Position numbers and translations under genes: made by a program. This document shows, piece by piece, positions 1 through 36,334 of a DNA stretch of 36,334 bases. How positions within the stretch are numbered: the stretch's first letter is position 1; the number at the start of each line of letters is the position of its first letter. The DNA lies in contig CAITVK010000047.1 in the NCBI GenBank assembly GCA_903895845.1, positions 1 to 36,334 on the forward strand, read 5' to 3'. This DNA is from an uncultured Chitinophagaceae bacterium. Its GTDB lineage: Bacteria; Bacteroidota; Bacteroidia; Chitinophagales; Chitinophagaceae. The notes beneath the pieces were generated by a model. That model was given only the letters and a program-made list of their open reading frames with translations. It did no database searches and was not told where the DNA came from.

Positions 1-328
1 TCAGGATTAAATATGCGAAGATGAAGGTGTGGTTTGTGCTGATTTTGTACGCGTCAGAGCAGACGAGCTTTGCGTCAACTTGGTATGAAGACGTTTCAGT
101 TCGACATTAAGTTGAGTAACAAAAAACAAATAATCGGTATAACTGATTGATTAATAAATATTTAATAACAAATAATTTTAAGACAATGGCAACATTCCCT
201 CTTAAAGAGACCCACAGGGCAATGTCATTTAGTTAGGGAAAGACTGGCAGGTTAAGGTATTTATTAGCGGTTGTCAAGTTTATTGCGGATGTCAAAATAT
301 CCTCTTCGAAAAACAACCCGATTGTCTC

Positions 329-469
329 CCTGAGCCTGTCGAAGGGCAAACATATTCCCAAAAGCAACTATTGATTTTCTAATAACTAGCATACTTGTCA
401 TTAACAGCTTGTTGAAACCGGATATAATAAAGCTACTTTCATTTACTAAACGCCTTCGACGAGCTCAGG
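329..469. repeat. Inverted pair of short palindromic intergenic repeats
   Basis: CCTGAGCCTGTCGAAGG at 329-345 is matched in opposite orientation by CCTTCGACGAGCTCAGG at 453-469, with 15 of 17 positions complementary. The arms are 107 bp apart. Similar CTTCGAC...CTCAGG words are common dispersed intergenic repeats in many bacterial genomes, so this looks like a REP-like pair and not a gene-specific operator. It could fold into a long-range stem in RNA. The identification as a dispersed family is from memory, not from a search. Confidence 0.5.
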
Positions 470-554
470 CTGACACCCTGATTTCCGAAAAGTAGACTAA
501 CTTTTAAACCTTGATTCGCATTAATCTTTAATCTTTTATCAAACTATAAAGTCA

Positions 555-588
555 TTGTTTACATCAGTAGAAAGACGTTTGCTTCTAT
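555..588 (+). promoter_or_regulatory. 34-bp direct-repeat box, distal copy (possible operator)
   Basis: First of two near-identical 34-bp boxes exactly 216 bp apart; 29 of 34 positions agree with the copy at 771-804. The right part contains GTAGAA, ten bases, then TTCTAT: a dyad whose arms match at five of six positions. The dyad, the paired copies and the location ahead of a six-gene degradative run suggest a regulator binding site. No regulator gene is visible in the window. Confidence 0.4.
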
Positions 589-770
589 GTAGGCTGTTGG
601 TTATTGGTAATATTCAGTTAATAACTGGCTTAACAAATGAAAGGCATTGGGGGATAACCTGTATGATTCCGTATATGAACTGGTGTGCGGGTTTGAGTGG
701 GTTTTGATGGTGATTGCGGGTATCAGTATAAATCTCTTGCTTAATATTACTTGATACAGAAGCCTGAACT

Positions 771-804
771 TTGTTTGCATCAGTAGAATAACGATTGCTT
801 CTAC
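771..804 (+). promoter_or_regulatory. 34-bp direct-repeat box, proximal copy (possible operator)
   Basis: Second copy of the box at 555-588, ending 26 bp before the fucosidase start codon. It carries a perfect six-base dyad, GTAGAA, ten bases, TTCTAC (783-804). Its position would let a bound protein act on transcription or early elongation into the polysaccharide genes. It may instead be a dispersed repeat; a genome-wide count would decide. Confidence 0.4.
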
Positions 805-830
805 ACTTCAATGGATAAAATCACTAATAA

Positions 831-2249
831 ATGAAAAGGATAACTGGGTTACTGGTTTGTGTTGTTTGGTTGATGCAAGTGGGGGCGCAAGAGGTTGACA
901 GGGCATCGGCCACCAATGCCAAACTGGAATGGTGGAAGGAGGCACGCTTTGGCTTGTTTGTGCACTGGGGTTTGTACTCGGTGGCAGCAGGCGATTGGAA
1001 CGGGCATCCTTACAAAGGCAATGAACACTTTATGCTGTACGAAAAGATTCCTTGGCAAACCTATAGAGACTCATTGGCAACCAGATTCAACCCAACAAAG
1101 TTCAATGCAGATGCGTGGGTGAAAGCGGTTAAAGGGGCTGGGATGAAGTATATCGTCATCACTTCCAAACACCATGAGGGCTTTGCCATGTACAATTCGC
1201 CCAGTAACGACTACAATATCGTGCAAGCAACGCCTTATCACCAGGATCCGATGAAGGCTTTGGCGGCTGCTTGTGCCAAGTATGGTATCAAGCTTTGCTT
1301 TTATTATTCGTTGGGCAGGGATTGGGCAGACCCCGATGTGCCTACCAACTGGCCTACTAAAGGGGGGAGAAGCAATACCTGGGACTATCCCAACGAGGAT
1401 GGGAAGGTGTTTGACAAGTATTTTAGAAGGAAAGTGATACCACAAGTGACTGAGTTGTTGACGCAATATGGACCGGTTGGGGTATTGTGGTTTGATACAC
1501 CCGAAATGATTGCTGCCGATGAAAGCAAGGAACTGCGGGCTTTGATTAATAAGCTTCAACCCAATTGCATCATCAACCAGCGTATCGGAAATGGGGAAGG
1601 CGACTTTGCTGTGTCCGAGCAGAAGTTAGCAAAGGATGGCAGTGTTGCCGTTAATCCTTGGGAATCTTGCATTACTATCAGTAAGGGTTGGGGGTACAAC
1701 CGTCATGATACCGTATATAAGTCTGCGGAAGTGCTTGTACGTAATTTGATTGAAGTTGCGAGTGCCAATGGAAACCTTTTGTTGAATGTAGGTCCTTCTG
1801 GAGAGGGCGAAATACCGCAGAAATCGTTGGACAGACTGGCAGCAGTGGGTAAGTGGATGCAGATAAATGGGGAGGCCATCTACGGAACAGTTGCCTGGAA
1901 AATGCAAGGGGAAAAGACTTCGGTAGATAAGAAAATAGAAAAGGAGGTAGCTGCTCCAAATACCATGAAAGATGTATTGAATGATGCTACTTCGCAAAAG
2001 ACGCCTGCCGACATCCGATTTACTGCCAAAGGGAACAACCTGTATGTGTTTGCCCGTAGTTGGAAGGAAGCAGTGGTGGCGGTGCAGTCGTTAGGGTTGG
2101 ACAAAAACAATGGAAAGGTGAAGGCCATAGCGTTGTTGGGATATAAAGGAAAGATAAACTGGAAACAAGAAGCAGACGCCTTGAATATTGACGTTCCTGT
2201 TGGGTTTGTACCTGAGATTCAGGTTTATACGTTTAAGATTAACTTTTGA
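831..2249 (+). CDS. Exported alpha-L-fucosidase, GH29
   Basis: A 472-residue glycoside hydrolase that removes alpha-L-fucose from glycans by a retaining mechanism. A signal peptide (MKRITGLLVCVVWLMQVGAQ) points to the periplasm or beyond. Family landmarks appear in order: WWKEARFGLFVHWGLYS near residue 34, a YIVITSKHHEGFAMY block near residue 106, and VLWFDTP, whose Asp222 sits where the GH29 nucleophile lies. The last 120 residues look like the usual beta-sandwich. Length is normal for the family. It is the first of six + strand degradative genes, and its TGA overlaps the first possible ATG of the next gene by one base, implying translational coupling. The family call is strong; the natural substrate is inferred from the neighbours, which suggest a fucosylated sulfated polysaccharide. 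Confidence 0.93.
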   Translation: MKRITGLLVCVVWLMQVGAQEVDRASATNAKLEWWKEARFGLFVHWGLYSVAAGDWNGHPYKGNEHFMLYEKIPWQTYRDSLATRFNPTKFNADAWVKAVKGAGMKYIVITSKHHEGFAMYNSPSNDYNIVQATPYHQDPMKALAAACAKYGIKLCFYYSLGRDWADPDVPTNWPTKGGRSNTWDYPNEDGKVFDKYFRRKVIPQVTELLTQYGPVGVLWFDTPEMIAADESKELRALINKLQPNCIINQRIGNGEGDFAVSEQKLAKDGSVAVNPWESCITISKGWGYNRHDTVYKSAEVLVRNLIEVASANGNLLLNVGPSGEGEIPQKSLDRLAAVGKWMQINGEAIYGTVAWKMQGEKTSVDKKIEKEVAAPNTMKDVLNDATSQKTPADIRFTAKGNNLYVFARSWKEAVVAVQSLGLDKNNGKVKAIALLGYKGKINWKQEADALNIDVPVGFVPEIQVYTFKINF

Positions 2250-2260
2250 TGGTTTGCAAT

Positions 2261-5200
2261 ATGAAACAGCTTTTGTGCTTTTTAGTGATGATTACTTATG
2301 GATTGAAAGCGCAAAAGTGCTTTTCACAAGACCTGGAATCAGTGCCTGCTGGTTGGTCTTGTGCAAAAGGAAGTTTAACCACAGACACCAACCATTACCG
2401 CTTGGGTAATGCATCTGTAGCTTGGAAATGGTCAGCGAAAGATACCTTGAAAGTTACGGGTATTCAATTCGACCCATCGTTGCTTTTTAATTTTAACTAC
2501 AACACATTGGATGTTGGACTGTACAACACTTTGTATAATCCATCTGATAGTGTGGTGATTCAGTTGTATGATAACTACAATCGCCTACGCTATTATTTCT
2601 CCGTACATCTCGGTTATAAAGGCTGGTTTGAGGTAATAAGAAGTTACCGATATGATATGTATAAGCCCAAGAAAGCACCAACCTCATCGGATTCCATCAC
2701 TACAGCCTTTATCCTTGCGCCTAAGACGGGTAGTGGGCAATTTAACTTGGACAATGTAAACTGGATCAATACACACAAGAATACCCCGCTCACCATGATG
2801 ATGCCAGATAGTATCATCAAGACGGGTAATAAAATTCCTCCCTACGATCCAATTAAGATTTATACACTTCCAGCTAATATCCCTATAACCACACCCACTG
2901 CAAGTGAACTCACTGATTTACAAACAGCTAGAAAGTCTTATCTGGCTGATGTAAATACCGCACCTAGTACTGGTGCTAAGAACAATGCGAATACATTTTA
3001 TGCAACAAATGGATATACAAACAATGCAGATGGCACCGTAAAAGGGGCTGCTTTGTTTGCTTATCCGCAGGATGCCGGAGGGCGGTTTGCCACTTTCACA
3101 CAAACACTACAAACATTTGCTTATAGCTGGAACAAAAACAATGCTGATACGGTGAGTCTGAACAAAGCCATCACTATGCTACGCTTCCTGTTGGATAATG
3201 GGAATTATGCAGGTGGATGCTATAAAATAGGACCTTATGATGCGTTGGAACTTTATACCTCTTTGGCAGTACTCAGCAACACGATTTATGCAAAGGATAC
3301 GGTATTGTACAACGACTTGTCCAACTACGTAAAATGGCAGACAACCTTTGGTGCAGCATGGATGCCCACCTCCTTAAATAGTCCATTATTCACCGATAAC
3401 CTGAGGGAAGAGATAACGGGTTATCTGGCTTATCCGCTGTTCTTGATAAGGGATACTGCCACTGCCATCCAACAACTGAAAGGCTTCAATCAATTACTAA
3501 GCAACTTCATGCGTCCCAATGATGGGGTAGAAGACAATGTTAAGATAGATGGTTCGGTCTTTCATCACCAAGCGCATTATTACAACTACACCGAGCCTTT
3601 GTATGCCAACCTTTCCAAGTGGTTATATCACCTACGATACACCCAATTCAAGCCTTCCTTTACAACGTATAAACTGATAAGGGATGCCGCTTATAACTTC
3701 TTCTTGCAAGAGAATACATTTAGTACCACTTATGGTAACAAAGGAGAGTCGCAGCAATCTTCTTTTAAAGCGAATTCTTCCTACCTGTGGCGACTTGCAC
3801 TTTTAGGCAAAGGAATTACGGGCACTGGCAACGACTACAAGATCGGTTGTGCCTACAACAGGTTATTCCCTGCATCGCCTGTTTCGGCATTGCCTGTGGC
3901 TAGCTTTCCCGCAGAGTCGTATCCATCGGGGTTCTATCAGATGAACTATGCCACTATGGGCATCTACAGAAAGAATAACTGGTTGGCTACGATTAAGATG
4001 TTAACTCCCGACTATTGGGGTTCGCAGTGTGGACTAGTAGGAGACAACGGACAACGCAGGGACATTTATAGCCGTTATTTGGGTTATGGAAGTATGGATA
4101 TTCAGTACAAAGGAGGATTAGATTCGTCGGGATATAGTTTTGATAACTACAAATACAACAATGGATATGACCACAACTTTCCCAATGGGGCAACCACTAT
4201 TGTAATGGACTATGATTCATTGGCATGTAATGAAAACTATGGGGACGAATATGCCTACACCGGTTCATTGGCTGGTTCATTGAGTTTTACTAACCGGGAT
4301 ACTAGCTATTCCTTTAAAACAAAGGGAGATTATGGCCTGAGTGCCATGAGTTTTATACAAGCTCCTTATGGTTTCAACGGAGGATGCAGGGGTAACAGGA
4401 GAAATACAACGTTTACCTTTCAGAAGAGTTGGTTTGCATTCGATTCTATCATTGTGTGTTTGGGTTCGGGCATTTCCAACATTGATAACCTGTACCCGAC
4501 TGCTACTAATATCCTGCAGCTTACCGATAGTGGGAAAGTAATGTACCTGAATAGTGTTGCTAACAGTACTTTCCCGTTCACAGCTACGTATAAAGCCAAT
4601 ACGCCTTATCAACTGATTTCACCTTACGGTACAGGATTCTACATTAAATCAAGCGATACCCTACATATTACGGTAGATAAACAACAGTTGTTACTAAATG
4701 CTGCATCAACTACTTCTGTAGGTAATTGGGCAAAGGTCTGGTTGGATCATGGAAAAAGCCCTCAGAATAAAAGCTATGAGTATGTGGTGTTGCCTGCAAC
4801 GACACCTGCTTTGTTGTCTAGGTTTGCTGATAGTATGAGCAAGCCATCTTCGGCATTTTATACTGTTAAACAGGCAAATGCGCAGATGCATTATGTGGTA
4901 TATCGTCCAAAGGGAATGCAGGGATATGCTGTTTTTCAGCCAATCACAAACATTCAGGATACAACCAGTCTGCTGAAAGCAACGGATAATCCCTGCTTGC
5001 TGATGGCGACTAAAGCCAATGATACCGTGCAGCTTACAGTAGTCAACCCAGATCCAAACCTTCAACCGACTACAATACGTTCCAATATAACGGGCGGCTT
5101 TGTGAGTAAATCTGTTGCAACACCTGTTATTGTAACTATCAGGGGTAAATGGAATATCGTTAAGGCTGAATCGGCGATTACGATTACTGGTAAAACAGAT

Positions 5201-5593
5201 TCTACTACCACATTCACAATCATTACTCAATTTGCGCTTCCTAATGATGCCGTATTGAAGAAAGATACGAGCACACTATTAAGTATCAAAGCAAAAGATA
5301 CAGTTCGCTCAACTACCCCTAGGGAGTTCAATCAATCCCTGAAAGTATTTCCAGACCCAATATATCGCAATCAGACAATTACAATCCAATATACATCCCC
5401 ACAAGAAAAGTTGAATGTGCTGGCAGAGGTGTTTAGCCTCAATGGAAGGCGGGTATATTCAACCCTTTTCACAGCAAAGAAGGGAGAGAATAATATTAAG
5501 CTATCGGCAATGAATTTATCGAAAGGTGGGTATATTGTAAGTGTATCAGGGGAAAGTCAGAATCCGTTGGTTACCAAGTTTATGGTGGAATAG
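2261..5593 (+). CDS. T9SS-exported polysaccharide lyase family 8 (chondroitin/hyaluronan lyase type)
   Basis: About 1110 residues. I chose the ATG at 2261 because it opens a clean signal peptide (MKQLLCFLVMITYGLKAQ); ATG at 2249 and TTG at 2246 are alternatives. The N-terminal ~170 residues resemble a lectin-like beta-sandwich, followed by an alpha/alpha toroid and the large PL8 beta-sandwich. In the toroid, DGSVFHHQAHYYNY places His436 and Tyr443 with the same seven-residue spacing as the catalytic His501/Tyr508 of chondroitinase ABC. An SRYLGYG segment and YDHNFPNGATTIV match later PL8 motifs. The C-terminal ~80 residues (PDPIYRNQTI to the end) form a type A T9SS sorting domain, so the enzyme probably works at the cell surface or outside. 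It would eliminate at uronic acids in chondroitin/dermatan or hyaluronan. The exact specificity cannot be read here. Confidence 0.85.
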   Translation: MKQLLCFLVMITYGLKAQKCFSQDLESVPAGWSCAKGSLTTDTNHYRLGNASVAWKWSAKDTLKVTGIQFDPSLLFNFNYNTLDVGLYNTLYNPSDSVVIQLYDNYNRLRYYFSVHLGYKGWFEVIRSYRYDMYKPKKAPTSSDSITTAFILAPKTGSGQFNLDNVNWINTHKNTPLTMMMPDSIIKTGNKIPPYDPIKIYTLPANIPITTPTASELTDLQTARKSYLADVNTAPSTGAKNNANTFYATNGYTNNADGTVKGAALFAYPQDAGGRFATFTQTLQTFAYSWNKNNADTVSLNKAITMLRFLLDNGNYAGGCYKIGPYDALELYTSLAVLSNTIYAKDTVLYNDLSNYVKWQTTFGAAWMPTSLNSPLFTDNLREEITGYLAYPLFLIRDTATAIQQLKGFNQLLSNFMRPNDGVEDNVKIDGSVFHHQAHYYNYTEPLYANLSKWLYHLRYTQFKPSFTTYKLIRDAAYNFFLQENTFSTTYGNKGESQQSSFKANSSYLWRLALLGKGITGTGNDYKIGCAYNRLFPASPVSALPVASFPAESYPSGFYQMNYATMGIYRKNNWLATIKMLTPDYWGSQCGLVGDNGQRRDIYSRYLGYGSMDIQYKGGLDSSGYSFDNYKYNNGYDHNFPNGATTIVMDYDSLACNENYGDEYAYTGSLAGSLSFTNRDTSYSFKTKGDYGLSAMSFIQAPYGFNGGCRGNRRNTTFTFQKSWFAFDSIIVCLGSGISNIDNLYPTATNILQLTDSGKVMYLNSVANSTFPFTATYKANTPYQLISPYGTGFYIKSSDTLHITVDKQQLLLNAASTTSVGNWAKVWLDHGKSPQNKSYEYVVLPATTPALLSRFADSMSKPSSAFYTVKQANAQMHYVVYRPKGMQGYAVFQPITNIQDTTSLLKATDNPCLLMATKANDTVQLTVVNPDPNLQPTTIRSNITGGFVSKSVATPVIVTIRGKWNIVKAESAITITGKTDSTTTFTIITQFALPNDAVLKKDTSTLLSIKAKDTVRSTTPREFNQSLKVFPDPIYRNQTITIQYTSPQEKLNVLAEVFSLNGRRVYSTLFTAKKGENNIKLSAMNLSKGGYIVSVSGESQNPLVTKFMVE

Positions 5594-5628
5594 AGGAAAG
5601 AGCGTGTAAAAGAAATAAATAAGGAATA

Positions 5629-7404
5629 ATGAGTCATTTAAAGAAAGTACTAAATAGTGTAAGTGCGATTGCGGTCGCTACCCTTATCAATGGCGCCTTG
5701 TTTGCGCAGTCAGCAGATACTGCCAAGATCTTTCTTGATTTTGAGCACAATCCCGTCACATCCATCCTGCCCGATTTCTCCTATGCGGGTTATGAATATG
5801 GCGAAAAGGAAATACCTGTGGTTACTAAGAACATATTTAATGTACAGAAATATGGCGTTTCCTCTAATAGTACTGCCGATCAAACGGCCGTAATTCAAGC
5901 CCTTATCGACAAGGTAGGTAAGCAGGTTGGAGGTGTTGTTTATTTCCCTAAGGGTAAATACTACCTCAATCTGGATAGTCTGCATCATCAATCATTAAAG
6001 ATTAATTACAGTAATGTCATTCTACGTGGCGAAGGAAGCGGTGTGGACGGAACAGTCTTCTTCAGTAAATATCCGTTGACACAGCATGAGGTTTCTCCTT
6101 GGTTGAGCCTTGCTGTCATTCAAACTGCTACCGAGCTTCAGCATTCTACTGCCTTCTGGGGATTGGATTTCCTTGATTCTTCCAAAGCGGGCGCTGCAAT
6201 CTCAACGTCTGCGGGTACGGTAAACGATCATATTCAGGCTGCTCCCGTCATCGCACATTTGCTTAAAAATGCAAACAAAGGACAACGGATTATCAATGTA
6301 AGTTCAACCAAAACTTTAAAGGCGGGGTCGGTTATCATCTTGGGTATGTATAATACAACGGATGATTGCAACCTGATGAAAGACATCCTGCAACCAATTG
6401 AAAACTTTGAATCGTACGAACGTTCGGCTTTGGATGCCGGAAAAACGGGTGCGCCTTCTTTTCAGTGGTTGGTGGAAGTAGATAAGGTATTGTCTGAAAC
6501 CAGTTTGCAACTAAAACAACCGCTACGCAGGGATATGCCAATGAAATATAAGCCTGTAATTGCCGCTGCACCAATGTTAAGTGGTATAGGTATCGAGCAT
6601 TTACGTCTTGAAAGTGGTTGGGATGGCTACTATTGCCATCATGGGTGCAACAAAGCGATTCCTGCACAGGGACGGAATATGGATTATGGTTGGTCGGCCA
6701 TTACGCTGTGCCGGGTTAAGAATAGCTGGATAAATGATGTTGAAATTCACAGTTTCACCAACCCAATCTACTTCCTCGATAGCAGAAACTGTACGGCAGA
6801 GAATATCAATATCAGCGGCTATGATGGACATTCCGGTATCAAGATATACAGTCATGCAGCTGATAATCTGATTAAGAATGTTCATTTCTATAATAATTAT
6901 ACGCATGTATTAAGTGGCGAGGGTTGTGCGTATGGCAATGTGTTTTCCAACATCATCTATAAAGCAGCCAGTAATAAAACAGGCAACTTCGATTTTCATG
7001 GCTTTGCCGACAGACGTTTCTCTCCGGCTGCCTATAACCTGTTTGAAAATGTGGTGGGATTAGATCAGGTGTTTAGTGGAGGTGCGGCCAACAATATGCC
7101 TCAAACAGCAGGTAGCAATACTTGGTGGAATATAGAAGAAGGAACTTTTGACAAAAAGGACAATGAGTTCTTTGCTTGTTGGTTATGGAAGACAAAAGAG
7201 AATTTTCATGCTCCCGAGGAACACGTCAAAATGTATCCAAAGAGTATATTGGTGGGCGTTTATTCACCTACTTCCAGAATAAAAATAATGGGAGGGGAGG
7301 AAGACAAACAAAACGAATGGATTTATACCGAAGGCTTTAATAAAGGGAGGGTATTGCCTGCTTCCTTGCATGATGCACAGCTGAAACTAAGGTTGGGGAA
7401 ATAG
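5629..7404 (+). CDS. Exported beta-helix protein, pectate-lyase superfamily (paralog A)
   Basis: A 591-residue secreted protein (signal peptide ending ALFAQ). After a short N-terminal segment (FLDFEHNPVTSILPDFSY) comes a pectate-lyase-3 type opening, FNVQKYGVSSNSTADQTAVI, with GGVVYFPKGKYYL, the hallmark of right-handed parallel beta-helix enzymes. Later coils contain NSWINDVEIHSF, ISGYDGHSGIKIYSH and NFDFHGFADRRF, rich in His/Asp/Arg that could be catalytic. It is paralogous to the next gene, sharing the N-terminal block and the C-terminal ASLHDAQLKLRLGK. It lies 35 bp after the PL8 gene, and the context suggests a lyase or hydrolase on the same polymer. No T9SS domain is seen, so a periplasmic site is likely. 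The specific family (for example one of the beta-helix glycosaminoglycan lyase families) is not determined. Confidence 0.75.
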   Translation: MSHLKKVLNSVSAIAVATLINGALFAQSADTAKIFLDFEHNPVTSILPDFSYAGYEYGEKEIPVVTKNIFNVQKYGVSSNSTADQTAVIQALIDKVGKQVGGVVYFPKGKYYLNLDSLHHQSLKINYSNVILRGEGSGVDGTVFFSKYPLTQHEVSPWLSLAVIQTATELQHSTAFWGLDFLDSSKAGAAISTSAGTVNDHIQAAPVIAHLLKNANKGQRIINVSSTKTLKAGSVIILGMYNTTDDCNLMKDILQPIENFESYERSALDAGKTGAPSFQWLVEVDKVLSETSLQLKQPLRRDMPMKYKPVIAAAPMLSGIGIEHLRLESGWDGYYCHHGCNKAIPAQGRNMDYGWSAITLCRVKNSWINDVEIHSFTNPIYFLDSRNCTAENINISGYDGHSGIKIYSHAADNLIKNVHFYNNYTHVLSGEGCAYGNVFSNIIYKAASNKTGNFDFHGFADRRFSPAAYNLFENVVGLDQVFSGGAANNMPQTAGSNTWWNIEEGTFDKKDNEFFACWLWKTKENFHAPEEHVKMYPKSILVGVYSPTSRIKIMGGEEDKQNEWIYTEGFNKGRVLPASLHDAQLKLRLGK

Positions 7405-7463
7405 GCATTCTGGGATTGGGTTTCATTAACAAATCAAAACAAACATGAACAAACATAAATAAC

Positions 7464-9017
7464 ATGAATATTATAAAATGGTCATTTAAACAATTGTCGG
7501 TTATAGGTGGATTGTCTATGCTGCCTGTCTTGCTGTTTTCACAGGATACTGCAAAGGCCTATCTGGATTACGAGCATAGTCCCGCCACTTCTATTTTGCC
7601 CAACTTTTCTTATGTTGGTTATCACAATGGGGAATTGCCAATCCCTGAAAATACGCAGTTGAAAGTATTTAATGTTACAGACTTCGGGGCAAAGCCTGAT
7701 GATGGCATTTCAGACAAGAATGCGATTCGAAAAGCAATCAAAGCTGCTGAGAATAACGGCGGTGGTATTGTTTTATTTCCTAAGGGAAGGTTTCTTGTAA
7801 ATGAAGATGGGGACGATAAAGATCAGATTGTCATTTCAGCATCCAATATTATTCTTCGTGGTAGTGGCAGTGGGGAAGGGGGAACAGAGTTATTTATGAA
7901 GAATACTTTGTCGCCAAAGGATAGTACCAAAATGTGGACGGTACCTTCTTTATTTGCAACCACCAGTAGGGAAAAGACCGTATCTGTTGGAAGAATCTCA
8001 GATAACGTAGCAATTGGATCTACTTCAATCTATTTGCAAAAACCTGCTGACATCAAGCCCGGTGAATGGTTGCAGATACGGATGCGGAGCAATGATCCTT
8101 CACTGATTAAAAAAGAAATGGGGATCCACGAAGCCGATTCTAGCTGGACTTCATTGGTAAAAGATGGTGCATTTATCAAGATGTATTTTCAGGTGAAGGA
8201 GGTATCCAATAACCATATACTATTGAATGCCCCCATCCCTTATGAAATTGATGCTAAGTATCCTTGGGCGGTTTACAAATTTGCCAACATCAGTGAAGTT
8301 GGACTGGAAAACCTAGCTTTTGTAGGCAACTGGAAAGACTCTTTTGTACACCACCGTTCATGGAAAGATGATAGTGGCTTTTCACTCTGGCACTTCAATA
8401 ATACTGTCAATAGCTGGGTTATAAATTGTAGGTTCACAGATGCCAATGTAGGGTTGACCATTGGTGATTGTGCCAACATCACTGTTTTAAATTGCACGGT
8501 AACGGGTAATCCTGGTCACGAAGCCATAAGTAATACAGGTGGCACCAATGTGCTGTTGGCCAATATCAATCAAATTGCCTCTACCTGGCATTCTGTTGGT
8601 GTGGCAAATACGAGTATGAATACGGTCATCTATAAAGCAAATTATCCGTCTACGTCTTCATTCGAAACGCATTCTTCTCAACCAAGAAATACATTGCTGG
8701 ATGGGGTTACAGGCGGTTTACTCAATAACAGAGGAGGAGGCGCAATTTCCAATATGCCTAACCACATGAGTAACCTTGTCTTCTGGAATTACAAACAAAC
8801 AAATACGGCTAATAACCCATTCGATTTCTGGCCTAAAACATCTTGGTATTGGAAGATTCCGATGCCTGTGGTAGTCGGTTTTACAGGAGGGACAACATTT
8901 ATACATGAGCAATTGAAGTATGAGGAATCTACAGGTAAAGCTGTCTTACCAGGCTCTTTGTATGAAGCACAGTATAAGTTGAGATTGGGTAAATTACCCG
9001 ATTGGTTAAAGAAATAG
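7464..9017 (+). CDS. Exported beta-helix protein, pectate-lyase superfamily (paralog B)
   Basis: 517 residues with a signal peptide ending LLFSQ. It starts like its upstream neighbour (YLDYEHSPATSILPNFSY) and has the same beta-helix opening, VFNVTDFGAKPDDGISDKNA, then GGIVLFPKGRFLV. Conserved later features include NSWVINCRFTDANVG, NCTVTGNPGHEAIS and a His-containing FETHSSQPRN coil. The end, PGSLYEAQYKLRLGK, matches paralog A. It is shorter by roughly 75 residues, mainly in the middle. Side-by-side paralogs suggest either two bond specificities within one polymer or a recent split of roles. It is probably periplasmic. A catalytic role is inferred from fold and context, not from a recognised active site. 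Confidence 0.75.
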   Translation: MNIIKWSFKQLSVIGGLSMLPVLLFSQDTAKAYLDYEHSPATSILPNFSYVGYHNGELPIPENTQLKVFNVTDFGAKPDDGISDKNAIRKAIKAAENNGGGIVLFPKGRFLVNEDGDDKDQIVISASNIILRGSGSGEGGTELFMKNTLSPKDSTKMWTVPSLFATTSREKTVSVGRISDNVAIGSTSIYLQKPADIKPGEWLQIRMRSNDPSLIKKEMGIHEADSSWTSLVKDGAFIKMYFQVKEVSNNHILLNAPIPYEIDAKYPWAVYKFANISEVGLENLAFVGNWKDSFVHHRSWKDDSGFSLWHFNNTVNSWVINCRFTDANVGLTIGDCANITVLNCTVTGNPGHEAISNTGGTNVLLANINQIASTWHSVGVANTSMNTVIYKANYPSTSSFETHSSQPRNTLLDGVTGGLLNNRGGGAISNMPNHMSNLVFWNYKQTNTANNPFDFWPKTSWYWKIPMPVVVGFTGGTTFIHEQLKYEESTGKAVLPGSLYEAQYKLRLGKLPDWLKK

Positions 9018-9054
9018 TTATTTAAATTAAGTTATTGTTTGTCAAATATTTATT

Positions 9055-10509
9055 ATGGTCTATTGCAAAAGAATCAAGGGTTTATTTCTTGTCTTTATTT
9101 TAGGTTGTTCTACATTGTTTGGGCAGAAGAAACCCAACATTGTTATCATTATTGCCGATCAATGGCGAGGACAAGCAATCGGTTTTATCGGAAAGGAAAA
9201 GGTGAAGACTCCCTTTCTGGATTCTTTTGCCAAACAAAGTTTTGTAATGACACAGATGGTCAGTAATTATCCTGTGTGTTCTCCTGCAAGAGCGATGTTG
9301 ATGACAGGTAATTATCCTTTTAAAAATCATGTTTATAGTAATGTCAACTCAGCTTCTTCACCTTATGGTATTGAACTATCTGCTAATGCAGTCTGTTGGT
9401 CCGATGTGTTGAAGGCCAATGGCTATTCGAATGGCTATATTGGTAAATGGCACCTGGATTCGCCGCATCCCCCTTATGTTTCTACTTCTAATAATGACAA
9501 GAAAGTGGCATGGAATGAATGGACTTCCCCCGAAAGAAGGCATGGCTTTGATTATTGGTATGCCTATGGCACTTACGATGTACACAATAAACCCATGTAT
9601 TGGGATACAAAAGATAGTCGGGATAGCTTTCATTATGTAAACCAATGGGGGCCTGAACATGAGGCTGGTAAAGCACTTGACTTTTTTAGCAATAAGTACA
9701 AGGTGCGTGATGCCACCAAGCCATTTGCATTGGTAGTTTCCATGAATCCCCCGCATTCAGATTATAAAACAGTACCAGATAAGTACATGGAATTGTACAA
9801 GGATATGCCACTGGATTCTTTGTTACAAGATGCTGATATACCACCAGCAGGTACAGAGATGGGGAAAGAATACAGGAATAACATAAAGTATTATTATGCC
9901 AATATCTCGGGGGTGGATGAACAGATAAAAAGGATTGTGTATGGACTGAAGCAGGAAAAGTTATTGGATAATACCATCATTTTAGTCATGGCAGACCACG
10001 GCAATTGCTTGGGTAAGCACGATGAAGTATCTAAGAATAACATCTATGAAGAGTCATTACGTATTCCAATGATTGTCTATTGGAAAGGGCAGATAAAGGC
10101 AAGGATTGATTCTACTTTCTTGGGTAGTATCCCCGATCTTTATCCTACTTTGTTGGATTTAATTGGAGATAAAAAACAGATCCCTGCTGATGTTGATGGT
10201 AAAAGTTATGCCTCTTACTTCAGGAATGGTAGTGGTACAGCACCCAAGGAACAATACATATTGGGCGCCATCATGAGCAATAATGCCAAGAAGAATACGG
10301 GATTCAGGGGTATCCGGAATGCTGAATATAAGTTGGCTTATATGCAGAAGAAGGATGGTTCTCAAGATGCTTTCTTTTTTAATATCAAGCAAGACCCTTT
10401 CGAACTCAATAACATTTATCAAAAGGATGATCAACGTGTACTTGCATTAAAAGCAAGCCTCTTGCAATGGTTGCAGAAGACAAATGACACGTTCATTATT
10501 CAGGAATAG
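9055..10509 (+). CDS. Exported formylglycine sulfatase, S1 family
   Basis: 484 residues, type I sulfatase. After an export signal (ILGCSTLFGQ; the Cys could also be a lipobox, but the LFGQ cleavage looks better) comes KPNIVIIIADQWRGQAIGF with a metal-binding Asp. VCSPARAMLMTG is the CxPxR activation motif, and Cys75 would be converted to formylglycine by a separate maturation enzyme not in this window. IGKWHLD, NPPHSDY and VMADHGNCLGKHD supply further metal and sulfate-binding positions. The ADQ variant with R in place of the common ADDLGYGD is typical of one branch of S1 sulfatases acting on uronic-acid polymers. It probably desulfates oligosaccharides made by the upstream lyases. Sulfate position is unknown. 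Confidence 0.9.
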   Translation: MVYCKRIKGLFLVFILGCSTLFGQKKPNIVIIIADQWRGQAIGFIGKEKVKTPFLDSFAKQSFVMTQMVSNYPVCSPARAMLMTGNYPFKNHVYSNVNSASSPYGIELSANAVCWSDVLKANGYSNGYIGKWHLDSPHPPYVSTSNNDKKVAWNEWTSPERRHGFDYWYAYGTYDVHNKPMYWDTKDSRDSFHYVNQWGPEHEAGKALDFFSNKYKVRDATKPFALVVSMNPPHSDYKTVPDKYMELYKDMPLDSLLQDADIPPAGTEMGKEYRNNIKYYYANISGVDEQIKRIVYGLKQEKLLDNTIILVMADHGNCLGKHDEVSKNNIYEESLRIPMIVYWKGQIKARIDSTFLGSIPDLYPTLLDLIGDKKQIPADVDGKSYASYFRNGSGTAPKEQYILGAIMSNNAKKNTGFRGIRNAEYKLAYMQKKDGSQDAFFFNIKQDPFELNNIYQKDDQRVLALKASLLQWLQKTNDTFIIQE

Positions 10510-10515
10510 GATAAG

Positions 10516-10552
10516 ATAGATTGGACAACTTTTAGAAAGTTGTCCAATCTAT
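10516..10552 (+). terminator. Strong 17-bp hairpin between the two sulfatase genes
   Basis: ATAGATTGGACAACTTT (516-532 of the 10-kb block) is followed by a TAG-containing three-base loop and its perfect reverse complement (10536-10552). It begins 6 bp after the first sulfatase stop and ends 22 bp before the second sulfatase start. There is no run of T after the stem, so it may be a partial terminator, an mRNA-stabilising 3' end or a processing site that sets different expression of the two genes. Confidence 0.6.
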
Positions 10553-10574
10553 TATCAGTCAACCATCAATTAAA

Positions 10575-12104
10575 ATGATTAAGTTATCTCTGCTCTCTGT
10601 TAGTTTTTTATTCCTGATGAATACTGCCTTCAGTCAGCAAACTAAGCAATCGGAAAACAGTAAACCCAACATTATCATTATCTATGCAGATGACCTTGGT
10701 TATGGAGACCTGAGTTGTTATGGTGCTACCAAAATAAAGACACCTAACATAGATAAGCTATCACAACAAGGTTTGCGGTTTACGGATTCCCATGCTACTT
10801 CGGCTACTTGCACGCCCTCACGGTATTCGCTCCTCACTGGTCAGTATGCATGGCGTAAAAAGGGGACAGATATTGCACCGGGTAATGCAGCTGCGCTTAT
10901 CAAGCCTGGCACGCCTACATTGCCTTCTATGTTGCAAGGGGCTGGCTATCAGACTGGGGTTGTGGGCAAATGGCATCTTGGTTTGGGAGATGAAACTGGC
11001 CCTAACTGGAATGGCGACATCACTTCTGGCCCATTGGATATTGGCTTCAATTATGCCTTTCTGATTCCCGCAACGGGCGATCGGGTGCCTTGTGTATTTG
11101 TGGAGAACAGAAGAGTGGTTAACCTGAATCCCAACGACCCGATAGAAGTAAGCTATGCACATCCCATAGGAAATAATCCAACAGGAAAAGAGCATCCCGA
11201 GTTGTTGAAGATGCATCCTAGTCATGGGCATGACAATACCATCGTAAACGGCATCAGCAGAATTGGCTACATGAGTGGCGGAAAAGATGCTTTGTGGACG
11301 GATGAAAACATAGTAGACACTCTGACTTCAAAAGCAAAACAATTTATTGTTGACCATCAGGATAAACCCTTCTTTCTCTACTTTGCCACGCACGACATTC
11401 ATGTTCCCCGTGTGCCCAATAAACGATTTGTGGGCAAGAGTGGACTAGGTGCAAGAGGCGATGTGATTCTGCAACTGGATTGGACAGTAGGTGAAATCAA
11501 TAAACTGCTGGATAGCTTGCACCTCACCAAAAACACTCTGCTTATTCTTTCTAGTGACAATGGACCAGTGGTAGATGATGGTTATCAGGATAGGGCAGTG
11601 GAATTGCTGAACGGGCATACACCTGCGGGCGTGTTGAGAGGAGGGAAGTATAGTGCTTTTGATGGCGGTACACGTGTGCCATTTATTGTAAAGTGGCAAG
11701 GGAAAGTAACCCCAGGTATCACGAATGCACCGTTCAGTCATATCGATTTGTATGCGTCATTGGCTTCATTGGCAGGGGTGAAAGTGGCCGCCAATGCGGC
11801 ACCAGATAGTTATAATGAACTAGGTGTATTGTTGGGAAAGGAGAAGAAAGGACGAGATTATATAGTGGAACATGCGATGAATGGAACGCTTTCCATCATC
11901 AAAGGGAAGTGGAAATACATTGAGCCAAGCAATGGGAAAAGGATAGATGAGAATACCAATATAGAACTTGGAAACTTTATAGGTCAACAACTCTATGATC
12001 TCTCCATTGATTTGAGCGAAAAGAATAATGTCGCCATAGCACACCCAACTGTAGTAACAGAATTAGCAGGAATGCTTGCGAACATTAAAACCAAGAAGGA
12101 TTAA
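10575..12104 (+). CDS. Exported arylsulfatase, S1 family
   Basis: 509 residues, type I sulfatase with a signal peptide ending AFSQQ. Classic motifs appear in order: KPNIIIIYADDLGYGDLSCYG (metal-binding DD), ATCTPSRYSLLTG (CxPxR, Cys79 modified to formylglycine), GVVGKWHLGLG, ATHDIHVPR and LSSDNGPVVDDG, then a FDGGTRVPFIVKW segment usual for this branch. It is clearly different from the upstream sulfatase, so the two probably remove sulfates at different positions. It is the last of the six degradative genes, separated from the previous one by a hairpin. The family is certain. The assignment to a glycosaminoglycan-like polymer rests on the neighbouring PL8 lyase and fucosidase. Confidence 0.92.
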   Translation: MIKLSLLSVSFLFLMNTAFSQQTKQSENSKPNIIIIYADDLGYGDLSCYGATKIKTPNIDKLSQQGLRFTDSHATSATCTPSRYSLLTGQYAWRKKGTDIAPGNAAALIKPGTPTLPSMLQGAGYQTGVVGKWHLGLGDETGPNWNGDITSGPLDIGFNYAFLIPATGDRVPCVFVENRRVVNLNPNDPIEVSYAHPIGNNPTGKEHPELLKMHPSHGHDNTIVNGISRIGYMSGGKDALWTDENIVDTLTSKAKQFIVDHQDKPFFLYFATHDIHVPRVPNKRFVGKSGLGARGDVILQLDWTVGEINKLLDSLHLTKNTLLILSSDNGPVVDDGYQDRAVELLNGHTPAGVLRGGKYSAFDGGTRVPFIVKWQGKVTPGITNAPFSHIDLYASLASLAGVKVAANAAPDSYNELGVLLGKEKKGRDYIVEHAMNGTLSIIKGKWKYIEPSNGKRIDENTNIELGNFIGQQLYDLSIDLSEKNNVAIAHPTVVTELAGMLANIKTKKD

Positions 12105-12183
12105 TTGATATATTACTAAACAGGTATTTCGCTGTAATCATCATCAATGACCATCGCGGGTTGCTTCTCCAGAACAAGATTAC

Positions 12184-12208
12184 CTCTGTTAGTGTTAAAA
12201 TAACAGAG
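12184..12208 (+). terminator. Hairpin downstream of the sulfatase run
   Basis: CTCTGTTA (12184-12191), a nine-base loop and TAACAGAG (12201-12208) form a perfect 8-bp stem 79 bp after the second sulfatase. A second dyad, CTATCT...AGATAG, lies near 12252-12274. The first stem may end transcription coming from the left, or from the convergent YciI-like gene. No T-run follows. Confidence 0.35.
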
Positions 12209-12286
12209 ACTGAAAGGGCTTATGATTACACCAAAATGAAGGTATAGCTTTCTATCTGGAAAGCAGAGAGATAGGGGGGACAATAA

Positions 12287-12583
12287 CTATTCCGAGTCAT
12301 TTTCTAGTGCACCAAAAGCTTTTACTTTCTTCGTTGCCTTAAAGTGGATGATTCTATAATCTGCTAATCCTAAAATACTAAAAGGATCTTCGGCAACAAT
12401 CTCATTTATTTCCTGGGTATTTTCTGCAGTGGCAAATATAATTCCACCATCGCGTGGTTCTTTTCTGCCAGATGCCAGAAAATGACCACTATGATAATAT
12501 TTGTCCAGGTATTTAATGTGGGCAGCCATGTTATTGTCAATCTCTGTAACAGGCACTTTGTAGGTTAATTCTATGATATACAT
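12287..12583 (-). CDS. YciI-like (YCII-related domain) protein
   Basis: 98 residues in a single dimeric alpha/beta ferredoxin-like domain. Recognisable segments are HIKYLDKYYHSGHFLASGRK, then GGIIFATAENTQEINEIVAEDPF, ending in the Tyr-Arg-Ile strand and a short charged tail. The fold resembles muconolactone isomerase; YciI-like proteins are often enzymes of unknown substrate with a conserved His-Asp pair, and the His in the AAHIKYLD segment and the Asp in AEDPF fit. A TATTTTTG element (complement of 12603-12610) lies 19 bp upstream and could be its -7 box. It stands alone, convergent with the sulfatase genes. Confidence 0.8.
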   Translation of the reverse strand: MYIIELTYKVPVTEIDNNMAAHIKYLDKYYHSGHFLASGRKEPRDGGIIFATAENTQEINEIVAEDPFSILGLADYRIIHFKATKKVKAFGALENDSE

Positions 12584-12725
12584 AACTCAATTATTAATAA
12601 ATCAAAAATAGGGTAAGCAACTGAAACGGCACTATGATTATTGTCATATTACGGCTTCTCCCTACTTTTACCGCATCGCAGATAAATTAAACGATATAGA
12701 AACTAGCCTGGAGGCAATACAAAGA

Positions 12726-13202
12726 TTGTCCATAGAGAAGGCTGATGAGAATAGCAGCTTTCAAAATCTCCTCAAAACATTGCCAGGAGTCCACTTAGAT
12801 GCCTTGGTATTTGAATTAAATGAGCTGGTAACCCCACAGATTGATTGTACTGTTTGTGGTAACTGTTGTAAAAGTTTACTGATAAATGTTACCGATGAAG
12901 AAGCAGATAATTTAGCTGCACATCTAAACAAATCAAGAGCAGATTTTGATAGCCAATACCTCGAAAAGAGCAACACCATGATGCTGATGAATGCCATTCC
13001 CTGTACCTTCTTGAAAGAGGAAAAATGTACCGTCTATCAACATCGCTTTGCAGGGTGCAGGGAATTTCCCGCCATGCATTTGCCCCACTTCAATAAACGA
13101 CTCTTCACAACTTTCATGCACTACAGTCGTTGCCCAATCATCTACAATGTTGTAGAGCAACTGAAATCAGTGTTAAGCAACAATAATACTGATGTGAAAT
13201 AA
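12726..13202 (+). CDS. YkgJ-like cysteine-cluster (putative Zn/Fe-chelating) protein
   Basis: 158 residues as drawn. The CTVCGNCCKSLLINVTDEEA block and the later EEKCTVYQHRFAGCREFP give the Cys pattern of the UPF0153/YkgJ family, believed to bind zinc or an iron-sulfur centre; cellular role unknown. The start is uncertain: there is no ATG, and the drawn start is TTG at 12726. The frame stays open back to 12612 and reads a plausible helical segment (YRIADKLNDIETSLEAIQRL), so either translation begins at this TTG or the true start has been lost or is a rarer codon upstream. The gene is single and ends 212 bp from a convergent lipoprotein gene. Confidence 0.75.
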   Translation: MSIEKADENSSFQNLLKTLPGVHLDALVFELNELVTPQIDCTVCGNCCKSLLINVTDEEADNLAAHLNKSRADFDSQYLEKSNTMMLMNAIPCTFLKEEKCTVYQHRFAGCREFPAMHLPHFNKRLFTTFMHYSRCPIIYNVVEQLKSVLSNNNTDVK

Positions 13203-13223
13203 AAAGAGTATTCAACATAATCT

Positions 13224-13310
13224 ATTGGCTTCGCGAGCCAATCAATCAACCCAGCTAACATAATCAATTTGCTTACCCAATACACCCCATGCAAAAGGGG
13301 CAGATTGGCT
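13224..13310. other. Structured region between convergent genes
   Basis: ATTGGCT (13224-13230) pairs with AGCCAAT (13236-13242) around a TCGCG loop. Downstream, CCAAT (13277-13281) and CCCC (13285-13288) pair with GGGG (13297-13300) and ATTGG (13304-13308) to make a second stem. AGCCAAT could also pair with the second ATTGGCT at 13304-13310, so the two folds compete. The site lies between two convergent genes, and a bidirectional terminator is the simplest reading. No clear T-run is present. Confidence 0.4.
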
Positions 13311-13414
13311 GTAGGTTACCCTAGCTCACTATTGGTTATCGCATTATTTACTGAAAACTAAGAAAATAAGTTACTAGAATAAAGTGCCTTTGCCAATGAT
13401 AATTTCAAATATGG

Positions 13415-14443
13415 TTAAAGCTTACGAAGGTTCTGATCTATAACAGAGATGTCTGTTACTGAATAAGGAATAATTGAAATTGGGTCACTTGATGATGCAG
13501 TAATTGTGCCACTGGTCCCCCAAAAGTATTGGCCATTTATTTCAGAGATTGAGACTAGCGTAATATTTAAACCGATTGGTATACCAGTTGCACCGTAACT
13601 CTTTCCTGCAGGATTAGACTTTAGTCTTACCACGGTTTTGGTATCATTGAATATAGCGTAGACAACTGTGTTTTTATTTGTAAAATTTATAGGAAGAAAC
13701 GCATTTACTCGTGTTGTAAATGGAGAAGGTGCAAGGAGATTGGCACAACCAAACCATCCTATTTTGCTGCTAGTAAATAAATAACCATTATTGGGGCTGT
13801 TTGATAGGCCTGAACCAACATAAGTTGGACTTACCTGGGAATGACCTTTTACAGGAAGCCAAAAAGTGTCTTTGCTATTGGTTGTATCTGGTTGAAACAT
13901 AAAATATTGCATAGGCTGCAAAGGATACTTATCTTTTGTCTTAACCTTAATTTGTATTTGTTTGGATAAAGCAGCATTCCAATAAACTGGATTCTTTTTG
14001 TATGTTAATTTTATATCGACATAAGCGCCAAAATTTATCAGATTACCATTGCTTGTTGTCGGTATCTTGTGTCTGATTACATCTCCTTTAGAAGTTAAAA
14101 CCAAAATTGTAGCATTGATTTTTGCATTCTTTGACGTTATTGTAGATGTAGGCGAATAAGTTGGTGTTGTCATACATCCACCTGAAGGGAATGTGATTGA
14201 AACAGAGTCTCCAATAATAATTTTGCTTCCGTCGTCATCACTGATGCAATTAAAGCTATCAATAGAGGCAGGCTTGTCAATGCTGGCTGTAATTGGCACA
14301 ACAGTATCGTTTGGAAACCAAACAGTATCTCCTTGTTGAGTGGGGGGATCTGGCACAAAGCCCCCTGATGATGTTTTCTGGCAACTAACCGCAGCCAGAA
14401 CAAACCATATAAATAGGGTGCAATTTGTGATAAATTTTGTCAT
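13415..14443 (-). CDS. Lipoprotein of unknown function in a sigma-factor operon
   Basis: 342 residues. The N-terminus is a lipoprotein signal with Cys21 in LAAVSCQK, so the protein is probably anchored to an envelope membrane. The rest is predicted mostly beta, rich in Ser/Thr/Asn, with no domain I recognise; possible beta-sandwich stretches are around NGNLINFGAYVDIKLTYKK and NTVVYAIFNDTKTVVRLKS. It is the third gene after an ECF sigma factor and a membrane-anchored barrel protein, 24 bp behind the latter, so it is probably expressed with them and works at the cell surface. Target or sensor roles are guesses. Confidence 0.7.
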   Translation of the reverse strand: MTKFITNCTLFIWFVLAAVSCQKTSSGGFVPDPPTQQGDTVWFPNDTVVPITASIDKPASIDSFNCISDDDGSKIIIGDSVSITFPSGGCMTTPTYSPTSTITSKNAKINATILVLTSKGDVIRHKIPTTSNGNLINFGAYVDIKLTYKKNPVYWNAALSKQIQIKVKTKDKYPLQPMQYFMFQPDTTNSKDTFWLPVKGHSQVSPTYVGSGLSNSPNNGYLFTSSKIGWFGCANLLAPSPFTTRVNAFLPINFTNKNTVVYAIFNDTKTVVRLKSNPAGKSYGATGIPIGLNITLVSISEINGQYFWGTSGTITASSSDPISIIPYSVTDISVIDQNLRKL

Positions 14444-14467
14444 ATTATTAATGATACCTCTTTTGCA

Positions 14468-15952
14468 CTATTTGATGCTTGTGTGAGGGATTTTGTACCG
14501 AATTCCCAAATTTAATCCAATGCTATTGAAGCGTTGTCCAAAACTAAAAGAAGCGTTACTGCTATTAGAAAGTCCATATTTACAATAAGGTTCAGCAAAA
14601 GCATCAAAGTTCTTTCCTATGTCATACAAGAAACTAATGCCTGCGTAAGCACTCAGATTCACAGTGCTTTTTAAAACGCCATTTTGTTGTGTGGTACTCA
14701 ATGGTGCAATATTCAAAGAATTATCAAAAGTCTTTCCTTCATAGAACGAAGCTATATTGGCAATGATACCACCATTTGCTGAAAAATGCCATTTATTGCT
14801 TCCTATTTGGTAACTCGCAATTACCGGTATTTCAATCTGTTTATAAATATTGAAGCTAGTCATTAGCCGATAGCCGGTTTGCACATATGTAGTAGTATCC
14901 TTGTTTGATATGGTTGCGCCATCATTATTTACATATGATCTTTCAGTCACAACAGTCAGGCTTTTAGATTCAAATTGTTTGTACCTGAATCTCTCGGTAA
15001 TTTCTTTGAATTGAATGCCACTTTTTAGTGAGAAATGGTTATTTAGGTTCTTTGAAATCCTGACACCAACAGTAAACCCACCCGAAAGCTTTTGCGCAGT
15101 ATCCAATGCTTGGGTATAAAATGAGTTTGCCCCAGAGGTATTTACTTTTTTAATATCATAATCTGGTGATGCATACAGTTCAACAAACCAATTTTTAGCA
15201 GAGGTATTTGGTAAGTGTATGGCCGTAATTGTTTTTTTGCTATCCGTTAATGTTTTAGAAACTAGTTTGTTGGTGAGTAAAGAAGTTGTTTTTGTTACAA
15301 TACTTCCTCTCTCAAAATAATGATTATCAATTTCGTTTACTTGATTAATCTGGCTATTGTCTGTATTGCTGGTCTCTGAATTGTTGTTCCCAATATGTTT
15401 TTCTGCAATGGTTGAATTGATAGCAATCGCATTGGATTTAGTTTTTGAAGATGGAGCCAATTCTGTTGGTATGTTACCTGTATGGGCAAGTGTTTTACTG
15501 AATTTAGCTATTGATTGATCAATTGGTGAACCCACGTTCTTTTTGTCATAATTCTTTTTTGTTATTGCAGCAGAATGTGCCAAAGAAGAAACTGTTTTGT
15601 TTTCTTCTTGCTTTGTTAAGGTAGCTGGAATAGTCGCAGTTACATTAGTATTCTTAGTACTGATAGACGCAGTATTGTCTAGACTAGTAGTTTTAACCAA
15701 TGGGGTTTCTTTTTGAGTTGTACTTGCCGACGTGTTTGTATTCCTGTTAGTGTACCAATTCGCAGCCCCAAGTATTGCAAATGCTATCACCGCAATTATT
15801 GCAGATTGAAAATAGCCATTCTTCCAAAAAGGAATGGGGGTAGGCTTTTTCTTGTCCTTATCTGCTACAATCCGATCCCATAATCCTTCCGGAACGGGAC
15901 TTTCGTAGTTGTATAAGTTATCTTTGATGTATTTGTCGAATTCTTTCATCAA
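14468..15952 (-). CDS. Anti-sigma-like transmembrane protein with C-terminal outer-membrane beta-barrel domain
   Basis: 494 residues. Residues 1-45 form a charged cytoplasmic head (MMKEFDKYIKDNLYN, then PEGLWDRIVADKD), followed by one transmembrane helix at about 49-67, a Ser/Thr/Asn-rich linker of about 190 residues, and a C-terminal part from about 254 (NWFVELYASPDY) with repeated amphipathic beta strands ending LGIRYKIPH, typical of small porin-like barrels. The ATG overlaps the sigma-factor stop by four bases, so translation is coupled. The placement suggests a sigma-factor partner that anchors in the inner membrane and reaches the outer membrane. The barrel call is from strand pattern only. 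No canonical zinc-binding anti-sigma motif is seen in the head. Confidence 0.7.
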   Translation of the reverse strand: MMKEFDKYIKDNLYNYESPVPEGLWDRIVADKDKKKPTPIPFWKNGYFQSAIIAVIAFAILGAANWYTNRNTNTSASTTQKETPLVKTTSLDNTASISTKNTNVTATIPATLTKQEENKTVSSLAHSAAITKKNYDKKNVGSPIDQSIAKFSKTLAHTGNIPTELAPSSKTKSNAIAINSTIAEKHIGNNNSETSNTDNSQINQVNEIDNHYFERGSIVTKTTSLLTNKLVSKTLTDSKKTITAIHLPNTSAKNWFVELYASPDYDIKKVNTSGANSFYTQALDTAQKLSGGFTVGVRISKNLNNHFSLKSGIQFKEITERFRYKQFESKSLTVVTERSYVNNDGATISNKDTTTYVQTGYRLMTSFNIYKQIEIPVIASYQIGSNKWHFSANGGIIANIASFYEGKTFDNSLNIAPLSTTQQNGVLKSTVNLSAYAGISFLYDIGKNFDAFAEPYCKYGLSNSSNASFSFGQRFNSIGLNLGIRYKIPHTSIK

Positions 15953-16512
15953 ACAGCAATTTTTTCAAGTTTAATAATCTGATTCTGTAGCATCCGCCTT
16001 GCTTTCACGAGCTGGCTTCTGCTTGTGCTAGCTTCTATGCCAAGCATTACTCCAATTTCTTCGTGACTGTAGCCTTCAATTACGTTTAAGTTAAAAACGA
16101 TGCGATACCCATCCGGTAGTTGGCTTATCAGTTTCATTAAATCGTCTTCTGATAAACTGCCGTATATGTAAGGGGCTACTTGTATGTCCTGTGTACTGCC
16201 ACCTTCTATGTCTTTAAATGGCAGCTTTCTTTTTTGGATGTATTTCAAACAAACGTTAACAACTATTCGTCGCATCCATCCCTCGAAGGAACCCTCATGT
16301 TTAAATTGGTGTAGATTGTTGAATATCCGTACAAAGCCTTCTTGCAACATATCTTCTGCTTCCATCGTGTCAAGGGCATAGCGCACGCATACACTCATAA
16401 ATTTACCTGCGTATCGCTCAAAGAGCGCACGTTGGGTATGAGGGTTTTGCTCAATGCAACCTTTAATGAGTTCGTGCTCAGACAAAAGATATAATTGTTT
16501 TACAATGCTCAC
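15949..16512 (-). CDS. RNA polymerase sigma factor, ECF subfamily
   Basis: 187 residues, sigma-70 family with regions 2 and 4 only. Region 2 is seen in ALFERYAGKFMSVCVRYALD and EAEDMLQEGFVRIFNNLHQF; region 2.4 continues with SFEGWMRRIVVNVCLKYIQK. Region 4 is LPDGYRIVFNLNVIEGYSHE followed by EIGVMLGIEASTSRSQLVKA, a helix-turn-helix for the -35 element. It is first in an operon with the overlapping barrel protein and the lipoprotein, so it probably directs transcription of an envelope-response regulon, possibly including its own operon. The start at 16512 gives the usual length. Confidence 0.93.
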   Translation of the reverse strand: MSIVKQLYLLSEHELIKGCIEQNPHTQRALFERYAGKFMSVCVRYALDTMEAEDMLQEGFVRIFNNLHQFKHEGSFEGWMRRIVVNVCLKYIQKRKLPFKDIEGGSTQDIQVAPYIYGSLSEDDLMKLISQLPDGYRIVFNLNVIEGYSHEEIGVMLGIEASTSRSQLVKARRMLQNQIIKLEKIAV

Positions 16513-16664
16513 GAATAGCTTGATACAAGCCGTTTTCGTTTTGCTGCTTTTAATTAAATATTATCGGTATAAAAGTATATGTTATCAACTAATTCTAAAC
16601 CAAAGGGAAAGTGTTTGTTTTAATTTTATTTATAAACACTATCAAAAATGGGTATTAATTACGC

Positions 16665-16967
16665 TTAAAACTCATATTCGCGTTCAACCAAGCAGATCCT
16701 TACCTTGTAATGCTTATACCAATTGTTCTTTCCTAGTTCTTGTGCAATTAAGTGTTGTGTATGCTGTTTCCACAAACTGATTGCTTCCAGGCTTTGCCAA
16801 TAAGAAACCGTAACCCCTATTTCATTTCGTGCGCTTTCTACACCTATAAATCCGGGTTGTTGTTTGGCCAATGTAACCATCTTTTCAGCCATTTGTTCAT
16901 ATCCTTTAGCATTTTCCTTTTTTACAGATGTAAAAATGACCGCATAGTAAGGAGGATTAATTGTCAT
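16665..16967 (-). CDS. Antibiotic biosynthesis monooxygenase (ABM) domain protein
   Basis: 100 residues in one ferredoxin-like ABM fold. Landmarks: YYAVIFTSVKKENAKGYEQM, the AKQQPGFIGVESAR segment, IGVTVSYWQSLEAISLWKQH with the conserved Trp and His, and NNWYKHYKVRICLVEREYE. ABM proteins include cofactor-free oxygenases and heme-degrading enzymes; many small ones have no known substrate. It lies 33 bp after the esterase gene on the same strand and may be the third gene of that operon. Confidence 0.85.
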   Translation of the reverse strand: MTINPPYYAVIFTSVKKENAKGYEQMAEKMVTLAKQQPGFIGVESARNEIGVTVSYWQSLEAISLWKQHTQHLIAQELGKNNWYKHYKVRICLVEREYEF

Positions 16968-17000
16968 ATTGAATAGATTTTCAGCCTTATTACTCTTGAT

Positions 17001-17774
17001 CTAAAAATAGAGTTGTACCATCTGTATCCAATATTGTGCTTTATGTGCTTCCCCTTTCCAGATGTAATATTTGTGTGGAATCTGCTTTTCATTAAGTTGT
17101 TGATTCAGCAGGTTATTGTTCTGCAAAAAAGCATCATCTTCACCAATTACGATTGTTATATCTAATTTTCGTAACAAGTCCAGACTGTGGGGATTGAAAA
17201 TGTGGGGAAGGTACTTGGTAGGTGTATGACTGTAGATATGATCGTCCATATAGCCATCAAACAAATCATTGAAATAGGATAGTTGCAATGTGAGATCATA
17301 TCGTCCACTCATGGCCACCACTTTCGAAAACAACAGTGGATACCTGAAAGCAATATTTGCTGCGTGATAAGCCCCAAGACTACATCCTGCTGAAATAAAT
17401 TGTGTGGAATTGTTTTGTGTTCTTATAAATGGCATCAGTTCTTGCAAGATGTATCGCTCGAAATTGCCGTGTTGGATAATTCTTTCTGCAGGGGGGATGG
17501 CTTTATTATAAAAGCTTTGTTGGTCGGCACTGTCAATACAAAATAACTGAATCTCTCCAGTCACTAATTTGTCTTTAAAGGCCTCTACCACTTTCCAGTC
17601 TTCGTAGTCGTAGAACTTTGCAGTGCGGGTTGGGAAAAATATAACAGGTTTGCCTGATGAACCAAATACCAACAATTCCATATCCCTATTCAAATGACTG
17701 CTAAACCATTTGTAGTACGCCCTTTTGTAACCCAAAGGGGTGATAGTAGAAGATAAAGCCGTGTACATAGGCAT
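17001..17774 (-). CDS. Putative esterase, alpha/beta hydrolase (esterase D-like)
   Basis: 257 residues, cytoplasmic (no signal peptide). The Ser nucleophile elbow is SAGCSLGAYHAANIAF (GxSxG). IQLFCIDSADQQSFYNK and RYILQELMPFIRTQN are typical of the esterase D/PF00756 group, and the C-terminal GEAHKAQYWIQM supplies the catalytic His, with Asp in IVIGEDDAFL. Substrate unknown; relatives act on short acyl or sugar esters. It starts 5 bp after the SGNH hydrolase gene stop, so the two are co-transcribed and may act on the same acylated compound. Confidence 0.85.
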   Translation of the reverse strand: MPMYTALSSTITPLGYKRAYYKWFSSHLNRDMELLVFGSSGKPVIFFPTRTAKFYDYEDWKVVEAFKDKLVTGEIQLFCIDSADQQSFYNKAIPPAERIIQHGNFERYILQELMPFIRTQNNSTQFISAGCSLGAYHAANIAFRYPLLFSKVVAMSGRYDLTLQLSYFNDLFDGYMDDHIYSHTPTKYLPHIFNPHSLDLLRKLDITIVIGEDDAFLQNNNLLNQQLNEKQIPHKYYIWKGEAHKAQYWIQMVQLYF

Positions 17775-17779
17775 AAATT

Positions 17780-18385
17780 TTAGCGTAATGCAATATTATG
17801 TTCCTTAAAGAAATCTAACAGAGTGTTTTTCCATACAGCATAGCCATTTTCATTCATGTGTAATCCTTCCGACTGAAATAAAGACCTGTTGGGGTATCTG
17901 TTTCCGTCCATCATCTTGTCGAATATATTTACAAAGAACACATTTTCATCCATTTTCTTAATCTCCGAAGAGATGATTTTATTTGTAAAACGAATCTGTT
18001 CAATAATATTAAATCGTCTGATACTTGGCTTCACAGATAGGTAAACAAGTGGTATGTTGCCAAATCGCTTCCTTACTTCTACTACCATTTGTCTAAAGAA
18101 AATCAGCACTTCTTCGGGGTGTCTGCCATCGCCAAGATCATTGTCGCCCGCATAAAGCACAAAAATATCTGGGTTTAATCCAGTCATCAATCTATCAAAA
18201 TAAACAATGCATGCTGCGAGGGTACTACCGCCAAAACCCATGTTCAACGGCTTGTATGCTTCGAAATCTTTATATAAATTATCCCACAACCTTATGGATG
18301 AACTTCCATAAAAAAGAGTTTTTGGATTGTTTACCATTGCTTTCCTTTCCTCAACCTGCTCCACATCGGGTTCGTACCAAAACAT
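17780..18385 (-). CDS. SGNH/GDSL hydrolase
   Basis: 201 residues. Block I is LFYGSSSIRLWDNL with the Ser nucleophile, block II NMGFGGSTLAACI with the oxyanion Gly, block III VLYAGDNDLGDG with the Asn, and block V SEGLHMNENGY with the Asp/Glu-x-x-His pair (here E-G-L-H, so the acid residue may be supplied differently). No signal peptide is seen, so it is probably cytoplasmic. It is first in an operon with the esterase gene, and a promoter-like pair lies 26-53 bp upstream. The likely role is an acyl or acetyl esterase; the substrate is not apparent. Confidence 0.87.
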   Translation of the reverse strand: MFWYEPDVEQVEERKAMVNNPKTLFYGSSSIRLWDNLYKDFEAYKPLNMGFGGSTLAACIVYFDRLMTGLNPDIFVLYAGDNDLGDGRHPEEVLIFFRQMVVEVRKRFGNIPLVYLSVKPSIRRFNIIEQIRFTNKIISSEIKKMDENVFFVNIFDKMMDGNRYPNRSLFQSEGLHMNENGYAVWKNTLLDFFKEHNIALR

Positions 18386-18696
18386 ATCTATTCTCTTGTT
18401 TAGTGAGGCAACAAATGTAATTGTTAAAGCGTATCAAATAGAAAATAGCCTCCCAGAACGGTACAATGTGTAAAAGTAGTTGTATTGGAGGTATCAAGAT
18501 TGCGTTGGTGTATTGATAATAATTTATTAATGCACTGTCATTTTAGCTGATATCTGATCAAGCAATTTATTTTTAACTTTGTTTATTATGGAGAGAGTTG
18601 ATATGGCGAAATAAAGCTGGTTAATCACCAAGGCAATGGCTTATCATTCACAAAGCCTTTACTTTGTAAGATAATTAACGGATTAAATAATAAATA
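18386..18696. other. Divergent intergenic region (311 bp)
   Basis: The left side holds the minus-strand promoter for the hydrolase operon (18412-18438). The right side, leading to the MNT/HEPN pair, shows TTTACTTTG near 18658 that falls one base short of the TAnnTTTG pattern. Nothing else was recognised; no RNA gene or repeat was seen. Confidence 0.4.
18412..18438 (-). promoter_or_regulatory. Bacteroidota-type promoter for the hydrolase operon
   Basis: On the minus strand TTTG (complement of 18435-18438), 15 bases, then TACATTTG (complement of 18412-18419). This fits the TTG / TAnnTTTG pattern of Bacteroidota housekeeping promoters, with spacing slightly shorter than the usual 17 or more. 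It lies 26 bp before the SGNH hydrolase start. Confidence 0.45.
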
Positions 18697-18999
18697 ATGG
18701 CAAACATTGTTGATCAATATCTTCCTCAAATACAAGCTCTTTTGCGCTCTTATGGCGTTGAAAGGGCTTATGCATTTGGTAGTGTGGTGAAAGGAACGCA
18801 GCATGAGGATAGCGACGTAGATTTTATTGTCAGTTTTCCGGAGGATATGGATTATGTTAGTTATGCAGACAATTACTTTGCTTTAGCCCATTCGTTGGAG
18901 GCATTGTTGAACAGGAAAGTTGATTTGGTTACAGAAAAAACTTTAAAGAATCCCTATTTGATTCAAAGCATCAATAATCATAAAGTACAAGTATTATGA
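18697..18999 (+). CDS. MntA-like minimal nucleotidyltransferase (antitoxin of MNT/HEPN pair)
   Basis: 100 residues. AYAFGSVVKGTQHEDSDVDF carries the GSx(10)DxD catalytic motif of the minimal nucleotidyltransferase fold. In characterised HepT/MntA pairs the MNT protein adds AMP to a Tyr near the HEPN active site and so blocks the RNase. Here the stop overlaps the downstream HEPN start by four bases, the common arrangement of these toxin-antitoxin modules. It could protect against phage or stabilise the locus; this is by family analogy. Confidence 0.88.
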   Translation: MANIVDQYLPQIQALLRSYGVERAYAFGSVVKGTQHEDSDVDFIVSFPEDMDYVSYADNYFALAHSLEALLNRKVDLVTEKTLKNPYLIQSINNHKVQVL

Positions 19000-19328
19000 G
19001 TATTGAAGAAAGAAGATTGTTGAATGATATTCTAGAATCAGCGTTGTCTATTGACGAGTATTTAGATGGAAGAAGAATTTTTGCTGAATTTAAGGAAAGT
19101 AAATTAAAGCGTAGAGCAATAGAAAGAGAGTTGGAAATAATAGGCGAAGCGACTAATAATCTACTTAAATTAAACCCCGATTTTCCTTTATCTCACGCAC
19201 GATTGATTGTAGACCTGAGGAATAGAGTCATTCATTCCTATGATTCTGTGGATGAAATAATTATTTGGAAAATAGTAATGAAAGACATTCCCGTACTCCT
19301 GAAGGAAGTGAAATTATTACTCGATTAA
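18996..19328 (+). CDS. HepT-like HEPN-domain ribonuclease toxin
   Basis: 110 residues, all-helical HEPN domain of the DUF86 type. The active-site motif Rx4HxY is present as RNRVIHSY near residue 79, containing the Tyr that MntA would AMPylate. KRRAIERELEIIGEATNNLL is the usual preceding helix. It is translated from an ATG overlapping the MNT gene stop. It is predicted to cleave RNA when not modified. All key residues are intact, so the pair looks functional. Confidence 0.88.
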   Translation: MSIEERRLLNDILESALSIDEYLDGRRIFAEFKESKLKRRAIERELEIIGEATNNLLKLNPDFPLSHARLIVDLRNRVIHSYDSVDEIIIWKIVMKDIPVLLKEVKLLLD

Positions 19329-19380
19329 CATAAATTAGCCATAATCTTTCCAACCTCAAACCATTCCACACCCCAACCGC

Positions 19381-19388
19381 TATATTTG
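19381..19388 (+). promoter_or_regulatory. TAnnTTTG -7 element close to the ABC-F start
   Basis: TATATTTG is followed by only five bases and then the ATG of the ABC-F gene. If it is the -7 box, transcription would begin at or next to the start codon, giving a leaderless or nearly leaderless mRNA. No clear TTTG lies at the ideal distance upstream. Confidence 0.45.
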
Positions 19389-19393
19389 CAGCT

Positions 19394-21286
19394 ATGCATT
19401 ACGTAACGGTAGAAGGCTTAACGAAGAGCTATGGTATCAATCCATTATTCAAAAACATCACTTTTCACATTAACGAAGGAGAGAAAATTGCACTGATTGC
19501 CAGAAATGGCGTTGGTAAATCTACTTTATTACGCATATTGGCTGGTCAGGAGGTGCAAGAATCGGGTAAGGTGCATATCAGTAAGGGCGTTTCGGTGGCC
19601 CTGTTTGAACAAGATCCTAAGTTTGATGAAGATAAAACTGTATTAGAGAACATCTTTACTAGTAATCACCCTATTATGAGTGTGATGCGCCAATATGAGG
19701 CTGCATTGGATGCGGATGATGCGGAAATGATTACGGAATGTATTGGTAAGATTGATGAACTGGGGGCATGGGATTATGAAGCCAAAGTGCATCAGATATT
19801 GGGGAAACTAAACATTCATCATTTACAAAATAAAGTGAGCAGCCTGAGTGGTGGTCAGCGTAAGCGAGCTGCATTGGCTAAGACATTGATTGATATTGGC
19901 TTTGAACACCAACACACGCTTTTAATGATGGATGAACCTACCAATCACCTGGATGTAGGGATGATTGAATGGCTGGAGCATTACCTTGGCTCAGAGAATA
20001 TTACCTTATTGCTGGTAACGCATGACAGATACTTTCTGGATGCCGTTTGTACGGAGATATGGGAGCTTGAACGAGAGAATATTTATACTTATGTAGGCGA
20101 TTATGAGAACTACATGGAGAAGAAAGCTGCCCGTATTGAAAGTGAACTGGCAAGTATAGACAAAGCTAAAAATCAATACAGAAAGGAACTGGAGTGGATG
20201 CGCAAACAGCCTAAAGCGAGAAGTACTAAAAGCCGTAGCCGTCAGGATAATTTTTATGAAGTGGAGGCACGTGCCAAACAAAAGATTGAGGATGCACAAG
20301 TGCAATTGCAGGTGAAGATGAGCAGGATAGGAGGGAAGGTGTTGGAAGTGAAGAAGGTGTACAAGAGCTTTGGTGATTTGCCGATATTAAAAGGGTTTGA
20401 TTACACGTTCAGTAAGGGGGAGCGCATTGGGGTAATTGGAAAGAATGGGGTAGGGAAGTCTACCTTTCTGAATATCTTACAAGGAATAGAGAAACCGGAT
20501 AGTGGCAAAATAAATGTGGGAGACACCATCATATTTGGCAATTTTTCTCAGCAAGGGCTCAAGATTAAAGAGAACCTGCGGGTAATAGAATATGTGAAGA
20601 CGTTTGCCGAGAACTTTCCTTTGGCGGATGGAAGTAGCTTGAGTGCTGCACAGTTTCTGGAGTTGTTCTTGTTTACGCCTGAGAAGCAATATACCTATCT
20701 TAATTCGTTGAGTGGGGGAGAAAAGAAGCGTCTGCAACTGCTTACTATCTTATTTACTAACCCTAACTTTTTGATACTGGATGAGCCTACCAATGACTTG
20801 GATTTGCCTACCCTTGCGGTGCTAGAAAACTTCTTGAATGACTATCAGGGTTGCGTATTGATTGTGAGCCATGACCGATATTTTATGGATAGGCTGGTGG
20901 ATCATTTGTTTGTGTTTGAAGGCAATGGGGAGGTAAGGGATTTTCCGGGTAACTATACCCAATATCGATTGGAAGAGAAGGAAAAGGAGAAACGAGGTTC
21001 TTCGCTAAATGCAAAGCCTGAACCCGTAGTTGCAAAGGTTGTTGAAACACCGAAGCCTGTGGAGAAGCAAGGAAGGAAATTGTCTTTTAAGGAGAAGCAA
21101 GAGTTAGAAAACATAGAGAAGGCTATTGCTACGTTAGAAGCTGAAAAGGTGACGATTGCTGATAAGATGAGTGATGGTGACCTGCCCTTTGAAGAAATTA
21201 AAAAACTAAGTGACAGACTGATAGCGATTGACAATGAATTGGGGATGAAGGAGTTTAGATGGCTGGAACTGAGTGAGGGAGCGTAG
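19394..21286 (+). CDS. ABC-F family ATPase (Uup/ribosome-associated type)
   Basis: 630 residues, two ABC cassettes in one chain and no membrane segments. Cassette 1: IARNGVGKSTLL (first Walker A position Ala, as often in Bacteroidota members), LSGGQRKRAAL signature, LLMMDEPTNHLD Walker B. An Arg/Lys-rich linker with RKQPKARSTKSRSR follows near residue 274. Cassette 2: VIGKNGVGKST, LSGGEKKRLQL, FLILDEPTNDLD. The C-terminal ~75 residues are a charged coiled coil (FKEKQELENIEKAIATLEAE), as in Uup. ABC-F proteins act on ribosomes or DNA-linked processes, not transport. It is monocistronic, with a -7-like box at its start and a strong terminator after it. Confidence 0.92.
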   Translation: MHYVTVEGLTKSYGINPLFKNITFHINEGEKIALIARNGVGKSTLLRILAGQEVQESGKVHISKGVSVALFEQDPKFDEDKTVLENIFTSNHPIMSVMRQYEAALDADDAEMITECIGKIDELGAWDYEAKVHQILGKLNIHHLQNKVSSLSGGQRKRAALAKTLIDIGFEHQHTLLMMDEPTNHLDVGMIEWLEHYLGSENITLLLVTHDRYFLDAVCTEIWELERENIYTYVGDYENYMEKKAARIESELASIDKAKNQYRKELEWMRKQPKARSTKSRSRQDNFYEVEARAKQKIEDAQVQLQVKMSRIGGKVLEVKKVYKSFGDLPILKGFDYTFSKGERIGVIGKNGVGKSTFLNILQGIEKPDSGKINVGDTIIFGNFSQQGLKIKENLRVIEYVKTFAENFPLADGSSLSAAQFLELFLFTPEKQYTYLNSLSGGEKKRLQLLTILFTNPNFLILDEPTNDLDLPTLAVLENFLNDYQGCVLIVSHDRYFMDRLVDHLFVFEGNGEVRDFPGNYTQYRLEEKEKEKRGSSLNAKPEPVVAKVVETPKPVEKQGRKLSFKEKQELENIEKAIATLEAEKVTIADKMSDGDLPFEEIKKLSDRLIAIDNELGMKEFRWLELSEGA

Positions 21287-21319
21287 ATAATAGATATAAG
21301 ATAATAGATAATAGATAGT
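21284..21319 (+). repeat. AT-rich microrepeat built on TAGATAATAGATA
   Basis: The stop codon of the ABC-F gene opens a run of imperfect TAGATAATA / GATAAGA / TAGATA words, with stops in several frames. It may act as a cluster of stop codons or be a dispersed low-complexity repeat. It ends 12 bp before the terminator. Confidence 0.5.
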
Positions 21320-21331
21320 AGTGAGTTAAAG

Positions 21332-21367
21332 AAAAGCCCTTGAAGTATATACTTCAAGGGCTTTTTT
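21332..21367 (+). terminator. Perfect-palindrome intrinsic terminator after the ABC-F gene
   Basis: AAAAGCCCTTGAAGTAT is followed directly by its exact reverse complement (34 bp palindrome, 21332-21365), ending in a T-run. The GC-rich core GCCCTTGAAG plus six T's on one side and A's on the other make it a working terminator in both directions. Confidence 0.85.
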
Positions 21368-21465
21368 AATTTATATACTTTAAATAATTACACGAATCCA
21401 CACGTGAGGACATTTGCAGTAGCAGCGAGTTCGAGGAGTAACTTGATTTGGTGTGGACTAGCTGG

Positions 21466-21615
21466 TGCTTAACAAGAATGCTCCGCCCTTGATGCCAAAT
21501 GCTTAATTTTTGCTCTATTGTCTCATGGTGTTAGGCCAAGCCGAAACAAAAGTTAAAAGAAAGTGCTGAAGCCGAGTTTATTCCGTCCCTGCTATAATTA
21601 CTACTGATGTTAGCA
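21466..21615. other. Cassette-boundary-like motifs next to the serpin-like gene
   Basis: GCTTAAC (21467-21473) and GTTAGGC (21530-21536) fit the RYYYAAC and GTTRRRY core-site patterns of integron attC sites, 57 bp apart, although the inner boxes are not clearly complementary. GTTAGCA (21609-21615), 4 bp from the lipoprotein stop, is inverted as TGCTAAC at 22658-22664, 22 bp before its start. The set hints at a mobile-cassette origin for this gene. It is weak evidence, and no integrase is in the window. Confidence 0.25.
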
Positions 21616-21619
21616 ACCA

Positions 21620-22636
21620 TTAAAGTTTTGTCAATAGTTCATTATTTTGAACATAAATAACAAAATATGGATTGTCGGTTTGTACTCGTTTAATTATGAC
21701 AAAAAATGGTTTGTCAAATACCATTTTCTTTGCTTTAATCTGAATTGGTTCTGATGTACTGTCCGCAGCAATCATTCTTGATTCACTTTCAACTACAGCT
21801 CCATTTTCATTTAGAATAAAGCCAGTACGCTGATATGCTGTTTCTACAGTGTATTTTTTGTCTTTCGCATCAAATTCCTGTCCTTCTATTTTGCTGTAGT
21901 TTGTTTCGAGATTAAACTTAATAGTTGGGATAGAAAAAGTATCAGTTTCATTTAAACTGTATTTCCAAGATTCTTTTACATTCTTCATTTCATTTTTTCC
22001 GGCTTCAATCAAATTGTTTGTTTTCTTAATTGCATCTGAAAGATTTTTAATCCCTGAAATCCCTTTTATTAACAAGATTTCATGCTGGTTATCCTTTGGG
22101 GTCAATTTCAATATAAAATGGTAGTCATCTTTGTATGATAGGATTTCAGTAAAATTTGCAATCTTATAATCATACGATTGCATACCAAAAGCTACAACTC
22201 TTGCTTTACTAAATAAAATGGGGCTGTCTAGCTTTTGAAGTTTCGAAGAGAAGGGTAAAGACTTATTAAAAAATGCTTTTGCAATTATTTTATCATCCAC
22301 AATTTCTGCATCTGCAGAATATTCGTCTTCCATCAACGCATTCTTGTAAGAAATGGACTGATTGAGCAATAAAAATTCACTAGAACTACTTTTTGTCAAA
22401 CTTATGGGCGAATTAAGTTTTTCTATCAAGCTCTTCCAAGCATATTGAAATGCTGTTGCATAAATTACATTTTTGTTGTCATTGATAGGACATTCTAAAG
22501 TCGTAACAAATTCAGTCCTTTGTAGCTTACTAATATTTGTTACTTCTGGCAAGTCATCCCAACCCTGTTGGTTTGTTCTTTTGCAAGAAATGCAAACTAT
22601 TGAAATTAGAAAAATAGCTGTAATAGTTATTCTCAT
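21620..22636 (-). CDS. Divergent serpin-like lipoprotein
   Basis: 338 residues. The export signal has Cys18 in VCISCKR, an acceptable lipobox. No family is certain, but the C-terminal third follows serpin order: FSIPTIKFNLETNYSKI (234-250) like serpin strand 6A, AYQRTGFILNENGAVVESES (267-286) like the hinge before the reactive loop, and FDKPFFVIIKRVQTDNPYFV (307-326) like the closing strands. ATAFQYAWKSLIEKL (60-74) could be helix A. The loop between hinge and closing strands is about 30 residues, longer than usual, and the total is shorter than typical 370-400. If it is a serpin it would inhibit a protease in the envelope. The alternative is an unrelated lipoprotein. Inverted GTTAGCA boxes flank the gene. 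Confidence 0.5.
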   Translation of the reverse strand: MRITITAIFLISIVCISCKRTNQQGWDDLPEVTNISKLQRTEFVTTLECPINDNKNVIYATAFQYAWKSLIEKLNSPISLTKSSSSEFLLLNQSISYKNALMEDEYSADAEIVDDKIIAKAFFNKSLPFSSKLQKLDSPILFSKARVVAFGMQSYDYKIANFTEILSYKDDYHFILKLTPKDNQHEILLIKGISGIKNLSDAIKKTNNLIEAGKNEMKNVKESWKYSLNETDTFSIPTIKFNLETNYSKIEGQEFDAKDKKYTVETAYQRTGFILNENGAVVESESRMIAADSTSEPIQIKAKKMVFDKPFFVIIKRVQTDNPYFVIYVQNNELLTKL

Positions 22637-23094
22637 GAAATATTGTTAATTAATCACTGCTAACACTTAATGCAGGCATTCTTTAAACCAAAAACTAGTG
22701 TATTTTTACTATTCAATCAGTAAAAAAAGTTGCAGCCGCTTACTAGTAGCACAAATACAAAACTAAGGGAAACTATACCTCCAAATTCAAACTATCCAAG
22801 GGGGTAGAAACATCAATAAGTCTTTGCTGTGCAACTACCTCACAACATAGAGATGTCTATTATATCTCATTAGCCTTTTTATAGCTTCTTCACTTTACTT
22901 TTCTATCAATGTTTTTATAGTAACAATACCAATGGCATTTCTACTGCTTTTTGGTGTTTACTTTCAATAATTACCTCCAAATATTAAATAAACCTTAAAA
23001 TGCGTGTTATTTGTCTCTTTATTGCGCCGAAAATAAAGTATTACCAATAAACCTTTTTTAAAAGCCTACATTACATCCAATAAAATAACAAACG
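22637..23094. other. AT-rich divergent intergenic region before the 21-bp array
   Basis: This 458-bp gap between the minus-strand serpin-like gene and the array block holds a promoter-like pair for the minus gene (22758-22785). No TAnnTTTG element was found facing the array. An AAGGGGGTAGAAAC stretch at about 22798 is the only notable GC-rich word. No gene or RNA was recognised. Confidence 0.4.
22758..22785 (-). promoter_or_regulatory. Promoter for the serpin-like lipoprotein
   Basis: On the minus strand TTTG (complement of 22782-22785), 16 bases, TAGTTTTG (complement of 22758-22765), close to the Bacteroidota consensus. It lies about 120 bp before the start codon, leaving a long leader. Confidence 0.45.
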
Positions 23095-23247
23095 ATGTTT
23101 TACTTGTCTTCTTCCAAAAAATGCACCTATGCCATCCTGGTGGTTACATTTCTGGCAAAGAGACTTGCCGAAGTCGTTTCTCATATCCTCACCCTCTTCT
23201 CGGGTACCAAATATCTTGGTCAATCTTCTGCCCATCCCCCTGTTTAG
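23095..23247 (+). CDS. Possible 50-residue membrane-type leader ORF before the array
   Basis: ATG at 23095 opens MFYLSSSKKCTYAILVVTFL and continues as a basic-hydrophobic, signal-like peptide ending AHPPV and a TAG stop at 23245-23247. An A-rich stretch precedes the ATG. The same frame continues past the stop into heptads of the type VLSAYKG/LLSAYKG throughout the repeat array to a TAA at 23566-23568. So this could be a short peptide, a decayed gene whose repeat part is cut off by one stop, or chance. No family was recognised, and confidence is low. Confidence 0.25.
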   Translation: MFYLSSSKKCTYAILVVTFLAKRLAEVVSHILTLFSGTKYLGQSSAHPPV

Positions 23248-23260
23248 TTTTTCAAAAGCG

Positions 23261-23540
23261 TTCTGAGTGCATACAAAGGTCTTCTGAGTGCATACAAAGG
23301 CGTTCTGAGTGCATTCAAAGGTCTTCTGAGTGCATACAAAGGTCTTCTGAGTGCATACAAAGGTCTTCTGAGTGCATACAAAGGCGTTCTGAGTGCATAC
23401 AAAGGTCTTCTGAGTGCATACAAAGGTCTTCTGAGTGCATACAAAGGCGTTCTGAGTGCATACAAAGGCGTTCTGAGTGTATACAAAGGTGTTCTGAGTG
23501 CATACAAAGGTGTTCTGAGTGCATACAAAGGCTTTCTGAG
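23261..23540 (+). repeat. 21-bp tandem repeat array, 13 full units, with a two-base variable step
   Basis: Thirteen head-to-tail 21-bp units start at 23261 and recur every 21 bp to 23533, followed by a partial TTCTGAG (23534-23540). The first 19 bases are TTCTGAGTGCATACAAAGG in 11 of 13 units; unit 3 has one A-to-T change and unit 11 one C-to-T. The last two bases vary by unit: TC, CG, TC, TC, TC, CG, TC, TC, CG, CG, TG, TG, CT. A decayed unit (TTCAAAAGCG) precedes the array and another follows it. There are no spacers, so it is not CRISPR. Long open frames on both strands are a by-product of the multiple-of-three period. It lies 57 bp upstream of the 232-residue gene and would be in its leader or promoter region. 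Confidence 0.95.
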
Positions 23541-23596
23541 GATAGTTTCCAAAGAAGAGTGTAATTAATAATCAAATAATTTTAAAAATAAATAAA

Positions 23597-24295
23597 ATGA
23601 AGAACTTCATTGTTAAAGTAAGTAGAACATTAATCAACAGATTTACAGCAGCTAAGATTGTTGATCTGGTATTGGCAATGAGTGCTGCCATATTTGGTCT
23701 GCCGCTTGTGTTTACAGGCACAAAACCATTTACAGCTGCTGAGATATTGGTATTAACGGATGACTATAGTGCAAAAAAAGCGGCTTACAAAGTAGGAGGC
23801 TTGCTTAGTAAACCCGCATATTTAGCGTCTAAGTTGGCATTGTTAAATTGTATTCTGGCATTTGCAGATTATGTTGATAGTATTGCCAAGGGAAGTTTGG
23901 AAATCATTGCACAGAGTACACTCCCCAATAATATCGTTATCGATTATGCCGCATTGATAGTTGCTGGCGCCAAACCAAAAGGCGTTTCTGGTAAAATTGG
24001 TATTGCCCTGCAATTAATTACCAATTGTATTGCTTTTGCTCCAAAAGCTGGCTACACGGCTATCCTAAGCGAAGGTATGCCGCTGATGGCAGGCTTTAGT
24101 ATTGGTAGTAATGGACAAATACATATTCCGCTGGGAACTACCAACAGGATATTTATCAACTCTACTGCTACCCGCAGAAAATTATTTAATAACCTGATGC
24201 CTAGTACAACCTATTACTTGTACTATATACAAATGATTGGCGATGTTGTGAGCCAAATGAGCGCACCTATTACTGTAGGAACTGGGGTAGCTTAA
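23597..24295 (+). CDS. Helical plus FN3-like small protein of unknown function, next to the 21-bp array
   Basis: 232 residues. Residues 1-45 are basic then hydrophobic (KIVDLVLAMSAAIFGLPLVF); residues 46-130 look helical and Ala/Leu-rich, with LLNCILAFADYVDSIAKGS (82-100) reminiscent of an LxxYV..A.G motif in small Bacteroidota proteins that pair a helical domain with an FN3-like domain. Residues 131-230 look beta, with LMPSTTYYLYYIQMIGDVVS (200-219) and SQMSAPITVG as in FN3 C-terminal strands. No cleavable signal peptide is evident. Start: A-rich leader, ATG 57 bp after the array. I know no function for this family. The array lies in its upstream region, which makes co-function or regulation by the array plausible but unproven. 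Confidence 0.8.
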   Translation: MKNFIVKVSRTLINRFTAAKIVDLVLAMSAAIFGLPLVFTGTKPFTAAEILVLTDDYSAKKAAYKVGGLLSKPAYLASKLALLNCILAFADYVDSIAKGSLEIIAQSTLPNNIVIDYAALIVAGAKPKGVSGKIGIALQLITNCIAFAPKAGYTAILSEGMPLMAGFSIGSNGQIHIPLGTTNRIFINSTATRRKLFNNLMPSTTYYLYYIQMIGDVVSQMSAPITVGTGVA

Positions 24296-24380
24296 TGAAC
24301 TATGAAATATGAGAGTTTAAGATAGTAGTTTAAGCATATAGAATCTTTTGAAGTGACTTGATTTTTTGTATTGGGAATTA

Positions 24381-24547
24381 AGAAGCTGTTTGAATTAATT
24401 ATTTGATATTCTTTATGGAATTTAATTTTGACTGCAACTGCGTTAAATTTTTTTCCTTAGGCGTTGGACTATGGCTGCAAAATTTGCCTTGTCACAATCA
24501 AATAAATTCTCATAAATAATTCTAAACAATTAACTCAAACAGCTTCT
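24381..24547. mobile_element. MITE-like element with 24-bp terminal inverted repeats
   Basis: AGAAGCTGTTTGAATTAATT plus ATTT (24381-24404) is inverted at 24524-24547 with 22 of 24 positions matching. The 167-bp element has no ORF, and its interior contains CTGCAACTGCGTTAAATTTT and a GGACTATGGCTGCAAAATTT stretch resembling, from memory, ends of Bacteroidota insertion sequences. A clear target duplication was not found. It sits between the array partner gene and the adhesin, ending 17 bp before the adhesin ATG, and carries an outward promoter. Confidence 0.75.
24402..24430 (+). promoter_or_regulatory. Near-consensus promoter inside the MITE, facing the adhesin
   Basis: TTTG (24402-24405), exactly 17 bases, TAATTTTG (24423-24430). 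This matches the Bacteroidota -33/-7 consensus in sequence and spacing, the best match in the window. Transcription would start near 24436, about 130 bp before the adhesin start. Confidence 0.6.
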
Positions 24548-24564
24548 AACTAAAATGTACGATT

Positions 24565-27500
24565 ATGAAATTGTTTCTGACAAATCATCGTTATTGCCGT
24601 GTTCTTGTAAGAAAAAATATTACGGCATTTATTAGTATTACCGTCACAGCCCGTCCGCCATGTGGCAGTTGCAATCGCCTGGTTTTACTATTATTATTGT
24701 GTAGTAGCATCGGCGTAGGATGGGGACAAACAACCTACAACCTCGTTACCTCCACCGCAGGATTATTATCGGGAGCCAATTACCTCATCGTCAATACCAC
24801 CACCAACGGCACAGGCTATGCTTTGGGCTACCAAAATACCAGTAACCGCCCAAGTGCCACTATTACTGTCGCCTCCAACTCTATCAGCGCCACGGCTGCA
24901 ATTACTAGTGCAGATGTAACAAACCCATATCAGATAACGCTCGGCGGCACTACTGGTGCATGGACACTCTACGACGCCGTTACCCCCGGCTATTTATATG
25001 CAGCTAGCAACAGTAGTGCAATGCTTAAAAGTAATGCAGCAGTAAAAAACTGGACTATCTCCTTTCTGTCAAACGCAGCTATACTTACCTGTACCACAGG
25101 CTCATATTCATACAATACGCTTCAGTTTAATAATACGAGTAAATTATTCTCAAGTTATCAAAGTACACAGTCTAGTGTTTATTTGTATCAGGCGGCTTCG
25201 CCTAATTATTATTGGAATGGAAGTAATACAACTGCCTTTAATAACACTTGGAACACCACAGGCACGTATTGGTCTCAACCAACTGCCGCAACTACTCTAA
25301 ATGCGATTTGGCCAACAAGTGCAGGAATTTACAATGCCAACTTCAATAGTGCTGCGGCGGCAACCACCATCACTATACCTGGCACTATTGCATACACCCC
25401 AAACATTGTAAATATTGGTACAAGCAATTATACGTTTGCAACTACTGGAGCTGTAGCAGGAACTTTATCATCGCCTATTAACCTGAATGCAAATGGATTG
25501 ACGCTTGCGCCGATAAGCACTGCAAATCTTATTTTGCCCGGAGTTATCGGTGGCACAGGTACACTGGCTATCAACGGGGGCGGAACAAGTATTGCAAATG
25601 GGGGGACGCTACAGTTGCAGGGGGCAAATACGTATTCGGGTGCAACAACGGTGGGCGCTTCTGTCACCAATGCCGCCATCCTGCAACTAGATGCAGGAGG
25701 AACAATTGCTACCTCATCTTTAACTATTAACAATAACAGTCAATTATATCTCAATACATCGGGCGTCACCTATTCCAATACAGGAACACTCACATTAAAT
25801 GGTAATGGAAACAGTGCGAATTTGGGTGCAATAAAGCTTGTTAATCCATCGGTGGGAACTGTGTGGAATGGCGCAATTACGCTGGCTAGTAATTCGGGTA
25901 TTGCTGTAGCAGGTGCTACAAGTACTTTCAAGTTGGGAGGGGTGCTTTCGATAGGTGCAAATACACTAACCAAAACTGGTGTAGGCACTTTGATACTGAA
26001 TAATACCAACAATACAGGCAGTGCAGGTAGTAGCATTGCGGCAACAAGTGGGACGATTCAGTTGGGTGCAGCTAATGTTGTCCCCGATTTTACAGCAATA
26101 GCAGTGTCGGGTGCAACGTTTGATGTGAATGGGTTTGGCGAAACAATAGGTTCTGTTTCAGGCTCTGGAACAATAACCAATTCAACAGCTACACCTTCGG
26201 TTTTGACGATTGCAGCAGATAATTTAAGTCAGTCTTTTACTGGAATTATTGCAGGAGGAAGTAATCTGAGTATCATCAAAACGGGTACAGGCACACAGAC
26301 ACTTAGCGGTACACAAACCTACACAGGAGGTATGACCGTTAACAATGGTTACCTCGCTATTACTACAGAAAATAATTTGATTGGAACTACGGGAAATGTA
26401 GTCCTGAATGGGGGAGGAGTGGCAACCACTAGTGCGTTAAACATCAACAGCAGCAGGGGATATAGCTTGGGAAGCAATGGAGGCTATCTGGATGCAACCA
26501 ATGGTACAATTACACTGACTGATGCGTTAGTATTTGCAGGGGCCGCTACCAATAGTACTTTGAATGTGATGGGTGGCACCGTGCAGATGGCTTCCAGCAA
26601 TAGAATACCAATTAGCGGTTCGGGTATGGCGTTGAATATGAATAATACTGCCAATGCAATACTAGATATTGCTGGAACCAATCAAACATTTGCTGCATTA
26701 AGTGGGGGAGGCGTTGCAGGTGGAAATGTCATTAATTCAACCGGAACGGCTACGCTCACTGTAGGAAATACAACGGGAAATGCCTCGTCTACATTTGCAG
26801 GAATCATAGGAGGAGGTAGTATTAATCTGGTGAAACAAGCTTCAGGCACGTTGACCCTTTCTGGGGTAAATACATTTACAGGAACAACAACCATTAATGC
26901 AGGGACACTTGCCATAACCGGAAGCCTGTCAACAGGAGATGCAGTAACTATTGCTGCTGGAGGAACACTGGCTGGTACAGGAACAGTGGCAGGAAGTGTA
27001 GCAGTTTATGGGGCCATCAGCCCTAATGCAGTTGGTACAATAGGAACATTAACCACAGGGAATCTTACACTTGAGCCCAGCGGCTTTTGCACGATTGATA
27101 TAAACAATGTTACGGGTGTTAGCGGAACAAACTGGGATAAAATAGTAATGGGAGCATTAACGAATAGTGCAACAGCTGCGTCTAAGTTTACTATTGCCGT
27201 CAACGGAACAATTGCAGGATTCGACATTAACACTATGTCCAGTTGGATTGTAGGAACCTATACTGGCACAGCTCCATCAACAGACAATATTCTCTTCACT
27301 ACAAGTGGTACAACTGCGGGATTAGCTGTATATTTTTCGGTGTCATTTACAGGGAACAATATTACCCTTGTATATACGCCTAGCTACTGCGCCACACCAA
27401 CTGCACAAGCAACCAATCTGATAGCTGGAACGGCTACAAGTCTAAGCGTTCCTGTCTCCTTCACAGGGGCAACAAGTAATCCTGACGGCTATCTGGTAAT

Positions 27501-30500
27501 TCGGACGAATACCAATATACCTCCCTCAAATCCTGTAGATGCCAGTTCTTATGTTGTTGGGACGACTGCTCTAGGTGGCTTTGTAGAGTCTGCCAGTAAT
27601 TTAACTTTTTTTACTTCTTCCGGATTATCTCCCAACACTTCTTATTGGTATTGGGTATTCTCTTTTAATAATACAAACTGTTTGGGAGGGCCCAAATACT
27701 GCACAACGACTCCTTTGATGGGAACTGTAACGACTGCTACTCCAACTATTTTGGTTAGTCAGTTGGCATTGAATGGACTGAATTATAACGTTGGAAGTGG
27801 ACCATCGGGCAGTCAGGTTTATAATCTAAGTGCTAGTAATCTGTCAACCGCAAGCGGAAATATTACAATCACTGGGACTACTGATTATGAAGTATCAAAA
27901 GACAATAGCTCCTTTAGTGCATCTCAGACAGTTTTATTTGCAGGTTATTCGTTGGCATCAACACCTGTTTATGTCAGGTTGAAAACAGGACTTGCACAAG
28001 GAAGTTATCTTGGAGAAACAATTGCCAACAGTGGGGGCGGTGCAGCTACTGTAAACGTTACTAGCAATGGTACTGTGAGTTCGGCACAAGCAGGAATAGC
28101 TTTAGGGCAATGGGATATGAGTAATCTTTCGGGTACAATAGACACGCCATTTTTAACTACAAGCCCGTCACCAGCAGGTGTTATTATCAGTGGGCTGACA
28201 AGAGGAAATAATGTAGGAACGTCCGCAGGTATATTTAGAGGATGGGGAGGAATAGGTTGGTCAACCAATACAACAGATCCAGGGGTAGCCACTGGAGTTA
28301 ACGTCTATTTTACCGTACAAGTTGCAACAGGTTATGTGGCTTCTATTAGTAGTATTCCACAATTTAGTTACCGACGTTCTGCTACAGGGCCATCAACGGG
28401 TTCTTTGTATTACCAGATTAATACAGGAACTTATGCTTTAGTTGGTACAAGTGGGTCGCTGAGTTTTTCGAGTTCAAGTTCTAGTGGAGCCAATATACTT
28501 CCGATTGATTTAAGTGGAATAGTAGCTTTACAAAACCTCCCAGGGGGTACTATTGTAACATTTATGATTGTCCCCTTTAATGCGTATAGTGGAGCAGGTT
28601 CCTGGTATATATATGATCAGGCAGGTAGTACTGCGAGTGATTTTACATTGTATGGCACAACAGGCGGTTTCCCAGTGATGACAAGTGCTGTTGCTGCCAA
28701 TTCTATTTTTGGAACGGCAACAAGCTTTAGCTTAACAGCAAGCAATAGCCCTTCTAGCTTTAGTGCAAGCGGATTGCCTACAGGAATGGCACTTAACATA
28801 GCTACAGGTGTGATATCAATACTTTCTACTACTGCCATTGGAAGTTATTCCATCACTACCAGTGCTACAAATAGTTACGGTACGTCTTCAACTACTAGTT
28901 TAACATATACTGTAAATGCCAATATTAGTAATTGGGTAGGGACTACGGCCGATTATAATACAGCTTCCAATTGGGCAGATAATGTAGTGCCCGCTTCTGG
29001 TGCAGCGATTGCAATTCCATCAGGAGTGAATTATTCCCCTGTCTTGGGTACGAATGCGATTGTGGGCAATTTGGAAATTGGAGCTGGAACAGTTCTGGAT
29101 TTGAATGGACAAACTTTGACCATTAATGGCGTAGTTTCTGGAAGTGGGACTATAACAAGCAATGAATCATCTGATATTATTCTTACAGGTGCGGCAGGTA
29201 CATTGTATTTTACATCAGCGAGTAATTCATTGAAGAATCTTACTCTTAATACAAATGCAACTGCTACTCTTGGGACACAATTAAATATAGTGGGAGGTTT
29301 TGTGCCAGGTACCGTTTCAATCGAAAGCGGTGCAACTTTAAATACAGGGAATAATCTAGTTATTAAATCAGACTTAAATGGAACAGGAAGGGTTGCACAA
29401 GTAGTTGGAAATATTACAGGTAATGTGACCATGGAAAGGTATATCACAGCTAAAGCCGCGAGAAAATATAGTTACATCGGTAGTTCCGTTGTATCGAGTG
29501 TAAGAAACAGTTGGCAACAGCAAATATATATTTCAGGCACTGGTTCGGGTGGTGTCCCTTGTGGATTAACCAGTGGGGATGGTGGGAGTACGGATAAATA
29601 CAACAGTAATGGCTTTGATGCAACTCAAAATAGTTCGCCTAGTATGTACACCTATAGCCCTGCGCTTATAAATGGGAGCAGATATGTAGGAATTGCGAAT
29701 ACAGAATTAACGAATCTTTCTCCAGGAACTGGTTATATATTGAATATTAGAGGGAATAGAAATAGTACTACTGTTTCTTGTGCCAACCAATTAGAAACTG
29801 GTAGTCCCACTGCTCCTGAAGAAGTAATTTTGAGTGCGACAGGTTCAGTAACTACAGGTGATGTGTCCGTTGCTTTAAATGACCTTGCCATTCATAAGTA
29901 CACTTTGTTGGCTAATCCATATCCTAGTCAGATAAGTTATGCTGCTTTTCAAGCTAGCAATGCTAATATTAATAATAAAATGTGGACATATAGTCCTTTT
30001 GGAAACGGTAACTACAGTACTTATTCTGCTGGTGTAATTGCAAACGGGGCTATTGGCTATGATAATACAAATGGAGACTACATTGCCAGTGGAGAGGCTT
30101 TCTTTGTACAAGCGAATACAAATGGGACTGTTCAATTTCATGAAACCGACAAGATAAACAGTACGCTCCCTAATACTCAATACTTCGGCGTAGTTAATAC
30201 TTCATTAGTTAGGATTGGATTGAGGAATAGTTCAAACAATCTTTTGGATGAGGTTGTGGTGCGGTTTAATAATCAGGGAACAAGTATGTATAGTGCTGCA
30301 TGGGATGCCGAATCATTAAGTTCGGCCAGTCAATCCCTATCCATTATCAAACAAGGAAAGGCGTTGGCAATTGCTACATTTCCCGATTCAATCACTTCAG
30401 ATACAATACAGTTAAATGTAGGCAGTAATGTTACAGGTTCGTATCAATTATCCTTTAGCGATTTTGATGATCTTGGAACAGTTGCGTTAACAGATAGATT

Positions 30501-31158
30501 CTTGAATACAAATCAGAATGTGCGAAGCAATACTAGTTACAATTTTAATGTTACAAGTGACAGTGCAAGCAAAGGAAGAAATAGATTTTATGCAGTTATT
30601 AGTGGAATCAGACCTTTGCCAGTGAACTTTAGCAATATTTCAATAATTCAGGATGGTAAGAGTGTAAATGTGAACTGGCATATATCAAACGAAGCAAATA
30701 TTGAAAGCTATGTGGTAGAGAAAAGTAATAATGGCAATTCATTAGTAGTGGTTGGTAGGATAAAGTCTATTGGGATAGGCAATTATACAGTAGTGGATGC
30801 AAATATCCCCACCAACATAAGCAAGCTTTACTATAGGATTAAAGCAATTGGTACTGATGGTACATGTATATATAGCCCAATTGCAATGCTTCAATTGAAG
30901 CCTGCTGATTGTTTGTTAACTATTTATCCAAATCCTGTTAAAGAGGAACTGAAGTTTGTGTATAGTAGTTCAGAATTACCGATAATTACGCTATGGATAA
31001 CTTCTGCCATGGGTGTAGAGATGATGCGGGTTGATCATCTGGAAGTTAAAGGCAATAGGGTATCTGTAAATATTGAAGGTTTAGCAAAGGGCGTTTATAT
31101 CCTCGAGGTGTTGGATAAAAGCGGCAATAAGCTACGCAAGAAATTTATTAAAGCGTAA
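24565..31158 (+). CDS. Giant T9SS-exported repeat adhesin (autotransporter-associated beta-strand repeats)
   Basis: 2197 residues, probably secreted by type IX secretion. A long basic N-terminus leads into LVLLLLLCSSIGVGWGQ, a signal peptide with an unusually long n-region. Residues ~300-900 hold repeated beta-helix motifs of the autotransporter-associated repeat type (GTGTLILNN near 470, GTQTLSGTQTYTGG near 573, GTLTLSGVNTFTGTTT near 762). Then come an FN3-like part (~940-1055), a TTDYEVSKDNSSFS beta domain (~1068-1170), a putative Ig segment GLPTGMALNIATGVIS (~1400), a second beta-rich part starting NWVGTTADYNTASNW (~1455), and a type A sorting domain from LTIYPNPVKEE (~2117) to the end. 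Role: surface adhesion or matrix. It is probably driven by the MITE-borne promoter. Strongly Thr/Ser/Asn/Gly-rich. Confidence 0.9.
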   Translation: MKLFLTNHRYCRVLVRKNITAFISITVTARPPCGSCNRLVLLLLLCSSIGVGWGQTTYNLVTSTAGLLSGANYLIVNTTTNGTGYALGYQNTSNRPSATITVASNSISATAAITSADVTNPYQITLGGTTGAWTLYDAVTPGYLYAASNSSAMLKSNAAVKNWTISFLSNAAILTCTTGSYSYNTLQFNNTSKLFSSYQSTQSSVYLYQAASPNYYWNGSNTTAFNNTWNTTGTYWSQPTAATTLNAIWPTSAGIYNANFNSAAAATTITIPGTIAYTPNIVNIGTSNYTFATTGAVAGTLSSPINLNANGLTLAPISTANLILPGVIGGTGTLAINGGGTSIANGGTLQLQGANTYSGATTVGASVTNAAILQLDAGGTIATSSLTINNNSQLYLNTSGVTYSNTGTLTLNGNGNSANLGAIKLVNPSVGTVWNGAITLASNSGIAVAGATSTFKLGGVLSIGANTLTKTGVGTLILNNTNNTGSAGSSIAATSGTIQLGAANVVPDFTAIAVSGATFDVNGFGETIGSVSGSGTITNSTATPSVLTIAADNLSQSFTGIIAGGSNLSIIKTGTGTQTLSGTQTYTGGMTVNNGYLAITTENNLIGTTGNVVLNGGGVATTSALNINSSRGYSLGSNGGYLDATNGTITLTDALVFAGAATNSTLNVMGGTVQMASSNRIPISGSGMALNMNNTANAILDIAGTNQTFAALSGGGVAGGNVINSTGTATLTVGNTTGNASSTFAGIIGGGSINLVKQASGTLTLSGVNTFTGTTTINAGTLAITGSLSTGDAVTIAAGGTLAGTGTVAGSVAVYGAISPNAVGTIGTLTTGNLTLEPSGFCTIDINNVTGVSGTNWDKIVMGALTNSATAASKFTIAVNGTIAGFDINTMSSWIVGTYTGTAPSTDNILFTTSGTTAGLAVYFSVSFTGNNITLVYTPSYCATPTAQATNLIAGTATSLSVPVSFTGATSNPDGYLVIRTNTNIPPSNPVDASSYVVGTTALGGFVESASNLTFFTSSGLSPNTSYWYWVFSFNNTNCLGGPKYCTTTPLMGTVTTATPTILVSQLALNGLNYNVGSGPSGSQVYNLSASNLSTASGNITITGTTDYEVSKDNSSFSASQTVLFAGYSLASTPVYVRLKTGLAQGSYLGETIANSGGGAATVNVTSNGTVSSAQAGIALGQWDMSNLSGTIDTPFLTTSPSPAGVIISGLTRGNNVGTSAGIFRGWGGIGWSTNTTDPGVATGVNVYFTVQVATGYVASISSIPQFSYRRSATGPSTGSLYYQINTGTYALVGTSGSLSFSSSSSSGANILPIDLSGIVALQNLPGGTIVTFMIVPFNAYSGAGSWYIYDQAGSTASDFTLYGTTGGFPVMTSAVAANSIFGTATSFSLTASNSPSSFSASGLPTGMALNIATGVISILSTTAIGSYSITTSATNSYGTSSTTSLTYTVNANISNWVGTTADYNTASNWADNVVPASGAAIAIPSGVNYSPVLGTNAIVGNLEIGAGTVLDLNGQTLTINGVVSGSGTITSNESSDIILTGAAGTLYFTSASNSLKNLTLNTNATATLGTQLNIVGGFVPGTVSIESGATLNTGNNLVIKSDLNGTGRVAQVVGNITGNVTMERYITAKAARKYSYIGSSVVSSVRNSWQQQIYISGTGSGGVPCGLTSGDGGSTDKYNSNGFDATQNSSPSMYTYSPALINGSRYVGIANTELTNLSPGTGYILNIRGNRNSTTVSCANQLETGSPTAPEEVILSATGSVTTGDVSVALNDLAIHKYTLLANPYPSQISYAAFQASNANINNKMWTYSPFGNGNYSTYSAGVIANGAIGYDNTNGDYIASGEAFFVQANTNGTVQFHETDKINSTLPNTQYFGVVNTSLVRIGLRNSSNNLLDEVVVRFNNQGTSMYSAAWDAESLSSASQSLSIIKQGKALAIATFPDSITSDTIQLNVGSNVTGSYQLSFSDFDDLGTVALTDRFLNTNQNVRSNTSYNFNVTSDSASKGRNRFYAVISGIRPLPVNFSNISIIQDGKSVNVNWHISNEANIESYVVEKSNNGNSLVVVGRIKSIGIGNYTVVDANIPTNISKLYYRIKAIGTDGTCIYSPIAMLQLKPADCLLTIYPNPVKEELKFVYSSSELPIITLWITSAMGVEMMRVDHLEVKGNRVSVNIEGLAKGVYILEVLDKSGNKLRKKFIKA

Positions 31159-31161
31159 GCA

Positions 31162-31644
31162 TTATGCTAGCTTAATCACCTCTAACGTGTCATTGCAGTC
31201 TGCTAATAACTCAGAGATGTTCTTTTCTATTGTAGGATGAAGTAGAAGGGGTGCTACTTCTGCTAAAGGCAACAAAGCAAAGCGTCTTTCGTGCAGAAAG
31301 GGGTGCGGTAATGTAAGTAGGGGGGTATTTAATATGACAGATTCAATTAAAAGAATATCTAGATCAATAATTCTTGGGCCGTATTTGATCAGTCTCTTAC
31401 GGCCTATCTTTTCTTCGATGTTCAATAGAGACTGCATCAATGTGTCTGGAGTCAGATCAGTTTGTAAAACAACTACTTGATTATAAAAAGATGGCTGTTC
31501 GGTGATGCCCCAAGCGGCTGTTTCGTAGATGCTCGATTGGTTTGTGATAAAGCCGCATTCCACAGCTATTAATTGTTTTGCCTGTTCGAGATAAGACAAT
31601 CTATCTCCCAAATTACTGCCCAAAAGAAGATACGCTGTCTGCAT
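31162..31644 (-). CDS. folK: 6-hydroxymethyl-7,8-dihydropterin pyrophosphokinase
   Basis: 160 residues, transfers pyrophosphate from ATP to 6-hydroxymethyl-7,8-dihydropterin in folate synthesis. Landmarks: YLLLGSNLGDR at the N-terminus, ETAAWGITEQPSFYNQVV for pterin binding, and GPRIIDLDILLIE, the family signature with the two metal-binding Asp, followed by LPHPFLHERRFAL. Length is typical. It is convergent with the adhesin (4 bp apart) and divergent from the ABC permease gene. Confidence 0.96.
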   Translation of the reverse strand: MQTAYLLLGSNLGDRLSYLEQAKQLIAVECGFITNQSSIYETAAWGITEQPSFYNQVVVLQTDLTPDTLMQSLLNIEEKIGRKRLIKYGPRIIDLDILLIESVILNTPLLTLPHPFLHERRFALLPLAEVAPLLLHPTIEKNISELLADCNDTLEVIKLA

Positions 31645-31714
31645 AAGCGGTCAAAACTAGTAGATTTTTATCGGTTGGTTCAATCTTTCTCGATACAATA
31701 TTGTTACATTCAAA

Positions 31715-31722
31715 TAGATTTG
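31715..31722 (+). promoter_or_regulatory. TAnnTTTG -7 element for the ABC permease gene
   Basis: TAGATTTG followed by CAG, in the folK/permease divergent gap, 16 bp before the permease ATG. It matches the Bacteroidota -7 box. The -33 partner is not clear. Confidence 0.45.
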
Positions 31723-31738
31723 CAGCATAACAGTATTT

Positions 31739-32875
31739 ATGGTAAAAAAATATAGTCAGTCGAGGGCATTAGGGGCAATTACAAAAGCAAGTTTCCTTGC
31801 GAGTCTCAAAAATCCACAATCATTTGTTTTCAGTTTAATCTTCCCATTGGTATTTGTTTTCATTTTCGGCGCATTCAGTGGGGGGAGTTTTACAAAATAT
31901 ACGCTAGCATTGTCTCCTAATTGCGATACAAGTAATGTTCTTTACAAAACTGTCTCTTCGCTTCCTTTTATCGTTATAAAACCGTTTGCTGATACTGCGG
32001 AAATGCGTAAGGAGTTGGAAAAGGGAAAGCTGACGGGAATATTAGAAATTCAAAAAATGTATTGGGATATAGGAAGACCTGAAGGTCCTGAAAAGAATTT
32101 CCCTCCACATTTCAATCTTACAATTAAATCTACATCGGCTAGTAGTTTGGAATTAAACCAGCTAATTCCCCTTTTGGAAAATGTATCAAATAGGCTAGAA
32201 AGAAAAATAAAAGGCAAAGATGAAGAGGGCTACGTCACCATCAAGCAAGACATCTACAACGTCAGGGAGTATAAAACAATAGATTTTGTATTGCCGGGTC
32301 AGATAGGCTTCTCCTTATTGTTCTCTACACTCTTTGGTATCGCATTTACCTTCTTTAACCTAAGAGAACAACTGGTTTTGAAGCGGTTTTATGCTACTCC
32401 CGTCAACAGATTAAACATATTATTAGGCATTGGATTCAGCAGGATCTTCTTTCAGTTAATAAATGTATTGGTACTGATAACTGTTGGGCATTTCTGCATC
32501 AACTTCACGCTGGCACACGGATTTATCACGTTTATAGAGATGGTTTCATTGAGTATTTTATTTTTATTAATGCTGATGGGGGTAGGACTTATCTTCTCTA
32601 GCATAGTAAAAAATGACACAATGATTCCATTGCTGATAAATATCTTTAGTTTACCACAAATGTTGTTGTCGGGCACCTTCTTTTCCATCACAGTATTCCC
32701 AGAATGGCTGCAAACCTGTTGTAAAATACTCCCTTTAACGCATTTTAACCTCGCTATGCGTAAGATTTCTTTCGAAGGTGCCAGTATATTCGAGTGTTGG
32801 CAGAACATTGGGGCTTTAGGTTTATGGACAGTCTTCATTTACTTCATTGTCTGGAAAGTATTTAAGTGGGAATAA
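31739..32875 (+). CDS. ABC-2 type transporter permease
   Basis: 378 residues. One N-terminal transmembrane helix (FSLIFPLVFVFIFGAF, ~31-46), a large extracytoplasmic domain, then about five helices from ~190 on (IGFSLLFSTLFGIAFTFF; INVLVLITVGHFCINF; VSLSILFLLMLMGVGLIF; LPQMLLSGTFFSITVFPEWL; LWTVFIYFIVWKVFKW). This is the ABC-2 / DrrB-like layout for drug or polymer export. No ATPase partner gene is next to it, so the ATPase must be encoded elsewhere. It is followed 8 bp later by an SRPBCC-domain gene, probably in the same operon. Confidence 0.85.
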   Translation: MVKKYSQSRALGAITKASFLASLKNPQSFVFSLIFPLVFVFIFGAFSGGSFTKYTLALSPNCDTSNVLYKTVSSLPFIVIKPFADTAEMRKELEKGKLTGILEIQKMYWDIGRPEGPEKNFPPHFNLTIKSTSASSLELNQLIPLLENVSNRLERKIKGKDEEGYVTIKQDIYNVREYKTIDFVLPGQIGFSLLFSTLFGIAFTFFNLREQLVLKRFYATPVNRLNILLGIGFSRIFFQLINVLVLITVGHFCINFTLAHGFITFIEMVSLSILFLLMLMGVGLIFSSIVKNDTMIPLLINIFSLPQMLLSGTFFSITVFPEWLQTCCKILPLTHFNLAMRKISFEGASIFECWQNIGALGLWTVFIYFIVWKVFKWE

Positions 32876-32883
32876 ATAATTTT

Positions 32884-33381
32884 ATGAAATATATCAAGCT
32901 TTTTCTGGTCAGTTTTGCTATTTTATTCCTTGTTATTACTTGTCTTGGTTTGTTGTTTCCATCAACGGTGGTTGTATCGCGCGCTGTAGATATAACCGCT
33001 TCAAAAGACTCTATTTATCTTTTCGTAAAGGACATCAATGGATGGAAAAAATGGATTGATGGCGTGTCGGAGAGCAATTTAACAATAGAAAGTCCGTTTG
33101 TTGCTAAGTTGGGTAATACGTTAGTGACTATCAGCCCATCAAAAGCAACTGATTCTGTTATCAATGCGGAGTGGCAATCACGGAATGGGGAAAAGCAGGA
33201 GAGCAGACTGGAACTTTATCAGCAGAAAGGACAATTTACGGCTGTTGTTCACTGGGAATTTGTGCAACATATTGGCTGGTTGCCTTGGGAACGCTTTTCT
33301 TCGATGATGAATGATAAGATAATGGGGACAATGATGGAGAAAAACCTCAATAACCTGAAGGTTGCGGTGGAAAGTCATTAA
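32884..33381 (+). CDS. Membrane-anchored SRPBCC (polyketide cyclase-like) protein
   Basis: About 165 residues. I prefer the ATG at 32884 (MKYIKLFLVSFAILFL), which gives a good N-terminal anchor, over a GTG at 32866 that would overlap the permease gene. After the anchor comes an SRPBCC/START-like domain: ASKDSIYLFVKDINGWKKWI with the usual W..W opening, VINAEWQSRNGEKQESRLEL, and a C-terminal helix MMNDKIMGTMMEKNLNNLK. Such domains bind hydrophobic ligands. It ends overlapping anmK (convergent) by 4 bp. Confidence 0.8.
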   Translation: MKYIKLFLVSFAILFLVITCLGLLFPSTVVVSRAVDITASKDSIYLFVKDINGWKKWIDGVSESNLTIESPFVAKLGNTLVTISPSKATDSVINAEWQSRNGEKQESRLELYQQKGQFTAVVHWEFVQHIGWLPWERFSSMMNDKIMGTMMEKNLNNLKVAVESH

Positions 33382-34580
33382 AAAGGAAAGCTTATTTTTC
33401 CCATACTTAGCTTTTGTATGGTTGATTGATTCTCTTTCGATGAAAAACCATTGCCACAAAGCGTTTCATTCGCCAAAACCGCAAATAATACCGCTTCTTT
33501 TGCATCGGGATGAATGCCTAAATCTCTTAAATCACGGAATTGAACAGTAGGTAATTGCGTTTGCAGATGCGCCATCAGCAACGGATTGTGTATTCCGCCG
33601 CCGCTTGCATAAATAGTGTACGTTTCTTTTGGTTTTATAGTGTGATTTAAAGCATCAACTATCATGTCGGCACTAAATTGATTCAGTGTTGCCATCACAT
33701 CATAATGGGAGAGGGGTTTTACGCCAGCAGATACCTTTGCTTTCTCTATATAATCCAGATTAAACAACTCTGGTCCTGTGCTTTTTGGGAATGCCTGTGC
33801 AAAAAATGTCTCCTCTTTTAGTTTAGTCAGCAATGTCTCGTTCACTTGTCCCTGTTTGGCAATAATAGCATCGTCATCGTAGTATTTATTTAGGAAATAT
33901 TTACGGATATAGGCATCCATCAGTGTATTCCCTGCGCCTATATCTGTACATAATACATCTTCCAGATGTCCATTTGCAGGCAAATAAGTAAAATTGGCAA
34001 TGCCCCCAATGTTTAGCATCACTCTGATTTCCGTTGGATGTGTAAACAACAAATAGTCACCATAAATAGCCAAAGGAGCTCCTTCTCCACCTGCTGCAAT
34101 GTGCTTTTGTCTGAAATCGCTTAGCGTAATGATGCCCGTTTCTACAGCCAGATGGTCGCCGTCGCCTATTTGCAGGGTTGCATTATCAAATTGTGCTTGT
34201 TGATGTAATCTCTTGGGTGCATGATAGATGGTTTGCCCGTGACTAGCAATTATATCCACCTTGTTTCTATCAATTTGCCATCTTTCTAGGCACATATTAA
34301 CCATTATTCCGTGCTGCTTGCCAATCCATCCATTCAATAGACAGAGCTTTTCCAAGTCCACCAGCTTCTTACTGAATACTTCCCTCACCATTGTTTTAAA
34401 TTCAGCGGTGTAAGCAACTGTTTCAAACTGCAAAAGGGTTAGGTTGGTATGTTTTCCTGCCCCCGAAAACTTACATAAAGCAATATCCAGTCCATCCAAA
34501 GAAGTCCCGCTCATCAATCCGATGATGAGACGTTCTTCTTTTTGGGCTATCGAATATAATTGCTCTATGTTTTTATTCAT
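33378..34580 (-). CDS. anmK: Anhydro-N-acetylmuramic acid kinase
   Basis: 400 residues. Converts 1,6-anhydro-MurNAc to MurNAc-6-phosphate in recycling of cell-wall fragments. Motifs: IIGLMSGTSLDGLDIAL near residue 19, IASHGQTIYHAPK, IGGIANFTYLPANG, CTDIGAGNTLMDAYI and YASGGGIHNPLLM, all of the AnmK/ASKHA kinase family. It starts 9 bp after the bioA stop, so the pair forms an operon. Its 3' end overlaps the convergent SRPBCC gene. Confidence 0.95.
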   Translation of the reverse strand: MNKNIEQLYSIAQKEERLIIGLMSGTSLDGLDIALCKFSGAGKHTNLTLLQFETVAYTAEFKTMVREVFSKKLVDLEKLCLLNGWIGKQHGIMVNMCLERWQIDRNKVDIIASHGQTIYHAPKRLHQQAQFDNATLQIGDGDHLAVETGIITLSDFRQKHIAAGGEGAPLAIYGDYLLFTHPTEIRVMLNIGGIANFTYLPANGHLEDVLCTDIGAGNTLMDAYIRKYFLNKYYDDDAIIAKQGQVNETLLTKLKEETFFAQAFPKSTGPELFNLDYIEKAKVSAGVKPLSHYDVMATLNQFSADMIVDALNHTIKPKETYTIYASGGGIHNPLLMAHLQTQLPTVQFRDLRDLGIHPDAKEAVLFAVLANETLCGNGFSSKENQSTIQKLSMGKISFPF

Positions 34581-34589
34581 TACAAATAA

Positions 34590-35999
34590 TTATTGCAAAA
34601 TGGTCAAGATAACATCATATACTATTTCCAGTTCTTCCTCCGTAATGCAATAGGGGGGCATGATATATACCGTATTGCCTAGCGGACGCATATAAACCCC
34701 CTCATCCAATGCCTTTTGGGTGATATTTCCTGCAATATTATTCAGGTATTCGTCTTTTCCCTCCGCTATTTCGAAGGCGATGATGGTTCCTAGTGTCCGG
34801 ATGTTTTTTATTGTGAGCCGTGAGTTGTAAGTTGTGAGTCGTTCTGCAAAGAGTTTGTTTTGTTCCGTTATCCATTCTATCTGATTGAAGCAATCTTCCA
34901 GCATCAATAAGTCCAGACTGGCCAATGCGGCGGTACAAGCCAATGGATTTGCTGTAAAAGAATGCCCATGAAAGAAAGTTTTTAGCTTGTCATCGCTCAA
35001 ATATGCCTGATAGATTCTATCTGTGCAAGCTGTTACACCCAATGCCATTGTTCCTCCCGTAATCCCCTTGCTAAGGCAGATAATATCGGGACGTTCCTCC
35101 ATATATTCACTTGCAAACAGCTTTCCTGTTCGTCCAAAACCTGTCATTACCTCATCGGCAATGCAAATAATGTCGTGTTGTTTCACTGTTTTCAGCAATT
35201 CATTCATCCAGTGGGCATCATACATCCTCATGCCACCGGCACCTTGCACCAATGGCTCATAAATAAAAGCTGCTATTGCTGTTCCTTCTTTGTTAATGGT
35301 ATTTTTAAGCTCCTCAATATTGGTAGCCGAAGGCGTATCAATAAAAAGTACTTCAAAAAGTTTGTCATGAAACGCCAATGTAAATACACTCCTGTCACTC
35401 ACGCTCATTGCGCCAAACGTATCCCCGTGATAGGCATCATTGAAGGCCAAAATCTTGTTGCGCTTTCCGTTTGCCGCTTTCCGTTTACCGTCATCCGTTG
35501 ACCGATTACCGCTATCTAAGCGTTCTTCGGTCAACGGTTTTCTGCTTTCGGTTAACGGTAAACGGTTAACGGTCGACTGTTCACGGTTGACGGTTGACGG
35601 TTGGCTGTCTTCCCTTCCATTCCACCAATATTGCAAAGACATCTTCAAAGCAACCTCTGTTGAGGTACTTCCGTTGTCGCTATAGAATATTTTTGAGAAG
35701 TTGTTGGGAAGATTTGGCAACAAACGCTCAGCCAAAGCAACAGCAGGCTCATGTGTGAACCCGGCAAATATCACTTGCTCCAGTGTCATGGCTTGTTTGT
35801 ACAGCTTTTCGGCAATATAGGGGTGCGCATGACCATGAATCGTAACCCACCAGCTGCTTATTGCATCAATATACTCATTTCCCGTCTCATCAAAGAGCAA
35901 AGTCCCCTTTCCTTTGACGATAGGTATTGGAGGCAGCCTATTTTTTTGGTGTGTAAACGGATGCCATATCACTTCATAATCTCTTTCCTGCAATGTCAT
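34590..35999 (-). CDS. bioA: Adenosylmethionine-8-amino-7-oxononanoate aminotransferase with an in-frame insertion
   Basis: 469 residues, about 45-50 longer than usual BioA. PLP aminotransferase of biotin synthesis. HPFTHQKNRLPPIPI at the start, SSWWVTIHGHAHPYI, NGSTSTEVALKMSLQYW, AYHGDTFGAMSVSDR, IADEVMTGFGRTG and CLSKGITGG with the PLP Lys311 are all present. Between YWWNGRE and NKILAFNDAYHG, residues ~130-180 (DSQPSTVNREQSTVN...) are low-complexity and are encoded by a palindromic repeat (35460-35612). A second short repeat lies in TTYNSRLTIK (34811-34840). Both preserve the reading frame and all catalytic residues, so the enzyme is probably active. A -7-like box lies 4 bp upstream. Operon with anmK. 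Confidence 0.95.
   Translation of the reverse strand: MTLQERDYEVIWHPFTHQKNRLPPIPIVKGKGTLLFDETGNEYIDAISSWWVTIHGHAHPYIAEKLYKQAMTLEQVIFAGFTHEPAVALAERLLPNLPNNFSKIFYSDNGSTSTEVALKMSLQYWWNGREDSQPSTVNREQSTVNRLPLTESRKPLTEERLDSGNRSTDDGKRKAANGKRNKILAFNDAYHGDTFGAMSVSDRSVFTLAFHDKLFEVLFIDTPSATNIEELKNTINKEGTAIAAFIYEPLVQGAGGMRMYDAHWMNELLKTVKQHDIICIADEVMTGFGRTGKLFASEYMEERPDIICLSKGITGGTMALGVTACTDRIYQAYLSDDKLKTFFHGHSFTANPLACTAALASLDLLMLEDCFNQIEWITEQNKLFAERLTTYNSRLTIKNIRTLGTIIAFEIAEGKDEYLNNIAGNITQKALDEGVYMRPLGNTVYIMPPYCITEEELEIVYDVILTILQ
34811..34840 (-). repeat. Short GTGAG/TTGTAAG-type repeat inside bioA
   Basis: TTGTGAGCCGTGAGTTGTAA and the following GTTGTGAG words on the + strand repeat a degenerate ten-base unit within the bioA frame, coding for TTYNSRLTIK. 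Similar ACTCACAACTCAC words are common low-complexity intergenic repeats. The reading frame is preserved. Confidence 0.4.
35460..35612 (-). repeat. Palindromic repeat element inserted in frame in bioA
   Basis: About 153 bp, 51 codons, made of repeated CCGTCAACCGT / CCGTTTACCGT words in one half and CGGTCAACGG / ACGGTAAACGG words in the other. CCGTTTACCGT and ACGGTAAACGG are exact reverse complements, so the element can fold into a hairpin. It codes for a Ser/Thr/Asn/Arg-rich loop absent from ordinary BioA proteins. It behaves like a mobile palindromic element tolerated in a protein, as described in Rickettsia. Confidence 0.8.
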
Positions 36000-36003
36000 G
36001 CTG

Positions 36004-36011
36004 CAAATGTA
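36004..36011 (-). promoter_or_regulatory. TAnnTTTG -7 element immediately before bioA
   Basis: On the minus strand TACATTTG is followed by four bases (CAGC) and the bioA ATG. As for the ABC-F gene, a functional -7 box here would imply a leaderless transcript. A -33 element was not found. Confidence 0.4.
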
Positions 36012-36262
36012 TTGGAGGAAGTGATTTTATGGGAAATAGATTAGCGGAAGAGGGCGAAAGTTGCAAGGGGTAAGGCGTAAGCAATAAACCACTGGGTTAA
36101 TTGAAACAATCAACAACCATCAAAAGATTGTTAACCTCAATCTAATTCAATTGTACACTTGCTCTTAGAAGCTCCTTTCTATCCATAATCTACTAAAATT
36201 AATTATACTATCTGACCTAAAAATCCGCTTATCTACATTAATACCAAAAAGTTTCACGTTTA
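36012..36262. other. AT-rich intergenic stretch before the second array
   Basis: No gene or RNA recognised. The last 21 bases (36242-36262) align weakly with the array unit (about 12 of 21) and could be a decayed first unit. No TTTG was found at the right distance for the bioA -33 element. Confidence 0.35.
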
Positions 36263-36334
36263 TATATAAAAGTTGGATAAACATATATAAATCTTAGACG
36301 GAGATATATAAAAGCTGGAGATTTATATATAAAA
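36263..36334 (+). repeat. Degenerate 21-bp periodic array, cut by the window edge
   Basis: TATATAAA begins at 36263, 36284, 36305 and 36326, exactly every 21 bp. Units one and three share TATATAAAAG[T/C]TGGA; unit two is more decayed (TATATAAATCTTAGACGG). The fourth is truncated by the window end, so the array may continue. Period and the ATAYAAARG-like core match the larger array at 23261-23540. Confidence 0.75.

Follow-up and report, generated by a model that had tools for sequence, protein, structure and literature searches.

The tandem array studied here may be a DNA recognition platform with phased sites, belonging to a gene-plus-satellite system with a putative binder. We give this reading a probability of about 0.38. 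The array lies in a window of 36,334 nucleotides (the whole stretch of DNA that was analysed) from an uncultured Chitinophagaceae bacterium. The small genes and repeat blocks described below suggest an undescribed kind of gene-plus-repeat system.

The array and its surroundings

The initial annotation had described thirteen spacerless 21-bp units just upstream of a gene for a 232-residue protein, and this description was confirmed. TRF found a tandem array on the plus strand at positions 23261-23540, with a period of 21 bp, 13.3 copies, 93% matches and a score of 462. Its lag-21 match score was 223, whereas none of 20 shuffled versions of this 600-bp segment exceeded 11.6. The units abut without the unique spacers of a CRISPR, as the annotation had also stated. 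The array is followed by a 3' tail (23541-23579), which is partly common to the solo array G000:C98:48534, and by the orphan-family gene of the 232-aa protein P0002 (23597-24295, plus strand), whose start lies 57 bp from the array. When the units of the window array were pooled with those of its two solo copies, column information (34 units) revealed a core TTCTGAGTGCnTAC and a more variable remainder.

A conserved small ORF of 50 aa (23095-23247, plus strand; C-terminal end ...GTKYLGQSSAHPPV) precedes the array, and its stop codon ends 13 bp 5' of the first unit. Hence, small ORF, array and orphan gene follow each other on one strand. A profile search of the collected loci found related intact peptides at 14 loci, including the window and all from the same genus, and a broken form of the peptide at two more. 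Differences between the 14 intact loci, calculated over the last 15 codons, were 0.19, 0.14 and 0.57 at the three codon positions, which shows that the small ORF is coding. Some other clades have different short conserved sequences 5' of their arrays. The gene 5' of the window array had one weak, stop-interrupted match, in one of the 12 other genomes of the genus. There was no LytTR among the six neighbouring genes of the array, and the gene 3' of the array had no Pfam match; at this scope, no result favoured the LytTR-type platform that the annotation had offered as one option.

Directly 3' of the 232-aa gene, positions 24565-31158 encode a protein of 2197 aa that contains passenger-associated repeats as well as a secretion C-terminal sorting domain. 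Another period-21 array (36262-36334; 3.5 copies of ATATATAAAAGTTGGACAAAC), cut by the contig end, lies upstream of a minus-strand aminotransferase gene. Short heptamer tandem repeats (7/14 bp) occur at 21284-21321 and 35549-35603 of the window and on contigs C98, C114 and C121; with 17 entries in the 422 kb of the own genome that were scanned, they form a separate dispersed repeat class.

The 232-aa protein and its family

P0002 had no match in Pfam or NCBIfam, and a single match in PHROGs (E = 0.29). An AlphaFold2 model based on a seven-sequence alignment (mean pLDDT 83.6, pTM 0.50) predicted long helices at residues 18-34 and 47-97, followed by a C-terminal beta sandwich; at this pTM, it is uncertain how the two halves are placed relative to each other. 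The best Foldseek matches of the sandwich were FN3 domains (E = 1.7e-5), with a weak sequence match to FN3 under the Pfam cut-off. The C-terminal half is therefore predicted to have an FN3 fold, in agreement with the helical and FN3-like protein of an uncharacterised family proposed by the annotation. Sequence and structure comparisons recognised no DNA-binding domain or fold in P0002.

The profile of this family (A1) matched 38 of 394 genomes of the bacterial family, in 12 of 101 genera, although many of these matches were weak or partial. In a sample of the phylum it matched three of 395 genomes, the own genome included. Within the genus, 10 of 13 genomes had matches, with 12 copies in the own genome. 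Relatives of P0002 were mostly found in Chitinophagaceae; the six named matches were five contigs of Chitinophagaceae MAGs and one Bacteroidia MAG. We rejected a phage or plasmid origin because P0002 had no homolog in viral contigs, phages or plasmids. A search of viral contigs with the alignment A3 likewise gave no homologs.

Arrays upstream of A1 genes

Arrays recur upstream of the homologs of P0002. Within a fixed 650 bp, 69 of the 92 A1 loci had a tandem array upstream, 67 of them of the 21-bp type (a class whose bands were fixed after the first results were in). Downstream, only nine of 91 loci had an array, five of them of the 21-type, and several of these represent multiples of a 7-bp repeat. 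To obtain a base rate, genes of at least 100 aa were examined in four contigs of the own genome; 45 of these 330 genes had an array, a count in which an array between divergent genes is included twice. Fisher tests of the upstream count gave 6e-29 against the genes of the own genome and 3e-20 against the downstream side. With a different criterion (score of at least 20 within 900 bp), arrays were present at 72 of the 93 loci that had at least 150 bp upstream.

In a later batch, 16 of 19 places had an array upstream, all of the 21-type, and one of 18 had an array downstream; this batch was not blind, as its places were chosen with the rule already known. In the own genome, an array is present at all ten A1 members whose upstream sequence extends to 300 bp or more, and the other two members have too little upstream sequence. 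Conversely, 23 of the 92 loci had no array inside the 650 bp upstream. The arrays of the A1 loci had a median length of 200 bp (10th-90th percentile 127-264), consisted of about 4 to 17 units of 21 bp, and ended at a median distance of 180 bp from the start codon. The Bacteroidetes promoter motif TAnnTTTG was not enriched 5' of the arrays (8 occurrences vs 7.7 in shuffles) or in the interval from array to gene (11 vs 8.7).

These counts were obtained from 95 loci. The family search produced at least 132 places, with at most seven candidates scored per genome; 90 of these were used, and three, one and one loci were added from other searches. The requirement of at least 150 bp upstream kept 93 loci; 92 had at least 300 bp upstream and 91 at least 300 bp downstream. 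Locus L011 was dropped as a chance or decayed match. The later batch consisted of 20 places (15 from the family search and five from a genus search), of which 19 were usable upstream and 18 downstream.

A second protein family

Some arrays of the own genome sit 5' of other orphan genes. One such family, A5, is not alignable to A1 (hhalign probability 0.4%); it was found in 12 of 59 relatives, of which 11 belong to the genus. From 110 matches, 30 loci were counted, 28 of which had enough upstream sequence. Arrays of the 21-type lay upstream of 22 of these 28 genes and downstream of none of the 30. The units of A5 arrays are often palindromic. Further orphan genes lie behind arrays at L172 (2004-2930) and L187 (18021-18977), and may represent more partner families; one of them ends in a carboxypeptidase-regulatory-like domain, and the other has no family match above the cut-off.

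Fixed period and changing unit

The period of the arrays is fixed, whereas their unit changes. Among 72 comparable arrays, every best lag was a multiple of 20-22 bp (lags of 15-99 were tried), and the period per unit was 20.86 +/- 0.37 bp. In contrast, A1 arrays were mostly unrelated between loci. Similarity at E <= 1e-3 was found in three of 12 pairs whose proteins were at least 70% identical, in none of 125 pairs at 40-70% and in three of 2141 pairs below 40%, so that it is lost below about 70%. For A5 the corresponding values were 10 of 39 pairs at 70% or more, one of six at 60-70% and one of 186 below 60%, and the arrays of two A5 proteins that are 92% identical were no longer matched by BLAST. 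Hence, arrays are passed on together with their gene but soon rewritten. The exact two-unit pattern of the window array occurred in the own genome only, in a sample of 294 genomes of the bacterial family.

Within the unit, information was clustered (p < 0.05) in five of the seven array families tested, with gene-linked and solo copies pooled and with units selected by likeness to a seed; the exceptions were the L009 and L008 families. Neutral growth of repeats hardly accounts for arrays whose sequence is almost unconstrained, whose pitch stays at two helical turns and which recur beside genes of mutually dissimilar protein families.

A proposed platform of phased sites

We propose that the array of the window, with its gene, is the gene-linked member of a gene-plus-satellite system and acts as DNA. 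Each unit would consist of a better-kept core of about 11-17 bp and a looser remainder, so that the cores lie two helical turns apart. Such spacing would allow one face of the helix to be occupied by some six to thirteen molecules of a single sequence-specific protein. Most simply, the binder would be the product of the locus itself, exerting self-control in cis and acting at solo arrays in trans. The solo arrays would be dispersed copies of the array and some of its flank, minus the gene. The computations show the pairing, the constant period with its changing unit, the core in most array families tested, the dyad excess in many arrays, the solo arrays and, in one sample, the co-occurrence of arrays and genes; that a protein of the locus binds and regulates, and the way in which solo arrays arise, are inferred. 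A wider form of this proposal seems somewhat doubtful to us: at least two unalignable orphan families would keep an upstream block of phased sites, with its pitch and length preserved and its sequence rewritten faster than the protein, and this block would seed solo arrays in the chromosome that are read in trans by the product of the locus.

The strongest objections to a platform are the absence of a recognised DNA-binding fold in P0002, and the much faster turnover of the units than of the proteins, which is awkward for strict cognate recognition. Moreover, the window array has no dyad symmetry (p = 0.66), a quarter of the A1 loci (the 23 of 92 mentioned above) are arrayless, and about 20 of the 30 arrays in the own genome lack a gene of this kind.

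Solo arrays in the own genome

The own genome comprises 4.0 Mb in 138 contigs. The unit of the window array forms two more arrays, both on contig C98 (G000:C98:48534-48787 and 66954-67134), and the neighbours of both are genes unrelated to the 232-aa protein. In a blastn comparison, the window locus and solo locus L002 were 78.5% identical over 312 bp, ending at window position 23579. Hence, the window unit is not tied to one gene; it belongs to a small family of dispersed repeats, one copy of which is gene-linked. The pairing of array and gene in the initial annotation was to be abandoned if most homologs lacked arrays and the unit also stood beside unrelated genes; the pairing held for most homologs, whereas exclusive association of the window unit with its gene did not. 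These two arrays, the 50-aa ORF and the abundance of arrays in the own genome go beyond that annotation, the interpretation of which is partly supported overall.

In 422 kb of the own genome we found 30 arrays of this kind, about one per 14 kb. They remained from 32 arrays of at least 80 bp after exclusion of periods 33 and 153, and one of the 30 has a period of 66. Three were in convergent, 11 in divergent and 16 in co-directional settings, compared with 50, 49 and 247 of 346 gene pairs (simple ORF calls). By our reading, about 20 do not adjoin an A1- or A5-type gene. Because most arrays stand beside ordinary genes at this density, we rejected the idea that arrays mark the A1 family alone. 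When ten gene-linked arrays of the own genome were used as queries, nine had related arrays elsewhere, the exception being C121:78549. No A1- or A5-family protein was found near those related arrays in up to 1.5 kb read per side, whereas the gene-linked arrays have one; several solo arrays end at contig ends, where the gene may have been lost.

The main rival explanation is a selfish interspersed minisatellite of BrickBuilt or MITE-like character. Array, leader and tail would have colonised intergenic regions with the help of borrowed machinery, with the orphan genes as cargo or a preferred landing site. We consider this unlikely, yet it has several results in its favour. Solo arrays may retain the flanks of the gene-linked copy without the gene, as in the L008 family (440 bp at 90% identity), and 29 of the 30 arrays in the own genome lie outside any long ORF. 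Inverted ends scoring at least 12 were in excess, in 10 of these 30 arrays versus 7.8% of flank-swapped controls and in eight of 72 arrays of another set versus 4.7%; the array of L010 (G000:C74, near 69461-69650) has 18-bp inverted ends with a score of 18. However, most arrays have no strong inverted ends, and those of the window array all scored below 12.5, outside the best 30. A selfish element would also not be expected to keep to the upstream side as the arrays of A1 (69/92 vs 9/91) and A5 (22/28 vs 0/30) do, or to be bracketed by a conserved small ORF and a gene. Furthermore, the related arrays of some close homologs mostly have the same orientation, which argues for inheritance with the gene rather than fresh insertion.

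The solo arrays L201 and L200 (G000:C57 and C135), both of the L009 family, mix L009 units with units like those of L007. At L016 (G000:C72, 3445-3643), a 21-bp array of 9.5 units is in frame with a short stretch similar to the C terminus of the family (E = 0.35); this may be a chance match or a gene-linked locus that has decayed.

DNA or RNA

The initial annotation had also raised the option of a transcribed repetitive RNA. The array would then be part of an mRNA between small ORF and gene and form a row of RNA elements, an arrangement that accords with the common orientation of small ORF, array and gene at 14 loci of the genus. Folding energies were indeed below those of column-permuted arrays (mean z = -1.30, n = 72). 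Yet, the minus strand was equally stable (mean z = -1.32; difference p = 0.57), and mismatches in the dyads showed no clear excess of G-T over A-C (79 vs 60, p = 0.13). An excess of dyad symmetry over column-permuted arrays (p <= 0.05) occurs in many arrays: it was found in 21 of 72, 13 of 22 and 6 of 30 arrays of three sets that overlap a little. The equal stability of the strands and the lack of a clear G-T excess speak for a property of duplex DNA more than for one of RNA. In addition, two turns of B-DNA per period are not expected of an RNA, and a search of Rfam with window positions 22600-24600 gave nothing at the gathering score; the only matches were four miRNA families (E = 0.15-0.57), far under it. 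An RNA is thus improbable. Elsewhere, a Flavo-1 RNA at L186 (619-696) and a DUF805b RNA at L171 (3933-3968) both exceeded the gathering score.

Copy number and coding capacity

Still less credit goes to a copy-number switch, in which gain and loss of units tune the gene and two-turn units hold upstream elements in phase. The variation in array length between loci (about 4 to 17 units) and the constant two-turn period are compatible with such a switch. Against it, the units of several arrays are just about 60-75% alike (TRF), which makes frequent slippage unlikely, and the solo arrays have no such gene beside them that could be tuned.

Finally, a coding heptapeptide repeat is very improbable, and the annotation had already set aside an ordinary coding repeat: frames through the window array are open on both strands, but the variable columns of its unit (11, 15 and 18-21) fall mostly on first and second codon positions of the ORF through the array (23121-23564, plus strand; frame as assigned by us) and the best lags of 24 of the 72 comparable sister arrays are not divisible by three, so that we judged this ORF spurious.

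Comparison with known systems

Plasmid iterons and centromere-like arrays consist of direct repeats about two helical turns apart, located upstream of the gene of their binder, with a sequence that varies between replicons. Unlike these, the arrays studied here are present more than once per genome, on chromosome-type contigs; neither a Rep nor a partition protein was recognised, and P0002 had no plasmid match. The neisserial NIME/dRS3 and the MIRU-VNTR are interspersed blocks of short repeats between genes; to our knowledge, neither is linked to a protein family in a comparable manner or has a single pitch common to unrelated units. We know of no system in which arrays keep their pitch, change their unit freely and accompany several families of orphan proteins.

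The closest known systems are BrickBuilt and REPIN/RAYT, and neither fits fully. The BrickBuilt MITE of Porphyromonas gingivalis is described in the cited portion of its report as spacerless tandem repeats of 23 nt in 19 dispersed intergenic copies, which are imperfect, keep or lose leader and tail flanks, and have small inverted-repeat ends as part of the element (PMC4596501). 464/PgRS elements, whose repeats are 41 nt long, and 22-nt repeats in strain W83 are also listed there (PMC4596501). As far as this text goes, BrickBuilt closely resembles our solo arrays, which likewise are dispersed, intergenic, spacerless tandem units of about 20-23 bp in Bacteroidota. It differs in its inverted ends, as strong ones are lacking in the window array. 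Moreover, the cited portion describes one unit per element family in one species and mentions no partner gene family (PMC4596501), whereas here one genome has many unit families, several with a gene-linked copy.

In REPIN/RAYT, according to the part of the source cited here, the partner is a tyrosine transposase and the unit is a REP doublet, with tandem arrays spaced 72-112 bp (PMC3116915). On that description, both systems have dispersed repeats outside genes that are linked to one particular gene, as well as family-specific sequences and a palindromic tendency, and the solo arrays of the own genome carry the sequence of the partner locus in the same way. In contrast to REPIN/RAYT as described there, we found tandem arrays of 20-21 bp units and a protein of helices and FN3 without a Pfam match, not a transposase.

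A literature search, covering mostly sources other than subscription papers and preprints, found no gene-linked array of this kind. With more weight on the solo arrays, the system could count as a variant of interspersed minisatellites. Should the arrays prove to be protein platforms, nature would have supplied many unrelated operator arrays of identical geometry, in which the turnover of DNA specificity could be studied in a system that persists. Should they be selfish satellites, they would illustrate how satellite DNA in bacteria becomes linked to a gene. Each genome offers several sequence-distinct replicates, and hence the question is directly testable.

Co-occurrence across genomes

Arrays and A1 genes co-occurred in one sample of genomes. 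Twenty genomes taken as A1-carrying had 15 arrays in 353 kb, compared with none in 334 kb of 20 genomes without A1. One of the former (G721) had no A1 match; among the 15 arrays, four were A1-linked on contigs chosen for a homolog, and two were A5-linked (G285:C10 and G247:C214). Within the genus, three genomes with A1 had eight arrays in 270 kb, versus two arrays in 173 kb of genomes without A1, both of them in one repeat-rich genome. More specifically, G721 and G775 had no arrays in 64 kb, and G776 had two (lags 81 and 84) in 109 kb. The within-genus comparison is not decisive, and in part it cuts against the reading of a platform with its gene. The sampled stretches of G776 (L326, L327 and L330) also contained 11 other tandem arrays, with repeats of 7, 8, 14, 38, 47 bp and longer.
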